Source: Tritonibacter litoralis
Lineage (GTDB): Bacteria; Pseudomonadota; Alphaproteobacteria; Rhodobacterales; Rhodobacteraceae
Assembly: GCF_009496005.1 (NCBI RefSeq)
Contig: NZ_WIBF01000001.1
Coordinates: forward strand, 496,001-560,000
DNA: 64,000 nucleotides
Direction of reading: 5' to 3'
This document shows, piece by piece, positions 1-64,000 of the stretch (position 1 is the stretch's first letter; each line of letters starts with the position of its first letter). The translations under genes were made by a program, and so were the position numbers. Under the pieces are notes generated by a model. That model was not told where the DNA came from, ran no database searches, and saw nothing but the letters and a program-made list of their open reading frames with translations.

Positions 1-1046
1 CGCAAGGTCTGATCATAGCTTGGGCCGAATTCAACCGATTGTTCCACTTTGAGACCTGCGTTCTCCACTTGCTGACGCAAGACGGCAGGGCTTGGCAGCA
101 TACCGCCGGGAAAGATATGTTTCTGAATGAAATCAATCCCGCGCTGATAAATCTCCCAGCGGCGGTCAGCGACCGTGATAATCTGCAAGGTCGCGCGCCC
201 CTCGGGTTTCAGCCGGTTGCGGATGGTGTCGAAATAAGTGGGCCAGTATTTCTGCCCCACAGCCTCGAACATCTCGATGGATGCGATGCCGTCAAACCGA
301 CCCTGGCAATCGCGATAGTCCTGCATCCGCAGATCCACCTGCCCAGAAAGCCCTGCCCGATCAATACGTTCGCGTGCGAATTTCAACTGTTCTTCGCTGA
401 TCGTCAGCCCTGTGACCTTTAATCCCCGTTCTTTGGCTGCGTATTCAGCAAATCCCCCCCAACCACAGCCGATTTCCAACACGTGATCGCCGGGTTTCAC
501 CCCCATCTGATCCACCATCGACGCGTATTTGGCAGTTTGCGCCCCTTCCAGGCTTTCTTGGCCCGTGTCGAACTTGGCACTGGAATAGGTCATGGTGTCG
601 TCGAGCCACAGGCTGTAGAAATCATTCCCCAAATCATAGTGATAAGAGATGTTCTTGCGTGCTTGTTTGCGGTGATTGCGGTGCAGCCAAAACCGGAACC
701 GCTCATAGGCCCGGGCCAGGGATTGCCCCGGAAACCCGTCATAAACGGTGTCCGCGCCCATATGAACCAGATCCATAAAGGCTTGCAGGTCGCTTGTGCT
801 CCACCAGCCTTCCAGATAGGCGTCCGAAAACCCCAGATCGCCTTCGCGGATCAGACGCGCAAAACTGTCGGTATGGTGGATGTGTAAGTCAGCGGCCGGG
901 CCGGGCGCATGCCCTTTGGCGCGAAAAACCCGCCCGTCCGGTAGATAAATGTCTAATTGCCCTGCTTCCATTTTGCAGAGCGCATGAAAGACCTGCGAAA
1001 AATAACGTGGCAGGTTCTTGTGGCCTTCGGTGGTCGTGAATGGCAT
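1..1046 (-). CDS. Cyclopropane-fatty-acyl-phospholipid synthase family methyltransferase (C-terminus cut by window edge)
   Basis: This is a SAM-dependent methyltransferase of the CFA synthase family, expected to act on unsaturated acyl chains of membrane phospholipids. About 348 codons are visible and the C-terminal part lies outside the window. The start ATG (complement of 1044-1046) gives an N-terminus beginning MPFTTTEGHK. The SAM-binding motif VLEIGCGWGGFAEYA lies near residues 187-201, followed by VTGLTISEEQ, which is typical of CFA synthases. The segment SYHYDLGNDFYSLWLD upstream of it is also a family hallmark. It lies 80 bases downstream of the photolyase on the same strand and may be co-transcribed with it. 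The exact substrate, a cyclopropane or another methylation product, cannot be read from sequence. Confidence 0.88.
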   Translation of the reverse strand, partial: MPFTTTEGHKNLPRYFSQVFHALCKMEAGQLDIYLPDGRVFRAKGHAPGPAADLHIHHTDSFARLIREGDLGFSDAYLEGWWSTSDLQAFMDLVHMGADTVYDGFPGQSLARAYERFRFWLHRNHRKQARKNISYHYDLGNDFYSLWLDDTMTYSSAKFDTGQESLEGAQTAKYASMVDQMGVKPGDHVLEIGCGWGGFAEYAAKERGLKVTGLTISEEQLKFARERIDRAGLSGQVDLRMQDYRDCQGRFDGIASIEMFEAVGQKYWPTYFDTIRNRLKPEGRATLQIITVADRRWEIYQRGIDFIQKHIFPGGMLPSPAVLRQQVENAGLKVEQSVEFGPSYDQTL

Positions 1047-1126
1047 TCGCTTCCCCGTCGTAATCATTATGTTTTCAGGCTAGAAAAGAAACAGATTTGT
1101 GACAAGTTTTCTCTGCGCTTTTTTCC

Positions 1127-2545
1127 CTAGCCCCTTTGTTTCATTGCCTGATATGCCGCAAGCGCCCGATTGCGCCCCTCGGTCAAATTGACAACCGGAT
1201 CGGGACGTAGCGCGTTTGCCGACAGCGTCCAGCTTTTTGGACAGGCTTTAAAAAAATCAATTGAAAGGGACGCAGGCGTCAATTGCCCCTCGGCGATCCA
1301 ACGGTTGCAATAGGTTCCAGCCGGGTCGAATTTTTGACGCTGACCGTCGGGGTTAAAAATTCGAAAGAATGGCGCTGCATCAGGTCCACAACCGGCCACC
1401 CATTGCCAACCCATCGCATTGGCCGCCGGATCCCAGTCAACAAGGCAGTTTTCAAACCAGTCCATGCCGGTTTTCCAGTGTGCCATCAAATGCTTACACA
1501 GGTAGCTTGCGGAAACCATGCGAACCCGGTTGTGCATCTTTCCGGTCACCAAAAGCTCGCGCATTCCGGCATCGACCAAATCGATGCCCGTCTGCCCCCG
1601 CTGCCAAGCCAGCACTTCTGGGCCGATCTCATGGGTCCAGGGAAAGGCATCCCAGCCCTCCCGCCAGTTTCGGGTCAGGATATGTGGTGTATGATACATG
1701 AGATGGTAGGAAAACTCCCGCCAAACCAGCTCTTTGCGAAAGGTCTCAACCGCCCGCGACGGGGGCGCCTTGTCACACATCGCCCAGATCTGGCGCGGGC
1801 TGATTTCCCCCCAGGCAAGGTTTTCAGACAGGCCTGACGTTGCATCCTGTCCCGGCACATCCCTCAGCACATCATATTGCGCAAGGGTTTCCTGCACAAA
1901 AGTCTCTGCCCGTGCCAAGGCCAATTCCTCCCCCACCCGGCAGTGAGAGGCCACCACATCCGCCGCGTGATGCATGCGCCGGTCATAGTCCAGATCCTCC
2001 AGCCTCAGACTGTTTGGCCAACGCATCGGCTGTCTGAGATCACTTGGCGCAGACAATGGTGGCGGCACTGGCAATGGAGAGACGGCGCGCCAGAATGGCG
2101 TGTAGACCTGAAAGAAGCCACCTGATTTCTTTTGAACCGTCCAAGGCTCAAACAGCAGGCGACCACCAAAGGAACGCGCCGTAACACCTTGTGAACGCAG
2201 GGTTGTCTTGACCTCGGTGTCGCGCTCAATCGACGCGGGATCATAAAGACGCGACCAATAGACCCCATGGGCCTGTGTCTCCTTGGCGAGATCGCTTAGA
2301 ACCGACCGCGCATCGCCGCGTTTCACAATCAGACGCAGGCCTTGCGCTTTGAGGGATTGCGCCAGCTTGGCCAGCCCCAGGCCCAAACGAAACTGCGGCG
2401 CTGCTCCCAGCGCGTCCTCGGCGGGATCACAAATATAGACCGGCAGGACCGCGCGCCCCTCACGGGTGATCTGATGTAGTACCGGATTGTCAGACAGCCG
2501 TAGATCACGCCGGATCCACCAGATAATCGGTTGGTCTTCTGACAA
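1127..2545 (-). CDS. phrB: Deoxyribodipyrimidine photolyase (class I CPD photolyase/cryptochrome family)
   Basis: The enzyme uses blue light to split cyclobutane pyrimidine dimers in DNA. The 472-residue length is normal for class I photolyases. The N-terminal Rossmann domain begins IIWWIRRDLRLSDNPVL. The C-terminal FAD domain carries the diagnostic TGIDLVDAGMRELLVTGKMHNR and WDPAANAMGWQWVAGCG segments. The start codon appears to be TTG: an AAAGGAG Shine-Dalgarno lies about six bases upstream and the product would begin MSEDQPI. It lies 18 bases downstream of the desulfurase-like gene on the same strand, so the two are very likely one transcript. A cryptochrome role cannot be excluded from sequence. 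Confidence 0.92.
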   Translation of the reverse strand: MSEDQPIIWWIRRDLRLSDNPVLHQITREGRAVLPVYICDPAEDALGAAPQFRLGLGLAKLAQSLKAQGLRLIVKRGDARSVLSDLAKETQAHGVYWSRLYDPASIERDTEVKTTLRSQGVTARSFGGRLLFEPWTVQKKSGGFFQVYTPFWRAVSPLPVPPPLSAPSDLRQPMRWPNSLRLEDLDYDRRMHHAADVVASHCRVGEELALARAETFVQETLAQYDVLRDVPGQDATSGLSENLAWGEISPRQIWAMCDKAPPSRAVETFRKELVWREFSYHLMYHTPHILTRNWREGWDAFPWTHEIGPEVLAWQRGQTGIDLVDAGMRELLVTGKMHNRVRMVSASYLCKHLMAHWKTGMDWFENCLVDWDPAANAMGWQWVAGCGPDAAPFFRIFNPDGQRQKFDPAGTYCNRWIAEGQLTPASLSIDFFKACPKSWTLSANALRPDPVVNLTEGRNRALAAYQAMKQRG

Positions 2546-2563
2546 TTCAATCTCCTTTTGCGC

Positions 2564-3790
2564 CTACAGGACATCCTCCAACGCGTTGAGAAGATGATTT
2601 ATTTCGTCGGGCGACGTGTAATGTGTAAAGGAGATACGCAACACTCCACGATCTGGATCAATTCCCAGTGCACGAAGCGCACGCACTGCGTAAAAATCGC
2701 TGGCACCCGCCATAATGCCGCAATCTGCCAAGGCGGCCGCGATATCTGTTGGCGGATCCTCTAACGCCAGCGCCAAGGTCGGCGCGCGCTCCACGGGGTC
2801 GACCGGCCCCAAAAGACGCAGATTGTTCTTGGCTTTTATCCAATCCAGCACGGGGCGCATCAACGCCACTTCATGCGCACGCATCAGATCATGGACCAAA
2901 CCAGCGCGCTGCCCCTGATCCAAAGCGCCAGCGCCGTGGTGAGCGGCCAGGCTTTCGAAATATTCGACCATGCCTGTACAGGCAGCAACCTGCGCGTGAT
3001 CCGGACCGGCGGGGGTAAAGCGCTTGTACCGGACATCGCCGTTGAAAAAATGCCCCTGGTTCGGCAACAGATCTGCCAGGGCACGCCGCACAACCATGAT
3101 CCCTTGATGCGGTCCATAGGTTTTATAGGCGGAAAACAAATAGATATCGGGCCCAAGTGTTTCGACATTGGGCAACCCGTGCGGTGCATAAGAGACCCCG
3201 TCCACGCAGACAAACGCGCCCGCCGCATGGGCGATGGCTGTGATATCCGAGACCGGGTTCACCTGCCCTACAACATTGGAGCAATGTGGGAAGCAGACCA
3301 GACGCACATCCTCGTCCAACAGCGCTTCCAGCGCCTCAAGCTTAAGCTCGCCCGTTTCAGGGTTCATTTTCCATTCGCGTATGTCGATCCCATCCTCCGC
3401 CAGCCTGCGCCAGGGGCCGCTGTTGGCTTCGTGGTCTTGATCCGTCACCACAATGGCTTCGCCGGGCGACAGAAACTGGCGAAAGGCCTGCGCCAGAACA
3501 TAGGTGTTTTGCGTGGTTGACGGGCCAAAGCTCAGCTCGTCCACTTCCACCCCAAGCCAAGCAGCCAATCCAGACCGCGCAGCGTCCATTTCATCCCCGG
3601 CAATCCGCGACGCCTCATAGGGGCCATAGGGCTGTACCTTGCGCTGATGGTAAAACCGCGTCAGCCGATTGATAACCGGCGCGCAGGTATAAGACCCGCC
3701 TGCGTTTTCAAAAAACGCCTGCCCGGCCAGGCTTGGTTCTGCAAATGCCGGAAACTGCGATCTGACAAAATTGAGGTCAAGGTCCGCCAT
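2564..3790 (-). CDS. Cysteine-desulfurase-like class V aminotransferase
   Basis: A 408-residue PLP enzyme of the class V aminotransferase fold, in the cysteine-desulfurase-like subfamily. The PLP-binding lysine is probably K223 in FSAYKTYGPHQG. The upstream STTQNTY (about residues 91-97), DQDHEANSGPW and CVDGVSYAPHG are the usual cofactor-contact segments. The protein lacks an obvious mobile-loop cysteine in the C-terminal third like that of IscS or SufS, so true desulfurase activity is uncertain. It is not next to suf genes; the sufE-like gene of this window is 27 kb away. It heads a minus-strand run with the photolyase and the CFA-like methyltransferase. A GGAG motif precedes the ATG. Confidence 0.8.
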   Translation of the reverse strand: MADLDLNFVRSQFPAFAEPSLAGQAFFENAGGSYTCAPVINRLTRFYHQRKVQPYGPYEASRIAGDEMDAARSGLAAWLGVEVDELSFGPSTTQNTYVLAQAFRQFLSPGEAIVVTDQDHEANSGPWRRLAEDGIDIREWKMNPETGELKLEALEALLDEDVRLVCFPHCSNVVGQVNPVSDITAIAHAAGAFVCVDGVSYAPHGLPNVETLGPDIYLFSAYKTYGPHQGIMVVRRALADLLPNQGHFFNGDVRYKRFTPAGPDHAQVAACTGMVEYFESLAAHHGAGALDQGQRAGLVHDLMRAHEVALMRPVLDWIKAKNNLRLLGPVDPVERAPTLALALEDPPTDIAAALADCGIMAGASDFYAVRALRALGIDPDRGVLRISFTHYTSPDEINHLLNALEDVL

Positions 3791-3934
3791 GGCCGCATGC
3801 TCCTGTTTTGGGTTGGCTCCAAGCTTGATTAATCCCGACCTTAGCGCAAGGGGTGTGACAATCTCGTTTTTGAAAAAAATCGCTTTGCCGATGCAGACGC
3901 CGTAATCTGCCTAACGCTTTCAAAATTTTGCCTC

Positions 3935-3963
3935 TTTAACTCCCCGTGCTCTCAGCCTATATT
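3935..3963 (+). promoter_or_regulatory. Candidate promoter of ssrA
   Basis: A TATATT hexamer (3958-3963) lies 17 bases after a weak TTTAAC -35-like hexamer (3935-3940). Transcription would begin near 3970, just before the acceptor piece of the tmRNA. The -35 match is poor, so this is only a suggestion from position. Confidence 0.3.
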
Positions 3964-3969
3964 TGATAC

Positions 3970-4310
3970 GTTCCTTCGGGGACTATGGACATAAACGCGC
4001 TCGTAATAAACGGATCGGACCCGGGGGCGGTACCCGGCGGCTCCACCAAATCACAATGGCGACTTTCTTCGTTTGGGAAGGCTGTCATGATCTTGGGGCC
4101 GAAATAGGATCGACGGACGTCTAAAGGGGTTAGCTTTGTCTCGGCTGTCTGCCACCGTTATCGGCGAAACTAGTACAATTGCAAACGACAATCGTGCTCC
4201 GGTTGCTCTGGCTGCGTAAGCAGTTCGAGTCGAACCGACTTTAAGCCCTTGCGCCTAGCCGCGTAAGGCGGGGTTCGCAGGTACCTGGCAACAGAAACCT
4301 GCACTTTCCC
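3970..4310 (+). ncRNA. ssrA: tmRNA, circularly permuted two-piece form
   Basis: tmRNA rescues stalled ribosomes and adds a degradation tag. The gene is permuted, as known for alphaproteobacteria. The acceptor piece comes first and ends in CGGCTCC followed by ACCA (4038-4048). After a spacer that is removed (about 4049-4094), the coding piece begins GGGGCCG (4095-4101) followed by the conserved AAATAGGATCGAC. GGGGCCG pairs with CGGCTCC over seven base pairs and includes a G3-U70 wobble, the alanyl-tRNA synthetase identity element. The tag frame runs 4181-4219 and reads ANDNRAPVALAA then TAA. A late pseudoknot stem (GCAGGT with AACCTGC, 4277-4302) marks the 3' part. The exact processed ends are inferred. 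The T-loop has the non-canonical sequence GGCGGTA, as expected of this class. Confidence 0.95.
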
Positions 4311-4546
4311 CCAATGAAACACGGTAAACCACACCATAAATCTCTGCTACGTCGCTTCTTTTTTGCGAGAATGACACATTGATAAACGAGCTTGTGTCGC
4401 AGACGTAGGCTTGGGGTGTTCAGCCGCAGTGTAACAAGGCACCAAGAGCAAATCGTTTCGCATGCGCTCTATCGCTGGGCGCGTGATGGGTTTGACGAAG
4501 GCCACAACGGGCCCAGCACGCGCGGCTGAAGAACGGAGCACAAGAC

Positions 4547-5842
4547 ATGTCCCCTCATTTTTCGGAGTTGCTCCGGGTGTTTGGCCGGATCGGCCTTTTG
4601 TCGTTTGGTGGCCCCGCCGCGCAGATCGCGTTGATGCATCAAGAGCTGGTCGAGAAGCGTCCTTGGCTCAGCGAAGATCAGTTCCTGCGCGGGCTCAGTT
4701 TTTGCATGTTGCTGCCGGGGCCCGAGGCCATGCAGTTGGCGACCTATGCCGGATGGCGTTTGCGCGGGACCTGGGGCGGGGTGCTGGCCGGGGCCTTGTT
4801 TGTCTTGCCCGGTGCTGTGGTGATTGCCCTGCTGCTTTGGCTTTATGTCACCTTTGGCAACCAACCCCTTGTTGCGGCGGGTTTCATCGGGATCAAAGCC
4901 GCTGTGATCACCATCGTGTTCAAAGCGCTCTGGGGGCTCAGCCAAAAGGCATTGCACCGACCATTGGATGGGGTGTTCTCGCTGTTTGGTTTTGTGGCGC
5001 TGTTTTTTCTGGACCTGCCCTTTCCAGCGGTGATCCTGGTGGCCGCCACTATCGGTGCAGCGCTGCCTGCGCTTTTTTCCATCAACGGCACAACGCCTGC
5101 GACGACGCCCCCCCGGTCCAGGACACCCATTTCAGGCCATTTGGGCCAGATCGCCCTGTGGGCCGGGCTGTGGCTGATACCACTGATTGCCTTGTCCGCG
5201 TTGGGTGCACCGTTTCTGGCAGATATCGGCTGGTTCTTTGCCAAGCTTGCGGTGGTGACCTTTGGCGGTGCCTATGCGGTTTTGTCTTATATGACACAGA
5301 CTGTGGTTCAGGATCAGGGGTGGATCAGCTCTGGACAGATGGTCGATGCCCTTGGCCTTGCGGAAACCACACCGGGGCCGCTGATCCTGGTCACACAGTT
5401 TGTGGCCATGCTGGCGGGACAGACAGCCGGGACCGCAGCAACTGCGCTGGCAGCAGGAGCCATCGCCTTGTGGGCAACTTTTATCCCCTGCTTCCTCTGG
5501 ATTTTTGCGGCTGCGCCTTATGTGGAACAACTGACCACGATCCCGCGCCTGAATGCGGCGTTAAAAGCAATCACGGCCACGGTTGTTGGCGTCATCCTGA
5601 ACCTGTCGTTATGGTTCGCCCTGTCGATCTTGTTTGATCAACACCACCGCATCGACACCGGGCTGTTCCGCTTTGACTTTCCGGAATGGACCCGCATCAA
5701 TCTGCTGTCATTGACCCTTGTGATCCTGGCACCGCTGACCTTCAAAGCCCTGCGCGGCAACCTTTTCTTGTTGCTTCCCGTCATGGCTGCCCTGGCCATC
5801 GCCGCGCAACAGCTGCCTTTTCTGAGCCAGACGACAGGGTAA
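4547..5842 (+). CDS. chrA: Chromate transporter family protein (ChrA)
   Basis: A 431-residue inner-membrane protein with the two-domain architecture of long-chain CHR transporters. Both halves carry the family pattern: FGRIGLLSFGGPAAQIALMH (about residues 11-30) with LLPGPEAMQLATYAGWRLRG in the first, and FAKLAVVTFGGAYAVLSYM with GLAETTPGPLILVTQFVAML in the second. About ten hydrophobic segments are evident. Known members extrude chromate or take up sulfate-like anions. No chrB regulator is adjacent. A GGAG motif sits 9 bases before the ATG. It lies between ssrA and sspB, which have an unrelated role. The substrate is inferred from family only. Confidence 0.9.
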   Translation: MSPHFSELLRVFGRIGLLSFGGPAAQIALMHQELVEKRPWLSEDQFLRGLSFCMLLPGPEAMQLATYAGWRLRGTWGGVLAGALFVLPGAVVIALLLWLYVTFGNQPLVAAGFIGIKAAVITIVFKALWGLSQKALHRPLDGVFSLFGFVALFFLDLPFPAVILVAATIGAALPALFSINGTTPATTPPRSRTPISGHLGQIALWAGLWLIPLIALSALGAPFLADIGWFFAKLAVVTFGGAYAVLSYMTQTVVQDQGWISSGQMVDALGLAETTPGPLILVTQFVAMLAGQTAGTAATALAAGAIALWATFIPCFLWIFAAAPYVEQLTTIPRLNAALKAITATVVGVILNLSLWFALSILFDQHHRIDTGLFRFDFPEWTRINLLSLTLVILAPLTFKALRGNLFLLLPVMAALAIAAQQLPFLSQTTG

Positions 5843-5926
5843 AATAATGTGCACGCCATCTGCGCAATCTCTTTAGTTTCCACAAAATTCGGCTATGCTG
5901 ACTGAAAAAGAGCAAGGGAACACTCT

Positions 5927-6409
5927 ATGACCGGCGAAATCGATTATGGAAATCTGATGCATGCCGCCATGCGGAGCTTGATCAAGACCGTTCTTGAACA
6001 AGTGGGCGAAATTGGCCTGCCCGGCAACCATCACTTTTTCATAACGTTTGACACCAATCACCCCGATGTGCAGATCGCGCAATGGCTGCAGGATCGCTAC
6101 CCCGGGGAAATGACCGTTGTGGTTCAGCACTGGTTCGAAAACCTGGTGGTGGATGATGAGGGTTTTTCGATTACGTTGAACTTTGGCGACAGCCCAGAAC
6201 CGCTATACATCCCGTTTGACGCGGTGCGCACCTTTGTTGACCCTTCCGTTGAATTTGGTCTTCGGTTTGAAAGCCCCGAGGATGAAGAGGAAGAAAGCCC
6301 CGTCCTCTATGAAGTCACGGACGAGGATGAGGCTGAAGACACACCCGAGGAGGATAGCGGTGAAAGCAAGGATGCTGAGGTTGTGTCGCTGGACAGCTTC
6401 CGCAAATAA
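5927..6409 (+). CDS. sspB: SspB-family ClpXP adaptor (alphaproteobacterial type)
   Basis: SspB tethers ssrA-tagged proteins to the ClpXP protease. The 160-residue protein begins MTGEIDYGNLMHAAMRSLI. The substrate-binding core contains LPGNHHFFITFDTNHPDV, FENLVVDDEGFSITLNF and YIPFDAVRTFVDPSVEFGL, all typical of SspB-alpha. A flexible acidic linker (about residues 107-148) follows, and the C-terminus ends AEVVSLDSFRK, the position of the ClpX-docking (XB) peptide. The tmRNA gene that makes its substrate tag is 1.6 kb upstream on the same strand, with only chrA between. It ends before a clear terminator. Confidence 0.93.
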   Translation: MTGEIDYGNLMHAAMRSLIKTVLEQVGEIGLPGNHHFFITFDTNHPDVQIAQWLQDRYPGEMTVVVQHWFENLVVDDEGFSITLNFGDSPEPLYIPFDAVRTFVDPSVEFGLRFESPEDEEEESPVLYEVTDEDEAEDTPEEDSGESKDAEVVSLDSFRK

Positions 6410-6432
6410 CCCTCACAAAAACCACATAAAAA

Positions 6433-6457
6433 TTGGGGGCTAAGCGCCCCCTTTTTG
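6433..6457 (+). terminator. Rho-independent terminator after sspB
   Basis: A six-base-pair GC stem (GGGGGC at 6435-6440 with GCCCCC at 6446-6451), a five-base loop and a T run follow the sspB stop codon by about 25 bases. Confidence 0.8.
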
Positions 6458-6495
6458 ATTAAGCCGTGTCTTTTGATTTCCCTGTATCGCAGCAC

Positions 6496-7119
6496 TCAGG
6501 GCTGGCGCGCCAGGAAGCTTTTTGCCTCAAGCCGGGGGAAACCATTTCGGTGGGCCGAGAAATGCAGATCCAAACCGCCGTCGACCAGCGTCCGGTCGTA
6601 TTGCTGTATCTCGTAATCTCCGTTTGGATTGATAAACAACGAAAACACCGTCAGCGTGTCGTCGCTCAGGCGCGCCCAGACATAGGGTTCGCCTTTTAAC
6701 GGGTCCAACGGCACTGCATGCCCAAAGACATTCTGCCGCATCGCTGCAGAGTAGAGATCGCCGCGTCCACCGGGTTCAAACAGAATGTCATAGCTTTTGT
6801 CAGAGACTTTGCCTGACGCTTTGGTCCGGCGGGTGGTCCATTTGACCCAGAACCCTTCGCCCGCGGCGCGGATCTCTACATGCATATTGCGGGTCTCGGT
6901 CTCGCCGTTTTCCCGCTCCACCTCAGCTGTTCCGGAGTAAATTCCAAAAAACCGGACAAGCTCGGGATCCGCCTTTGATCCGTATTTCTGCGCCTCAGCT
7001 GCCAAGGGGGTGAACAGCGTCACCAGCGCCAAGAACAAAACCGCGATACCGCGCAGACCAAAGCTGCAGCAGGCGCGGACGCGCCCGACGGCGGTGTAAA
7101 GATGAAGCGCGTGTGTCAT
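6496..7119 (-). CDS. Conserved hypothetical exported protein
   Basis: I do not recognise a named family. The 207-residue product has an N-terminal hydrophobic segment (about residues 20-40, GIAVLFLALVTLFTPLAAEAQ) that looks like a signal peptide cleaved after AEA. The mature part is rich in beta-type sequence (FFGIYSGTAEVERENG, FWVKWTTRRTKASGKVSDK, YDILFEPGGRGDLYSA) and resembles a small secreted beta-barrel or lipocalin-like domain. GGGTGA upstream supports the start. It converges on sspB and stands alone. It may be periplasmic; function unknown. Confidence 0.75.
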   Translation of the reverse strand: MTHALHLYTAVGRVRACCSFGLRGIAVLFLALVTLFTPLAAEAQKYGSKADPELVRFFGIYSGTAEVERENGETETRNMHVEIRAAGEGFWVKWTTRRTKASGKVSDKSYDILFEPGGRGDLYSAAMRQNVFGHAVPLDPLKGEPYVWARLSDDTLTVFSLFINPNGDYEIQQYDRTLVDGGLDLHFSAHRNGFPRLEAKSFLARQP

Positions 7120-7330
7120 TTCAATTCACCCAGTCCGGAACATCTACCCCACCGCGACAGGCGGCAAAGCACTGCTGTTGTAAAGCTATGTATGTCCCGG
7201 AATCGGTTTTGAAAAGGTTTCGATGCATTTGTGAGCGTTAGCATGACATCAAACATACCCAAGCCAATTGAACCGTTACCCCCCTTAGGCTAAAGCCTCT
7301 GGGACGGTTTACCAGACGGAGAGAGACACC

Positions 7331-8725
7331 ATGTCCGAAACCCGCACCGAAACAGACAGCTTTGGTCCGCTTGAAGTTCCTGTTGAGAAATATTGGGGCG
7401 CGCAGACGCAGCGCTCGATCATGAATTTCCCCATTGGCTGGGAAAAACAGCCCGTTGCCATCGTGCGCGCGCTGGGTGTGATCAAAAAAGCCTGTGCCAT
7501 GGCGAACAAGGCCAGCGGCAAAATGGATGCCAAGATCGCAGATGCTGTGATCCAGGCCGCCGGTGAGGTGTTTGAAGGCAAGTTTGACGACAACTTCCCG
7601 CTGGTTGTCTGGCAGACCGGGTCCGGCACCCAGTCCAACATGAACTCCAACGAGGTGATCGCCAACCGCGCGATTGAAATCCTCGGCGGCGTGATCGGCT
7701 CCAAAGATCCGGTTCACCCGAATGACCACTGCAACATGGGTCAGTCCTCAAACGATACCTTCCCGACAGCCATGCACATCGCCGCCGCGATGACCGTGCG
7801 CGACGTTCTGCTGCCCGGCCTGACCAAACTGGCCGAAGGTCTGGAAGCCAAGTCGGAAGAGTTCAAAGACATCATCAAGATCGGCCGCACCCACACCCAG
7901 GACGCGACCCCGCTGACGCTTGGTCAGGAATTTGGCGGCTATGCCCATCAGATCCGCCAGGGCATCGCTCGCGTCGAAGCAGCCCTGCCCGGCATTTATG
8001 AACTGGCACAAGGCGGCACCGCCGTGGGGACCGGTCTGAACACAGCTCCCGGCTGGGGTGAAACCGTCGCGGCGAATATGGCTGAAATCACCGGCCTGCC
8101 CTTTGTCACCGCGCCGAACAAATTCGAAGCGCTGGCCGCCCATGACGCCATGGTCTTTATGTCCGGCGCATTGGCAACCGTTGCCGGTGCCATGTACAAG
8201 ATCGCCAATGACATCCGCTTCCTGGGCTCTGGCCCGCGTTCCGGTCTGGGCGAGTTGATCCTGCCGGAAAACGAGCCGGGCTCTTCGATCATGCCGGGCA
8301 AGGTGAACCCGACACAGGCCGAAGCCATGACCCAGGTTGCAGCCCACGTCATGGGGAATGACGCAGCGATGAAATTCGCAGGCAGCCAAGGTCACTTTGA
8401 ACTCAACGTCTACAACCCGATGATGTCCTATAACCTGCTGCAGTCCATGCAGCTGCTGGGCGATGTGGCTGACAGCTTTACCGAACGTATGCTGAACGGC
8501 ATCAAGGCAAACGAGCCGCGTATCGACAAGCTGATGAAAGAGTCGCTGATGCTGGTGACCGCTCTGGCGCCAACCATCGGCTATGACAACGCGACCACCG
8601 TTGCCAAAACCGCGCATAAGAACGGCACCACCCTCAAAGAAGAAGCCATCGCGCTTGGCTTTGTGGACGCCGAAACCTTTGACGCAGTGGTGCGCCCGGA
8701 ACAGATGATCGGCCCCAAAGCCTGA
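7331..8725 (+). CDS. fumC: Class II fumarate hydratase
   Basis: Interconverts fumarate and malate in the TCA cycle, in the cytoplasm. The 464-residue length is standard for oxygen-stable class II fumarases. Visible motifs include [20 protein letters not shown], the [14 protein letters not shown] active-site segment and the superfamily signature [13 protein letters not shown]. The start is preceded by GAGAGAC. It is monocistronic, with about 210 bases upstream and a strong terminator 25 bases downstream. Confidence 0.97.
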
Positions 8726-8747
8726 TCCTATGTCACATGACCGACGA

Positions 8748-8779
8748 AACGCCCGGATTTTTCCGGGCGTTTTTTTTTG
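8748..8779 (+). terminator. Rho-independent terminator of fumC
   Basis: A perfect ten-base-pair stem (AACGCCCGGA with TCCGGGCGTT), a four-T loop and a long T run. Confidence 0.93.
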
Positions 8780-8841
8780 TTGCGACGGAAATCACAAGCT
8801 GATCCGTTGAACGCCAAAGACTTTTGAACGGAGCCTCCCTT

Positions 8842-9438
8842 ATGCAACGGTTTTCGCCCTATATTTTATGGGTCATCCTCGCCTTGCCCGCCTTTGGCAT
8901 GGCCTATGATCTGGCGACCTCGACAAGTCCCCGCATCTATCACATTCTGGTCCACCCCAGCGGTGAGTTTGCCGCGCGGTTCATGATCATTGCCATGCTG
9001 GCAACCCCGCTGATGCTGATTTTCAAGGGCTGGCGTGGCCCGCGCTGGTTGAAAAAGAACCGCCGCTATTTTGGTGTGGCTGCGTTTTTCTATGCCGCTG
9101 CACACACTGTGTTCTATCTGATCGACAAGTCATCGCTTGATCGGGTGATGACCGAACTGCCGCGGCTCTATATCTGGACTGGTTGGGTCGCCTTTGTGAT
9201 CTTTATTCCGCTCGCCGCGACCTCGATGGACTATTTTGTCCGCACCATGGGCCCGCGCTGGAAACAGCTTCAGCGCTGGACCTACCCGGCTGCGGTTCTG
9301 ACGCTGATCCACTGGGCTGCCCTACATAATTGGGGCCACCCCCAAGCCGCCATCATCCACTTTGCGCCGCTGATCCTCTTGGAATCCTATCGCATCTGGT
9401 ATTGGTATCTGCGTCCACGCAGCCCGCGCGCGGCATAG
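8842..9438 (+). CDS. MsrQ/YedZ-like ferric-reductase-fold haem membrane protein
   Basis: A 198-residue integral membrane protein with about six hydrophobic helices and the histidine pattern of the ferric-reductase-like fold: YHILVHPSGEFAARF, FYAAAHTVFYLID and LTLIHWAALHNWGHP. This matches MsrQ, the haem b subunit that feeds electrons to the periplasmic methionine-sulfoxide reductase MsrP. No msrP gene is visible here, so the partner must be encoded elsewhere or differ. A GGAG motif 8 bases upstream selects the ATG at 8842 over an upstream in-frame TTG at 8824. Confidence 0.8.
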   Translation: MQRFSPYILWVILALPAFGMAYDLATSTSPRIYHILVHPSGEFAARFMIIAMLATPLMLIFKGWRGPRWLKKNRRYFGVAAFFYAAAHTVFYLIDKSSLDRVMTELPRLYIWTGWVAFVIFIPLAATSMDYFVRTMGPRWKQLQRWTYPAAVLTLIHWAALHNWGHPQAAIIHFAPLILLESYRIWYWYLRPRSPRAA

Positions 9439-9475
9439 GGCTGGATTTCCCGCAGCACTCGGCTATGGTTATGCC

Positions 9476-9652
9476 ATGGCCGAGATTGTGAACCTGAACC
9501 GCTTCCGCAAAGACAAAGCCCGCGCCGACAAAAAGGCGCAGGCCGATGAAAACGCCGTGAAATTCGGCCGCAGCAAATCTGACAAAGCGCTCGAGACCGC
9601 AAAGGTGGAAAAATTCATCCGCGATCTGGATGCGCATAAGACCGACGAGTGA
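9476..9652 (+). CDS. DUF4169 family small basic protein
   Basis: A 58-residue charged protein starting MAEIVNLNRFRKDKARADKK and ending AHKTDE, matching the small DUF4169 family of alphaproteobacteria. It is mostly predicted helix, with no membrane segment or cysteine. Its stop codon shares one base with the start of the next gene (TGATG at 9650-9654), so the two are translationally coupled; I recall this pairing as common. Function is unknown. The first 12 residues resemble the C-terminal ClpX-docking peptide of SspB in this window (see findings). Confidence 0.8.
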   Translation: MAEIVNLNRFRKDKARADKKAQADENAVKFGRSKSDKALETAKVEKFIRDLDAHKTDE

Positions 9653-9888
9653 TGAGCCTGCGGCCCAAAAAACACTCGCTGACATTGCGGGGCCATCGCA
9701 CCTCTGTCTCGCTTGAGGATGAATTCTGGGACGCCTTTCGCCAGATCGCCCGTCTCGAAGGGCGCGCGCTGAATGAGCTGGCGGCAGAGATCGATGAAAC
9801 CCGTGGAACCGATTGTGGCTTGGCTTCGGCTATTCGCCTATATGTTCTACGCCATCTGCAAGCCCGCGCGGCGTCAAACGCAGCCTGA
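9652..9888 (+). CDS. Ribbon-helix-helix domain protein
   Basis: A 78-residue protein with a single ribbon-helix-helix fold: HSLTLRGHRTSVSLEDEFWD (strand and helix A) then ALNELAAEIDETR (helix B). It matches the RHH_4 type of small DNA-binding proteins. Such proteins act as dimers on DNA; the target here is unknown. The start is coupled to DUF4169. The last 59 bases overlap, in opposite orientation, the 3' end of the P450 coding region, so the two transcripts are antisense there. Confidence 0.82.
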   Translation: MSLRPKKHSLTLRGHRTSVSLEDEFWDAFRQIARLEGRALNELAAEIDETRGTDCGLASAIRLYVLRHLQARAASNAA

Positions 9889-11224
9889 TCCCATCCTTGG
9901 AGCGCACCGTCAGATGCGCGACGGGGCGCGGGGGGGTACTGCCCGCATATTCCACGCGAAATTCCCGCAGGATCATCGACAAAAGCAGCACGCCTTCGAC
10001 CATTGCAAACCCGGCACCGGTGCAGACCCGTGGCCCGGATGAAAACGGCATGTAAGCCTCCCGTTGGCATTTTTTACCGTTCTCGGTCTGCCAGCGCGTT
10101 GGATCAAACCCGTCCGGATTGTCCCACAGCCGCTCATGGCGGTGCAGATGCCAGGGGCTGAGGACGATCTGCGATCCAGTGGCGATATCGCGATCCCGGA
10201 ACCGTTCCGGGCAGGCGTTTTCCCGCACCATCATCGGCACCGGCGGATAAAGGCGCAGCGTCTCCCGAAACACATCGCGGGACAGGCGCAGTTTCGATAC
10301 CACGCTGAAATCCGGCCCCGTGATCGCCTGCGCCTCTGCGGCCAGCTTCTCTTGCCACTCTGGATACAGCGCCATCAGATAGAGCGCCCAGGCGAGCGCC
10401 GAGGCGCTGGTTTCGTGTCCTGCCAGGAAAAAGATCGCGACCTGATCGACCATTTCATCCGCGTCAAACAAATCGCCGGTTTCAGGATCGCGCGTTGTCA
10501 TGATCTTGGTCGCCAGATCATCCGGCGCACGGACCGCCGCAATCTCAGCCTGGCGCGCATGGGTCAGTTCTGCAATCAAACGCCGGATTTCAGCCGCATT
10601 GGCTTTGGTGCCCCTTCGAAAAAACCGCGGCATCCAACGCGGCAAGGGCACAAAAGCTGCGATATTCAAAAGCGGCTGGCTGCGTTGATAGTCCCGAAAC
10701 CTGTGGAACACGGCCGCGGCGGTTTCATGTTCGATCGGGATGGAAAACAAGGTGCGGAAAATCACATCCGCTGCGAGGTGCGAGGTGACCTCTTCGATTT
10801 CCACCACTGGCCCCTGCCCGCGCAGCCGCCGCACCCCGGCCTCACCAGCGGCAAACATCGCGGCAAAGGTCTCTTTCAGCCGCCCACCTTCAAAGGCTGG
10901 GTCAATGATCCTGCGCTGTCGCTTCCACATCTCACCATTGGTCACAAAAACCGATTGCCCCAACAAAGGGCGCAAACCTTCGGCGATGCGATCTGACTTG
11001 GGGAAATCATCGGGCCGCTGCCGCAGCACCGTATCCACCAGCTCCGGCTGGTTCATCAGGTAGGACCGAAAGAAGGGCGTGCGAAATTCGGCCATCCACG
11101 CCCGATAGAGCCGCGCCGGTTGCGCAGACAAAATGTCATCGCGAAACAGCCGAGCATAGCGCCACAGCGACACCCGATCCGCACGGGCCGGAGGTTTTGG
11201 CGGAAGCTGAGGGTCTGTGGTCAT
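9830..11224 (-). CDS. Cytochrome P450
   Basis: A 464-residue haem monooxygenase. The oxygen-binding I helix is FFLAGHETSASALAWALYLM, the K-helix ExxR is ETLR in FRETLRLYPPVP, and the haem-ligand cysteine sits in PFSSGPRVCTG near residue 411. FSSGPRVCTG departs slightly from the usual FGGGPRxCxG. There is no fused reductase and no ferredoxin gene nearby, so redox partners are encoded elsewhere. Its ATG overlaps the stop of the upstream alpha/beta hydrolase gene (ATGA), which indicates one operon. Substrate unknown. Its 3' end overlaps the convergent RHH gene. Confidence 0.93.
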   Translation of the reverse strand: MTTDPQLPPKPPARADRVSLWRYARLFRDDILSAQPARLYRAWMAEFRTPFFRSYLMNQPELVDTVLRQRPDDFPKSDRIAEGLRPLLGQSVFVTNGEMWKRQRRIIDPAFEGGRLKETFAAMFAAGEAGVRRLRGQGPVVEIEEVTSHLAADVIFRTLFSIPIEHETAAAVFHRFRDYQRSQPLLNIAAFVPLPRWMPRFFRRGTKANAAEIRRLIAELTHARQAEIAAVRAPDDLATKIMTTRDPETGDLFDADEMVDQVAIFFLAGHETSASALAWALYLMALYPEWQEKLAAEAQAITGPDFSVVSKLRLSRDVFRETLRLYPPVPMMVRENACPERFRDRDIATGSQIVLSPWHLHRHERLWDNPDGFDPTRWQTENGKKCQREAYMPFSSGPRVCTGAGFAMVEGVLLLSMILREFRVEYAGSTPPRPVAHLTVRSKDGIRLRLTPRGLADGVEHIGE

Positions 11225-12528
11225 TCCAGAGCCATGGATGTGTATTTTGAGACTTCAACATCGATACGTGCTGGCGATGCCTTGCGGGCATGATACCGGG
11301 TGCGCAGGGTCTGTGGCCCGGCTGTGATCTGAAAATAATCATAGTCTCCGGGGCGATCAAAGGCGCAGAGATACTGAAAATGCAGCCGAAAGAACCGCCA
11401 GCGCAGTTCGGCCCATCGCTTGGGGCTGAGGGTCTGGGTAAAGGCCGCAGACACCACCAAGGGCCAGCGTTTCTGTGGCGTTGCAACCCCGCTGACAGCA
11501 ACCGGATCGCACAACGCAAAGGCGCAGCCATCTCCCGGTGCGGTGACATCCACCCAGGCCACGTGATCCTGAAGCGACAAAAATTGAAGATCCCGGCGCA
11601 ACCGCGCCGCTTTGGGCAAAAACGATACCATCGGCACCACCTGCCCCAATGTCAGAAACGACAACGTGGGACCGCCATCTGGCATCCCTTGGCGCAGCAA
11701 ATCGGCCAGAACACTGACCCCCACATGCGCCCCGGAAGAATGGCCAACCACCAGCACCTCGTCCACATCAGTCTCGTCCAGTGCCGCACGGATACGCGCG
11801 GCAAACTCAGCCATACGCGCTTCAAGCTCGGGGGAGTTTTCCCCACGCGATGCGGCGGAATAGGCGTAGTCATGCATCAGGTAATAGGCAAACAGCTTGT
11901 TGTCCAAACGTTTAAACCAATGTAGCAGCCGCGCTCCGACAAAACCGCCAGCCACCCAGCCGACCATATCGGCAATAAACCCAGGCACTGTGATCTGTTC
12001 CCAAATCGCCACAAACCCCTTGTGCACCAATACCGCCAACCCCAGCGCCAAAAGCGCCTGGATCAACAGCATCAAAACCGGATAAAGGGCTGCAATCACA
12101 GGTCCTTTGCGCAGCAACATCAACCGGTTGAGCGTACCCGACGCAATGTAGATCCAGGCGGTCTGGATCAGCTGCAGATAGGTGCCAACAATGCTTGCAT
12201 CCATGCTGTCGCGCACAATGTCTGACCAGACCATGACCTCAAAATCGGTCTCAACCGTCTGATCCGCAATCTCTGCATCAACACGCCAGCCAAAGGCACC
12301 CTGAACCGTGGCAGGCGACAAGGTCAACGCATAGCCCGAGATCTCGGCCTGGGCCGCGCCCTCTTTGCGATAGAGCTCACGATAGCGGCGGGGATGAATC
12401 GGATCATAGCCGGGGATGTAAAACACCCGCCGCCTTTGCACCCTACCCTTGGATGGATCCGCAGCCTTTGGTTCGGTCACGCTCTGCTCGCTGGTTCCTG
12501 ATCGATCCCAGCCACTGTAATCTGCCAA
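11221..12528 (-). CDS. Membrane-anchored alpha/beta-hydrolase-fold protein
   Basis: A 435-residue protein I cannot name. It starts with an alpha/beta-hydrolase-like strand and loop (RRVFYIPGYDPIHPRRYREL, residues 34-53). Two hydrophobic segments follow (about 145-168 and 183-205). The nucleophile elbow is VVGHSSGAHVG (residues 260-270, Ser264 in GHSSG). A later DHVAWVD and C-terminal histidines could supply acid and base. The membrane segments sit between the first strand and the nucleophile, which is unusual for this fold. It is probably a serine hydrolase tethered to the inner membrane. Translational coupling to the P450 suggests they act on the same lipophilic substrate. Confidence 0.7.
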   Translation of the reverse strand: MADYSGWDRSGTSEQSVTEPKAADPSKGRVQRRRVFYIPGYDPIHPRRYRELYRKEGAAQAEISGYALTLSPATVQGAFGWRVDAEIADQTVETDFEVMVWSDIVRDSMDASIVGTYLQLIQTAWIYIASGTLNRLMLLRKGPVIAALYPVLMLLIQALLALGLAVLVHKGFVAIWEQITVPGFIADMVGWVAGGFVGARLLHWFKRLDNKLFAYYLMHDYAYSAASRGENSPELEARMAEFAARIRAALDETDVDEVLVVGHSSGAHVGVSVLADLLRQGMPDGGPTLSFLTLGQVVPMVSFLPKAARLRRDLQFLSLQDHVAWVDVTAPGDGCAFALCDPVAVSGVATPQKRWPLVVSAAFTQTLSPKRWAELRWRFFRLHFQYLCAFDRPGDYDYFQITAGPQTLRTRYHARKASPARIDVEVSKYTSMALE

Positions 12529-12538
12529 TCAGGCAAGA

Positions 12539-12563
12539 GTAAGGCCCCACGCGGGGGCCTTGC
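12539..12563 (-). terminator. Probable terminator of ccdA
   Basis: A perfect eight-base-pair stem (AAGGCCCC with GGGGCCTT, 12541-12561) between the ccdA stop and the next minus-strand gene. The T run after it is poor, so strength is uncertain. Confidence 0.55.
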
Positions 12564-12588
12564 ACATGCGTTCTCGCAAAAATCAGTT

Positions 12589-13341
12589 TTATCCCAGAAC
12601 CGCCAAAGCCGGGAATGTTTCCAGCAACCACCAGCTGAAGGTGGCAAACAGGCCAGTCACCAGCATAAAGCCAACAAACAGCAGCAAGCCGCCCATGACC
12701 TTTTCAATCAGCCCCATGTGGCGCTTCAATTTGTTCATCAAAACCATGGATCGATTGAGGAAAATCGCGGCCAGCAGAAACGGCACGCCAAGACCCAAGG
12801 CATAGACGCCCAACAACACGGTTCCCCGCGAGACCGAAGCCTCAGACGCGGCAAGGGACAGGATCGCGCCCAGCTGCGGGCCGATGCACGGCGTCCAACC
12901 AAAGGCAAAGGCAAGACCCAGAACATATGCGCCCAAGGCCGATCCACCGGACTGCCCCGCATCCATCCGCGCTTCGCGGTCCAGCAGCGGGATCCGGAAG
13001 ACCGAGAGGAAGTGCAGACCAAAGATGATCACAACCACGCCCGAGATCTGCGCAAACAGCTGTTGGTTCTGCAGCACAAAGGCCCCAAAGGCGGACGCTG
13101 TAAAGCCCAGCAGAATGAAAACGGTCGACAGACCCAAAACAAAGAAGAGCGCCGCAAGGATCGCCTTGCGTCGCGCAGACGTGGTGTCTTGCATCTCATT
13201 GATCGAGACACCGCTCATATAGGCCAAGTAGGGCGGCACAATCGGCAGCACACAGGGCGACAAAAAGCTGATGAGGCCGCCAAACAGCGCCACCAGCATG
13301 GCAGGAACAAGGCCTGCGTCGATGATATCAATCCCAAACAT
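12589..13341 (-). CDS. ccdA: CcdA-type thiol-disulfide transmembrane transporter (cytochrome c biogenesis)
   Basis: A 250-residue inner-membrane protein with six hydrophobic segments. It moves reducing equivalents from cytoplasmic thioredoxin to periplasmic thiols, needed for cytochrome c maturation. The two redox-active cysteines lie in FLSPCVLPIVPPYLAYMSG (first membrane segment) and FGWTPCIGPQLGAILSLA (fourth). Length and motifs are typical of CcdA, the short DsbD core. It is divergent from tusA, another sulfur-handling gene, across about 94 bases. Confidence 0.92.
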   Translation of the reverse strand: MFGIDIIDAGLVPAMLVALFGGLISFLSPCVLPIVPPYLAYMSGVSINEMQDTTSARRKAILAALFFVLGLSTVFILLGFTASAFGAFVLQNQQLFAQISGVVVIIFGLHFLSVFRIPLLDREARMDAGQSGGSALGAYVLGLAFAFGWTPCIGPQLGAILSLAASEASVSRGTVLLGVYALGLGVPFLLAAIFLNRSMVLMNKLKRHMGLIEKVMGGLLLFVGFMLVTGLFATFSWWLLETFPALAVLG

Positions 13342-13434
13342 GCGCTACACTTAACCTCGCAATTTCCAAAGGTCACCCGCACAGGACGTCACATCCTTGT
13401 GGACAGTTTGAAACATCCTGATTAACTGCATCCT

Positions 13435-13671
13435 ATGACTGACGAAACCATAGTTCTGGACGCAATTGGACTGTTGTGTCCCCTGCCCGTGTTAAAAGCC
13501 CGCAAACGGCTAAAGTCCATGGATCCGGGGGCTGTTCTGACCCTGTTGGTGGATGATCCGGCAGCAATTGTGGACGTTCCGCATTTCTGCAGCGAGGCCG
13601 GGCATGAGTATCTGGGCGTGGAAGACGCCGAGAACCACCAAATCCACCGGCTGAAAAAAGCGGGCGGATAG
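13435..13671 (+). CDS. TusA-family sulfur-carrier protein
   Basis: A 78-residue protein with the TusA fold and the signature CPLP: IGLLCPLPVLKARKRL, with Cys15 as the persulfide carrier. TusA proteins relay sulfur for tRNA thiolation or other sulfur metabolism. The C-terminus ends RLKKAGG. A second cysteine (HFCSEAGHEY) is usual in this subgroup. It converges on rne and shares a terminator with it. Whether it serves tRNA 2-thiolation or another pathway cannot be told from one gene. Confidence 0.88.
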   Translation: MTDETIVLDAIGLLCPLPVLKARKRLKSMDPGAVLTLLVDDPAAIVDVPHFCSEAGHEYLGVEDAENHQIHRLKKAGG

Positions 13672-13687
13672 TCCCCACTAAAAAGAA

Positions 13688-13717
13688 AAAGGCGAGCCAC
13701 AGGGGCTCGCCTTTTTT
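13688..13717. terminator. Bidirectional terminator between tusA and rne
   Basis: An eight-base-pair stem (GGCGAGCC, 13691-13698, with GGCTCGCC, 13704-13711) is flanked by an A run on the left and a T run on the right, so it can serve both convergent genes. Confidence 0.9.
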
Positions 13718-13718
13718 G

Positions 13719-16700
13719 TTACTTGGACCACCAGCCGCGTTTCTTCGGCTTGGGCGGCGCGGCGGGTTCCGCAGGTTCCACCGGCTCACCGACCGCTTCC
13801 AGCACCGGCGCTTCATCAGCGGCAGGCTCAGCCTCGGTCACAGGCTCCGTTTCGACGGCTTCCGGCTCCTCTGCCACGGCTGGCTCGGGCTGCGCCTCGG
13901 TAGCTTCCGCAACGTCCGGCTCCGCAGCCTCAACTGGGTCCGCGGCGTTTTCTTCAACTGCGGCGGAGACCTCTTCAGGCTCTGCTGCGGCCTCTGGTGC
14001 GTCTGCAGCAACCTCGGACGTTTCTTCAACCGCCACTGCTTCGGTTTGCGACGCAGCAGGTTGTGCCGCTTCGCTCGGGGCATCTTGCGCCACAGGATCG
14101 TCGCCATCTGTCGCCTGCGCTTCAGCTTCAGCTGTCTCAACAGTGGCCTCAGCAACCGTTTCTGTCTCAGCGTTTTCAGAAGCGGCTTCACCTTCCGAAG
14201 CCTCTGCGGCAACTGCTTCGCCTTCGGTTTCTGTCGCGTTCTCTTCCGTTACGTCTTTCTTACGACGACGAGAGCGGCTGCGACGGCTGCGCGAAGACTT
14301 CTTCTCTTCCTTTGGCGTATCCTCAGCGGCCTCATCTTCTGACGCGCTGTTTGCCTCGTCTTCAGATTGCTCTTCGTTGTCATCATCATCTGCGTCGGAT
14401 GAATTGCTATCGCCATCACCCTGTTCCGAGCTGGAGGACTTCCGGCGACGACGACGGCGACGGCGGCGCTTGGGTTTGGTCTCCTCCCCTTCCTCCGCAG
14501 TCTCGCTTACCTCGGCCTCGGTCACGTCGCTGTCTTCTTCGGCGTCGACCTCGTCCATGATCTTGGTGTCGACCGAGACAACCGGCGCGTCCACTGCAGG
14601 AACAAACCGGGTCGCGGTTTTCAACTTCTCGATCGAGAAATCCGGGCTCACCAGATGAGGGTCACCTTCGATACGCACCGACAGACCATAGCGCGCTTCG
14701 ATCTGCGCGATATGTTCGCGTTTGTTGTTCATCAGGAAGTTGGCAATATCCACCGGACATTTCACCAGAACTTCACGGGAACGGCCACGGGTGCCTTCTT
14801 CTTCGATCTGGCGAAGGATCGACAGGGCCAGACTGTCGTCGGAACGGATCAAACCGGTTCCATGACAATGCGGACAAGGCTGCGTTGTCGCCTCGATCAT
14901 ACCGGGACGCAGGCGCTGACGGGACATTTCCATCAGACCAAAGCCCGAGATCCGGCCCACCTGGATGCGTGCGCGGTCGGTCTTTAGCTTGTCCTTCATC
15001 CGTTTTTCAACGGCAGAGTTGTTCTTGCGCTCGTCCATATCGATGAAATCGATGACGATCAGACCGGCAAGGTCGCGCAGACGCAGCTGGCGTGCCACTT
15101 CTTCGGCAGCTTCCAGGTTGGTCTTGAGCGCGGTTTCCTCGATCGAGGATTCCTTGGTCGCACGGCCAGAGTTCACGTCGATCGCCACCAGCGCCTCGGT
15201 CACGCCGATCACGATGTAGCCACCGGATTTTAGCTGAACCACCGGGTTAAACATACCGCCCAGATAGCTTTCGACCTGATAACGGGCGAAGAGCGGCAGG
15301 GTTTCCTGATAGTTCTTCACGTTCTTGGCGTGGGACGGCATGATCATCTTCATGAAGTCCTTGGCGATGCGATAGCCACGCTCACCTTCCACCAGAACTT
15401 CGTCGATCTCGCGGTTATAAAGATCGCGGATCGAGCGTTTGATCAGATCGCCTTCTTCATAGATCTTCGCGGGCGCAATCGATTTCAGCGTCAGCTCGCG
15501 GATCTGCTCCCACATGCGCTGCAGGTATTCATAATCGCGCTTCACCTCCGCCTTGGTCCGTTTGGCCCCGGCGGTGCGAATGATCAGACCCGCCCCCGAG
15601 GGCACGTCCATCTCGGCGGCGATCTCTTTCAGCTTTTTACGGTCGGCAGCATTTGTAATCTTGCGCGAGATGCCACCACCCCGTGCGGTATTTGGCATCA
15701 AAACGCAGTACCGGCCTGCCAATGACAGATAGGTCGTCAGCGCCGCACCTTTGTTGCCGCGCTCTTCTTTTACAACTTGAACCAAAAGGACCTGGCGGAC
15801 CTTGATCACTTCCTGAATTTTATAGCGACGCGGGCGCGGTTTACGCGGCGGACGGATGTCTTCACTGTCATCTTCATCCGCAACGGACTCGATGCTGTCA
15901 TCCTTGGCCGAAGCTTGCTGTTCCGACTTTGCGTCGTCGTCAGATTGCTCTTCAGCTTCGGGCGCGTCTTCTTCGCCCTCAACGGTTTCTGATGCCTCTG
16001 TCGCATCCTCGGATGCAGCCTCAGTCGGCTGAGCGGCGGGCTCTTCAGCCGCAACTGTCTCTTCGCTTTCAGTGTCAGCCGCAGGTGCATCCGGTTCTGC
16101 ATCAGCAACTGGTGCAACCGCTTCCTCTGCTTCTGCTTTTTCTTCGGCTTCCGCAGGGGCCTCTACTTCTGCAGGGGCCTCAACAGTGTCCGCATCGATT
16201 GCGTCTACTGCCTCGACGTCTGCGAGCGCCTCATCTTCGGTTGGCTCTTCCACAGGGGTCTCAGCCACAGTCTCCATCGGAGAGCTGCCTTCGGGCACCT
16301 CAGCCATCGACTCAACCGGGGCATCTGTGTCCTCGGACAGATCGATGGTTTCCATACCAGAGATCTCGGTCGCGGGCTTTTCCAGCTCTTCCGTGACGTC
16401 TTTGGTTTCGACCACATCAGGGGACGTGGTTTTCTGTGCCTTTGATTTGCTGCTACGACGACGGCGCGACTTGGAGGGTTTGCTTTCCTCTTCCTCGTCC
16501 TGCTGACGCTGCGCCTCGGCATAGGCGCGTTCTTCTTCCATCAGCGCTTCACGGTCGGCGACCGGGATCTGATAGTAGTCCGGATGGATTTCCGAGAACG
16601 CAAGGAACCCGTGGCGGTTTCCGCCATAGTCCACAAAGGCCGCCTGAAGCGACGGTTCAACCCGAGTTACTTTTGCAAGGTAAATGTTGCCAGCAAGCTG

Positions 16701-16808
16701 GCGTTTGTTTTCAGATTCAAAGTCGAATTCCTCAACCTTGTTTCCGTCCACCACCACGACGCGGGTTTCTTCCGCGTGGGTGGCATCGATAAGCATCTTC
16801 TTAGCCAT
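13719..16808 (-). CDS. rne: Ribonuclease E/G
   Basis: RNase E is the main endoribonuclease of mRNA decay and rRNA processing and the scaffold of the degradosome. The 1029-residue protein begins MAKKMLIDATHAEETRVVVV. The S1 domain (from about residue 35) is interrupted by a long acidic Glu/Ala-rich insert (about 95-325) and resumes at RRYKIQEVIKVRQVLLVQV. The catalytic DNase I-like part includes ALVAIDVNSGRATKESSIEET and GLIVIDFIDMDERKN. The zinc-link is CPHCHGTG. The C-terminal third is low-complexity, with arginine-rich patches (KRRRRRRRRRK) and long Glu/Ala stretches, and ends KPKKRGWWSK. The S1 insert is known from alphaproteobacterial RNase E. AAGGA precedes the ATG. Confidence 0.96.
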   Translation of the reverse strand: MAKKMLIDATHAEETRVVVVDGNKVEEFDFESENKRQLAGNIYLAKVTRVEPSLQAAFVDYGGNRHGFLAFSEIHPDYYQIPVADREALMEEERAYAEAQRQQDEEEESKPSKSRRRRSSKSKAQKTTSPDVVETKDVTEELEKPATEISGMETIDLSEDTDAPVESMAEVPEGSSPMETVAETPVEEPTEDEALADVEAVDAIDADTVEAPAEVEAPAEAEEKAEAEEAVAPVADAEPDAPAADTESEETVAAEEPAAQPTEAASEDATEASETVEGEEDAPEAEEQSDDDAKSEQQASAKDDSIESVADEDDSEDIRPPRKPRPRRYKIQEVIKVRQVLLVQVVKEERGNKGAALTTYLSLAGRYCVLMPNTARGGGISRKITNAADRKKLKEIAAEMDVPSGAGLIIRTAGAKRTKAEVKRDYEYLQRMWEQIRELTLKSIAPAKIYEEGDLIKRSIRDLYNREIDEVLVEGERGYRIAKDFMKMIMPSHAKNVKNYQETLPLFARYQVESYLGGMFNPVVQLKSGGYIVIGVTEALVAIDVNSGRATKESSIEETALKTNLEAAEEVARQLRLRDLAGLIVIDFIDMDERKNNSAVEKRMKDKLKTDRARIQVGRISGFGLMEMSRQRLRPGMIEATTQPCPHCHGTGLIRSDDSLALSILRQIEEEGTRGRSREVLVKCPVDIANFLMNNKREHIAQIEARYGLSVRIEGDPHLVSPDFSIEKLKTATRFVPAVDAPVVSVDTKIMDEVDAEEDSDVTEAEVSETAEEGEETKPKRRRRRRRRRKSSSSEQGDGDSNSSDADDDDNEEQSEDEANSASEDEAAEDTPKEEKKSSRSRRSRSRRRKKDVTEENATETEGEAVAAEASEGEAASENAETETVAEATVETAEAEAQATDGDDPVAQDAPSEAAQPAASQTEAVAVEETSEVAADAPEAAAEPEEVSAAVEENAADPVEAAEPDVAEATEAQPEPAVAEEPEAVETEPVTEAEPAADEAPVLEAVGEPVEPAEPAAPPKPKKRGWWSK

Positions 16809-17393
16809 AGGTCCTTGATGCGCCGCCCGCGCGCAACGCGGTCCCGTCTCTGATCAACGGGGTGCAAATGGTCGGGGGGGCGTCTGGTCTGGGCGATCGT
16901 CTGCGGCGCAGTATAAAGCGCAGCCTGGGCCGTTTCGGTCCCCAGCGGTACTGCCTCTATGCTCTTCGCTCGCGCGCGCGTCATCGCGTTTCTTCTCCGA
17001 CAGGTGCTCCAAACATCTGGGCCCTGCCATTCATTGCCTGGGCCAACATGTTGGCTCCAGGTGCTTTACCGCTTCGCACATTGCGAAGCTTATCACTCTG
17101 CTTTTGCTTTCTCGGCTGTGGCCGGACAAAAGCCAAAAGCAGCGAATCTCATCTCAGGGGGAGCTCTCAGTAAGCTCAGCCCCATTTTTCCAACATAAGA
17201 CCTGTGGATAGGTAATGACAATGGACATTCGTCACAGGACCCTGCGAAACCCACGCATTCCATATAAATTTAAAGAAAACACTAATTTGTTGATGTTTAT
17301 CTGGCCTAATCTTGCGCCGCGCTGCCGGATCGCGAACCAAGACCACCGAAATCGACCACCAGATGGGTGAGCGATTGCGCCCAATTGCGAAGG
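16809..17393. other. 585-base intergenic region upstream of rne
   Basis: No convincing coding region lies here; the open frames show no family motif or good start. The part nearest rne (16809-17040) is GC-rich and probably transcribed as rne leader. A cluster of inverted repeats follows (17042-17190), then an AT-rich patch (about 17255-17300) that could hold the rne promoter on the minus strand. The region beyond belongs to the 3' flank of the HAD gene. Confidence 0.5.
17040..17190 (+). ncRNA. Candidate structured RNA (small RNA or rne leader element)
   Basis: Four inverted repeats lie in 150 bases. GCCAACATGTTGGC is a perfect palindrome (17042-17055). GCTTCGCA and TGCGAAGC form a perfect eight-base hairpin with a three-base loop (17071-17089). 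CTGCTTTTG pairs with CAAAAGCAG (17098-17106 and 17134-17142). GGGG-GAGCT pairs with AGCTC-AG-CCCC and is followed by ATTTTT (17157-17189), which resembles a terminator on the plus strand. Either a small RNA reads rightward, or the same DNA forms hairpins in the rne 5' leader on the minus strand. Strand and function are inference. Confidence 0.35.
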
Positions 17394-18077
17394 CTAAACC
17401 GACAGAGACGCGCGCAGGCGCGCCATTTCGTCTTCGGCCAGGGACACCGCATGGTGGAGGGTTTCTGCAAACATCTGCCCCACCTCGGCAAACGGGCGGT
17501 CACTTGGGCGCAGATCCGGAACCTGAACCGCCAGGCAGCCCGCCTTGGCCGCAGCTGTGACACCGGGGTCGCTGTCTTCAAAGGCCGCGCAGTGTTTTGG
17601 ATCAAACCCAAAGCGCGCAGCCGCCTCGCGATACGGCGCAGGGTCAGGTTTGTTGGCTGAGACTTCGTCCCCCCCAAGCACAAACTGAAAGTGATCCAGC
17701 AAACCCGCCTGTTCGAGATGGCTGCGCGCACTATCCCCTTTGGTCGAGGTTACCACCGCCATTTCCGCACCTTTTTCGCGCAGCCGAGCCAGTGTGTCCC
17801 GAACGGTTGGGCGCACGGGCATCCCTTGGGCCAGCTTAGCCTCGATCAGCTCAACCACCCGCGTTTCAAAGGCCGAAACGCTGATATCAGGTTCAAGGAC
17901 AGCGGCCATGCGTCGCCCGCTTTCAGCCCCCGAATGACCCACCAGGCTCAAATAGAGCGTATGGGCCTGCCCCTCTTTGAGGCCAAACGCGGTGCCGCAT
18001 TCCTCAAATGCATTGAGATAGACCCGCTCGGTATCGAGCAACAGCCCATCCATATCAAATAGAAATGCAGCAGGCAT
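17394..18077 (-). CDS. HAD-superfamily phosphatase (phosphoglycolate-phosphatase/beta-phosphoglucomutase-like)
   Basis: A 227-residue HAD hydrolase with motif I FLFDMDGLLLDTE (nucleophile Asp9), motif II VVTSTKGDS, and motifs III and IV in GGDEVSANKPDPAPY and CAAFEDSDPGV. An alpha-helical cap follows motif I, as in subfamily IA. The ATG at 18077 has GGGAG upstream; the frame is open for 38 more codons but lacks support there. Substrate cannot be assigned: a sugar phosphate or phosphoglycolate is typical. It is probably last in the dctB-dctD transcript, 41 bases after dctD. Confidence 0.85.
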   Translation of the reverse strand: MPAAFLFDMDGLLLDTERVYLNAFEECGTAFGLKEGQAHTLYLSLVGHSGAESGRRMAAVLEPDISVSAFETRVVELIEAKLAQGMPVRPTVRDTLARLREKGAEMAVVTSTKGDSARSHLEQAGLLDHFQFVLGGDEVSANKPDPAPYREAAARFGFDPKHCAAFEDSDPGVTAAAKAGCLAVQVPDLRPSDRPFAEVGQMFAETLHHAVSLAEDEMARLRASLSV

Positions 18078-18118
18078 GCGCTGCTCCCGGCAAATTAAAA
18101 GGCTCCAATAGCTTGTGC

Positions 18119-19456
18119 TTAACCCAGATAGTCCGCCCGCTGAAGACCATATTTGGCCATTTTCTCGTTCAGGGTCCGGCGCGGCAAGCACAGCTCTTCC
18201 ATCACGCTTGAGATCGAGCCCTTGTGACGGCGCATGGTGTTGTCAATCAGCATCCGTTCAAAAGCTTCAACATATTCCTTAAGCGGCTTGCCTTCGGTGG
18301 TCATCACTGGCTGCATCTCTTCGTGATCGGACATCAACAAGGACGCAATGGTGCCTGAGCCCCGGCGCGACTGCAAAACGGCGCGTTCCGCGATATTGAT
18401 CAGCTGACGCACATTTCCAGGCCAAGGCGCCTGCAAAAGCTGCGCTGCCTCCTGCGCGGTGACCTGCGGTGTGTCGCAGCCATATTCCTCGGCAAACTGT
18501 TCGCTCAGACGGGTGAACAGTGTCAGGATATCTTCTCCACGCTGACGCAAAGGCGGAACCGTGATCCGCAGTGCGGCCAGACGATAAAACAGATCCGGGC
18601 GCAGGATATCCTCGCAGGTCTTGCCGGCTTCCTGAAGGTTGGAAATGCCGACAATCCGCGTCTCCCCCGGAATGCCCTGTTCGTTGATCACATTCAACAG
18701 CTTGGCCTGCAAGGCCTCGCTCAGCGCATCGATGTCTTCCAGAACCAACGTACCACCGCGCGCTTCTTCCATCGCGGGCAACATGCTGTCTTCGGGCAGC
18801 ATCGGGCCAAACAGCCGTTTGGCCAACGCGTCCTCTTCAAAGGCGGCGCAAGAGATCAGAACGAACTTCTTCCCGGCGCGGCTCCCAACCGCATGCAGCG
18901 CATGGGCAACCAAGGTCTTGCCGGTGCCGGTCTCCCCGTCAATCAGCACATGACCATCAGCCTGCCCAAGATCCAGAATGTCTTCACGCAGCCGTTCCAT
19001 CACCGGGCTGGAGCCGATCAACTTTTTCATAATCTGGCCGCCATCAGACAGTTCGCGCCGCAGTGCGCGGTTGTCCAGCGTCAGGCGGCGGGCGTTGCTG
19101 GCTTTTTTGGCCAGTTCCGACATGCGATCCGGGTTAAAGGGTTTTTCCAGGAAATCAAACGCACCAACGCGCATCGCCTCAACCGCCATTGGCACATCAC
19201 CGTGGCCAGTGATCATAATCACCGGCAGCGCGCTGTCATTGCCCATCAGTTTCTTCAGAAACTGCATACCGTCCATGCCGGGCATCTTGATGTCGCTGAT
19301 GACAATACCCGGATAGTCGGGGCCCAATTCCTTGAGCGCATCTTCAGCGCTGGCAAAGGTCTCGGTGTCATAGCCAGACAGGGCCAGCCATTGGCTGATT
19401 GACTGGCGCATGTCCTTTTCATCATCGACAATCGCAATCTTCATGGCCTGTGCCAT
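18119..19456 (-). CDS. dctD: DctD-like response regulator with AAA+ domain lacking GAFTGA
   Basis: A 445-residue NtrC-family regulator. The receiver domain (residues 1-120) has phospho-acceptor Asp55 in IVISDIKMPGMDG. The AAA+ domain has Walker A GETGTGKT (174-181), a Walker B-like GGTLVLEDID (234-243) and the arginine segment RPDLFYRLAALRI. A Fis-type HTH closes the protein (SISSVMEELCLPRRTLNEKM). The sigma-54 contact loop that normally reads GAFTGA is replaced by LFGPMLPEDSMLPAM (about 215-229), so classic sigma-54 activation is doubtful. It lies 24 bases downstream of its kinase gene. The name rests on its pairing with a DctB-like kinase. Confidence 0.85.
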   Translation of the reverse strand: MAQAMKIAIVDDEKDMRQSISQWLALSGYDTETFASAEDALKELGPDYPGIVISDIKMPGMDGMQFLKKLMGNDSALPVIMITGHGDVPMAVEAMRVGAFDFLEKPFNPDRMSELAKKASNARRLTLDNRALRRELSDGGQIMKKLIGSSPVMERLREDILDLGQADGHVLIDGETGTGKTLVAHALHAVGSRAGKKFVLISCAAFEEDALAKRLFGPMLPEDSMLPAMEEARGGTLVLEDIDALSEALQAKLLNVINEQGIPGETRIVGISNLQEAGKTCEDILRPDLFYRLAALRITVPPLRQRGEDILTLFTRLSEQFAEEYGCDTPQVTAQEAAQLLQAPWPGNVRQLINIAERAVLQSRRGSGTIASLLMSDHEEMQPVMTTEGKPLKEYVEAFERMLIDNTMRRHKGSISSVMEELCLPRRTLNEKMAKYGLQRADYLG

Positions 19457-19480
19457 TTCGCGCCTTCCTTTCTGTTGCCG

Positions 19481-21253
19481 CTATTCTGCGGCTTCGATCC
19501 CATCCAAGAGGATCGGCAATTGCATCTCGAACACGGCGCCACCGGTTTCCCCGTTGCGCGCCGTAAGCCTCCCCCCTAGGTCGTTCACGATCCCAGAGGA
19601 GATGGCAAGCCCCAGTCCCACGCCCTCACCCGCCTGTTTGGTGGTGTAAAAGGGCTCAAACAGGTTGTCATAGTCGGTAATCCCGGTGCCATTGTCGCGC
19701 ACCGCAAGGGTTGCGGTTTCCCCGGCCGCTAGGATGATTTCGACCTCGGGATCTTCAACCGATTTGGTCGCATCAATGGCATTGCGCAACAGGTTCACCA
19801 TGACCTGTTCAATGCGCATCTGATCCCCCATCACCAGCACCGGGTTTTCAGGCAAGATCCGGCTGATTTTCACATGACGCTCCCGCAGCTGCGGTTCCAT
19901 CATCGACAAGGATGACGCAAGCGCATCGCCCAAGTTTACAGGGCTAAACGTGTCACCCCCCTTGCGCGCATAGGACTTGAGCTGACGGGTAATGGCCCCC
20001 ATCCGCCCGATCAGATCATCAATCCGCCCAAAGGATGCCAAGGCTTCATCAGGGCGGTTGCGATTGAGTAAAAGCCGCGCCCCTGCCAGATAGGTTTTCA
20101 TCGCCGCCAAGGGCTGGTTCAATTCGTGGCTGACCGCCGCCGACATCTCACCCAAGGCCGCCAGTTTTGAGCTTTGAGCAAGGCTTTGTTCCGCCACTTC
20201 AAGGCTTTGCTGCATGCGTTCGCGTTCGGCAATTTCCCGCTGCAAGCGGCTGTTCAATACGCGAAGCTCTGCCGACTCTCGCTGGAACAAAGCCATCCGC
20301 AGCGCTGTCTTTCGACTGAGCGCATAGAAGGCCAAGGCCAGCAACAGCGCGAATCCCATGATTTCCAACGCCAGAACCGCATTCACCTTCTCCCGGATCG
20401 AGGCATAGGTGGTGAAACTGGTCATCCGCCAGCCGCGAAACGGGATCCGACTTTCCAGCCGCATCACCGCCTCCCCCTGCAGATACGCATCGGGTGGCAG
20501 CACGGTCCAATCGGTGGTGGCCCGGATCGCCCGTTGGATCGCCCCTTCGGGCGTCTGCAGTTTCAACGCATCCCCCTCGGAAAGACCACGCCACCGGGAT
20601 TCGGTGGCCAACACAATGGTGCCGGTGCTGTCACTCACCATGACCGCATCCGAAATCCCGGCCCAGGCGCGCTCGAATTTCTGCAGATCGACCTCGACAA
20701 CAATCGCCCCCAGAACCCCCGAGGCATCCACCACCCGCCGTGAATAGGTAAAGCGATAGCCCGCGACCTCACGCGGAATGACCGAGAACACGGTCGACTT
20801 CGAACGCACCGCATCGATGAAATAAGGTGCCGTGCGGTGGGTTTCCCCCAATCGGTTCCGGTCCGTGGCCGCCACAGTGCGCCCGTCCTGATCCAGCAAA
20901 AAAATCGACGCCGCGCCGATTTCTTCCACAAAAGAAATCAGACGCTGCGTTGACAGGGAGAAATCATTGGATTGCAACGCCGAGATCAAAGCCTGATCCC
21001 GCGCCAGCAGCTGCGGAACAATCGCGTGCCGACGTAACTCGCTGACAAGGTTGCCAGAATAAAGCGCCAGACGCAGTTCCGCCCGGTTGCGGGTGGTCTC
21101 TGTAAACCGGTGGGTCAGGCTGCGATTGGTGACCCAAATTGTTGCAGCCCCTGCCAGGACAAACAGGAACAACACCAGGCGCACCCGCCAGGAAATGGTT
21201 CGCAAGCGGGCCCGGGCCCGCTTGGGCGTTTTGCGTGAGGGCGTGTCAGACAT
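19481..21253 (-). CDS. dctB: DctB-like sensor histidine kinase
   Basis: A 590-residue inner-membrane kinase. One membrane segment (about residues 25-43) leads into a large periplasmic double-Cache-type sensor (about 44-290) with FLLDQDGRTVAATDRNRLGE. A second segment lies near 297-315, then a coiled coil. The H box is AAVSHELNQPLAAMKTYLAGA, and the ATPase domain has VNLLRNAIDAT and GVGLGLAISSGIVNDLGG. This layout and H box match DctB, the C4-dicarboxylate sensor of DctD. No dctPQM transporter genes are nearby, so the ligand is inferred. It heads the dctB-dctD-HAD run. Confidence 0.87.
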   Translation of the reverse strand: MSDTPSRKTPKRARARLRTISWRVRLVLFLFVLAGAATIWVTNRSLTHRFTETTRNRAELRLALYSGNLVSELRRHAIVPQLLARDQALISALQSNDFSLSTQRLISFVEEIGAASIFLLDQDGRTVAATDRNRLGETHRTAPYFIDAVRSKSTVFSVIPREVAGYRFTYSRRVVDASGVLGAIVVEVDLQKFERAWAGISDAVMVSDSTGTIVLATESRWRGLSEGDALKLQTPEGAIQRAIRATTDWTVLPPDAYLQGEAVMRLESRIPFRGWRMTSFTTYASIREKVNAVLALEIMGFALLLALAFYALSRKTALRMALFQRESAELRVLNSRLQREIAERERMQQSLEVAEQSLAQSSKLAALGEMSAAVSHELNQPLAAMKTYLAGARLLLNRNRPDEALASFGRIDDLIGRMGAITRQLKSYARKGGDTFSPVNLGDALASSLSMMEPQLRERHVKISRILPENPVLVMGDQMRIEQVMVNLLRNAIDATKSVEDPEVEIILAAGETATLAVRDNGTGITDYDNLFEPFYTTKQAGEGVGLGLAISSGIVNDLGGRLTARNGETGGAVFEMQLPILLDGIEAAE

Positions 21254-21289
21254 ATGCTGATTTTATGCGCCGCCCTCACACAGTACAAG

Positions 21290-21961
21290 TCAGGCTTCTG
21301 CGACCATCCCGGCCAGTGCGCGGAACATCGCCGCGCCATCGGTGCCGCCGTGGCCTTCATCCGCCGCCCGTTCCGGGTGCGGCATCATTCCCAGCACGCG
21401 ACGGTTCTCAGACAGGATGCCCGCGATATCGTCACGCGACCCGTTTGGGTTGTCACCATAGGTAAAGGCGATCCTGTCTTGGTCCTTCAGCGCGGCCAAT
21501 GTCGCATCATCCGCAAAGTAATTGCCATCATGATGCGCAATCGGCACCCCAATGACATCACCCGCCGCATAGCCTTGGGTAAAGACGCTGTCAGCGGTTG
21601 CAACCTTCAGATCCACCGTTTTGCAGATGTACTTCAGACCGGCATTGCGCAGCAACGCCCCCGGCAGGATGCCGGTTTCCGTCAGCACCTGAAACCCGTT
21701 GCAGACACCCAGTGCATAGCCGCCACGTGCGGTATGCTCTGCCAAGGCCTTGCAGATCGGCGATTGCGCCGCAATGGCACCGCAGCGCAGATAATCGCCA
21801 TAGGAGAAGCCACCAGGAACCCCCACGATATCAACACCTTCGGGCAGCGCGCTGTCCTTGTGCCAGACCATGGAAACATCGAACCCGGCCTGCTCGAACG
21901 CAACCGCCAGATCGCGGTCGCAGTTGGAGCCCGGGAATACAAGAACCGCCGCCTTCATCAC
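21290..21961 (-). CDS. purQ: Phosphoribosylformylglycinamidine synthase subunit PurQ
   Basis: The glutaminase subunit of FGAM synthase in purine synthesis supplies ammonia to PurL. The 223-residue class I amidotransferase has its nucleophile in [11 protein letters not shown] and the His-Glu pair in [11 protein letters not shown]. The N-terminus [16 protein letters not shown] is characteristic. Its ATG overlaps the purS stop by four bases. purL is not in this window. Confidence 0.96.
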
Positions 21962-22188
21962 TGAATCTCGATGCTGTAGGATTCAATCACGGTATTCGCG
22001 AGAAGTTTTTCGCACATCTCGGTCACATCCGCCTCGGTTGCGCCGTCTGCCAGATCCAGATCGATCACCTTGCCCTGACGCACGCCTTCGACCTTATCAA
22101 ACCCCAAGGCTCCCAGCGCGTGACGAACGGCTTCGCCCTGCGGATCCAGAACCCCGTTTTTCAGCATCACATGCACCCGTGCTTTCAT
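21958..22188 (-). CDS. purS: Phosphoribosylformylglycinamidine synthase subunit PurS
   Basis: A 76-residue small subunit that bridges PurQ and PurL in the three-part FGAM synthase of alphaproteobacteria and Gram-positives. It begins [20 protein letters not shown] and continues [20 protein letters not shown], the standard PurS pattern. It is coupled to purQ by a four-base overlap and lies about 110 bases downstream of purC. Confidence 0.95.
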
Positions 22189-22297
22189 CGCGTTTTCCTT
22201 TGGCTATCCAGCGCGCCGGTCGGCTCGGCGACCGGGCTTTCATCTTTTCAAAAATACTTAGAACCCCGCCAGTCCGTACGGGCGGCAAGGTTATGGC

Positions 22298-23059
22298 TCA
22301 GTTCACCAGCGTTGGCTTACCCGAGGCTGGCGGATTATTCGGCATCACGCCCAGACGCCGTGCAACCTCGCTGTAGGCATCGGTCAGGCTGCCCAGATCG
22401 CGGCGGAATACATCTTTGTCGAGCTTCTGCCCTGTTTTGATGTCCCACAGACGGCAGCTGTCAGGGCTAATCTCATCGGCAATGACCAGGCGCTGGAAAT
22501 CACCTTCATAGACGCGGCCGATCTCGATCTTGAAATCCACCAGACGAATCCCGACAGCCAGAAAGATGCCAGACATGAAGTCATTCACCCGCAGGGCCAG
22601 GCTCAGAATATCGTCCATATCCTGCTGGCTGGCCCAGCCAAAAGCTGCGATATGCTCTTCAGTAACCAGCGGGTCGCCCAGCGCATCGTCCTTATAGCAA
22701 TATTCCACAATCGGGCGCGGCAGCTGTGTGCCTTCGTCGATGCCCAGACGTTTGGACATGGACCCGGCCGCATAATTGCGCACGATCACTTCCAGCGGCA
22801 CAATCTCGCAGCTGCGCACCAGCTGTTCGCGCATATTCAGACGCTTCAGGAAGTGGGTCGGCACACCGATCTGGCCCAGGCCGAGCATAAAGAATTCGCT
22901 CAGGATATTGTTCAATACCCCTTTGCCCTCGATGATGTCGTGCTTTTCGGCATTAAACGCGGTGGCGTCATCCTTGAAGTACTGGACGATCGTACCTGGC
23001 TCAGGGCCTTCGTACAAAGTCTTTGCCTTACCTTCATAGATCTTTTTGCGACGCGCCAT
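22298..23059 (-). CDS. purC: Phosphoribosylaminoimidazole-succinocarboxamide synthase
   Basis: SAICAR synthase of purine biosynthesis, 253 residues, ATP-dependent ligation of aspartate to CAIR. Motifs: [18 protein letters not shown] near the N-terminus, [20 protein letters not shown] in the middle, and VDFKIEIGR followed by [15 protein letters not shown]. It leads the purC-purS-purQ cluster on the minus strand. The 290 bases upstream, towards the zeta-subunit gene, hold no gene that I can see and probably carry divergent promoters. Confidence 0.97.
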
Positions 23060-23352
23060 GGAGAGCCTTTCGGGGTTGAACTAACGGGAATCTTTGCCCG
23101 GTTGGGGCTCTCATAGTGCAACCCCTCGCCTATCGCAAGATTTCCAGAGACACCACAGGCAGCTTCTCGGCCGTACTCTCGGCTCTTTCTGTCGAAACCC
23201 GAATAGTAGAAACGCCGACATTTTAAAATAGATTAACAAGTCAGAGAGCCTCGTAAAGCTTTTGCGCGTCCCAAATTGGTCTGTCGCCAAGACAACAGGG
23301 GCTGCGGGAGGTGATCATAAAATTACGAATTTTGGAAAACTGGAGGAGATAC

Positions 23353-23682
23353 ATGACAACCTTTGACGACCGCGAAGCCGCGTTTGAAAACAAGTTCGCC
23401 CATGATGAAACAATGAAATTCGCCGCAACCGCCCGCGCCTGCAAACGGGTTGCCCTGTGGGTGGCGCGCTGTTTGGGGATGGGACGTGAAGACGCTGAAA
23501 ACTATGCACAAAACCTGATGATGGACGACATTCATGAGGCCGGACATTCCGATTTCATGGCCCGCCTGCGGCAGGATCTGCGCGGCCGCATACCGGATGC
23601 GGATCTGCACCGCAAAATGGATGAGGAGCTGGCAACGGCTATGGATGAAATCCAGTCAGATCCATCGCTGAACCCGGCCTGA
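23353..23682 (+). CDS. DUF1476 protein, F1-ATPase zeta-subunit type (copy 1)
   Basis: A 109-residue helical protein of the DUF1476 family. The Paracoccus denitrificans member is the zeta subunit, an inhibitor of ATP hydrolysis by F1Fo-ATP synthase. The N-terminal inhibitory segment is conserved (MTTFDDREAAFENKFAHDE). The middle differs from the usual form (FAATARACKRVALWVARCL where the family has roughly FKAEARRNKLLGLW). A strong GGAGGAG ribosome site lies 5 bases before the ATG. A second copy begins 225 bases downstream on the same strand. Confidence 0.88.
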   Translation: MTTFDDREAAFENKFAHDETMKFAATARACKRVALWVARCLGMGREDAENYAQNLMMDDIHEAGHSDFMARLRQDLRGRIPDADLHRKMDEELATAMDEIQSDPSLNPA

Positions 23683-23906
23683 GGCTGAAACAGACTTATT
23701 TCCAAAGGCAGATATAAACCAACTGTTAACCGCCATCACGATCAACAATGTCTTTACTTACCTTTCTGCCTTATAAACCTTTTCAGACATTCGGTTGATC
23801 CGGCAGAAGTCTGACCCTGGTCTGGTGCTGCGCGACAAAGTCCACACACAAAACGACCCTCAGGGCATGTCCCGATTGTTGCTATGGGAAAAGCACAGGT
23901 GACCAA

Positions 23907-24224
23907 ATGACATTGTTTGTAGACCGTAAGAAAGCCTTCGAAGCCAAATTCGTCCACGATGCAAATTTGGACTTCAAAACCGAAGCCCGCCGCAACAAGC
24001 TGTTGGGCGCTTGGGTTTCAGAACAACTTGAACTGACCGGCACGGCGCATGAGGAATTGGTGTCCTCTTATGCGGTATCCGGCGTTTTACCCCGTGACAC
24101 GCATTGCATCCTTGCCAAAGCCGCGGCGGATCTGAAGGACCATGCCTCTGTTGATGTGATCGAAGCCAAACTTGGTGAGCTGACAGCCGTTGCGCGGCAA
24201 CAGATCCAAGCCACGTTGGACTGA
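23907..24224 (+). CDS. DUF1476 protein, F1-ATPase zeta-subunit type (copy 2)
   Basis: A 105-residue paralogue of the preceding gene. It begins MTLFVDRKKAFEAKFVHDAN and keeps the usual FKTEARRNKLLGAWVSEQL, which copy 1 lacks. Its C-terminal half (SSYAVSGVLPRDTHCILAKA) is more divergent than copy 1. AGGTGA precedes the ATG. The two copies thus preserve different parts of the family pattern. This suggests duplication with split roles, for example one true ATPase inhibitor and one regulatory variant; that is inference. Confidence 0.85.
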   Translation: MTLFVDRKKAFEAKFVHDANLDFKTEARRNKLLGAWVSEQLELTGTAHEELVSSYAVSGVLPRDTHCILAKAAADLKDHASVDVIEAKLGELTAVARQQIQATLD

Positions 24225-24269
24225 CGCAATAAACCGCCCCTGCCTTGATCGGGCACGCCTGATAAATCC

Positions 24270-24319
24270 AACGCAAACCAAAATCCCGTCATCCCGCAAG
24301 GGTGGCGGGATTTGCGTTA
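24270..24319. terminator. Hairpin, possible terminator after the second DUF1476 gene
   Basis: AATCCCG pairs with CGGGATT, extended by AACGCA with TGCGTT, and an inner CCC-GCAA-GGG hairpin sits in the loop. There is no T run, so termination would be weak or Rho-assisted. Confidence 0.4.
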
Positions 24320-24421
24320 ATTAAGCAAAATCCGTGGTTTATTTCCATTATCGGTTAACCGATCTGCAAGTCAAAGCTGCCTACCCTAGACGATGAATAT
24401 GTGGGTGACATAGGGGGCATT

Positions 24422-26374
24422 ATGCTCAATTTCAAACCAGCGGTTCGCGCAGCTGCTTCCAAAGTGCTGCGTGTGACTTTGCCAATTGCCTCGGCCGTTT
24501 TGTGTCTATGGCTGCTCACCCGCAGCATCCAGCTCCCCAGTATTGGTGAACTGACCAGCTTGATGTCGCAAATCCCGATCCTCAACTGGTTGGGTGCTGC
24601 TTTTGCAACGCTTGTCAGTTTCTGGTCGCTGGGCCGATATGACAGCGTCGCTCATCGTCATTTGGACACAGGGCTCGACGGGCCGCGCGCGCGCCTTGCG
24701 GGCATGGCGGCAATTGGCTTCTCGCAAACCGCAGGATTTGGCATTTTCACCGGAACCTTTGCCCGCTGGCGTCTGCTACCGGGACTGTCCCCAGTCCAGG
24801 CCGCGCAGCTGACGGCGCTCACGGGGCTAACCTTTATGGCTGCGCTGGCCGTGATCTGTGCGGTGGCTTTGGTGGCCTGGTCACCGTTCCCCTATGCGAT
24901 CCCTGTTGGTCTTTTCCTGATGCTGGGCTGTGGCTTGGCCTGCGCGGCCACATTTGTGTTTCCCACCCTCAAAATTGGCCAGCATGTGTTTCGCTGGCCT
25001 TCTTTTACGGCGATGTCCGCACTGACCTTTTGGGCCATTGTGGACGTCACTGCCGCAGGCGCTGCGCTGTGGCTATTGTTGCCACCAGACAGCGGCATCG
25101 CGCTGACAACCTTGCTCCCCGCTTACTTTATGGCTTTGGGGCTGGCGATCATCTCCTCCTCACCCGGGGGAACCGGCCCGTTGGAGTTGACGCTTGTCTC
25201 GCTTCTGTCGGGATACGAAGCCGCCAGTGTTTTGGCTGGCCTCTTTGCCTTTCGCATTGTGTATTACCTGGTGCCCGTTGCCATATCCTCTATCTTTTTG
25301 ACCCGCCCCGCGCTCCTTGGGGGGACGTCACCGAAACCGGATATGTTGGACGAAATCGGCGCGCGCAAAGAGGCAGCCCACCGGATCCCATTTGGTCGCC
25401 CTCGGTCCGAAACCGCCGTAATCCGTCAGAACGGCGGTCATGTTCAAAGCTTTGGCCTGAACCAACTGGCACTTTTGGATACCCCCCAGATCTCGGTTGC
25501 CTTTTTTGACCCGATCTCAGGCTACGCCCAAGAGACATTTGCCCCGCTGCGCCACTATGCCCGATCCCGCAACGCCGCTGCGTGTTTTTACAAATGCTCT
25601 CCCCGCGTTGCCCTTGCCGCGCGCAAATCTGGCTGGCGGGTGTTGCGTATCGCTGCGGATGCGATCATTGATCCCATCTCCTTCTCCGAAAGCGGATCTG
25701 ACAAGCGCCAATTGCGGCGCAAACTCCGTCACGCAGAAAAGTCCGGCATCCAGGTACGCCCCGCCGCCGGAACGTTGCCGATTGCACAACTGGCGCAGGT
25801 TGACCGGAACTGGCACGCAGCCCATGGCATTGCTCATGGCACCACAATGGGACAGTTCGAAGCCGGATATATCCAAGGGCAACGGGTGTTTTTAGCCTGG
25901 AAAAACAACACAATTATCGGTTTTGCCAGCTTTCATGTGGCGGACCAAGAATGGTGTTTGGATCTGATCCGGATGGGCCCGGACGCCCCCGACGGCACCG
26001 GTCACGCCATGATCCGCGCCGCGATCGAGGCCGCGAAATCCGAAGATGTCCCGCGCCTATCCCTGGCGGCCGTGCCGGATCACCGTTTTGCCCATCGCGT
26101 CGAACGGGGTCTGCGGCGGTTCAAAGCGTGTTTTGCGCCCACCTGGCAGCCGCTTTACATTGCGGCGCCCAACTGGGGGCACCTTACGCTCAGCCTGGCT
26201 GAGCTGATCCGGCTGGTCCATCGCCCGCTTCCGGTTCAACCCGCCGCAGAATGGCAGCCCGCCGACCTGGCACCTGAACACGACAGCGACGCAGCCGCCA
26301 CCATTGGAAAAACTGGTGGGGACATTCATAATAAAGATGAAGAAAATGAAATTGTGTTTATGCGCCGCGCGTGA
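24422..26374 (+). CDS. MprF-like bifunctional aminoacyl-phosphatidylglycerol synthase/flippase
   Basis: A 650-residue membrane protein. The N-terminal half (about 1-310) has about eight hydrophobic helices of the flippase type, including LAIISSSPGGTGPLELTLVSLL. The C-terminal half is the soluble DUF2156/GNAT-like transferase domain (FDPISGYAQETFAPLRHYA, SGSDKRQLRRKLRHAEKSG, EWCLDLIRMGPDAPDGTGHA). Such proteins transfer lysine or another amino acid from tRNA to phosphatidylglycerol and lower the surface charge. It is shorter than full MprF (about 840 residues), mainly in the membrane half. An AGGGGG motif selects the ATG at 24422. The aminoacyl donor is not readable. Confidence 0.82.
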   Translation: MLNFKPAVRAAASKVLRVTLPIASAVLCLWLLTRSIQLPSIGELTSLMSQIPILNWLGAAFATLVSFWSLGRYDSVAHRHLDTGLDGPRARLAGMAAIGFSQTAGFGIFTGTFARWRLLPGLSPVQAAQLTALTGLTFMAALAVICAVALVAWSPFPYAIPVGLFLMLGCGLACAATFVFPTLKIGQHVFRWPSFTAMSALTFWAIVDVTAAGAALWLLLPPDSGIALTTLLPAYFMALGLAIISSSPGGTGPLELTLVSLLSGYEAASVLAGLFAFRIVYYLVPVAISSIFLTRPALLGGTSPKPDMLDEIGARKEAAHRIPFGRPRSETAVIRQNGGHVQSFGLNQLALLDTPQISVAFFDPISGYAQETFAPLRHYARSRNAAACFYKCSPRVALAARKSGWRVLRIAADAIIDPISFSESGSDKRQLRRKLRHAEKSGIQVRPAAGTLPIAQLAQVDRNWHAAHGIAHGTTMGQFEAGYIQGQRVFLAWKNNTIIGFASFHVADQEWCLDLIRMGPDAPDGTGHAMIRAAIEAAKSEDVPRLSLAAVPDHRFAHRVERGLRRFKACFAPTWQPLYIAAPNWGHLTLSLAELIRLVHRPLPVQPAAEWQPADLAPEHDSDAAATIGKTGGDIHNKDEENEIVFMRRA

Positions 26375-26464
26375 CACTCGAAACAATGCCCTGCGCACCG
26401 GTTCGAAAGAACTCTTGTACCGCATGCAATGGGACGTCACGACGCGCAGATGGGAATGAGTGCT

Positions 26465-27484
26465 ATGAGCGACAAATTCGCGAAGGCCCTGGAAACGAAA
26501 GACGTTTTGCTGGCCGACGGGGCCACAGGGACCAATCTTTTTAACATGGGCCTCGAATCCGGCGATGCGCCAGAACTGTGGAACACGGACGAGCCGAACA
26601 AGATCCGCGCGCTGTATCAGGGCTCTGTTGACGCGGGCAGCGATCTGTTTCTGACCAATACATTTGGCGGAACCGCATCTCGCCTAAAACTGCATGACGC
26701 ACAACACCGGGTTGGCGAACTGAACCGCGTGGGTGCTGAATTGGGCCGCGAAGTCGCAGACAAATCAGATCGTGAGATTTTGGTTGCGGGTTCTGTTGGC
26801 CCCACTGGCGAAATCCTGGAACCTGTGGGTGAACTGACCCATTCCCTGGCCGTGGAAATGTTCCACGAACAGGCGGATGCGCTCAAAGAAGGCGGCGTGG
26901 ACATGCTCTGGGTGGAAACCATTTCCGCTCCGGAAGAGTTCCGCGCAGCAGCCGAAGCCTTTGCCATGGTCGATATGCCCTGGTGCGGCACCATGAGCTT
27001 TGACACCGCAGGTCGGACAATGATGGGTGTGACCTCTTCGGATCTGGCCAAGCTGGTGGAAGAGTTTGATGTCCCGCCGATGGCCTTTGGCGCCAACTGC
27101 GGCACCGGCGCCTCTGACATCCTGCGCACGATTTTGGGGTTTGTCGCCCAAGGAACGGAACGCCCGATTATCTCCAAAGGCAACGCGGGTATCCCCAAAT
27201 ACGTGGATGGCAAAATCCACTATGACGGCACGCCGGAACTGATGGCGGATTACGCCGTGCTGGCGCGCAACGCTGGGGTCAAAATCATCGGCGGCTGCTG
27301 CGGTACAATGCCGATCCACCTGGAAAAAATGCGCGAAGCACTGGACACCCGCCCCAAGGGGGATCGCCCGACGCTGGAAGAGATTGTGGACATCATCGGC
27401 CCCTTCTCCTCAGCCAACGACGGCACCGAAGAAGGGGCCGGAGGGGCCGAACGCCGCACCCGCCGGGGACGCCGCCGCGCCTGA
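26465..27484 (+). CDS. bmt: Betaine-homocysteine S-methyltransferase-type protein, homocysteine module of split methionine synthase
   Basis: A 339-residue homocysteine methyltransferase of the S-methyl_trans fold. VLLADGATGTNLFNMGLESG opens the barrel. The zinc site uses the cysteine in FGANCGTGASD and the pair in IIGGCCGTMP. It has no B12 or pterin domain of its own. In Rhodobacterales such proteins work with separate corrinoid and pterin-binding proteins as a split methionine synthase. The corrinoid protein gene begins 1.75 kb downstream on the same strand, which fits. The start is ambiguous among ATGs at 26429, 26456 and 26465; the last has the best spacing to GGGA. The C-terminus is arginine-rich (RRTRRGRRRA). 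Confidence 0.87.
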   Translation: MSDKFAKALETKDVLLADGATGTNLFNMGLESGDAPELWNTDEPNKIRALYQGSVDAGSDLFLTNTFGGTASRLKLHDAQHRVGELNRVGAELGREVADKSDREILVAGSVGPTGEILEPVGELTHSLAVEMFHEQADALKEGGVDMLWVETISAPEEFRAAAEAFAMVDMPWCGTMSFDTAGRTMMGVTSSDLAKLVEEFDVPPMAFGANCGTGASDILRTILGFVAQGTERPIISKGNAGIPKYVDGKIHYDGTPELMADYAVLARNAGVKIIGGCCGTMPIHLEKMREALDTRPKGDRPTLEEIVDIIGPFSSANDGTEEGAGGAERRTRRGRRRA

Positions 27485-27509
27485 TCCCAAAAATCGCATC
27501 ATGACTTTC

Positions 27510-27535
27510 AAAGGGCCCCGCCGGGCCCTTTTTTG
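27510..27535 (+). terminator. Rho-independent terminator of bmt
   Basis: Stem AAGGGCCC (27511-27518) with GGGCCCTT (27523-27530), a four-base loop and a T run, 27 bases after the bmt stop. Confidence 0.9.
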
Positions 27536-27931
27536 CACGCCATTTTGGCTCTCTCACATCTGTTAATCGAAGAGCCCAACCAAAGCTTAGGCGAGCCTAA
27601 AACTTGGGGGAACAGTGCCAGAGAGAACGGCAGCGCTTTGGGATAGCTCACCGCAAGGAGGAAGGCATTTTCAAATGGGGTCCCAGCTTTCAAATCAATT
27701 GAGTTCAATTTGTTTAAGGACAAACCATCCAGCCCGGAGCATATGGAAAGGCCTCAGCAAAAATCCCATTGATAAAAAATCTTCCGAAGGGGACCCATTT
27801 TAGCCGCTGTGCGACGACAAACACATCCATTGTCAACAAGTCGAGCCCAATACCTCTGCACCCGCCTCCGTAGTAAATTTCGGGCCTTTGACTCATCCCA
27901 CAGGCATCGCACTGGCCGGTCCTCAGCCCAG
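27536..27931. other. 396-base intergenic region without a recognised gene
   Basis: Less GC-rich than its neighbours. I see no family motif, tRNA or riboswitch core. Short frames exist on both strands, for example a minus-strand frame ending at 27714 whose product contains EIYYGGGCRGIGLDLL, but nothing supports translation. Possibly a decayed remnant separating bmt from the rest of the methionine module. Confidence 0.4.
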
Positions 27932-29011
27932 TCAAAACAACGCCAGCTGATCCCCTGCTTGCGGTGGGCGGGCAAACAGGTCGGTCCGCAAGGGGGGCGT
28001 TTTTTCTGCCAGGCGCAACCGTTTGCACGCTGCTTTGAAGCGCATCGCCATCATCTCAGCAAAATGGCCCTCGCCGCGCATACGGTGTCCCCAGCGCGGA
28101 TCATAGTCGCGACCACCGTGCATTTCGCGTAGACGCGCCATCACTTTGGCGGCGCGGTGCGGGTAATGTTCTTGCAACCATTCCTGCCACAATGGCGAGA
28201 CTTCGCGCGGCAAGCGCAACATGATCCAGGTGGCTGCATCCGCGCCGGCCGCCTGCCCGGCCGCCAGCAGCGCCTCGACCTCATGATCGCTGAGCCCCGG
28301 AACAAGGGGTGCAGCCATCACCCGTACGGGAATGCCTGCATCGCTCAACCGTTTGATCGTCGCCAGCCGCCGCGCGGGCGTTGGAACCCGCGGCTCCATC
28401 CGCCGCGCCAAATCCGGATCCAACGTCGTGAGTGAAATCCCAACCCGCACCAACCCTTTGGCAGCCATAGGGGACAGGATATCCAGATCACGTTCGATCA
28501 GCGTTCCTTTGGTGACAATCGCCACCGGGTGATTGAACGCCCGCAAGACCTCCAAACAGCGCCGCATGATCTGCCACTCCCCCTCGATCGGCTGATATGG
28601 GTCTGTGTTGGTGCCGATGGCCAGAGTGGCAACTTTATATCGGGGGCGGCTCAGCTCATCCCGTAATACTGCATCGGCGTTTGGTCGGGCAATCAGCTGG
28701 GTTTCGAAATCAAGACCGGGAGAAAACCCCAAATACGCATGGCTGGGCCGGGCAAAACAATAGATACAACCATGTTCACAGCCCCGATACGGGTTCAACG
28801 ACCGGTCAAACGGAAGATCGGGTGACTTGTTATAGGTGATCGCCGTGCGCGCCAGCTCTTGGCGAACCTGCGTCACCACAGCATCCGCGCGTGCCTCAAC
28901 CTGCCTCCCGTCATCCACCGCAAAACGGTCTAGATCAAAACGACCCGCCGTATTGCTCAGCGCGCCGCGCGCCCGCAATCGGCGCTGTTGCAAATCATTC
29001 AAAGTCTCCAT
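27932..29011 (-). CDS. PA0069-family radical SAM protein
   Basis: A 359-residue radical SAM enzyme of the Rv2578c/PA0069 (spore photoproduct lyase-like) family. The iron-sulfur cluster motif is NPYRGCEHGCIYCFARPSH (CxxxCxxC, near residues 80-90). Downstream SAM-contact segments include GTNTDPYQPIEGEW and TKGTLIERDLDIL. The natural reaction of this family is unknown to me. The ATG at 29011 gives the family-typical METLNDLQQRRLRARGALSN; the frame is open for 26 more codons upstream. It lies opposite to, and inside, the methionine-synthase gene group. Confidence 0.85.
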   Translation of the reverse strand: METLNDLQQRRLRARGALSNTAGRFDLDRFAVDDGRQVEARADAVVTQVRQELARTAITYNKSPDLPFDRSLNPYRGCEHGCIYCFARPSHAYLGFSPGLDFETQLIARPNADAVLRDELSRPRYKVATLAIGTNTDPYQPIEGEWQIMRRCLEVLRAFNHPVAIVTKGTLIERDLDILSPMAAKGLVRVGISLTTLDPDLARRMEPRVPTPARRLATIKRLSDAGIPVRVMAAPLVPGLSDHEVEALLAAGQAAGADAATWIMLRLPREVSPLWQEWLQEHYPHRAAKVMARLREMHGGRDYDPRWGHRMRGEGHFAEMMAMRFKAACKRLRLAEKTPPLRTDLFARPPQAGDQLALF

Positions 29012-29233
29012 TACTGAAGACTGCCACGCCCAAAAGAACAAATAAAGAACAAACGCGAGAAACTGAAGATTTCCATGCAGATTTCTCATTTTCCATTTCT
29101 TATTTTTCCTCGTATAGGTCGGTTCGGATCACGTCGATGTCGGAATCCAGACAGCTTAGCTGCGACATAATGACGAAGACTGAATTATTGCATGTGCCAC
29201 CGCGGCTCGCTCCGCCCAGCAAGGAATACGCCT

Positions 29234-29935
29234 ATGTCGGAAGAAGAAGACGACATCATCCTCTCGGAACTTGACGATGAGGAACTGGTCCAACAGATGT
29301 TTGATGACCTTTATGACGGTCTCAAGGAAGAGATCGAAGAAAGTGTCAATATTCTTCTGGAACGCAACTGGCAGCCCTATGACATCCTGACCAAAGCACT
29401 GGTGGGTGGGATGACCATCGTGGGCGCAGATTTCCGGGACGGGATTCTGTTTGTGCCAGAGGTTCTGTTGGCCGCCAACGCGATGAAAGGTGGCATGGCC
29501 ATTCTGAAGCCGCTGCTGGCCGAAACCGGCGCGCCGCGTATGGGGTCGATGGTAATCGGCACCGTCAAAGGCGACATCCATGATATCGGCAAGAACCTTG
29601 TGTCTATGATGATGGAAGGCGCAGGCTTTGAAGTGGTTGATCTGGGCATCAACAACGCGGTCGAAAGCTATCTGGAAGCGTTGGAAGAGCACAAGCCTGA
29701 CATCCTGGGCATGTCCGCGCTTTTGACCACGACTATGCCGTATATGAAAGTTGTCATCGACACGATGGTCGAACAAGGGACACGTGACGATTACATCGTC
29801 CTGGTGGGCGGCGCGCCGTTGAACGAAGAGTTCGGCAAAGCCATTGGCGCAGATGCCTATTGTCGCGACGCAGCCGTGGCGGTGGAAACCGCCAAGGAAT
29901 TTGTGGCGCGCAAGCACAACCAGATGAGCGCCTGA
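29234..29935 (+). CDS. Corrinoid (B12-binding) protein, cobalamin module of split methionine synthase
   Basis: A 233-residue protein with the MetH-like cap and B12 domains and nothing else. The N-terminal helical cap (about 15-100) is followed by VIGTVKGDIHDIGKNLVSMM, where His116 is the lower axial cobalt ligand, then MSALLTTTMPYM and LVGGAPLNEEFG. It presumably shuttles the methyl group between methyl-tetrahydrofolate and homocysteine, with bmt as the homocysteine module. Corrinoid proteins for methylamines look similar. No methylamine methyltransferase is near, while bmt is. The ATG at 29234 follows AAGGAA. Confidence 0.9.
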   Translation: MSEEEDDIILSELDDEELVQQMFDDLYDGLKEEIEESVNILLERNWQPYDILTKALVGGMTIVGADFRDGILFVPEVLLAANAMKGGMAILKPLLAETGAPRMGSMVIGTVKGDIHDIGKNLVSMMMEGAGFEVVDLGINNAVESYLEALEEHKPDILGMSALLTTTMPYMKVVIDTMVEQGTRDDYIVLVGGAPLNEEFGKAIGADAYCRDAAVAVETAKEFVARKHNQMSA

Positions 29936-29954
29936 TTTGGCCAGACGTGGCAGA

Positions 29955-29980
29955 GCCGCCCGCTTGACCGAGCGGGCGGC
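29955..29980 (+). other. Intercistronic GC hairpin between the corrinoid protein and DUF1638 genes
   Basis: A perfect nine-base-pair stem, GCCGCCCGC with GCGGGCGGC, around an eight-base loop, 20 bases after the corrinoid stop codon. No T run follows. It may stabilise the upstream message or act as a processing site; either way it makes a DUF1638 start upstream of it unlikely. Confidence 0.6.
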
Positions 29981-30005
29981 TTGGCGGCCGCCAACCGGGC
30001 GCTCT

Positions 30006-30650
30006 TTGGAAGAGAAATCCCTGTCAGAACATGGCCTTGCCGCGCCTGAGCGCAAAGTGGGTCGCGTGCTCCTGATTGCATGTGGTGCCCTGGCCCGCGA
30101 GATCCTTGCAATCAAAGAAGCCAACGGCATGGATCACCTGGATCTCACCTGCCTGCCAGCCAAACTGCACCTTTACCCCGATCAAATCACCAAAAGCGTC
30201 GAGGCCGCGGTTTTGAAACACCGTGCGGTTTATGACGAGATTTTCATTGGTTATGCAGATTGCGGCACTGGCGGCCAGCTTGAGCGTAAATGCGCAGAGC
30301 TTGGGGTTGAAATGGTCAAGGGACCGCATTGTTATTCGTTTTTCGAGGGCAATGATGCATTTGCCAATCGCAGCGATGCTGGAGAGATAACCGCGTTTTA
30401 TCTAACTGATTTTCTGGTGAAACAGTTCGACGCCTTTATCTGGCGGCCCATGGGTCTGGATAAAAACCCGGAATTGCGGGACATGATTTTTGGCAATTAC
30501 ACCACGTTGGTCTATCAGTCACAGGTGGAAGACCCTGGCCTGTTGGCCAAAGCCAAGGAATGCGCCAACCGGATGGGCCTGAGGTTTGAACACCGTCACA
30601 CAGGTTATGGCGACCTTGAAACCCAGTTGCGGGACTGGACCCAAGATTGA
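30006..30650 (+). CDS. DUF1638 protein, probable accessory factor of split methionine synthase
   Basis: A DUF1638 protein of about 210 residues. The core begins GRVLLIACGALAREILAIK, with YADCGTGGQLERKCAELG and KGPHCYSFFEGND further on. The cysteines in ACGA, ADCGTGG and GPHCY are conserved features as I recall the family and suggest metal or thiol chemistry. It directly follows the corrinoid gene. Genetic work in related Rhodobacterales has, to my memory, linked DUF1638 to methionine synthesis. The start is unclear: no ATG is available in frame. TTG at 30006 is given, but GGAAGAG (30008-30014) sits ideally for a CTG start at 30021. Confidence 0.8.
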   Translation: MEEKSLSEHGLAAPERKVGRVLLIACGALAREILAIKEANGMDHLDLTCLPAKLHLYPDQITKSVEAAVLKHRAVYDEIFIGYADCGTGGQLERKCAELGVEMVKGPHCYSFFEGNDAFANRSDAGEITAFYLTDFLVKQFDAFIWRPMGLDKNPELRDMIFGNYTTLVYQSQVEDPGLLAKAKECANRMGLRFEHRHTGYGDLETQLRDWTQD

Positions 30651-30666
30651 ACCGCGAAACGTCGGT

Positions 30667-31077
30667 CTAGGCCTGTGCCGCCGCGACCTCGCGCACGCGT
30701 TCGATCATGGCGCGCAGACCGTTGGAGCGTTGGGCCGACAGGTGGTCATTCAGCCCCAGACGGCCAAGCTCGGCGCGCGCATCCACGGCCAGAACATCCG
30801 CAAGTGCCAGACCATTGTAAAGCTTGCGCAGAACGGCAATCAGTCCGCGCACGATCATCGCATCGCTGTCGCCGTCGAAATTCAACACACCATTTTCAAT
30901 ATTTGGATGCAGCCAGACCTGGCTGGCGCAGCCGTCCACCTTGGTCGCTGGAACTTTGAGCGCATCATCCAATGGATCCATCGCTTTGCCCAGATCGATG
31001 ACATGGCGATACCGATCTTCCCAGTCTTCCAGGAATTCAAAATCTTCCACGATCTCTTCAAAGGCAGCGCTTGCCAT
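30667..31077 (-). CDS. SufE-family sulfur acceptor
   Basis: A 136-residue SufE-fold protein that accepts sulfur from a cysteine desulfurase and stimulates Fe-S assembly. The persulfide cysteine is in KVDGCASQVWLHPNIENG (near residue 50), followed by IVRGLIAVLRKLYNGL. GAGGGA precedes the ATG. It stands alone, convergent with the DUF1638 gene; no sufBCDS genes lie here. It could pair with a SufS elsewhere or with the desulfurase-like protein at 2.6-3.8 kb. Confidence 0.92.
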   Translation of the reverse strand: MASAAFEEIVEDFEFLEDWEDRYRHVIDLGKAMDPLDDALKVPATKVDGCASQVWLHPNIENGVLNFDGDSDAMIVRGLIAVLRKLYNGLALADVLAVDARAELGRLGLNDHLSAQRSNGLRAMIERVREVAAAQA

Positions 31078-31219
31078 GGATTTGTCCCTCGTTTTGGTCT
31101 CAAAGTGATGCGTCTTGGCCAGAACAGCACCTATGCCGACGGGCTGTGGTTTTCAACCGCTTTTCAACTGCGCCCCAATCGGGTAACCATTTGCCGAGAC
31201 TATCAAATGGGCAGGCATC

Positions 31220-31732
31220 ATGCAGAAATCCATCGCTGTTCTCTTGACCGGGGCGCTAATCCTTTCCAGCTGCGGCAGCTTTCGCGACAGCCGGGTCAAC
31301 CCGCGCAATTGGTTCGGCCGCTCGGATGAGGTCCGGCGCGAAGTTGAGGCGGAAACAACAAACCCGCTGATCCCGATTGACGACAAAGTCAGCCTGACCC
31401 GCAAAGAAAAGGAAGACGACACACGCGTGCTGCTGGATTCAGTGACCGAACTGCGTGTGGATCCAACCCCAACCGGTGCAATTATCCATGCAACCGGGCT
31501 TCCGACCCGCCAGGGTGCGTTTGACGTTATCCTGCGCCCGAACGAGGATGCCGATGAGGGCGTGCTGGAGCTTGAGTTCCTGGTGAACTATCCTGAGTTT
31601 GCAACGGTACAAGGCAGTGAATTCAGCCGATCCGTGCGCGCGGCTTATAGCGTGTCAAATTTTGACCTGCGCGACATTCGTCTGATCCGCGTGGTAAGCA
31701 CAAACAACGCACGCGAAACCCGCCGCCGGTAA
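31220..31732 (+). CDS. Predicted outer-membrane lipoprotein
   Basis: A 170-residue protein with a lipoprotein signal (MQKSIAVLLTGALILSSCGS), lipobox LSSC with lipidated Cys18. The mature part has RVNPRNWFGRS near its N-terminus and a charged beta-rich domain (LRVDPTPTGAIIHATGLPTR, VLELEFLVNYPEFATVQG). I recognise it only as a conserved alphaproteobacterial lipoprotein. It forms a probable two-gene unit with the DUF1992 gene 39 bases downstream. Confidence 0.82.
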   Translation: MQKSIAVLLTGALILSSCGSFRDSRVNPRNWFGRSDEVRREVEAETTNPLIPIDDKVSLTRKEKEDDTRVLLDSVTELRVDPTPTGAIIHATGLPTRQGAFDVILRPNEDADEGVLELEFLVNYPEFATVQGSEFSRSVRAAYSVSNFDLRDIRLIRVVSTNNARETRRR

Positions 31733-31771
31733 ACGGGCCAAATCGCGCGGCCCATTCGTTAGGACAGTCTT

Positions 31772-32092
31772 ATGAAGTGGCGTGACCTGGCAGAGCAACA
31801 AATCCAGAAGGCCAAAAGTCAGGGCCAGCTGGACAATCTTGCAGGCGAAGGCCAGCCGCTGGAGCCACGCGCAGCAGAAGATATTGTGTCAGCGGGCATG
31901 GGGCTGATGGCACAGGCCGGAGTTGTGCCGCGCGAGATTGAGCTGAAGAAAGCGGTTGACGCGCAGCGTCTTGCCCTGAAGTCGGCACAGACGCCCGAGG
32001 CGCAAAAAGCAGAGATGCGCAAACTGGCGGATCTGGAACTGCGTCTCAATATTGAACAGGAAGCGCGGCGCAAGTTCTACCGCACCTCCTGA
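31772..32092 (+). CDS. DUF1992 (DnaJC28-like) protein
   Basis: A 106-residue helical protein starting MKWRDLAEQQIQKAKSQGQL and containing NLAGEGQPLEPR, the signature of the DUF1992 domain found in the DnaJ homologue DNAJC28. It has no J domain itself. No signal peptide. Function unknown; it follows the lipoprotein gene on the same strand and converges on rnd with a 6-base gap. Confidence 0.85.
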   Translation: MKWRDLAEQQIQKAKSQGQLDNLAGEGQPLEPRAAEDIVSAGMGLMAQAGVVPREIELKKAVDAQRLALKSAQTPEAQKAEMRKLADLELRLNIEQEARRKFYRTS

Positions 32093-32098
32093 AACCAT

Positions 32099-33256
32099 TT
32101 ACAGTTCAACCACATCCACATTCTGGCCGCGCGCCACCAGCGCGATTTCACCGGCACACAGACGCAGCGCATCGGTGCCGAACACCTCATTGCGCCAGCC
32201 GCGCAGCGCAGGCACATCCCGTTGACCCGCGGCAATGGCATCCAGATCCGCGCTCGGCGCAATCAATTTGGCCGCGACACCTGCAGTTTCGGTCTTGGCC
32301 TTCAACAACACACGCAGCAGATCGGCCAAGGCCGGGTTGACCTGCAGCTTGTCCTTGCTGCGATCCGGCTGGGGCATCTTGTCAGATGGGCAATTCAACC
32401 CGCGCTGAATAGCCGCCAGGATCCCTTCAGCAATCGGACCTTTGCGGGCTTCGCGCAGCAAAAGGCGGGAGTTCCCAAGATCACCGGAGTTCTTGGGCTT
32501 GGTCGAGGCCAGCTCAACCAGCACGTCATCCTTGAAAACCCGGTTGCGCGGGACATTGTTGGTCTGCGCAAACTCTTCCCGGAATGCTGCCAGCTCTCGC
32601 ACGATGGCCAGGAAACGGGCGGAATTGGTGCGGGTTTTGACCCGGCGCCAAGCGTCTTCGGGGCGAATGTCATAGGTCGCCGGATCTGTCAGCACCCGCA
32701 GCTCTTCCTCCAACCAATGGGCGCGGCCGCTTTTGTCCAGTTCAGCACTGAGGAATTCATAAATCACCCGCAGGTGGGTGACATCAGCAATCGCATAATT
32801 CTTCTGCGCATCGCTCAAAGGACGGCGCGACCAATCCGTGAAGCGCGAGCTTTTGTCGAGGCCCTCTTTGGCGATCTTGCGCACCAAAGTCTCATATCCC
32901 ACTTGTTCGCCAAAACCGCAGACCATTGCGGCGACCTGCGTGTCAAACAAAGGCTGCGGGAAGACATTGGCGTCCACCCAAAAGATCTCCAGATCTTGCC
33001 GCGCGGCATGGAAGACTTTGACCACGGCTTCGTTGCGAAACAGATCATACAGCGGCTCCAGCGAAAGATTATCCGCCAGCGGGTCCACCAAAACCGCGTC
33101 GCTCTCACCATCGCCATCAAAGGCCAGCTGGATCAGGCACAGTTTTGAGTAATATGTCCGCTCTCGTAAAAACTCAGTATCCACGGTCACATAGGGATGG
33201 TTGGCGGCCTCTGTGCAGAACTGTTGAAGCTCTTCGGTCGTGGTGAGCGTTTTCAT
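32099..33256 (-). CDS. rnd: Ribonuclease D
   Basis: A 3'-5' exoribonuclease involved in tRNA 3' maturation, 385 residues. The DEDD exonuclease domain shows YVTVDTEFLRERTYY (Asp and Glu of Exo I), KVFHAARQDLEIFW (Exo II) and KNYAIADVTHLRVIYEFL (Exo III). The HRDC domain follows at about 205-290 (SARFLAIVRELAAFREEFAQ). An in-frame TTG precedes the ATG by one codon. It is monocistronic. The length matches alphaproteobacterial RNase D. Confidence 0.95.
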   Translation of the reverse strand: MKTLTTTEELQQFCTEAANHPYVTVDTEFLRERTYYSKLCLIQLAFDGDGESDAVLVDPLADNLSLEPLYDLFRNEAVVKVFHAARQDLEIFWVDANVFPQPLFDTQVAAMVCGFGEQVGYETLVRKIAKEGLDKSSRFTDWSRRPLSDAQKNYAIADVTHLRVIYEFLSAELDKSGRAHWLEEELRVLTDPATYDIRPEDAWRRVKTRTNSARFLAIVRELAAFREEFAQTNNVPRNRVFKDDVLVELASTKPKNSGDLGNSRLLLREARKGPIAEGILAAIQRGLNCPSDKMPQPDRSKDKLQVNPALADLLRVLLKAKTETAGVAAKLIAPSADLDAIAAGQRDVPALRGWRNEVFGTDALRLCAGEIALVARGQNVDVVEL

Positions 33257-33489
33257 CAATCGTGGCTTTTCTTGTTACTCTTTTGTGTATTTGTCCGTGA
33301 TACGCTCTTGGACAGCGCAATGCAAACAGGTGTGCCCCCTACTGTAATTTTCAATAAAAACTGAGGGGGTTAGGCGCGGAACATGGCACACGACATCAAA
33401 AATTTTGATGAATTCAAGTGCAAACATTCATTTTTAGAATGCCTCATAACTCCCTACCTTGGTTTCATCACCAAGTTGGAGAAACGATC

Positions 33490-33684
33490 ATGTCTGTTTT
33501 CGAAATCACCACCGCCTCCCCTGCATTGGGACAACGCATTCGGTCGCTGATTCCACAAGCTGTGACCGTCGCAGGTCTGGCTGTTCTGGCGGCTGTTGCA
33601 CTGCAAAATCCGCCCAGCCCGTCTGAGACCCAAGTCAAACTGGACTGGCACGGAAATTCCGCCTCGGTCTCAGCCGTGCGTTAA
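33490..33684 (+). CDS. Small predicted single-pass membrane protein
   Basis: A 64-residue protein beginning MSVFEITTASPALGQRIRSL, with one hydrophobic segment (about residues 26-43, AVTVAGLAVLAAVALQ) and a short polar tail ending [13 protein letters not shown] lies 8 bases before the ATG. Its stop overlaps the purN stop on the other strand by four bases. No family recognised; translation is plausible from the ribosome site and clean reading frame. Confidence 0.55.
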   Translation: MSVFEITTASPALGQRIRSLIPQAVTVAGLAVLAAVALQNPPSPSETQVKLDWHGNSASVSAVR

Positions 33685-34280
33685 GGCAGCAGAACCGGTG
33701 TTTTGTCGCCCGCAGCAAAACGGCGCAGAACGGCTGGATAGAGTTTGTGCTCCTGTACCAACACGCGCGCCGCCAGATCATCGGGCGTGTCGCCGGTCTG
33801 AACCGGAACCCGCGCCTGACCCAAGATGGGGCCATCGTCCAGCAACGGAGTCACCTCGTGCACAGTGCAGCCATGTTCGCTGTCACCGGCCTCCAGTGCG
33901 CGGGCATGGGTGTGCAACCCTTTATACTTCGGCAAAAGCGAGGGGTGGATGTTCAACATCCGCCCTTCGAATTGGCCGACAAAATCAGCCGTCAGAACCC
34001 GCATAAACCCGGCCAGACACACAATGTCAGCACCGGAATCAATGATAGGCTTTATCAGCTCTGCCTCAAAAGCTGCGCGGTCGTCTTTGAACGGGCGGTG
34101 ATCGACAGAGGCCGTCGCGATCCCCATTGCCGCCGCCTTGGCAAGTCCACCCGCATCCGCGCTGTTGGCCAGCACCAGACAGGGGCGCGCCGGGTGATCG
34201 CCGACCATGCTTTCCACCAGCGACACCATATTGGAGCCGCTGCCAGAAACCAGAATGGCAACTTTCTTGTGGTCGCTCAC
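33681..34280 (-). CDS. purN: Phosphoribosylglycinamide formyltransferase
   Basis: The folate-dependent GAR transformylase of purine synthesis, 199 residues. Motifs: [18 protein letters not shown] at the N-terminus, [10 protein letters not shown]-type sequence ([17 protein letters not shown]) and the active-site stretch [20 protein letters not shown], with the later [15 protein letters not shown]. Its ATG overlaps the purM stop by four bases, so purM and purN are translationally coupled. Confidence 0.96.
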
Positions 34281-35323
34281 AGCAGGGAGCCTGTGTAGCG
34301 GATGCCTGCGCCTTCGGTCACTGTGCCGATGCGGGTCACAGTTTCGCCCTCACCTTGCAACACCTCAACCAGCGCATCGACGCGGTCTGCGGCAACAGAC
34401 AGGATCATGCCCTGACCACAGTTAAAGGTTTTCAGCATTTCCGACTCGTCGATGCCGCCGGTTTTGGCCATCCATTTAAACACCGCAGGCAGCTCCCAGC
34501 TGCCGAGATCAATGTCTGCGCCCAAGTCTTCGGGCAGAACACGCGGCAGGTTTTCGGTCAGACCACCGCCTGTGATATGGGCCAGCGCGTGAACGCCCCC
34601 GGCCCGCACCGCCGCCAGACATTGTTTGACGTACAAACGTGTGGGCGTCAGCAGAACTTCACCTACGGTGCCGTCCCCAAACGGACATGCGTCATCCCAG
34701 GTGAGGCCCGAGACCTCCACCAGTTTACGCACCAGCGAATAGCCGTTGGAATGCACCCCATCTGAGGCCAGCGCCAGCAGAACGTCACCGGCCTGAACGC
34801 CCGCAGGCAATGCGGTGCCACGTTCCATGGCCCCGACCGAGAATCCGGCAAGGTCGAAATCACCCTCAGGATACATGCCCGGCATCTCAGCCGTCTCTCC
34901 ACCGATCAACGCGCAATTGGAGCGCACGCAGCCCTCGGCAATGCCCTCGATGATCCGCGCAGCGGTTTCTGTTTCCAGCTTGCCGGTGGCAAAATAGTCG
35001 AGGAAGAACAGCGGCTCCGCCCCCTGACACACCAAGTCGTTCACACACATGGCAACCAGATCGATGCCAACGCCGTCAACCACACCGGTGTCGATTGCGA
35101 TCCGCAGCTTGGTGCCTACGCCATCGGTGGCGGCCACCAGAACCGGATCTGTGTAGCCTGCGTCTTTCAGATCAAACAGCGCACCAAAACCACCCAGACC
35201 GCTCATAACACCGGAACGGTTGGTGCGTTTGGCTGCCGGTTTGATCCGGTCCACCAGGGCATTGCCCGCATCAATATCCACGCCTGCGTCTGCGTATGTG
35301 AGGCCGTTCTTGCCGCTGGTCAT
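34277..35323 (-). CDS. purM: Phosphoribosylformylglycinamidine cyclo-ligase
   Basis: AIR synthetase of purine synthesis, 348 residues. [20 protein letters not shown] and [19 protein letters not shown] are standard N-terminal PurM sequence, and [20 protein letters not shown] is the glycine-rich active-site segment. The start MTSGKNGL at 35323 is preceded by AAAGGAG. The frame remains open for 52 codons upstream, but that part is non-conserved. It overlaps purN by four bases. The 5' flank contains a hairpin (35401-35426), possibly leader RNA. Confidence 0.96.
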
Positions 35324-35436
35324 CTTTTGGCTCCTTTGCACTGGATGCGCTGCCTTTAACGCAAGCCGTGGCCAAAGGGAACACGCGATTGCGCCCATTT
35401 GCCCCTGTGTTTCGCTCCCAGGGGCCAGTAAACGAA

Positions 35437-35468
35437 AATGCCCTGCCCGCATACGCGGACAGGGCGAG
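35437..35468 (-). terminator. Terminator of the metallo-hydrolase gene
   Basis: An eleven-base stem (35440-35450 with 35455-35465, one G-U) with a four-base loop. Read on the minus strand it is followed by ATTTTCGTTT. It lies 24 bases after the stop codon. Confidence 0.78.
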
Positions 35469-35491
35469 TTTTTACGCATGTGTTTTTGTTT

Positions 35492-36460
35492 TTAGACCGC
35501 GAACTGCCAAGGAGCCGCAACGAAACCATAGGCTTCACCTTTGCGGATAACTTTACCCAGACCTGGGAATTCAATGTGGGCACCGGTGACCAGCATTTTG
35601 TCTGCGGACGCGCGGTCCAGCATCTTTTTGCGGGTTTCAACGGTCAGCGCCGGATCGGTGTCAAATGCAACGGTCCACTCAGGCAGAGCAAACTGCAGAC
35701 CGGTCAGGTGGATCACATCACCCCACAGCAGCAGGGACTCGGTGCCACCGTCCAGCATGTAGCCAGAGTGACCAGGTGTGTGACCTGGCAGCGGCAAAGA
35801 GGTGAAGCCAGCGGCAACTTCAACTTCGCCGTCGAACTTCTTCAGACGGTTTGCATAAGGCGACGTGGTGTTGCGCGCCATTTCAAAGAACGGGCGGTTG
35901 CCTTCGGGAACAGATGCCATGATCGCGTCATCGTACCAGAAGCCATATTCTGTTGCAGAGACAACCAGCTCAGCGTTCGGGAAGACCGCGTTGCCGTCTG
36001 CGTCCACCAGGCCACCCGTGTGGTCGGGGTGCATGTGGGTCAACAGGATGGTCGAGATCTGCTCAGGCTTCACACCGGTTGCCGCCAGCGATGCCGCCAG
36101 GTTACCCAGGGTCGGGCCAAACAGGCCGGCTGCGCCTGCGTCCAGCAGGGTGTATTTGCCTGCTTTTTCGATCAGGTAGCCGCTGACCGGGATCGGCATA
36201 CCTTGCTCGCCAAAACCAAACAGGGTGTCGGCCAGAACTTCGTCCGCTTTTGCTTGGTCAAAAGGAGAGATGATCTGGGATGCGATGGCGATGTGGCCAT
36301 CCAGCAGCGCGGTCACAGTGGCGTCGCCCACGGTGAAAGAATGGGTCACACCGGTTTTGGCGGGTGCTGTTTCGGCGTGTGCAACGCGGGTCAGACCGCT
36401 GGTTGCAACGACAGGCGCTGCGAGAGTCGCGCCCAGAATCTGTCTGCGATTGATAGCCAT
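35492..36460 (-). CDS. Exported metallo-beta-lactamase-fold hydrolase
   Basis: A 322-residue MBL-fold enzyme with a Tat-like signal (NRRQILGATLAAPVVATSG, cleavage near AHA-ET). The metal site is THMHPDHTGG (His142, His144, Asp146, His147), with later PLPGHTPGHSGYML, LWGDVIH and GAHIEFPG. The overall pattern resembles the methyl-parathion-hydrolase/lactonase branch. The substrate is unknown: an ester, lactone or phosphotriester is plausible. It is divergent from a LysR regulator gene that has a clear LysR box, so induction by a small molecule is likely. Confidence 0.87.
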   Translation of the reverse strand: MAINRRQILGATLAAPVVATSGLTRVAHAETAPAKTGVTHSFTVGDATVTALLDGHIAIASQIISPFDQAKADEVLADTLFGFGEQGMPIPVSGYLIEKAGKYTLLDAGAAGLFGPTLGNLAASLAATGVKPEQISTILLTHMHPDHTGGLVDADGNAVFPNAELVVSATEYGFWYDDAIMASVPEGNRPFFEMARNTTSPYANRLKKFDGEVEVAAGFTSLPLPGHTPGHSGYMLDGGTESLLLWGDVIHLTGLQFALPEWTVAFDTDPALTVETRKKMLDRASADKMLVTGAHIEFPGLGKVIRKGEAYGFVAAPWQFAV

Positions 36461-36557
36461 GAAAGTGTCTCCAATAAGATTTGCGGTGTAATTTCCGCTG
36501 CACTTGCAAACTAGAGGCTAGTATTTTTTTCAGGTAGCCCCATATAGCTGATGACCC

Positions 36558-36578
36558 CCTATTAGAACTGCTTATAGG
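36558..36578. promoter_or_regulatory. LysR-type regulator box (T-N11-A)
   Basis: CCTAT, eleven bases, then ATAGG: a perfect five-base inverted repeat with the T-N11-A spacing of LysR sites. It lies in the divergent region between the metallo-hydrolase and lysR genes, ending 9 bases before the lysR ATG, which suggests autoregulation. A direct repeat AGGTAGCCC occurs at 36532-36540 and 36576-36584; the second copy overlaps this box. Confidence 0.65.
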
Positions 36579-36586
36579 TAGCCCGC

Positions 36587-37522
36587 ATGGACCGTCTTGG
36601 ATTGCTGAAAACACTGATTACCGCTTTGGATGAGGGCAGCCTCAGCCGGGCAGCCCAGCGCCAGGGCATCTCACAATCTGCAGTCAGCCAGCAGATCCGC
36701 CAGTTGGAACAGAGCCTGGGCCACCAATTGTTGCTCCGAACCGCCTCGGGTGTCCATGCCACACGTGCGGGTGCGACAACAGCGCAACATGCCCGCCAAT
36801 TGCTGATGGGATATGAGGCGCTCGAAGCCGATCTTGAAGCGCAATCCGATCGCTTGTCCGGCACCTATCGCATCAGCGTTGGCACGGTTCTGGGACGTAC
36901 AATTTTTGGCCCCTTGCTGTTGGAGCTGATGCAAGAGTTTCCCGGCCTTGATATCGTCATGGGGTCAGATGACCGCTATGTGGATGTGGTCCGCGAAGGC
37001 TATGATCTGGCCATACGTGCGGGCAGCATGGGCGACGGCACCGGATTTGGCCGCAAGATCGCGCAACTGGAAACCGTTTTGGTTGCCAAGCCCGACTATC
37101 TGAACACACATGGTCGCCCGACCACTGCGGCCGAGCTAAACCGCCTGAAATTCATTCGCTACAACCTTGAAAACGAAAGCGAATTCATCAGACTCAAAAC
37201 CAACAACCTATGGTCGGACACGCCGGTGAATGTGGGATTCACGGCCAGTGATCCGCAGCTCATCCTGCAAGCATTGGAGGGCGGCATGGGTTTTGCCAGG
37301 ATCGTGCGGTTCCTGGTGGAAGATCGGCTTGCGGATGGTTCGCTGGAACTGGTTCTGCCAGAGGCGGAGCTGGAGCAAAAAGAGGTCTTTGCGGTCTACC
37401 CCTCCCGCAAAGGGTTCGACAAATGCCAACAGGCAATCATTGACCGCTTTCTCGCCATCGTCGCTGAACGCAGCAGCAACGCTCAGACCCCGGTAAAACG
37501 TCTCGAGCTAATCACCGCTTGA
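36587..37522 (+). CDS. LysR-family transcriptional regulator
   Basis: A 311-residue regulator. The N-terminal winged HTH spans about residues 1-60 (LITALDEGSLSRAAQRQGIS, QSAVSQQIRQLEQSLGHQLL). The periplasmic-binding-protein-like effector domain starts near 90 (TYRISVGTVLGRTIFGPLLL) and has QALEGGMGFARIVRFLVEDR near the end. This matches the CrgA/PecT-type LysR subgroup. It is divergent from the exported metallo-hydrolase and probably controls it and itself through the box at 36558-36578. Confidence 0.93.
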   Translation: MDRLGLLKTLITALDEGSLSRAAQRQGISQSAVSQQIRQLEQSLGHQLLLRTASGVHATRAGATTAQHARQLLMGYEALEADLEAQSDRLSGTYRISVGTVLGRTIFGPLLLELMQEFPGLDIVMGSDDRYVDVVREGYDLAIRAGSMGDGTGFGRKIAQLETVLVAKPDYLNTHGRPTTAAELNRLKFIRYNLENESEFIRLKTNNLWSDTPVNVGFTASDPQLILQALEGGMGFARIVRFLVEDRLADGSLELVLPEAELEQKEVFAVYPSRKGFDKCQQAIIDRFLAIVAERSSNAQTPVKRLELITA

Positions 37523-37559
37523 CCTCCCCCGTCGCTTTGCCTAACCACAGGGCCATGGC

Positions 37560-37635
37560 GGGCCTGTAGCTCAACGGTTAGAGCAGAGCGCTCATAACGC
37601 TTTGGTTGCAGGTTCGAATCCTGCCGGGCCTACCA
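37560..37635 (+). tRNA. tRNA with CAT anticodon (tRNA-Ile2 or elongator tRNA-Met)
   Basis: The cloverleaf is complete: acceptor GGGCCTG with CGGGCCT (one G1-U72 wobble), D arm GCTC/GAGC, anticodon stem GAGCG/CGCTT with loop CTCATAA, T arm GCAGG-TTCGAAT-CCTGC, encoded CCA. The anticodon is CAT. The C4-G69 and C5-G68 pairs match recognition features of E. coli tRNA-Ile2 (lysidine-modified by TilS), which favours Ile over Met. It is not an initiator, which would lack a 1-72 pair. Confidence 0.93.
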
Positions 37636-37807
37636 TTTCTCCTGTCTGTCTTCTTGTGCGGCCAATACACTGCATCCAATACACGCCCAAATTTTTGTTG
37701 GCCAAGACAACACACCATAAGGCTGTTTTTAAGAGTCTTAGTTTACTTTTCTTACAGCCAAAAGATCGGCATCTTGTTTAGAAATCAGCGCCTCAGGGAG
37801 CGTGATC

Positions 37808-38050
37808 ATGCCCATTGCGATTGTTATGCTGCCAGATCACCCCGTTCCGGCCATTTTGCACGAAGACAGCGACATTGATTTGGCAAACCGCGTTGGGCAT
37901 TTGTCTGCGGCACCCCAACCCCTGCGTGAAGACGCCGCCCGGCTGTGGTTGCTGAGCTTGCCCGCACCATCCGGTTGGTTCAACAGCATCGGGGATGCAC
38001 GAACCCATATCGAAGACTGGGTGAACGCACAGCATGAAGACGGCTCCTGA
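37808..38050 (+). CDS. Hypothetical protein
   Basis: An 80-residue protein starting MPIAIVMLPDHPVPAILHED, with acidic and leucine-rich stretches (REDAARLWLLSLPAPSGWFN) and no signal peptide or membrane helix. AGGGAG lies 7 bases before the ATG at 37808. I do not recognise the family. It lies after the CAT tRNA and converges on the EnvZ-like kinase gene with a 15-base gap. Confidence 0.5.
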   Translation: MPIAIVMLPDHPVPAILHEDSDIDLANRVGHLSAAPQPLREDAARLWLLSLPAPSGWFNSIGDARTHIEDWVNAQHEDGS

Positions 38051-38065
38051 ACATACCACGCAGCA

Positions 38066-39385
38066 CTACCGCCCAATGACCAAATCGGCTTGCAAGCCAC
38101 CCAGAGACTCGCTGGTGCCCAAGCGCAGCACGCCGCCATGGGCCCGTGCGACATCGGCCACAATGGCAAGCCCCAATCCAACACCGCTGCCCTTGTTCTG
38201 ATTGCGTGACGGGTCCAACCGCGTAAACGGCCGCACGGCCTCGTTCCATTGCGATTGAGGAATGCCGGGCCCGTCATCTTCGACCCGAATCCGCAGGCTG
38301 TGGTCGGTCACCATGACGGACACGCGCGCCCGCGAGCCATATCGCACCGCGTTGGAAATAAGGTTTTCAATCGCGCGCCGCATGCCACCGGATTTGAGCG
38401 TGACAAGGCCCGACCCCACCATATCCCCCAGCATCACATCCTTGCCCTGGCGTTGCCAGTCGCCGACGATGGTTTCGGCCAAAGCATGCGCATCCACGTC
38501 TTCGGACGCGCTGGTGGCCACGCCGCGCGAAAAATCAAGGAAAGCATCCAACAAGGCCTGCATCTCATCGACATCGCGCAACATCGGTTCCGCGTCGTCC
38601 TCGTCCAGCATCGCAAGGCCAAGGCGCAAGCGCGTCAACGGGGTGCGCAGATCATGGCTGACCCCCGACAGGATCAAAGTGCGCTGTTCAATCTGACGTT
38701 CAATCCGCGCCCGCATGTTCACAAAAGCCGTGCCGGCCGCTTTGACTTCGGACGCGCCACGCGGCTGGTAGGGCACGCTCCGTCCCCGCCCAAACGCCAA
38801 GGCGGCTTCAGCCAGCTTTTTGATCGGACGCAGCTGATTGCGCATGTAAACAAATGAGATCACAGTCATCAGGAAACTGAACGCAACCAAGGTCAAAATC
38901 AGCTGATGTGGTGCGGCGGCGGTTACCCGTCTTTGATCGAACACCAATTTCATCGGACCCAAATGAGTGCCGATAACAATGGCTGCGATCTCGCTGTTGG
39001 GCATTTGAACGGCAAGCACTTGCGGTAAGTTGCTACGCAGAGTGTCGCGCACAACACGGCCAGAGAACTCTGTCCAATGCAGAATGTCGCGTTCAGCTGG
39101 TGCATCTGTTGGTAAGAAGCGCACATTAATTCGCAGCGGCTCCACATAGGGTTTCAGGGCTTGCAAAGCCTCTTCCTGACTATCGGCGCGGGCGACGACA
39201 TCTTCCAAAAGGTCGATTTCCCGCATGATCGTATAGGTCATCTGCCCTGTGACATCGGTCAAATCCCGCCGCACAAAAGATGTGGACACCACAAGCTGCA
39301 ACACAACCACCGGAAGCAGAAGGATCAACGCCGCACGACCATAAAGGCTGCGCGGGACATAATTCTTGAGCCCATTGCGTGCCAT
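38066..39385 (-). CDS. EnvZ-like sensor histidine kinase (no adjacent regulator)
   Basis: A 439-residue kinase. Two membrane segments (about 16-36 and 160-181) flank a periplasmic domain of about 120 residues. A HAMP linker follows, then the H box LSGVSHDLRTPLTRLRLGL (His244) and the ATPase motifs NLISNAVRYG, VEDDGPGIP and GSGVGLGLAIVADV. The arrangement matches the EnvZ/osmosensor group. No response regulator is adjacent, so the partner is elsewhere. AAAGGGA supports the ATG at 39385; an alternative ATG lies at 39403. Confidence 0.9.
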   Translation of the reverse strand: MARNGLKNYVPRSLYGRAALILLLPVVVLQLVVSTSFVRRDLTDVTGQMTYTIMREIDLLEDVVARADSQEEALQALKPYVEPLRINVRFLPTDAPAERDILHWTEFSGRVVRDTLRSNLPQVLAVQMPNSEIAAIVIGTHLGPMKLVFDQRRVTAAAPHQLILTLVAFSFLMTVISFVYMRNQLRPIKKLAEAALAFGRGRSVPYQPRGASEVKAAGTAFVNMRARIERQIEQRTLILSGVSHDLRTPLTRLRLGLAMLDEDDAEPMLRDVDEMQALLDAFLDFSRGVATSASEDVDAHALAETIVGDWQRQGKDVMLGDMVGSGLVTLKSGGMRRAIENLISNAVRYGSRARVSVMVTDHSLRIRVEDDGPGIPQSQWNEAVRPFTRLDPSRNQNKGSGVGLGLAIVADVARAHGGVLRLGTSESLGGLQADLVIGR

Positions 39386-39448
39386 AAAGTATCCCTTTGT
39401 CATACTGCTCGGATCGGGGTTCTTTGCGCCTCTAACATAGTTAGCGCC

Positions 39449-40411
39449 ATGGACAAAAGAAATGGCCGCAGTTTCAAGGAGACAACCGCGTTGGATTTGA
39501 TCGAGACCTTCGAGTATCCGCCCGTTTACGGGCACGCCGTTCCGCTCACCCCTTTGGTGCGCTTGCTCCTGTGCCCCAATCCCTCCCCCATGACTTTTCA
39601 TGGTACCAACACCTATGTTGTTGGCACCCAGGATTTGGCAATTATTGATCCAGGCCCCGAGGACGCCAATCATCTGAGCGCGATTTTGTCATCGTTGATG
39701 CCGGGTCAAAAAATCACTCATATTATCGTCACTCACAGCCACAAAGATCACAGCCCGCTGGCTAAAGAGCTAAGCGCAAGGACACGGGCCCCGATCTACG
39801 CCTTTGGTGACGCTACTTCTGGCCGTAGCCCGGTTATGAAACATCTGGCGCAAAATGGCCTTGCAGGCGGAGGCGAAGGCATCGACCACGGGTTTCAACC
39901 AGATCATGTGGTGGCAGATGGCGATTGTATCGCTGGCAGTGACTGGAGTTTGGATGTCCTTCACACCCCTGGCCATCTGGGCAACCACATTAGCCTCGCC
40001 TTGGGCTCGTTGTGCTTCACTGGCGATCATGTGATGGGCTGGTCCAGTTCGCTGGTGTCGCCGCCTGATGGCGATTTGACGGATTTCATGGCGTCTTGTG
40101 CGCTGTTGTTGAACCGGACCTGGGACGCGTTTCTACCAGGCCACGGTGCACCCGTTTTATCCCCTAATACCCGCCTACAAGAGCTTGTCGCGCACCGTCG
40201 CGCCCGGGAGGCCGCGATATTGGACCAGCTTGCCCTTGGCGCTGCAACTGTAGCGGAACTCACTGCTGCAATTTACGTCGAAACCCCAACCCATCTTCTG
40301 CCCGCGGCAGAGCGCAATGTTTTCGCCCATCTCATTGACTTGCATCAGCAAAAGCAGGTTCGCAGCACAAGTGAACTGTCCTCAGAAAGCCGTTTTGAAC
40401 GCCGAGAGTAA
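39449..40411 (+). CDS. MBL-fold hydrolase (LACTB2/RNase Z-like group)
   Basis: A 320-residue cytoplasmic metallo-beta-lactamase-fold protein with metal motif VTHSHKDHS (His96, His98, Asp100, His101), HTPGHLGNHISLAL and FTGDHVMGW, plus a C-terminal winged-helix-like tail (TVAELTAAIYVETPTHLLPA). This matches the LACTB2-like family, whose human member is an endoribonuclease. The bacterial substrate is unknown. ATG at 39449 is chosen because upstream codons overlap the divergent kinase gene and are not conserved in style. Confidence 0.87.
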   Translation: MDKRNGRSFKETTALDLIETFEYPPVYGHAVPLTPLVRLLLCPNPSPMTFHGTNTYVVGTQDLAIIDPGPEDANHLSAILSSLMPGQKITHIIVTHSHKDHSPLAKELSARTRAPIYAFGDATSGRSPVMKHLAQNGLAGGGEGIDHGFQPDHVVADGDCIAGSDWSLDVLHTPGHLGNHISLALGSLCFTGDHVMGWSSSLVSPPDGDLTDFMASCALLLNRTWDAFLPGHGAPVLSPNTRLQELVAHRRAREAAILDQLALGAATVAELTAAIYVETPTHLLPAAERNVFAHLIDLHQQKQVRSTSELSSESRFERRE

Positions 40412-40489
40412 TTTTTCTCAAAATTTTCACATTTTTCGCAAGAACCCTCTGGACGCCCTGTTCCAGCATGGGTATACGGCACGGACCGT

Positions 40490-40564
40490 TCCGGCGTAGC
40501 TCAGCGGTAGAGCAGTTGACTGTTAATCAATTGGTCGTAGGTTCGATCCCTACCGCCGGAGCCA
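40490..40564 (+). tRNA. tRNA-Asn (GTT)
   Basis: Acceptor TCCGGCG with CGCCGGA (seven pairs), D arm GCTC/GAGC, anticodon loop CTGTTAA giving anticodon GTT, T arm GTAGG-TTCGATC-CCTAC, discriminator G and encoded CCA. A strong terminator follows directly. Confidence 0.97.
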
Positions 40565-40565
40565 T

Positions 40566-40610
40566 AATAAGCCCTTAAGTCTCAATGACTTGAGGGCTTA
40601 TTTGTTTTTT
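40566..40610 (+). terminator. Rho-independent terminator of tRNA-Asn
   Basis: A fourteen-base stem (TAAGCCCTTAAGTC with GACTTGAGGGCTTA, one G-T), a five-base loop and a T run, ending 46 bases after the tRNA. Confidence 0.93.
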
Positions 40611-40710
40611 ACATTATCTTTCGTTGGCTAAGCTGCACGTCGGGATGCATTAAAATGGCCGTGGCCAAACATCGGAGACGCCGAAGCCACACACGCGCAA
40701 AAGCGCGCGA

Positions 40711-43224
40711 TTACTCCGCCGCAATTTGGCGCAATTCGGAGGTCAAGATACCCTCAGATTCCTGCCAGACCTCGCCAAACTGATCGCAGGCAGGTGGCCG
40801 ATCTTCAGCACCGATTTCGATTTCTTGCAAACAACGGCGCAGACTCGCTAGGCCCAATACCGCTGCTGACCCTGCAAGCCTATGGGATTCAGTCCGTAGT
40901 TCTCTCGAAATGTCTCCGCCTTTGGACAGCTCTGCCGCAAACAGGGCGATTTCATCTAGGAATCGGATCAGAAACTCCTGCGCCTTTTCCGCCCCCAAGG
41001 CTTCAAAAAACTGGGCGATATCCGAGCCCAATTCCTCTTCGCTTTCCCCAGTTCCAGGCCGTAATGCGCGGCGTCCGATCACCTCGACCAGCTGGCGTTT
41101 GTTGACCGGCTTGGTCAGGATCTCAGCAAAACCAGCGGCCAGAATGCGCGCATGATCTTTTGACGCAGCATGCGCCGTGAGCGCCACAACATCTGTTTGT
41201 GGCGCCAAGTTGCGCGCCCGGATCCGCCGGATCGCTTCGATTCCGTCGACTTCTGGCATGCTGATGTCCATCAGAATCAAATCAAAATGGTTCTTAGCAA
41301 CCAAAGCAACGGCTTCCGCCCCTCCAGAGGCAGCCGTTACATTGTGTCCCATCAACTCCAACATCTTCTGGAGCAGCTCGCGGTTTACGTCATTGTCTTC
41401 CACAACCAGCAAGCGCGCGGAGCGGCGGTCGACCTCGGACCGGCTCATGACACCAGACGTGGAATTGTCGACAACCGGCAAAGGCGTACGAATGATAAAG
41501 GTGCTGCCCTCCCCAACCTCGCTTTCGCAAGTGATCTCTCCACCCATCGCCGCCACCATCCGGCGCGTGATCGCAAGGCCAAGACCGGTCCCCTCGCTCA
41601 TGCGGCCATAGCTGGAATCAAGCGTTACGAAATCCTCGAAGATGCGTTCCAGATGTTCCGGCGCAATGCCCTTGCCGGTGTCAGCGACCTGGAATTCCAC
41701 CATGTCGCCATCATGGTCACGGCTGATTTCAACCATAACCGCTCCATTGCGCGTGAATTTCAGCGCATTGCCCACCAGGTTCAACAGGGTTTGCTGGATC
41801 GCACGCGGCATGCCTTTTACAAACCGGGAGCCACCAAGGTTGCAATAGACTGAGAGATCATTCCCCGTGGTCTGTGCAGTCGCTTGCTGACTGGCGACCA
41901 AACCTTCGACCAAATCGACCAGGTCAAACGAGGTCTCCTCTTCCGGGGCGACATCCGCTTCCAGCCGCGAAAGCTCCAAAACATCGTTGACATGTTGCAG
42001 CAGCAGCTCGCCCGACACCCGCATGGCTCGCAGATACTTGCGCTGGGTGGCCGTGGGCTGCTCGCTCTCCATAATCTCGATCGCGCCCAATACACCCGTC
42101 AACGGCGTACGCATCTCGTGGCTCATGACGGTCAGAAGATTGGCTTTGGCCCGCTCCCCCGCCAATGCATCGTCCCGCGCGGCGCGCAGCTCCGCCTCGG
42201 CCGCGTAGCGATCTGAAATATCGCGCAAATAGCTGACAAACACGGTGTCATCATCCGTCACCGTTGGGGTGATGGACAATTCAACCGGGAAGACTTCGCC
42301 AGATTTGCGCATCCCTTCCAGTTCGATCCGCCCATTTGTGGCAACGGTGGATTTCCCGGTTTTTAAAAACCGGGCTAGCCCTTTTCGATGGGCGTCACGA
42401 TGGTGGGTCGGCACAATCAACTGGGCCATATCCGAGCCCAGCGCTTCGTCGCGTTTGTAACCAAACACAGTTTGGGCTGCGCCATTATACTCCACGATCT
42501 GACCCTGGCTGTTCATCACCAGGATGGCATCCAACGACGAGGACACCATGGCCTTCATCCGCGCAGCACTGCGGGCCCGTGCCGCAGCAAGGCTGCGAAC
42601 CCGGCGATACAGCACCGCCAGCAGCAATGCGGTCAAACCCAAAGCGGAGACCAGAACGAACACAACAGAAGCCAGTTGCGACAGCAGCCGATGCAGGTCC
42701 AGGCGTTTTTGCTTGTTCTCTTCGGAATAGACATTCAGGCCCGCAATGGCGAGCGCGCGAATATCCTCCCGGTTTTCAAATACTTGCGCGCGGAACGCAT
42801 CCATCTTTTGCAGGAACTCTGCATCGCTGGAATCAACAAAAGCCGCAAGCTCATCCAAACGTTCCTGAACATGCATGAGCAGTTCATTCGCTGTTTTATC
42901 CGCACGCAATGGGACAAACACCGAGCTTTCGCGCACAGTTGTGATGCGGCTGTAGAACACATCAAAAGCCCGGCGCAGGTCCCGCAGGTCTTCTTCTTGC
43001 TGGGTGGCCAGTGCACGGTTTTCGACCTTGAGGTATTCCACCTCGATTTGGGTGAGGTTCCAACGCAGGTTGTCGGTCTGCGCCGTCGATAATTCCTGAA
43101 GGCGGGTCAGAATCTTGCTGCCAAGCCATATCGACTCTCCAAACAGCAAGAGCAGAATAACAATGCCAAATGCCGCAACGCCACGACGGAACCGCCGCAA
43201 TTTCCGCTCTTGCTGACTGTACAT
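40711..43224 (-). CDS. Hybrid sensor histidine kinase (PAS-HisKA-HATPase-REC-Hpt)
   Basis: An 837-residue membrane kinase with a full phosphorelay. Membrane helices at about 14-36 and 182-206 flank a periplasmic helical sensor. A PAS domain spans about 222-340 (SSLDAILVMNSQGQIVEYNG). The H box is MSHEMRTPLTG (His369). The ATPase domain has NLVGNALKFT, DTGKGIAPEH and GTGLGLAIT. The receiver Asp653 is in LILMDISMPEVDG, and a C-terminal Hpt domain has His781 in SHRLAGSAAVLGL. It is 15 bases downstream of the periplasmic SUOX-fold gene and opposite the LuxR regulator gene, so a three-part signalling system is likely. The signal is unknown. Confidence 0.92.
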   Translation of the reverse strand: MYSQQERKLRRFRRGVAAFGIVILLLLFGESIWLGSKILTRLQELSTAQTDNLRWNLTQIEVEYLKVENRALATQQEEDLRDLRRAFDVFYSRITTVRESSVFVPLRADKTANELLMHVQERLDELAAFVDSSDAEFLQKMDAFRAQVFENREDIRALAIAGLNVYSEENKQKRLDLHRLLSQLASVVFVLVSALGLTALLLAVLYRRVRSLAAARARSAARMKAMVSSSLDAILVMNSQGQIVEYNGAAQTVFGYKRDEALGSDMAQLIVPTHHRDAHRKGLARFLKTGKSTVATNGRIELEGMRKSGEVFPVELSITPTVTDDDTVFVSYLRDISDRYAAEAELRAARDDALAGERAKANLLTVMSHEMRTPLTGVLGAIEIMESEQPTATQRKYLRAMRVSGELLLQHVNDVLELSRLEADVAPEEETSFDLVDLVEGLVASQQATAQTTGNDLSVYCNLGGSRFVKGMPRAIQQTLLNLVGNALKFTRNGAVMVEISRDHDGDMVEFQVADTGKGIAPEHLERIFEDFVTLDSSYGRMSEGTGLGLAITRRMVAAMGGEITCESEVGEGSTFIIRTPLPVVDNSTSGVMSRSEVDRRSARLLVVEDNDVNRELLQKMLELMGHNVTAASGGAEAVALVAKNHFDLILMDISMPEVDGIEAIRRIRARNLAPQTDVVALTAHAASKDHARILAAGFAEILTKPVNKRQLVEVIGRRALRPGTGESEEELGSDIAQFFEALGAEKAQEFLIRFLDEIALFAAELSKGGDISRELRTESHRLAGSAAVLGLASLRRCLQEIEIGAEDRPPACDQFGEVWQESEGILTSELRQIAAE

Positions 43225-43239
43225 GCCCGCCCCCTAGGT

Positions 43240-43737
43240 TCAGTTTTTCACGACCAGTTTTTCCAGCTGCCAGATGCTGCGGGAATAGATCGCTTCGGTG
43301 CGGTAGTCGGCGCTGCTGTCATAGGGGTAGACAATCCACAGCGGGCCTTTGTTGCGGATGCTCATCTGGCTCCCATTGCGTTCAAAGGCGATTATGGGGC
43401 CATTTTCGACGGCATCGCTCACCGGGATTTTCACCGAATAGGCGTTGATCGCCACGGCCTCAATCTCTTCCCCGGTCAAGTCCAGCTCAGAAACCAGCGC
43501 GGCCAGCGGCACACCGGTGAAGGTCTGCATGCCTTCGGTCCAGATGGTCTCCGTTTCAAACGAGGACACAGGCAGCGCGCGCAGCTGGTCCATCGTATAG
43601 CTTTGTGTTGTGGTCACCCCGCTATCGGCCGCAAGGATTTCAACCGTCAGAACCGGCTCTTCTCCAGCGAGGGTCGCTGTGCTTAGTGCAATCACGGCCA
43701 TCAGCGTTGCTGCAACCGTTGTGATGATACCCTTCAT
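43240..43737 (-). CDS. Periplasmic sulfite-oxidase-fold protein without cysteine
   Basis: A 165-residue exported protein (signal about residues 1-23, ending TLAGEE). The mature part has TWSL-type sulfite-oxidase/molybdopterin-domain features: FTGVPLAALVSELDLTGEEI, VAINAYSVKIPVSDA, IAFERNGSQMSIRNKGPLWI and VYPYD. The whole protein contains no cysteine, so the molybdenum ligand of true family enzymes is absent and catalysis is unlikely. It is the first gene of a two-gene unit with the hybrid kinase, which suggests a periplasmic ligand-binding partner of that sensor. The ATG at 43737 gives the best signal peptide. Confidence 0.8.
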   Translation of the reverse strand: MKGIITTVAATLMAVIALSTATLAGEEPVLTVEILAADSGVTTTQSYTMDQLRALPVSSFETETIWTEGMQTFTGVPLAALVSELDLTGEEIEAVAINAYSVKIPVSDAVENGPIIAFERNGSQMSIRNKGPLWIVYPYDSSADYRTEAIYSRSIWQLEKLVVKN

Positions 43738-43948
43738 CAAAATACTCCTTCTCAGACACATCCAAGGGTTTGACCGCACTATTGCATAGGGATTGTCCCG
43801 CCGCATTGGCCCGCCCGGATAGTGGAGTATTCTTTCGTATATTACTTTCAAACATCTGAATAATACGCCCTAGCCATCGTAGTGGCAGCGTAAAAAGTCA
43901 TTTCAAACTAATCTTAAGTGCATAAAGTTACATATTTTGGAGTCTTCT

Positions 43949-44665
43949 ATGTCAGCATATGCCACACAATCTTTGGGCGAAATTCAGGATTTGGAAAGAA
44001 TTCCGCCTATATATTCGGAGACCAGTAACACGAGTAGGGTGTCGCAACTGATGCGAATTTTGATTGCAGACGACCATGACATGGTGCGTGAAACGATTTC
44101 TGCCTATCTGACATCCGAAGGCGGGGCGGAAGTCACGACAGCAATTGACCTGCAATCCGCCTTGGTCGAGCTGGAAGGCAGTGGCCCTTTTGATCTGGTG
44201 CTGCTGGACTACAATATGCCCGGTATGATGGGGCTGGATGGTTTGTCCCGCGCCCTCGCCGCAAATGGCGGTAAAGGGGTTGGCATTTTGTCAGGAACCG
44301 CACCACCACGCACGGCTCAGGACGCGCTGGACGCCGGTGCCATTGGCTTTATTCCCAAAACAATGGGTGCCAAGTCGCTGCTAAACGCCGTCCGCTTCAT
44401 GAGCGCTGGTGAAATCTATATGCCGGTTGAACTGATGCGCGAGCAAGCCAACAGCGATACGCACCCGCTGGCTCAAAAGCTCAGCCCGCGTGAGTTGGAA
44501 GTCCTGGGTGGACTCAGCCGGGGTCTGTCGAACAAGGAAATTGCGCGCGAACTGGACCTGCAGGAAGTGACGATCAAGCTGCATGTGCGTACCCTGTGCC
44601 GCAAACTGGAAGCCAAGAACCGCACCCAGGCCGCGCTGATCGCAAAAGAAGCCGGTTTGTTCTGA
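43949..44665 (+). CDS. LuxR/FixJ-type response regulator
   Basis: A 238-residue regulator. An N-terminal extension of about 34 residues precedes the receiver domain (MRILIADDHDMVRETISAYL), with Asp87 in LVLLDYNMPGMMG and Lys in GFIPKTMGA. The C-terminal GerE HTH is LSPRELEVLGGLSRGLSNKE followed by IARELDLQEVTIKLHVR. It is divergent from the SUOX-fold/hybrid-kinase pair across about 210 bases and is the obvious phosphorelay output. A start at the internal ATG before RILIADD is possible, but TTGGAG lies well placed for 43949. Confidence 0.9.
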   Translation: MSAYATQSLGEIQDLERIPPIYSETSNTSRVSQLMRILIADDHDMVRETISAYLTSEGGAEVTTAIDLQSALVELEGSGPFDLVLLDYNMPGMMGLDGLSRALAANGGKGVGILSGTAPPRTAQDALDAGAIGFIPKTMGAKSLLNAVRFMSAGEIYMPVELMREQANSDTHPLAQKLSPRELEVLGGLSRGLSNKEIARELDLQEVTIKLHVRTLCRKLEAKNRTQAALIAKEAGLF

Positions 44666-44763
44666 CCCCCCAGAGCGTATAACGCCAGAAAGGCCTAAGG
44701 TTTTATTGGCACCTGAAAAACAAACGGGATGACATTGCCAAGACAACGGCATATGTTCCCGTT

Positions 44764-45096
44764 ATGTCCAGCCCCATTTCCTCCATCCGCAACCTTGGGC
44801 CCGCGTTTGAGCAATCCTGCCACAAAGCGGGTATTCTGACCGCGGAAGAGCTGCGCGCAATGGGACCGGATGAGGCCTATGCCAGATTGCTGCGCGCGGG
44901 CACGAAACCGCATTTCATCGGCTATTATGTTCTGGTGATGGGACTGCAGGGGCGTCCGTGGAACGACTGCAAAGGCGATGAGAAAAAAGCCCTGCGCCAA
45001 AGATTTGATGCGATCAAGGCGGAAGCCTTTGACAAAAACCTATCCGAATTTGAACGGATCCTGGATAGCATCGGCGTGATTGAGAAACGCAGATAA
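44764..45096 (+). CDS. TfoX/Sxy C-terminal domain protein
   Basis: A 110-residue protein with the helical TfoX C-terminal domain: SIRNLGPAFEQSCHKAGILT, AEELRAMGPDEAYARLLRAG and IGYYVLVMGLQGRPWNDC. It lacks the N-terminal TfoX domain. Stand-alone members occur widely in alphaproteobacteria and their role is unknown. In gammaproteobacteria, full Sxy acts with CRP on competence genes. It sits between the LuxR regulator gene and ndk. Confidence 0.87.
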   Translation: MSSPISSIRNLGPAFEQSCHKAGILTAEELRAMGPDEAYARLLRAGTKPHFIGYYVLVMGLQGRPWNDCKGDEKKALRQRFDAIKAEAFDKNLSEFERILDSIGVIEKRR

Positions 45097-45112
45097 CCCA
45101 TTGAAAGACATA

Positions 45113-45143
45113 AAAAGACCGCCCTGACTAATCAGAGCGGTCC
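45113..45143 (-). terminator. Terminator of ndk
   Basis: Stem GACCGCCCTGA with TCAGAGCGGTC (45117-45142), loop CTAA. On the minus strand it is followed by TTTTTAT. It lies between the convergent tfoX-type gene and ndk. Confidence 0.85.
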
Positions 45144-45171
45144 CATTTGCAACACGTGCAAAACCGGTGGC

Positions 45172-45594
45172 TTAACCAACCAGTTCGATACCTGCAAAGA
45201 AGTATGCGATCTCAACCGCTGCGGTTTCCGGTGCGTCAGAACCGTGAACCGAGTTTTCGCCGATGGATTCAGCAAATTCCGCGCGGATGGTGCCTGCATC
45301 GGCTTCGGCCGGGTTGGTTGCGCCCATGACTTCGCGGTTTTTCGCGATGGCGTTTTCGCCTTCCAGAACCTGAACGATCACCGGCTCAGAGGACATGAAT
45401 TCGCACAGTTCGTCATAGAACGGACGCTCAGCGTGCACTTCGTAGAATTTACCCGCTTGTGCTTTGGTCATGTGGATACGCTTTTGCGCAACGATACGCA
45501 GGCCCGCTTCTTCGAACTTGGCGTTGATTTTGCCGGTCAGGTTGCGGCGGGTTGCATCGGGCTTGATGATCGAGAAGGTGCGTTCCAGTGCCAT
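45172..45594 (-). CDS. ndk: Nucleoside-diphosphate kinase
   Basis: Equilibrates nucleoside di- and triphosphates through a phosphohistidine. The 140-residue protein begins [20 protein letters not shown] and has the active-site [20 protein letters not shown]. The ATG at 45594 follows AAGGAGAG; the longer upstream frame is not conserved. Monocistronic, with a terminator 30 bases downstream. Confidence 0.98.
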
Positions 45595-45787
45595 TGTGGC
45601 TCTCCTTAACTGGTGTGCAGGGCCATCCCCACACGAAAAAACATCGCGCGCCGGGTAACATGCCGCAGCCCCTATGGGAAGAGGCTTCGTGCCCTGCGCG
45701 CGCGGGTTCTGGCACAGCTTGTGCAAATTGATCAAAAGGCGGCGCATACGAATTGACAGGGCCCGGCCCCTGCGCCACACCGCATGC

Positions 45788-47638
45788 ATGCTAAAGATCC
45801 AGGACATCACCTTTTCCATCGACGGGCGCACTTTGATTGAAGGGGCCTCAGCCAATATTCCGATCGGTCACAAAATCGGCGTGGTCGGCCGCAATGGCAC
45901 CGGTAAATCCACGCTGTTTCGTCTGATCCGGGGCGAGCTGACGTTGGAAGGCGGTGCCATCGAGCTGCCAAACCGGGCGAAAATCGGCGGCGTGGCGCAG
46001 GAGGTTCCGTCAAACGAAGTGTCGCTGATCAACACGGTTTTGGCGGCAGACACGGAACGCGCGTCCCTGTTGGCCGAAGAAACAGACGATCCTGCACGGA
46101 TTGCCGAAATTCAGACACGTCTTGCCGACATCGATGCCTGGTCGGCCGAGGGGCGCGCGTCCTCGATCCTCAAAGGGCTTGGCTTTGACGATGAAGATCA
46201 GCGCCGCCCCTGTTCGGATTTCTCCGGCGGTTGGCGGATGCGGGTTGCTCTGGCGGCGGTCTTGTTTGCCGAACCAGATTTGCTGCTGCTCGACGAACCC
46301 ACCAACTATTTGGATCTGGAAGGCGCGCTGTGGCTGGAAAGCTATCTGGCGAAATACCCGCACACGGTTCTGATTGTCAGCCACGACCGCGGCCTTTTGA
46401 ACCGGGCTGTGAACGGCATCCTGCATTTGGAAGACAAGAAACTGACGCTGTATCAGGGCAATTACGACACTTTTGCCGAAACACGCGCGGCCCGCATTGC
46501 AGCCGCGCTGTCCGAGGCTAAGAAACAAGATACGCGTCGCGCCCATTTGCAAAGCTATGTGGATCGGTTCCGGGCCAAGGCGACCAAGGCGAAACAGGCA
46601 CAGGCGCGTCTGAAAATGATCGCCAAGATGAAGCCGATCACCACCCCGCAAGAGGCCGCGTTGCGCGCCTTTTCCTTCCCCGAGCCCGAGGAAATGTCGC
46701 CCCCGATCATCCATTTGGAAGGTGGCGTAACTGGTTATGGAGAAACGGAAATCCTGCGCCGCATGAATTTGCGCATTGATCAGGACGACCGGATCGCGCT
46801 GTTGGGGAAAAATGGTCAGGGCAAATCCACCCTGTCGAAACTCCTGGCCGAACGTTTGCCCCTGATGGCGGGAAAGCTCACAAAATCCAGCAAGCTGCGG
46901 GTGGGTTTCTTTGCCCAGCATCAGGTGGATGAGCTTTATGTGGATGAAACCCCGGTGGAACACCTGCGTCGCCTGCGCCCTGAGGAAGGACCCGCAAAAT
47001 GGCGCACCCGTCTGGCGGGGTTTGGCCTGGGCGCGGAACAGGCCGAGGTTCAGGTGGGGCGATTGTCAGGGGGGCAAAAGGCGCGTCTGTCTTTACTGCT
47101 GGCCACTTTGGATGCGCCGCATATGCTGATCCTGGATGAGCCGACCAACCACCTGGATATCGAAAGCCGCGAAGCGCTGGTTGAGGCGCTTACCGCCTAT
47201 TCCGGCGCGGTCATTCTGGTAAGCCATGACATGCACCTGCTGTCGCTGGTGGCCGACCGTCTGTGGCTGGTCTCTGACGGCACAGTGAAACCCTATGACG
47301 GGGATCTGGACAGTTATCGCGATTTTCTGCTGGCCCAGAACAAACCCGCCGCCAAAGCGGACTACCCAAAGGCGGCCAAGCCCAAACGGGCCAGCCGGGA
47401 CGCGGTTCTTACGCTGCGATCAGAGGTGCGAAAATGCGAAGCACGGGTCGAGAAACTGACTGAAATGCAGGAAAAGCTGGACGTGAAACTGGCAGATCCG
47501 ACGCTTTATGAAAGTGGCAACACGGCCGACATGGAAGTCTGGCAGAAGAAACACGCCGAATGTGTCGAAGCGCTGGGACGGGCCGAAGCACTTTGGATGG
47601 AAGCGCTGGAAAAACTGGAGGAGGTCGAAGCACAATGA
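45788..47638 (+). CDS. ABC-F family ATPase
   Basis: A 616-residue cytoplasmic protein with two ATP-binding cassettes and no membrane domain. Walker A motifs are GRNGTGKST and GKNGQGKST, signatures [12 protein letters not shown] and [13 protein letters not shown], and Walker B runs end DEPTNYLD and DEPTNHLD. The inter-domain linker (about 245-300) is charged and helical. A C-terminal coiled coil ([20 protein letters not shown]) follows. This matches YheS/Uup-type ABC-F translation factors. The last ATGA overlaps marC, so the two are coupled. Confidence 0.92.
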
Positions 47639-48270
47639 TCGACAGCGGGTTTTTTATCACCTCTTTTGTGGCCCTTTTTGTTATCATCGACCCGATTGGG
47701 TTGACCCCGATCTTTATCGCGCTGACCCAGGGTTTGCCCACGAAACAACAGCGTCGGATTGCCCTGCGTGCCATTGCAGTTGCGGGTGGGCTGTTGGCCG
47801 TCTTTGCGGTTTTGGGCGAAGCCGTGTTGGAATTCATCGGCATTTCCATGCCTGCCTTCCGCGTGGCCGGTGGCATTTTATTGTTCCTGACCGCGCTCGA
47901 CATGTTGTTTGAACGCCGCACCAAACGGCGCGAGGAACGCAGCCAGCCTGAAGAGGAAGAAGAGGATATTGAAGATCCATCCGTCTTCCCAATGGCGATA
48001 CCGCTGATCGCGGGCCCTGGATCGATTACGACTGTGATCCTTCTGACCGGCGAACATTCGGGTTTTGTCGGCTTTGCTGCCACCATGGGCGTTGTGGCCG
48101 CCGTCTTGTTGATCCTCTTGGGCCTCTGTTTCTCGGCAGGCGCACTGGCGCAGGCGCTGGGAAAGACCGGCGTCACCGTCGTAACCCGCCTTTTGGGTAT
48201 GCTGCTGGCGGCGCTTGCGGTGCAATTCGTGCTGGACGGGCTGCGTGATTTTGGCCTGATGGGATCGTAA
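47635..48270 (+). CDS. MarC-family membrane protein
   Basis: A 211-residue inner-membrane protein with six hydrophobic segments. ALFVIIDPIGLTPIFIALTQ near the N-terminus and FPMAIPLIAGPGSITTVILL in the middle are the MarC/UPF0056 signatures. A charged Glu-rich cytoplasmic loop (about 100-118) lies between. The family was once linked to multidrug resistance, but its function is unresolved. Coupled to the ABC-F gene by a four-base overlap. Confidence 0.92.
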   Translation: MIDSGFFITSFVALFVIIDPIGLTPIFIALTQGLPTKQQRRIALRAIAVAGGLLAVFAVLGEAVLEFIGISMPAFRVAGGILLFLTALDMLFERRTKRREERSQPEEEEEDIEDPSVFPMAIPLIAGPGSITTVILLTGEHSGFVGFAATMGVVAAVLLILLGLCFSAGALAQALGKTGVTVVTRLLGMLLAALAVQFVLDGLRDFGLMGS

Positions 48271-48313
48271 AGAGGCCCTTGACCTCCTATCTTGAACCGT
48301 AAGGGGGAGCTTT

Positions 48314-48895
48314 ATGCCGTCGTTTGATATCGCCCATCTGATCTATTTGGTTGTTCTGCTGATTGCGGTTTTGTTCTGGTTTGTCGCTCAAAATCGGCAA
48401 TCCATGAACCAAACACTGCAACAGGTTGTTATCTGGGTCTTTATCTTTATTGGCGTGATCGCTGGCTATGGTCTGTGGGAGGACATTCGCGGTGATTTGG
48501 TGCCCCAGCAGAGCCTGCATGCCGATGGCGACAGCTTGATGCTGCCCCGTGCGCGGGATGGGCATTATTACCTGACCGCAGAAGTAGATGGGGTGCCGGT
48601 TCAGTTCTTGGTAGACACCGGCGCATCGCAGGTTGTTCTGTCTTTGGAGGACGCCGCGCGCATTGGGTATCCGGCCGATGAGCTGGTCTTTCACGGGCGT
48701 GCCAGCACCGCCAACGGTGAGGTACGCACCGCGATGGTGCGGCTGGATGAATTTGTAGTCGACGGGTTTCACGATAAAAACGTGCGCGCCTGGGTCAACG
48801 AAGGTGCGCTGGAGCAGTCCTTGTTGGGCATGAGCTATCTGCAACGATGGTCCCGCATCGAAATTCGCGACAATGCGCTGGTGCTGACCCGATAA
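48314..48895 (+). CDS. Membrane-anchored retropepsin-like aspartic protease (TIGR02281-type)
   Basis: A 193-residue protein with two N-terminal membrane segments (about 7-25 and 37-55) and a C-terminal single-domain aspartic protease fold. The catalytic motif is VQFLVDTGASQVVLS (Asp-Thr-Gly near residue 103), followed by LLGMSYLQRW, which corresponds to the hydrophobic-hydrophobic-Gly part of the fold. The active form would be a dimer facing the periplasm. Substrate unknown. It converges on holC with a four-base gap. Confidence 0.9.
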   Translation: MPSFDIAHLIYLVVLLIAVLFWFVAQNRQSMNQTLQQVVIWVFIFIGVIAGYGLWEDIRGDLVPQQSLHADGDSLMLPRARDGHYYLTAEVDGVPVQFLVDTGASQVVLSLEDAARIGYPADELVFHGRASTANGEVRTAMVRLDEFVVDGFHDKNVRAWVNEGALEQSLLGMSYLQRWSRIEIRDNALVLTR

Positions 48896-48899
48896 TCGC

Positions 48900-49358
48900 T
48901 CAGCTTTCCGCCTTTTTCTCCCAACGGCCGCTTTCTTCGGACCAATATTGCGCGCTGCAGCCCTCTCCGGTCAGGGCTTTCCATTGCATGCGCGCACGCT
49001 GCACGGCGTCAGGATCATTGCCATCAAAGAGAATGCACACCCGTTCCAGCTGGGCGACCTCGGCCGCGCTCACCTCAGCCCCATGGATGGCCATCACACA
49101 GGCCGGGTTATTGGCGGCCTGTGGCGTTGTTGTCAGCAAAATGGGTTGCAATGCATCATGTGGGCCGCCTGCCAGCCCATGCGCCAGAAAGCTGTCATCA
49201 GCCCCCAGCCACAGGCGATCATCTAGCCACGCCATGCGATCGGGTTCGACCCCGCGCACAGCGACCCGCCAGCCCGCCCCACGCGCCTTGTCGAGAAGGA
49301 CCGGCAAGGTCTCTTCTAGTGGGCGGCGAGTCAGGTGATAGAAATAGGCGGCCCCCAT
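48900..49358 (-). CDS. holC: DNA polymerase III subunit chi
   Basis: Chi links the clamp loader to SSB. The 152-residue protein begins MGAAYFYHLTRRPLEETLPV, with LLDKARGAGWRVAVRGVEPD and LDDRLWLGADDSFLAHGLAG, all typical. GGAG 8 bases upstream selects the ATG at 49358; an in-frame GTG at 49367 overlaps the pepA stop but lacks a separate ribosome site. The order pepA-holC, divergent from lptF-lptG, is the same as in E. coli. Confidence 0.94.
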   Translation of the reverse strand: MGAAYFYHLTRRPLEETLPVLLDKARGAGWRVAVRGVEPDRMAWLDDRLWLGADDSFLAHGLAGGPHDALQPILLTTTPQAANNPACVMAIHGAEVSAAEVAQLERVCILFDGNDPDAVQRARMQWKALTGEGCSAQYWSEESGRWEKKAES

Positions 49359-49363
49359 ATGGA

Positions 49364-50836
49364 TCACTCCACCTCGTAGTGGTCCTGCACCAGACGGCTC
49401 AGCGCCAGAACACCCCAGCCGGTTGCGCCCTTGGGGGCAAAATCAGTGCCCGATGCCACATGTGCAACACCTGCGATATCCAGATGGATCCACGGCACGT
49501 CGTCCTTGATAAACCGTTGCAGGAACTGCGCTGCGGTGATCGAGCCTGCTGGCCGCCCGCCGATGTTCTTCATATCCGCAATCGGGGATTTCAGTTTCTT
49601 GTCATAGGCTGCGCCCAACGGCATGCGCCATGCGCCCTCGCCCTCGGCCATGGCGGCCGACAGGAAATTGTTGCAGATCGTATCATCATTGGAGAAGACG
49701 CCCGCGTTCTCATGGCCAAGGCCGATGATGATTGCACCGGTTAGGGTCGCCAGATCAATCACACCCGCCGGTTCAAACCGCTCCTGCGCGTACCACAGCA
49801 CATCACACAGAACCAAACGACCTTCGGCGTCAGTATTGATGATCTCAACCGTGTCGCCCTTCATGGATTTGACCACATCGCCAGGCCGCGTCGCACTGCC
49901 GGAGGGCATGTTCTCTACCAGGCCAACCAGACCCACCACATTGGCCTTGGCCTTGCGCAGCGCCAATGACCGCATTGTGCCCGCAACCGTGCCAGCGCCG
50001 CCCATATCCATGGTCATGTCTTCCATGCCACCTGCTGGTTTCAGAGAGATGCCGCCCGTGTCAAACACAACCCCTTTGCCAACCAATGCCAGCGGCGCGT
50101 CCCCTTCGGCGCCGCCGTTCCACTGCATCACAACCACTTTGGATGGGCTGTCAGAGCCCTGACCGACGGACAAAAGCGTCCGCATGCCCAATTCTTCCAA
50201 CTGCTCCTCTTCGAGCACCTCAACCTTTAGTCCCAGCGCTTCCATCTCAACCAAACGATCGGCGAATTCGGTGGTAGTCAGAACATTTGCAGGCTCGCTC
50301 ACCAGGTCGCGGGTCATGTGAACGCCATCGGCCAAGGCCAATGTGGTGGCAATTGGTGCCTCCAGTTCATCGACTTTTTTATGGGCGATCACCAGCTCTG
50401 GCAAAGCGCCAGAGGTTTCAGATTTATGCGCATCAAATGCATAGGAGCGCAGCGCAAAGCCCAGCGCCAGCTCCTCGGCCTTGGCCAAAGATCCGGCCAT
50501 CAGGGTCACCACATCATTGCCTGTCCGCGCCGCAAGTTTCGCCCCAACACCGCGCAGCTGCGCTTGGGTGGGTTTCTTGGGCAGAACCACCACATCCAGC
50601 GCCTTGACCGCAAGACCCGCAGGCCAGGCCAAGGTGAGCACATCGCCCGCTTTGGTTTTTTGCAAACCGTCCCCCTCGACCATCCGGGCCAAAGCCCCTT
50701 TGCAAAGGCGATTGGTGGAACGTGCACCGGGATCCAGATCGCCTTCGGGTGACACGATGACGGCCAGACGACCGGTGATGTCTCCGATGGTTTTGATATC
50801 AAATTCTACAAGGCGGACTTTGGCGGATTGGCTCAT
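49364..50836 (-). CDS. pepA: Leucyl aminopeptidase (M17)
   Basis: A 490-residue cytosolic metallo-aminopeptidase. The family signature NTDAEGRLVLCDVLWYAQ is present, and the metal and catalytic residues lie in LVGKGVVFDTGGISLKPAGG and MDMGGAGTVAGTM. In E. coli PepA also binds DNA in cer recombination and carAB control; that role is not shown here. It is immediately upstream of holC and divergent from lptF. Confidence 0.96.
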   Translation of the reverse strand: MSQSAKVRLVEFDIKTIGDITGRLAVIVSPEGDLDPGARSTNRLCKGALARMVEGDGLQKTKAGDVLTLAWPAGLAVKALDVVVLPKKPTQAQLRGVGAKLAARTGNDVVTLMAGSLAKAEELALGFALRSYAFDAHKSETSGALPELVIAHKKVDELEAPIATTLALADGVHMTRDLVSEPANVLTTTEFADRLVEMEALGLKVEVLEEEQLEELGMRTLLSVGQGSDSPSKVVVMQWNGGAEGDAPLALVGKGVVFDTGGISLKPAGGMEDMTMDMGGAGTVAGTMRSLALRKAKANVVGLVGLVENMPSGSATRPGDVVKSMKGDTVEIINTDAEGRLVLCDVLWYAQERFEPAGVIDLATLTGAIIIGLGHENAGVFSNDDTICNNFLSAAMAEGEGAWRMPLGAAYDKKLKSPIADMKNIGGRPAGSITAAQFLQRFIKDDVPWIHLDIAGVAHVASGTDFAPKGATGWGVLALSRLVQDHYEVE

Positions 50837-50983
50837 GAAACTTCCCTTTGGACCTATTCTTTTCCCACTGGTAGCGCGGCGTGCAAGCGGTGACTAGGCA
50901 AAACCGAAACCAACACGGTGCAACACCCGATCCTTGGAAGAATTTTGCGTCCAAGGTCGCACAGGCGGCAATTGACGCAAGCA

Positions 50984-51013
50984 TTGAAATTGCAGTTTTC
51001 CCCGCTGTTTAAA
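50984..51013 (+). promoter_or_regulatory. Candidate promoter of the lptF operon
   Basis: TTGAAA (50984-50989), 18 bases, then TTTAAA (51008-51013), about 50 bases before the lptF start and in the right direction. It is the best promoter-like match in the 225-base divergent region, but not proven. Confidence 0.4.
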
Positions 51014-51061
51014 TGCACTAAGGTCGCCTCAATTAGACAAATGCGGATCTGGGGGGATTGC

Positions 51062-52204
51062 TTGTCACGTTTCGACAGATATGTCCTGTCTCAATATCTG
51101 CTGTTCTTTGGCTTCTTTGCTCTAGTTCTTGTGGCAGTTTTTTGGGTAAACCGCGCCGTTGTGCTGTTTGACCGGTTGATCGGTGACGGTCAGTCGGTTC
51201 TGGTTTTTCTCGAATTTTCTGCGCTGACTTTGCCGAATCTGATCCGGATGATCCTACCGATTGCAGCTTTTGCGGCCACGGTCTGGGTGACCAATCGGTT
51301 GAATGGCGAAAGCGAGCTGACGGTGTTGCGGGCCACCGGTTCCAGCCCCTGGCAGCTGGCGCGACCCGCGCTGGTCTTTGGTGCGATTTGTGCCGCGATG
51401 ATGCTGGCGCTCACCCATTTTCTGCTGCCGCTGTCGATCAGTCAATTGGATGAACGCCAATCCGAAGTGGCACGCAATGTCACGGCCCGGATCCTGAACG
51501 AAGGGGATTTCCTGCATCCGGCACCGGGCGTTACATTTTACATCCGCCAAATTGATGACGACGGAACGCTGAATGATGTGTTCCTGTCGGACAGGCGAGA
51601 CCCAGAAGTGACCGTGACCTACACCGGCGCCAAAGCGTTTTTGGTGCGCGATGAAGACCGCACCCATTTGATTATGGTGGATGGACTGGCCCAACGCCTG
51701 CATCACGAAACGCGCCGACTGTCGACAACGGCATTTTCTGATTTCTCGTACGATATCAGTAGCCTTGCCAATAAAGCAGAGGGCCGCGCCCGCAATATTC
51801 GCGCAATTCCCAGCGCTGAATTGATAACACAGAACCGCCAGATTGCAGCCAATGAAGGTCACAGTATCGGCGCACAGACCGAAGAATTTCATCTTCGCTT
51901 TGCACGAGCCTTTGTCTGTGTGGCCGTCACATTGATCGGCTTCTCTGCGCTGATGCTTGGATCCTTTTCCCGGTTTGGTGTTTGGCGTCAGGCGCTGTTG
52001 GCTTTTGTCATATTGATCATTGTCGAAGGCTTGCGGGGCGTTGTGTCGGAACCGGTCATCGCCACACCCGAACTGTGGCCGTTGATCTATGTTCCAACTG
52101 TCTTGGGGATCGCCATGGCGCTCCTGTTTTTGCAACTGTCCGCCCGTCCGCTGAGGCTCCATTTGAAACTGCGCCGAAATGCCAAGCAGGAGATTGCGTC
52201 GTGA
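51062..52204 (+). CDS. lptF: LPS export ABC transporter permease LptF
   Basis: One of two permeases that, with LptB, extract lipopolysaccharide from the inner membrane. The 380-residue protein has three N-terminal and three C-terminal membrane segments around a periplasmic jellyroll domain. Its N-terminus LSRFDRYVLSQYLLFFGFFA is typical. The likely start is TTG at 51062, with GGGGGGA 5 bases upstream, giving MSRFDRYVL. An ATG at 51041 in the same frame is the alternative. The stop overlaps the GTG start of lptG. Confidence 0.92.
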   Translation: MSRFDRYVLSQYLLFFGFFALVLVAVFWVNRAVVLFDRLIGDGQSVLVFLEFSALTLPNLIRMILPIAAFAATVWVTNRLNGESELTVLRATGSSPWQLARPALVFGAICAAMMLALTHFLLPLSISQLDERQSEVARNVTARILNEGDFLHPAPGVTFYIRQIDDDGTLNDVFLSDRRDPEVTVTYTGAKAFLVRDEDRTHLIMVDGLAQRLHHETRRLSTTAFSDFSYDISSLANKAEGRARNIRAIPSAELITQNRQIAANEGHSIGAQTEEFHLRFARAFVCVAVTLIGFSALMLGSFSRFGVWRQALLAFVILIIVEGLRGVVSEPVIATPELWPLIYVPTVLGIAMALLFLQLSARPLRLHLKLRRNAKQEIAS

Positions 52205-53304
52205 AGCTCGATCTCTATTACGCCCGGCGGTTTTTTCAATGGTTCCTCGTGATCAGCGGTGTGCTGATGACGCTGGTGACCCTGATTGACCTGAACGAGC
52301 AGATCCGCCGCTTTGAAGGCGTCGATCTGAATTTTGCCGAGCTGATAAACTTAACGTTTTTGAACGTGCCGGCAGCACTGAATGAGTTTCTGCCGTTGAT
52401 CATGATATTGTCGGCCGTTGTTTTGTTCGTTGGTTTGGCACGCAGCAGCGAGCTGGTGGTCACACGGGCCGCTGGCCGATCCGGCATTCGTGCTTTGCTC
52501 CCCCCTCTTGTGGTGGCTCTTTTGATTGGGCTCGTCTCCCTCAGCACGTTGAACCCAATCGCGGCGGCCACTGTAAACCGGTACAAAGAGCTGTCGGATG
52601 AGTACCGCAATGGCGGCACCGACAGTTTCTCGATAAGCGGTGAAGGTCTTTGGCTCAGACAGGGCACGCCAAATGGCCAATCCGTCATCCATGCGCGTGG
52701 CTATTTGGGACAGGGTGATGAAATCATCCTGAGCGACGTCAACATCTTGGAATACACCAAGGACTCAGGGCCCCGAAACCGTATTCTGGCCGAACGGGCT
52801 GAGTTGGACGGAGAAGCTTGGGTGCTCACCAATGCCAAGGTCTGGCCGCTGGCTGTCGGGTTTGTGCCCGAAAACGCATCCAAAACCCATGATACCCTGC
52901 GACTTGCAACAACGCTCACGTCTGAGCGGATCCGCGACACCATCGGTGCCACCGAAGGGATCTCTATCTACGATCTGCCCGAAACCATCCGCGACCTGGA
53001 GCGGGCCGGTTTCTCGACCAAACGGTATGAGGTGTTGCTGCAAGTGGAATTGGCGCGACCGATCTTTTTGGTGTCGATGGTCTTGGTCGGCGCGGCTTTC
53101 ACCATGCGCCACGCACGGTTTGGCGGCACCGGCCTGGCCGTGTTGATGGCGGTTCTGCTGGGGTTTGGCCTCTATTTCATTCGCAACTTTGCCCAGATCC
53201 TGGGTGAGAACGGGCAGGTCCCTATTGCCATGGCCGCCTGGGCGCCTCCGGTTGCGTCCATAATGTTGACTTTGGGGCTCTTGCTCCACGCCGAGGACGG
53301 ATAA
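52201..53304 (+). CDS. lptG: LPS export ABC transporter permease LptG
   Basis: The second LPS-export permease, 367 residues, with six membrane segments and a periplasmic beta domain in between (DEIILSDVNILEYTKDSG, AELDGEAWVLTNAKVWPL). It begins KLDLYYARRFFQWFLVISGV from a GTG start that overlaps the lptF TGA. ARPIFLVSMVLVGAAFTMRH and FGLYFIRNFAQILGENGQVP are the conserved C-terminal helices. It forms the inner-membrane LptB2FG complex with LptF. Confidence 0.94.
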   Translation: MKLDLYYARRFFQWFLVISGVLMTLVTLIDLNEQIRRFEGVDLNFAELINLTFLNVPAALNEFLPLIMILSAVVLFVGLARSSELVVTRAAGRSGIRALLPPLVVALLIGLVSLSTLNPIAAATVNRYKELSDEYRNGGTDSFSISGEGLWLRQGTPNGQSVIHARGYLGQGDEIILSDVNILEYTKDSGPRNRILAERAELDGEAWVLTNAKVWPLAVGFVPENASKTHDTLRLATTLTSERIRDTIGATEGISIYDLPETIRDLERAGFSTKRYEVLLQVELARPIFLVSMVLVGAAFTMRHARFGGTGLAVLMAVLLGFGLYFIRNFAQILGENGQVPIAMAAWAPPVASIMLTLGLLLHAEDG

Positions 53305-53305
53305 C

Positions 53306-55471
53306 ATGCGCCGCACTCTTTTGATAAGCGTTGTGCTGCCTTGGCTCGCAGCAGCAACACCGGCCCTGCCCCAAGCGCTGGTGGAACCCGCAACGGCCAA
53401 CCGGCAAGCCATCTTGGTGGCGGATCAGGTTTTCATAACCCCTGAGCGGCAATTGGTGGCGTCTGGCGGAGTCGAGGTATTCCAGGGCGAGGTGCGCCTG
53501 CAAGCTGAAAAGATCACATTTGACGATGCCAAAGGGCAGCTGAAAATTGAGGGGCCCATCCGCATTGACCAGGATGGCGAGGTGTCTATTTTGGCCGATG
53601 CTGCCGAGCTGGACAGCGACTTGCAAAACGGCATTCTGTCGTCTGCCCGGTTGGTGTTTAATCAACAGGTACAGCTGGCAGCGCTTCAGGCAACGCGCGT
53701 GCGCGGACGCTATACCCAGCTTTATAAAACAGCCGTAACCTCTTGTGACGTGTGTGATGACGGCCGCCCCCCGCTGTGGCAAATCCGGGCAGAACGGGTC
53801 ACGCACGACCAAGAAGAACGCCAGATCTATCTCGAAGGCGCACAATTGCGGGTACGGGATGTGCCAGTATTCTATTTGCCAGCCTTACGCCTTCCGGATC
53901 CAACGCTGGACCGGGCGACCGGCTTTCTTGTGCCGTCTTTGCGCACCACATCGAATTTGGCCACCGGGGTAAAGGTTCCTTACTTCTTCAAAATCGGCGA
54001 TCACAAGGACCTCACGGTAGCGCCTTATGTGTCCTCAAAAACGAGGACGTTGGATTGGCGCTATCGTCAGGCGTTCCAACGCGGCACAATCCAGATCGAC
54101 GGCGCATTCACACGGGATGATCTGCAACCGGACCAAGATCGCGGGTATGCGTTTCTGACCGGTCGCTTTGATCTGAACCAGGGGTATAAGCTTGCAGTAA
54201 ACCTGCGCACGGTCTCTGACGATGCTTATTTCGCCGACTACGGATTGGCCGATGTGGACCGATTGCGGTCAGATGTGATCTTAAGCCGGATCAAACGAGA
54301 TGAGTTCTTCCGCGGCGGGTTTATTCACTACAAAACGCTGCGCGACAGCGAAGATCAGGATGAAGTCCCGTCTATCGTTGCCGACCTTGTCTATGAGCGC
54401 CGCATTCACCCCTTGTGGAGCAAAACGGGCGAGTTCCGGTACCGGCTGGAAACCCATGCCCACCGAAGAGAATCCGAAGAACTGGCAACAGCGCTGGATC
54501 CGGCAGGGCGGGATATTGGCCGATTCTCACTGGATGTGAACTGGCGCCAGGACTGGCGGTTCAACTCCGGAGTTGTCGCCGAGTGGCAAGCCGGCGCAGC
54601 ATTTGAACGGTTCGCAATCGAAGATGATGCGGTTTCTGCCAATAACAGCCGTCGTGCTGTACCGCGGACGGCGTTGACGTTCCGCTTGCCGATGACACGC
54701 ACCACAGGGAATGGATCACGACAGTTTCTGGAACCCATTGCCCAAGTCAGCTGGTCCAACCTGTCGGGCGAAGACATCCCCAACGACGAAAGCAATTTTG
54801 TCGAATTTGACCAAGGCAACCTATTGTCCTTGTCGCGCTTTCCAGCCTCTGACAAGCGTGAGGACGGGCTGCAATTTGCCTACGGTGTAAACTGGGCCCA
54901 TTTCGCCCAAAGCGGCTGGCAAGCCTCTGCAACAGTTGGGCAGATTTACCGGGAAGAGGCCGAGAGTGAGTTTACCAAGACCTCTGGGCTTGGCGGAACC
55001 ACATCTGATATCCTTTTGGCGGGTCAAATAAAGTTGAACCAAGGCATCGCATTGACAGCACGAGGGCTGCTGAACGGCTCCTTTAACTTCTCCAAAGCGG
55101 AGCTGCGGGGAGATGTGGATTACAAACGCGCCAGTTTTCGCAGCAGCTACCTGTGGCTTGGGACCGACGCGGACGAAGGGCGTACGGATGCAACATCCGA
55201 GCTGTGGTTTGACGGCCAATATGAGGTCAACAGCAATTGGGCCGCCAATGCCAACCTGCGGTATGATGTCTCGGACGGGCGTGCAACACGTGCGGGTCTG
55301 GGGCTGGCCTATCAAAACGAATGTGTAACGGTCGACCTGTCGGTCAATCGTCGCTATACCTCAACGACAAGTGTTGACCCGTCCACGGATTTCGGCTTTT
55401 CAATCTCATTAAACGGGTTCTCCGTGAACAGCGGCACCAATAAGTACAGGCGATCATGCAGCAAGACTTGA
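53306..55471 (+). CDS. lptD: LPS-assembly outer-membrane protein LptD
   Basis: LptD inserts lipopolysaccharide into the outer leaflet. The 721-residue protein has a signal peptide (about 1-22, ending ALPQA), a periplasmic beta-jellyroll (about 30-150: FITPERQLVASGGVEVFQGE) and a C-terminal beta-barrel. The cysteines in TSCDVCDDGRPPLWQI and near both ends of the barrel (YQNECVTVDLSV, RRSCSKT) fit the disulfide pattern. It follows lptG with a one-base gap and overlaps surA by 16 bases. Confidence 0.95.
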   Translation: MRRTLLISVVLPWLAAATPALPQALVEPATANRQAILVADQVFITPERQLVASGGVEVFQGEVRLQAEKITFDDAKGQLKIEGPIRIDQDGEVSILADAAELDSDLQNGILSSARLVFNQQVQLAALQATRVRGRYTQLYKTAVTSCDVCDDGRPPLWQIRAERVTHDQEERQIYLEGAQLRVRDVPVFYLPALRLPDPTLDRATGFLVPSLRTTSNLATGVKVPYFFKIGDHKDLTVAPYVSSKTRTLDWRYRQAFQRGTIQIDGAFTRDDLQPDQDRGYAFLTGRFDLNQGYKLAVNLRTVSDDAYFADYGLADVDRLRSDVILSRIKRDEFFRGGFIHYKTLRDSEDQDEVPSIVADLVYERRIHPLWSKTGEFRYRLETHAHRRESEELATALDPAGRDIGRFSLDVNWRQDWRFNSGVVAEWQAGAAFERFAIEDDAVSANNSRRAVPRTALTFRLPMTRTTGNGSRQFLEPIAQVSWSNLSGEDIPNDESNFVEFDQGNLLSLSRFPASDKREDGLQFAYGVNWAHFAQSGWQASATVGQIYREEAESEFTKTSGLGGTTSDILLAGQIKLNQGIALTARGLLNGSFNFSKAELRGDVDYKRASFRSSYLWLGTDADEGRTDATSELWFDGQYEVNSNWAANANLRYDVSDGRATRAGLGLAYQNECVTVDLSVNRRYTSTTSVDPSTDFGFSISLNGFSVNSGTNKYRRSCSKT

Positions 55472-56718
55472 TGTTTTCTCACTTTACTCTCCGCTCTGCG
55501 GGTATTGTTTTGCGTCGCACCCTTGGCGCGGTGGCTCTGACCAGCATGGTGGCGCTTGCCGCCCCTTCTGTATCAGCGCAGGGCCTGTTTTCGCCGGTCA
55601 TCCGCGTCAACGATCAGGCGATCACCCAGTATGAGCTTGACCAGCGGGCGCGGTTTCTGGCGGTAACCGGAACACCGGGTGATCCGCTGAAACAGGCGCG
55701 CGAGGATCTGATCGAAGACCGGCTCAAGCTGAAACTGATAACCGAAGTGGGTTTGGTGCCCACAGATGAGGAAGTGCAAGAAGGGCTGGAGGGATTGGCG
55801 CAGCGCACCAATCTGTCGCTGGACGAGTTCTACAACACCATGGGCCAGGCCGGGGTTGACCCGCAGACGCTGCGGGACTTTACCCGTGTCGGCATCGGCT
55901 GGCGCGAATATATCGGCGCGCGTTTTTTGGCCCGCGCCCGTCCAACTGATGAAGAGATTGACCAGGCCATTGGCACCGCCGGACGCGGTGGTGTGCAGGT
56001 CCTGCTGTCCGAGATCATCGTGCCCCTGAACGAAGAGACAGCGCCGCAGATTGAAGGCTTTGTTGAACAGGTTCGCGCCCTTAAAACCTTTGATGATTTC
56101 TCAGCCGCCGCTTCCCAAGTGTCCGCCGCAGACAGCCGTGCAAATGGCGGGCGTTTGCCTTGGATGGAGCTGACACGTCTGCCACCGCAGCTGCGCGAAA
56201 TTGTTCTGAACCTTAAAACCGGCGAAATCTCTGATGCAATCACCTTGCAAGGGGCCGTCGCCCTGTTTCAGATGCGCGGCATTCGCGAAGTTGAAGGCAG
56301 TGAACAGCGCTTTGCGGCGATTGAATACGCGACATATCTGATCCCGGGTGGGCGCACCTCCGAAGGTTTGGCTGCCGCGCAAAACGTGATCGATGCCGTG
56401 GACAGCTGCGACGATTTTTATGGCATCGCACAAGATCAATCGCCGGACGTTCTGACAATCGAGAGCCTGCCCCCATCTGAAATTCCCAATGATATCGCGC
56501 TGGAACTGTCCAAGTTGGACCCTGGTGAGACGTCAACAGCGGTGACCCGCAACAATGGTCAGACGCTGGCGCTGGTGATGCTCTGTGGTCGCACGTCTGA
56601 GATTGCGGAAGACGCTGACCGGAACTCTATTGCCAGTGCGCTGACGCAGCAGCGGCTTGAGACCTTCTCAAACAGTCTGTTGTCACAATTGCGGGCCGAA
56701 GCGCGCATTATCGAATGA
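55456..56718 (+). CDS. surA: SurA-type periplasmic peptidyl-prolyl isomerase/chaperone
   Basis: A chaperone for outer-membrane proteins, including LptD. The 420-residue protein has a signal peptide (cleavage near VSA-QG), an N-terminal SurA domain (PVIRVNDQAITQYELDQRAR) and one or two parvulin-like segments (VQVLLSEIIVPLNEETAPQI, SAADSRANGGRLPWMELTRL). Its first 16 bases overlap lptD and its last bases overlap pdxA. The gene for the chaperone thus sits directly behind its main client. Confidence 0.92.
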   Translation: MQQDLMFSHFTLRSAGIVLRRTLGAVALTSMVALAAPSVSAQGLFSPVIRVNDQAITQYELDQRARFLAVTGTPGDPLKQAREDLIEDRLKLKLITEVGLVPTDEEVQEGLEGLAQRTNLSLDEFYNTMGQAGVDPQTLRDFTRVGIGWREYIGARFLARARPTDEEIDQAIGTAGRGGVQVLLSEIIVPLNEETAPQIEGFVEQVRALKTFDDFSAAASQVSAADSRANGGRLPWMELTRLPPQLREIVLNLKTGEISDAITLQGAVALFQMRGIREVEGSEQRFAAIEYATYLIPGGRTSEGLAAAQNVIDAVDSCDDFYGIAQDQSPDVLTIESLPPSEIPNDIALELSKLDPGETSTAVTRNNGQTLALVMLCGRTSEIAEDADRNSIASALTQQRLETFSNSLLSQLRAEARIIE

Positions 56719-57689
56719 CATCTGTTGCGCGCCCCATTGCTCTCAGCTGTGGGGAGCCTGCGGGCATTGGCCCAGAGATCGCCGTCAAAGCCTGGCAGGA
56801 GCTGCGGGGGCGCTGCCCCTTCGTCTGGCTAGGTGATCCCCGCCACCTGCCAACAGACACCCCGGTTGAGATTGTGTCGGACCTCGCCCAGGTGTCGCAA
56901 GTCAGCGCCGAGGCTTTCCCGGTCCTGCCGGTTCCTTTTGCCGGAGAAACCACACAAGGGACCGCAGATCCCCGCAACGCGTCCGGCGTGATCCAGGCGA
57001 TTGAAACCGGCGTCCATCTGGTTCAATCCGGCCAGGCCAGCGCGCTCTGCACCGCTCCAATCCATAAAAAAGCATTGATCGACGGCGCAGGTTTTTCCTT
57101 TCCAGGTCACACAGAGTTTCTGGCCCATTTGGCCGGGCGCGATCGCGTTGTGATGATGCTGGCCAGCCCCATGCTGCGGGTGGTGCCTGCGACCATTCAT
57201 ATCGCTTTGTCAGACGTCCCCGAAACCTTGACCCCAGAGCTGTTAGAAGAGGTGATCACAATCACCGCCCGGGGTCTGCGCAGCCAATTTGGGATCCCTG
57301 CCCCGCGCATCGCGGTTGCCGGGCTGAACCCACATGCCGGCGAAGGGGGCGCGATGGGGCGGGAAGAGCTGGAATGGATCGACGATTTCCTTGCCGATCT
57401 GGATGTTGCCCCGGCGCAGGTAACCGGCCCGCACCCGGCCGATACGCTCTTTCACGCAGCCGCCCGCAAGACTTATGACGCCGCTGTCTGCATGTACCAC
57501 GACCAAGCGCTGATCCCGATCAAGACATTGGACTTCGACCGGGGTGTGAATGTGACCTTGGGCCTGCCCTTTGTGCGCACATCCCCGGATCATGGCACCG
57601 CGTTTGACATAGCAGGCAAGGGTCAGGCAAACCCGTCAAGCTTGATCGAAGCGCTGTTGTTGGCGCAGCAGATGGCGGCCAGCTCTTGA
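56715..57689 (+). CDS. pdxA: 4-hydroxythreonine-4-phosphate dehydrogenase
   Basis: A vitamin B6 biosynthesis enzyme, 324 residues, metal- and NAD-dependent. The N-terminus PIALSCGEPAGIGPEIAVKA, the central GLNPHAGEGGAMGREELEWI and the C-terminal MYHDQALIPIKTLDFDRGVN are diagnostic, including the metal-binding histidines. The start ATGA overlaps the surA stop. The order surA-pdxA-rsmA is conserved in many proteobacteria. Confidence 0.97.
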   Translation: MTSVARPIALSCGEPAGIGPEIAVKAWQELRGRCPFVWLGDPRHLPTDTPVEIVSDLAQVSQVSAEAFPVLPVPFAGETTQGTADPRNASGVIQAIETGVHLVQSGQASALCTAPIHKKALIDGAGFSFPGHTEFLAHLAGRDRVVMMLASPMLRVVPATIHIALSDVPETLTPELLEEVITITARGLRSQFGIPAPRIAVAGLNPHAGEGGAMGREELEWIDDFLADLDVAPAQVTGPHPADTLFHAAARKTYDAAVCMYHDQALIPIKTLDFDRGVNVTLGLPFVRTSPDHGTAFDIAGKGQANPSSLIEALLLAQQMAASS

Positions 57690-57768
57690 CGCTTGGCGGG
57701 CACGCTCCTAACACGGGCTCTTAACATCTGGGCCAGTTGGCCCCTTACACTGGTCAGAACAAAACCGT

Positions 57769-58614
57769 ATGAGCGCCATCGATTCCCTGCCCCCTCTGCG
57801 CGAGGTGATTGCAACACACCAGCTTTCGGCCCGCAAATCGCTGGGGCAGAACTTTTTGCTGGATTTGAACCTGACCGCCAAGATCGCGCGCCAGGCCGGA
57901 GATCTGAGCGCATGTGACGTGCTGGAGATCGGCCCCGGTCCAGGAGGCCTGACCCGTGGGTTGTTGTCCGAAGGCGCGCGCCGGGTTCTGGCCATTGAAA
58001 AAGACAGCCGCTGCCTGCCTGCCCTAGCTGAGATCGCCACGGCCTATCCCGGCCAGCTTGAAGTGATCAACGGTGACGCGCTTGAGATCGACCCTTTGGC
58101 GCATCTGACGCCGCCGATCCGCGTGGCGGCCAATCTGCCGTATAATGTAGGAACCGAGCTTTTGGTGCGCTGGCTGACCCCAAAAGACTGGCCACCGTTT
58201 TGGCAAAGCCTCACGCTGATGTTCCAACGCGAAGTGGCAGAGCGCATCGTTGCACAGCCCGGCTCCAAAGCTTACGGCCGTCTTGCAATTTTGTCGCAAT
58301 GGCGCGCGGATGCAAAGATTGTCCTATCGCTGCCGCCGGGGGCCTTTACCCCGCCTCCCAAGGTCAGCAGCGCCGTGGTGCATCTGAACGCGCTGCCCGC
58401 GCCCCGGTTTCCAGCGGATGCGGCCACCCTGTCCCGTGTTGTGGCTGCGGCTTTTAATCAGCGCCGCAAAATGCTGCGCGCCGCGCTCAAATCGGTGAGC
58501 CCGGACATCGAAGACCACCTGACCGCCGCAGGCATCCCGCCTACGGAACGGGCGGAACAGGTCAGCCTTGAGGCGTTTTGCGCCTTGGCCCGCAGCTTAA
58601 AACCTATGGAGTGA
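57769..58614 (+). CDS. rsmA: 16S rRNA (adenine1518/1519-N6)-dimethyltransferase
   Basis: RsmA (KsgA) dimethylates two adenines near the 3' end of 16S rRNA. The 281-residue protein has [20 protein letters not shown], the SAM-binding [15 protein letters not shown], the catalytic [15 protein letters not shown] and the C-terminal [15 protein letters not shown]. It follows pdxA by 79 bases and precedes the GNAT gene by three, on the same strand. Confidence 0.97.
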
Positions 58615-58617
58615 CCG

Positions 58618-59136
58618 ATGACCGGGGATGTGTTTTCAATTCGAGAGGCCCGCCCCGATGACTATGCGGCGATTTTTGATCTGACACAGCGGGCCTTTGC
58701 GCCGACGCCATACGCATCCGGCACCGAAGGCCATATTGTGCTGGCGTTGCGCGATGACGGCGATCTCACACTATCCCTGGTGGCGGTCGCTGCGGATCAG
58801 ATCATCGGCCATGTGGCGTTTTCTCCGGCCACCGTGGGTGAAACAAATGGCGCGTGGTACGCGCTTGGCCCTGTATCGGTTGCGCCAGAACAGCAGAAGA
58901 CTGGCGTTGGCAGCCGCTTGATCACTGCAGGGCTGGACCAATTGCGCGGCCTCCCAGCTTCGGGCTGTGTCCTGATCGGCAGCCCATCCTATTACGGCCG
59001 GTTTGGATTTACGCGCTGTGACGGGCTCACATATGGCACAGTCCCGGCCGAGTACGTGCAGGGCCTCGCGTTCACATCCATGTCCCCCGTGGGGGAAATA
59101 ACCTTTGCGCCGGGATTTGACGTTCAGCCAAAGTAA
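58618..59136 (+). CDS. GNAT-family N-acetyltransferase (YhbS-like)
   Basis: A 172-residue acetyltransferase. The acetyl-CoA motif is VAPEQQKTGVGSRLITAGLD (about residues 88-107), preceded by IIGHVAFSPATVG. The later LIGSPSYYGRFGFTRCDGLT is typical of the YhbS type. Substrate unknown. It starts three bases after rsmA, so it ends the lpt-to-rsmA transcription unit. Confidence 0.88.
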   Translation: MTGDVFSIREARPDDYAAIFDLTQRAFAPTPYASGTEGHIVLALRDDGDLTLSLVAVAADQIIGHVAFSPATVGETNGAWYALGPVSVAPEQQKTGVGSRLITAGLDQLRGLPASGCVLIGSPSYYGRFGFTRCDGLTYGTVPAEYVQGLAFTSMSPVGEITFAPGFDVQPK

Positions 59137-59168
59137 AACCCCGCAGAACCATATGGCTGCGGGGTCTT
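59136..59168 (-). terminator. Terminator of the DUF4167 gene
   Basis: A nine-base perfect stem (ACCCCGCAG with CTGCGGGGT, 59138-59165) with a ten-base loop. On the minus strand it is followed by TTTTAC. It may also stop the convergent lpt operon. Confidence 0.75.
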
Positions 59169-59193
59169 AAGTCAAACCAAACGTCTTTTCAGA

Positions 59194-59901
59194 TCACTCA
59201 GCGGCAGCAGCCGCGTCACCGGCGTCTGTTGCCGGTTGCTCCGCCTCTGGCGCGGCCTCTGCTGGTGTTTCAGCCTTGGCTTTGGGCTTGCGTGCGCGGG
59301 GCTTGGGCTTAGATCCCTCTTCCCCTTCAGCAGCCGGTTTGCGGCTGCGTGGTTTACGCGCTGGCTTTTTTGGCTTTTCCGCGGCTTCACCCTCTTCGGC
59401 GGCAGGCGCAGCCACTGGGGGTTGTGTCATGCTTTCTGGCGTTTCAACCAAGCCGCTGCTGTCCTCGTTTGCAGCGCTTTCATGTGGGTCGATCACCTCG
59501 GCACCGTCGGTGCTGGCCGCAGCGGCAGCTGCAGCATCCGCCTTGGCGGCTGCTTCACGCTCTTGGCGCTCCAGACGTTCCGCACGCTCCCGGTCACGCT
59601 CTGCCTGGCGTTCGCGGTTCTGACGCTCTTGCTCTTCCCGACGCGCTTCGATTTCACGTTGGGCTTCGTTCAGCATACGCAAGTAATGTTCCGCGTGCTG
59701 CTGAAAGTTTTCAGCTGCCACACGGTCATTACTCAGCTGCGCATCACGAGCGAGCTGGTTATATTTATCAATAATTTGCTGCGGCGTGCCGCGCACTTTG
59801 CCCTCGGGTCCTGAGCTGTCAAACACGCGGTTGACAACATTTGCACCGTTGGGACGGTTCCGGTTCGATTTCGACCGGGAACGGGATTTAGACGATCTCA
59901 T
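59194..59901 (-). CDS. DUF4167 protein with basic, AT-hook-like tail
   Basis: A 235-residue protein. The DUF4167 domain is at the N-terminus (about 1-80: NRVFDSSGPEGKVRGTPQQI then IDKYNQLARDAQLSNDRVAA), preceded by an arginine/serine-rich leader. A long charged helix (QEREAEERR-type, about 85-120) follows. The C-terminal part is low-complexity, with repeated KPRSRKP and KPRARKPKAK units that resemble AT-hooks or nucleoid-protein tails. Function unknown; a nucleic-acid-binding role is inferred from charge. It lies next to prfA-prmC, as I recall in other alphaproteobacteria. Confidence 0.88.
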   Translation of the reverse strand: MRSSKSRSRSKSNRNRPNGANVVNRVFDSSGPEGKVRGTPQQIIDKYNQLARDAQLSNDRVAAENFQQHAEHYLRMLNEAQREIEARREEQERQNRERQAERDRERAERLERQEREAAAKADAAAAAAASTDGAEVIDPHESAANEDSSGLVETPESMTQPPVAAPAAEEGEAAEKPKKPARKPRSRKPAAEGEEGSKPKPRARKPKAKAETPAEAAPEAEQPATDAGDAAAAAE

Positions 59902-60125
59902 AAGCCTAACGTCAGCCTTAGTTCATTATGCCGAAGACCTTAAAGTTGCGCGCCTCTGCGCAGGGTCATCAGCGATTTTGGGCTTGGCGTCGCCGCAGAG
60001 GAGTTTCGATCCTCACGCTCAGGCGACTTCTTTGAGTAACCATGGAATGCGCCATGACACAAGGGGGCGCGTTAAAATTTATACGAATTTCTGTGGGAAA
60101 CCCGGTTTTTTTTGACTTTTCCACC

Positions 60126-60968
60126 TCAATCCGGAGCAAAGCCACAGACAACCCGGTCGCGACCATCCAGATCCCGAATGGTGCACACGTTCACCAAACC
60201 AACAGAATAAAACAAATCTGTGACCGCTGCTGCTTGGGTTGGGCCAATTTCGACCATCACACGACCCTTTGGTGCCAGATGCGCCCCAAGGCCTGCGCTG
60301 ATCGCGCGATAGGCTGCAAGCCCGTCGCCCCCATCCGTAAGAGCCATTTCAGGTTCAAACTCACGCACTTCGGTGCTGAGGCCTTCCATCTCGGACAGCG
60401 CAATATAGGGCGGGTTGGAAACGATCAGATCGAATTGGCCGTCAACGTTTGAAAACCAGTCAGATGCGTGGATCTCTGCCCGGTCCTGCACCCGGTGTAA
60501 CACCGCATTGGCGCTGGCTTGTAGACAGGCCGCATCGCTGAGATCCACTCCGACACCTGTTGCCTGCCCCTGCTCGGCCAACAAAGTCACAAGGATGCAG
60601 CCAGAGCCCACCCCAAGGTCCAGAACGCGGGCAAAAGGTTGGCTTAACGCAGTTTCGATCAGTGTTTCAGTCTCTGGCCGCGGGTCCAGAACGTCGCCCG
60701 ACACTTTGAACCGGCGACCATAAAACTCACGTTCCCCAATCAAATGTGACACGGGCACGCGAATGGCACGCAGGGAAATCAGCTGTTCATAGCGATCCGC
60801 GACTTCGTCCGACAATTCTTCGGGCGCGATCAAAGTCACGCGGCTGGCCTCAATCCGGGCGGCATGGGCCAGCAAGACCCGCGCGTCCCGGGCCGGGTCC
60901 GTCACACCGGCCGCACGCAGTCGATGTGTGGCATCGGCCATGGCCTGGGCTGCGGTCTGTGCGGTCAT
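60126..60968 (-). CDS. prmC: Release factor glutamine methyltransferase
   Basis: PrmC methylates the GGQ glutamine of release factors. The 280-residue protein has an N-terminal helical domain and a SAM domain with [20 protein letters not shown] and the catalytic [17 protein letters not shown]. The substrate-recognition [19 protein letters not shown]-like segment ([20 protein letters not shown]) is also present. Its ATG overlaps the prfA stop by four bases, so enzyme and substrate are translationally coupled. Confidence 0.96.
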
Positions 60969-62020
60969 TGATCCATCTCGGCCAGCAGGCGCGACTGCGC
61001 ATCCGCCGTCAGCGCATCGATGGTTTCATCCAGATCGCCCTGCAGGATCTGCTCAAGCTTATAAAGGGTCAGATTGATCCGATGATCCGTCATCCGTCCT
61101 TGGGGGAAGTTATAGGTTCGAATGCGTTCAGACCGGTCTCCGGATCCCACCTGGCTTGCCCGGTCAGCGGAGCGTTCACTGTCAATCCGCTGGCGTTCCA
61201 GATCATAAAGCCGCGTTTTCAGAACCTGCATCGCGATCTCACGGTTGCGGTGCTGCGACTTCTCGGAACTTGTGACAATAATCCCGGTCGGCAAATGGGT
61301 GATCCGTACGGCGGAATCTGTGGTGTTGACGTGCTGTCCCCCTGCACCAGAGGCCCGCATGGTGTCGATGCGAATATCTGACGGGTTGATGTCGATATCC
61401 ACGTCTTCGGCTTCGGGCAGAACCGCCACGGTCGCCGCCGAGGTGTGAATGCGCCCGCCGCTTTCGGTGGCTGGAACACGCTGCACCCGGTGCACACCGC
61501 TTTCGTACTTCATGCGGGCAAAGACGTTTTCTCCCTTAATATGGGCCACGACCTCCTTGATCCCGCCAAGCTCGGTGGCTTGTTCCTCGATCAGCTCCAA
61601 TCGCCAGCCGCGGGCCTCGGCATAGCGCATGTACATCCTGAGCAGATCACCCGCGAACAGGGCCGCCTCATCCCCACCGGTGCCGGGGCGGATCTCGAGG
61701 ATCGCGGGACGGGCATCTGCGGCATCCTTGGGCAATAACGCCAGCTGCAGCGCGTGTTCGGCTGTCGGCAAAGCCTCTTTCAGCGCAGGCAGCTCCTCTT
61801 CGGCCAGCGCGCGCATATCCGGGTCTTCCAGCATCGCTTCAGCCTCTGCCAAATCTTCCAACAGCTGCTGATACGCGGCGATCTGTTCGGCCACCGGACG
61901 CAGGTCTGAATATTCCTTGGCCAGGGTTGCAATGTCTTCGCCCGTGCTGCCATCCGCCATCGCGGCTTCAAGGTACTGAAACCGTTGCTGGATTTGATGC
62001 AGGCGTTCTTGGGGGATCAT
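60965..62020 (-). CDS. prfA: Peptide chain release factor 1
   Basis: RF1 ends translation at UAA and UAG. The 351-residue protein has the stop-codon recognition tripeptide in [18 protein letters not shown] and the catalytic GGQ in [20 protein letters not shown]. The ATG at 62020 ([20 protein letters not shown]) is chosen over an upstream in-frame start because the extra 22 residues are not typical. The GGQ is the target of PrmC, encoded by the next gene. Confidence 0.97.
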
Positions 62021-62080
62021 CGAGTTGCTTTCATATCTTTTGCACTTAGGCAGACTTGAACTATGTGATATGCTAGCGTC

Positions 62081-62371
62081 ATGCAACTTACCAGTATTCT
62101 TGTTTCTTTGGCGGTCGTTGCAAATCTGACCCCCGCCTTGGCAGACGTTACAGGTCCGGGCGGGAAAACCATCGACTGCTACTGCACCGACACCTCAGGC
62201 GCGCGCGTGGAACTGGGGCAGACCATCTGCTTGTTTGTCGACGGCAATATGTTCATGGCACAATGTCAGATGTCCCTCAATGTGCCCATGTGGCGTAAGA
62301 TTGACGACGGCTGCACAATCTCTCACCTTAAACAGAGCCGCCCCGAAGGGCAGCACCCATTAAAGCTTTAG
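62081..62371 (+). CDS. Small secreted cysteine-rich protein
   Basis: A 96-residue protein with a signal peptide (cleavage after TPALA, near residue 21). The mature part contains five cysteines in [19 protein letters not shown] and DGC, with [11 protein letters not shown] near the end. I recognise this only as a recurrent uncharacterised rhodobacterial family. The odd number of cysteines allows two disulfides and one free thiol. It is divergent from prfA across 60 bases. Confidence 0.65.
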
Positions 62372-62428
62372 CGATCAAACCTCATTGCCAAGCCCAAATG
62401 ACATTAGGCGTGGCAATGAATAGGGTCC

Positions 62429-62800
62429 TCAGATGCTCTGCTTCCACTGAAGCATGGCATTGTTCAGATTGGTTGTTGCAGCGTTATATCCTGGACCATT
62501 CAAGGCCCGTTCTGCAGCAGCAAGGTCGTCTTTCTCGACCAACTCGGCGACACGTCCCGCTTCAAGATGGAAAACCGTGTGGGTTTTCATCACCTCTTGA
62601 TAGCCGGCGCTCCTTGCGACTCTGGGATCAGATGTTAATGAAAACAGCCACTTGCCAAAAGAGCACTGGTCATTGGTGCGGATATCGCAGCTCGGCTTGG
62701 GAAGCCTACCTGTCTTAACAGCATCGCCCAGTTTTTGTTTCCAGGCCGCATGCGCCTGCATGGCTTCCCCGATTTGTTGCTCCAAAACGGCTTTATCCAT
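62429..62800 (-). CDS. Stand-alone CZB (chemoreceptor zinc-binding) domain protein
   Basis: A 123-residue four-helix protein with the zinc ligands of the CZB domain: His in QAHAAWKQKLGD, Cys in CSFGKWLFSL and two His in THTVFHLEAGRVAEL. CZB domains are usually attached to chemoreceptors or diguanylate cyclases, where the zinc-cysteine pair senses zinc or hypochlorite. Here the domain stands alone, so it must act on a separate partner or as a zinc buffer. No chemotaxis gene is adjacent. Confidence 0.88.
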   Translation of the reverse strand: MDKAVLEQQIGEAMQAHAAWKQKLGDAVKTGRLPKPSCDIRTNDQCSFGKWLFSLTSDPRVARSAGYQEVMKTHTVFHLEAGRVAELVEKDDLAAAERALNGPGYNAATTNLNNAMLQWKQSI

Positions 62801-62954
62801 TGAACCCTCCTAAGACTTTGGAACGTCCTCTCCAATAGACTTGGAGGGTTAAATTTTGCTTTTCAGGCCGCGCGCCAAGTAGAAAATGCCTGCCGGCACG
62901 GCACGAGACAGCGGGCATTACATCAGACGACAGCCCCGCAGCGCAAACGCGATG

Positions 62955-63902
62955 TTACTTGCGCGCAACGCCCGGCAGGATACACAGCATTTCATACAGA
63001 AGGTTCGCCGCTGTCAGGGCCGTATTGCCGTTGCTGTCATAAGGCGGCGACACTTCGACAAGATCACAGCCAACCACCGTGACCCCCGCCAACGACCGCA
63101 GCAGCTCCAGCGCCTGCATCGTCGTCAACCCGCCAATTTCCGGCGTGCCCGTACCCGGCGCATAAGACGGATCCAACCCGTCAATATCAAAGGAAATATA
63201 GGTCGGTCGGCTGCCGATATCGCGCCGGATCTCGGCTCCCATACCCGCCAGCGAACGCCCCCACAGCTCAGCAGCCGGGAAATGTTGAAAACCCCATGAC
63301 GTTGCCTCTGCAAAGTCTTCGGCAGAATAGCCGGTGCCGCGCAGACCGATCTGGTACACCTTGTCCGGAACCACCAACCCCTCTTCCTGGGCGCGGCGAA
63401 AGACCGTGCCGTGGGTCTCCTTCTCACCGAACATATCGCTGTTCACATCCGCATGGGCGTCCACATGGATCACGGCCATCGGACCGTATTTGCGCGCCAT
63501 CGCCCGCAGGATTGGCAAGGTGATCGAATGATCTCCGCCCATTGCCATCGGCACACAGCCCCCGGACAAGATCGCCTCATAGCTTTCTTCGATGATGCGC
63601 AAGGAATCTTTGAGAGAGAACGTGTTGATCGCCAGATCGCCGATATCTGCCACATTCAGATGTTCAAAAGGCGCCGCCTTGGTGGTCATATTATACGGGC
63701 GCAGCATCGCGCTTTCGGACCGGATGTGTTTTGGCCCCAAACGCGTGCCCGACCGCCAGGAGGTGCCGATATCCATCGGAACCCCCAGAAACGCCACATC
63801 CAACCCTTCCAGTGATGTGGCCTGTGGCAGGCGCATAAATGTATTCGGCCCCGAGAAACGTGCGAGGTCATTGCCGCTGATCGGTTGGTTGAATTGTGTC
63901 AT
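62955..63902 (-). CDS. speB: Agmatinase (ureohydrolase family)
   Basis: A 315-residue binuclear manganese enzyme that splits agmatine to putrescine and urea. The metal-binding segments are MGGDHSITLPILRAMA, VIHVDAHADVNSDMFGE and YISFDIDGLDPSYAPGTGTP, as in agmatinase. It ends VSPPYDSNGNTALTAANLLY followed by a short tail. Guanidinobutyrase or another ureohydrolase cannot be ruled out. Its ATG overlaps by four bases the stop of a second family member upstream. Confidence 0.9.
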   Translation of the reverse strand: MTQFNQPISGNDLARFSGPNTFMRLPQATSLEGLDVAFLGVPMDIGTSWRSGTRLGPKHIRSESAMLRPYNMTTKAAPFEHLNVADIGDLAINTFSLKDSLRIIEESYEAILSGGCVPMAMGGDHSITLPILRAMARKYGPMAVIHVDAHADVNSDMFGEKETHGTVFRRAQEEGLVVPDKVYQIGLRGTGYSAEDFAEATSWGFQHFPAAELWGRSLAGMGAEIRRDIGSRPTYISFDIDGLDPSYAPGTGTPEIGGLTTMQALELLRSLAGVTVVGCDLVEVSPPYDSNGNTALTAANLLYEMLCILPGVARK

Positions 63903-64000
63903 TTTTTCAAGATGTTCCAGCCCAATAGGCAGATTATTTCAGTTGCGACATGGGCACCGGCAATCGCCGTCGCACCCGAGGTGTCATACGGAGGAGAGAC
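63899..64000 (-). CDS. Second agmatinase-family gene (C-terminal 33 codons only)
   Basis: Reading the minus strand from the window edge gives VSPPYDTSGATAIAGAHVAT and a tail ending WNILKK then TGA. This is the ureohydrolase C-terminus (compare VSPPYDSNGNTAL in the complete copy). Its stop overlaps the speB start (ATGA), so the two paralogues are translationally coupled. The rest lies beyond the window. Confidence 0.85.
   Translation of the reverse strand, partial: VSPPYDTSGATAIAGAHVATEIICLLGWNILKK

Follow-up and report, generated by a model that had tools for sequence, protein, structure and literature searches.

The window, a stretch of 64,000 nucleotides of Tritonibacter litoralis DNA, raises the question of why a protein with the fold of a molybdenum enzyme and without a single cysteine is encoded directly beside a membrane-bound histidine kinase. 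The answer that we favor, with a probability of roughly 0.8 for the full proposed pathway including a DNA box, is that the genes form a PruR-DTB pterin-signaling pair together with its own response regulator.

Gene organization of the locus

The earlier note had described a cysteine-free SUOX-fold protein whose gene precedes that of a hybrid PAS kinase by 15 bases, with a divergent LuxR-type regulator, and all three genes were confirmed. The pruR gene (43240–43737, reverse strand) encodes a PruR-like protein of 165 amino acids and has its ATG at 43737 with GGAG upstream. The kinase gene (40711–43224, reverse strand) starts at 43224, 15 bases past the pruR stop, and encodes a DTB-type hybrid PAS histidine kinase of 837 amino acids, recognized from its Pfam domains and motif positions. 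The LuxR/NarL-type response regulator gene (44051–44665, forward strand) is divergent from pruR and ends at 44665 as first given. Its reading frame opens at 43937; the preferred start is 44051 (MRILIADDHD), which is likelier because three of 12 aligned relatives (L113, L054 and L136) have no earlier in-frame start. Pfam assigned REC and GerE domains to the regulator, and its motif residues are D53 and K103.

The PruR-like protein

The PruR-like protein has a hydrophobic N-terminus, a secretion signal that was called by eye, and no cysteine over all 165 residues, a length close to the roughly 170 expected of PruR. Its score against Pfam family PF00174 was 28.2 bits, the cut-off being 24. A phmmer search of the PDB gave 7kos, ‘Pterin Binding Protein’, as the best match (E 2e-26), and when a structure model was compared with the PDB the top seven chains were all PruR (7kos etc., E 1.2e-14), with the SUOX enzymes far behind. 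The conserved residues are N98, Y100, R128, G131-P132, W134 and W156, and both Y100 and W156 are kept in 120 of 120 relatives among the loci listed. The pocket residues W156, Y100 and N98 align with 7kos residues at the spacings of 56 and 2 given in the available text of a 2026 review (PMC13259868). The product of this gene is most probably PruR, a periplasmic pterin-binding protein, with pterin binding itself a prediction here.

The SUOX-family enzymes SorT, YedY/MsrP and sulfite oxidase share their fold with the PruR of the window, but they contain a molybdenum-ligand cysteine and are about 260–460 amino acids long in the solved structures. It is very improbable that the protein is instead a periplasmic molybdenum enzyme or redox protein, although it passes PF00174 and its relatives are publicly annotated as ‘molybdopterin-dependent oxidoreductase’. 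When homologs were checked for a ligand cysteine, the part following the signal peptide was free of cysteine in 119 of 120 among the loci listed, the one exception having a cysteine near residue 49, and PruR proteins are the nearest structures. The genome encodes two further PF00174 proteins, and these do have cysteine in motifs (read by eye) that we take to be SoxC- and MsrP-like. A ligand-cysteine column derived with MAFFT against the genome's own SUOX enzymes was misaligned and was dropped; the column is dispensable because PruR has no cysteine anywhere. The proposal that a SUOX fold without molybdenum ligand has become the ligand-binding partner of the kinase fits the published PruR model, as far as this is set out in the available text of PMC13259868 and as judged by sequence tests.

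The hybrid histidine kinase

The kinase is ordered as a transmembrane segment, a periplasmic four-helix domain, a second transmembrane segment, PAS, HisKA (H369), HATPase, REC (D653) and a weak Hpt (H781), with its two hydrophobic segments at about residues 12–40 and 177–209. PAS, HisKA, HATPase and REC all exceed the Pfam cut-offs. The Hpt domain proposed previously keeps its histidine motif at residue 781, while its score of 23.7 bits lies slightly below the Pfam cut-off of 24.6, and this region of the window has a BLAST match in just 19 of 108 family kinases among the loci listed. No GGDEF or EAL domain was found in the kinase by Pfam at E 0.001. The best NCBIfam model was TorS, at 333 bits far under its cut-off of 676.5.

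The sensor domain (kinase residues 34–182; 42679–43125, reverse strand) matched no Pfam family, and its fold retrieved nothing from the PDB at E below 0.001. Alignment with DcpA-type domains using hhalign gave a probability of 98.3 and an E of 2.7e-14, compared to probabilities of 0.2 and 0.0 for two controls, and the structure model was all helices with a mean pLDDT of 94.8. Profile alignment thus points to homology between this domain and the DcpA-type domains of other bacteria. A WX7E motif, W55...E63, was read in the sequence at 43036–43062 (reverse strand). In the corresponding column of 108 family kinases among the loci listed there was W in 100, E in 76 (D in 25) and W and E together in 70; set A2 was picked for WX7E, and W and E are therefore invariant in it by selection.

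Conservation of the three genes

Conservation was surveyed in a sample of 295 genomes from 294 genera. Of the 150 pruR matches listed (more exist), 120 serve as the family loci, those near contig ends and some others having been excluded. Linkage to the kinase was checked in these relatives, and 114 of the 120 listed loci have a kinase at pruR, comprising 108 by the first rule and six that overlap the pruR end by more than 60 bases. Among the 108 first-rule loci listed, a LuxR regulator is also present in 92 and divergent in 89, and five of the 120 listed loci (L119, L184, L189, L195 and L212) have pruR with no sensor gene found alongside. The three-gene neighborhood is kept across the family and hence is not due to chance. 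An extension of the order to Rhizobium was rejected, the LuxR-type gene there giving no receiver match and just 29% across a 69-residue stretch of the HTH region.

A comparison of regulator and pruR positions was restricted to the 104 genomes with both genes among the matches listed, 150 for pruR and 150 for the regulator. In 79 of these genomes pruR and the best genome-wide match of the regulator were no more than 6 kb apart, in 74 of them in divergent orientation, and conservation supports the regulator as the third member of the PruR-kinase module, as had been suggested from the window. Overall, 136 of the 166 genomes that have pruR gave a regulator match, versus 16 of the 129 without a pruR match. 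These 16 genomes would also suit a different arrangement, in which the PruR-DTB pair is as described yet the adjoining LuxR-type regulator serves another kinase, and the kinase signals elsewhere. The 25 of 104 genomes whose best regulator match is away from any listed pruR point the same way, as does the count of 0 for the words ‘response regulator’ in the available text of PMC13259868; the regulator may be mentioned in the primary paper (PMC11194511). We consider this arrangement quite unlikely given that divergent adjacency was observed in 74 of the 104 genomes (matches listed) across so broad a sample, and that the box described below is commoner upstream of pruR in listed loci with the regulator (41 of 98) than in those without it (3 of 22). 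In the preferred reading, the kinase would hand a phosphoryl group on to the adjoining regulator.

A palindromic box upstream of pruR

A conserved block and pattern scans gave a predicted operator, TATACGAAAGAATACTCCACTATCC, at 43817–43841 (reverse strand), 80–104 bases upstream of the pruR ATG. It consists of an imperfect CTATCCN4GGATAG with CTATCC added behind it as a third half-site, and the pruR site is the sole copy of this 25-base form in the genome at up to two mismatches. With one mismatch at most allowed, 44 of 120 listed loci carry CTATCCN4GGATAG upstream of pruR and the other 76 lack it there; 30 sets of permuted-arm controls gave a mean of 0.03 loci and a maximum of 1.

Within the genome, the loose pattern occurred 24 times versus 21 in the reversed control (both strands), and the strict pattern (no more than one mismatch) at 5 sites versus 5 (10 versus 10), giving no excess in either case. 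Three exact copies are present, C1:311434, C2:109354 and C23:212558, beside genes resembling YicC/Gmk, TrpA and UbiG respectively (translations judged by eye), the last copy being placed like a terminator, where two ORFs converge. These copies are not claimed as regulon members.

The box was also found in the upstream stretch of the regulator gene itself in 30 of 100 cases. This would also fit control from outside, by another DNA-binding protein that reads the box and governs the module and the polysaccharide genes while the LuxR-type regulator has different targets; binding of the box by the regulator is itself predicted from sequence placement. Such an outside regulator is unlikely, as a palindromic site suits a dimeric LuxR-type protein and the presence of the box tracks that of the regulator. 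We infer that the divergent regulator binds CTATCCN4GGATAG.

Polysaccharide loci in relatives

The module is inside a Wzx/Wzy-type polysaccharide locus in 16 of 120 listed loci. Within the loci listed, the box precedes the gene of a 492-residue protein (12/16), Wzx (9/15), Wza (10/15) and WecG (7/18), and it was not found before three internal genes, those of the kinase (0/118), Wzy (0/16) and GT2 (0/32). Five further neighbor clusters included one with the box, amounting to 1 of 56 genes over all five. Ruegeria sp. B32 and Sulfitobacter faviae are named examples of the exopolysaccharide type, and their regulators are 55% identical to that of the window over all 204 residues. The named relatives came from the best 80 of 567 loci, a set that overlaps the 120-locus sample and was not summed with it. 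Two exopolysaccharide proteins of relatives gave no match in the T. litoralis genome, in a search that had no positive control.

Pterin supply and proposed mechanism

No PruA/FolM-type reductase with TGX3RXG was seen among the genome matches examined. TIGR02685 gave 11 SDR matches, of which 8 were retrieved, and Escherichia coli FolM gave five, the best at 27% (E 4.9e-9). All motifs displayed had Gly, not Arg, at the key position; L243, L287 and L291 had no displayed motif.

In the proposed mechanism, PruR in the periplasm would bind a small reduced pterin in its truncated SUOX pocket, and by docking on the kinase's periplasmic four-helix domain it would alter kinase activity. Pterin binding and periplasmic docking are carried over by analogy from the Agrobacterium tumefaciens work covered in the available text of PMC13259868; for this organism we infer both pterin as the ligand and the direction of the response. 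The phosphoryl route would run from H369 to D653, then via Hpt H781 or another Hpt protein to D53 of the divergent regulator. The regulator would bind CTATCCN4GGATAG, present in the window as a degenerate copy, and so control the pruR-kinase operon, and in relatives carrying a Wzx/Wzy-type exopolysaccharide locus it would control that locus too.

Relation to described systems

The earlier note knew of no described system of this composition, and on this point it does not hold; its mechanism agrees with the published model as far as sequence shows. PruR-kinase pairs are described as PruR-DTB systems in section 8 of PMC13259868, as far as its text is available, with a PAS-HisKA-HATPase-REC example drawn from Ruegeria pomeroyi (DSS-3, WP_011045932.1, Figure 5 legend), and the module of the window is a member of this family. 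As in the window, pruR immediately precedes the gene of a membrane sensor that has a DcpA-type periplasmic domain and WX7E, and the kinase is TorS/BaeS-like with PAS and REC, the R. pomeroyi example being compared by description. The window adds the weak Hpt and the divergent response regulator, with no essential difference from the systems in the available text. The PruR of the PruR-DcpA system of A. tumefaciens (sections 5 and 7 of the review; PDB 7kos, 7kou) is homologous to that of the window, and the likeness of the sensor domain rests on DcpA-type domains of other bacteria. The output differs: DcpA is a GGDEF-EAL protein according to the available text, whereas the window encodes a histidine kinase and a transcription factor. 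XylFII-LytS (PDB 5xsj) and QseG-QseE (9m08) likewise combine a partner protein with a kinase that has a helical sensor domain; their fold matches to the sensor of the window were weak (E 0.11 and 0.29) and show no homology.

A literature search on PruR found, by titles, only the review to concern this PruR. Searching for pterin, exopolysaccharide and histidine kinase in Rhodobacteraceae found no publication, and the box letters gave nothing related by title among the matches listed. The regulator as conserved third part, the box and the link to polysaccharide loci go beyond what was found in print.

It appears somewhat probable that, in the bacterial family of the window, PruR, the DTB kinase and the LuxR-type regulator make up one pterin-to-transcription phosphorelay with CTATCCN4GGATAG as its own operator, which in a subset directly switches a whole Wzx/Wzy exopolysaccharide locus. 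The available text of PMC13259868 holds no statement on what the kinase branch of PruR signaling controls, and this can be tested directly through the conserved partner regulator, the DNA box and the linked polysaccharide locus of named marine bacteria that are in culture. If true, pterins would act on the biofilm matrix at the level of transcription, alongside the c-di-GMP route already known in Agrobacterium.

Identity of the SUOX-fold protein and its kinase

The window sequence bore out the positions of all three genes in the earlier note. The SUOX-fold gene, pruR, is located at 43240-43737 on the minus strand and encodes a protein of 165 amino acids with 0 cysteines, as that note had claimed, while the hybrid PAS histidine kinase gene (40711-43224, minus strand) starts 15 bases beyond it. 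The LuxR-type regulator gene is on the plus strand and faces away from pruR; judged from aligned relatives, 44051 is a more likely start than 43937.

A phmmer search of the PDB matched the SUOX-fold protein to 7kos/7kou, 7rkb, 7kp2 and 7kom with E-values of 2e-26 to 2e-17, followed by putative sulfite oxidases at E 0.1. Three of these four sequences are named pterin-binding protein and 7kom is titled PruR; profile search reached 7kos at 1.3e-47. The seven top chains for the predicted structure (mean pLDDT 87.1) were the PruR proteins of Agrobacterium, Klebsiella, Vibrio vulnificus and V. cholerae, with SUOX enzymes trailing these from E 1.1e-6. On sequence and predicted structure, the SUOX-fold protein is a PruR relative. 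A published review (PMC13259868) describes PruR as a periplasmic protein without the Mo-ligand cysteine, with reduced pterins as ligands and DcpA as docking partner. According to the same review, many PruR genes precede a gene for a kinase whose periplasmic domain is of the DcpA type and that carries a WX7E motif; such systems are named PruR-DTB, and R. pomeroyi DSS-3 is given as an example (PMC13259868).

The WX7E motif of the window kinase is formed by W55 and E63. Its periplasmic domain was compared using hhalign with A4, a profile of eight domains (six from GGDEF- or EAL-annotated proteins, two from unannotated records; W in 7/8, E in 8/8), giving a probability of 98.3 with an E-value of 2.7e-14 over 176 columns. 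Controls with a segment of another window sensor kinase and a cytoplasmic segment of the same kinase gave 0.2 and 0.0. Because it contains W55/E63 and a periplasmic domain matching a profile mostly of GGDEF/EAL proteins, the kinase fits the PruR-DTB description; like those systems it combines WX7E and a DcpA-type domain with a preceding pruR. The window module is a member of this described family, and the earlier statement that no system of this composition had been described does not hold.

Conservation of the module

Among 295 genomes of the Rhodobacteraceae (294 genera), PruR was matched in 166 (E ≤1e-8) and the regulator in 152 (E ≤1e-35), with both in 136, PruR only in 30, regulator only in 16 and neither in 113 (Fisher p 5e-35, relatedness ignored). 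For 79 of the 104 genomes with both among the matches listed, no more than 6 kb separated pruR from the best genome-wide regulator match, and in 74 the two were divergent; the estimated chance expectation for this proximity is under 1/100 (12 kb of about 4 Mb). A kinase was found downstream of pruR by the first placement rule in 108 of 120 family loci among the matches listed, with REC in 101, PAS in 98 and a match to the Hpt region of the window kinase in 19. A further six loci had a kinase overlapping pruR beyond the limit of that rule, one had a GGDEF protein instead, and no kinase or GGDEF sensor was found at pruR in five. The proposed three-gene linkage is kept, the regulator being also present in 92 of the 108 first-rule loci and divergent in 89. 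A set of 80 named loci, the best 80 of 567 matches and overlapping this sample, gave a kinase in 73, the regulator in 65 of these and divergence in 64. The absence of a ligand cysteine likewise extends to the relatives, with cysteine in the mature part of 1/120 alone; Y100 and W156 are present in 120/120 and N98 in 118/120. Residue 99, which separates the conserved pterin-pocket residues Asn and Tyr, is Ala in the window protein versus Asp in 110/120 relatives (INAY for INDY), which may alter ligand preference.

PruR-like matches were also found in 496 records of a plasmid collection, 252 of them Klebsiella, and 265 of the 496 had conjugative typing. On an Aminobacter sp. SR38 plasmid (L240:4390-7938) a pruR-dcpA (EAL) pair adjoins a gene annotated as 6-carboxytetrahydropterin synthase, a pterin enzyme that the record links to queuosine. 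A Rhizobium sp. AB2/73 plasmid (L239:3791-8759) carries a pruR-kinase pair and then a gene for an HD-domain phosphohydrolase, with a LuxR-type gene divergent from the pair; the order resembles that of the window, but the LuxR-type gene has no receiver match and represents a different kind of regulator.

A palindrome upstream of pruR

Alignment of the pruR-regulator intergenic space from 13 loci revealed one strongly conserved block, and a matrix built from it gave a palindrome, the predicted operator box. The exact pattern TATMCNNNNGKATA was found upstream of pruR in 45/120 loci and 29 times elsewhere, whereas each of four scrambled palindromes gave 0 upstream and 1 elsewhere. With the spacer changed to 5 or 3, the count upstream of pruR in the 120 loci was 0 (elsewhere 0 and 3, respectively). 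CTATCC/GGATAG arms with at most one mismatch were found upstream of pruR in 44/120 loci (30 permuted arms: mean 0.03, maximum 1) and 51 times elsewhere (mean 2.6, maximum 12). The window copy, an imperfect TATACGAAAGAATA with a third half-site, spans 43817-43841 (80-104 bases upstream of the pruR ATG), and its 25-base form occurs once in its own genome (GCF_009496005.1). A second short conserved stretch is seen in aligned relatives about 50 bases upstream of the likely regulator start; of the 13 loci aligned, two (L037 and L041) carry an exact GGTTTCGAAACC.

Polysaccharide genes in relatives

Neighbors of the 120 loci were clustered and single representatives named by Pfam. The recurring set comprised WecG/bacterial sugar transferase, GT2, Wzy-like (28.8 bits, below the Pfam cut-off of 31.7), Wzx, Wza-type export and a 492-amino-acid protein whose representative had no Pfam match. 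At least three of five exopolysaccharide (EPS) markers were present in 16/120 loci, all with the regulator and a kinase (14 by the first rule, L147 and L185 on recheck). The box preceded the 492-amino-acid gene in 12/16, Wzx in 9/15, Wza in 10/15 and WecG in 7/18 cases, with means of 0 to 0.03 for permuted arms across six EPS clusters. At the 492-amino-acid and Wzx genes it was mostly 93-112 bases before the ORF start; at Wza and WecG, where ORF starts were assigned mechanically, the distances were scattered. It was absent before the kinase (0/118), Wzy (0/16) and GT2 (0/32) genes, which are taken for operon-internal. Two annotated relatives serve as examples. In Sulfitobacter faviae, boxes or near-boxes precede both pruR and the hypothetical-protein/O-antigen-ligase genes, and also occur in the space between the export and flippase genes. 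In Ruegeria sp. B32, the box upstream of pruR is full and that upstream of the regulator is a near-box; the other two positions named for S. faviae have half-sites only, and one additional match is located within the kinase gene.

In the genome of T. litoralis itself, two EPS proteins of the relatives had no match and no surplus of boxes was found; autoregulation by the window regulator is likely. The new and testable part of the system is the regulator as likely partner, the box and the link to polysaccharide.
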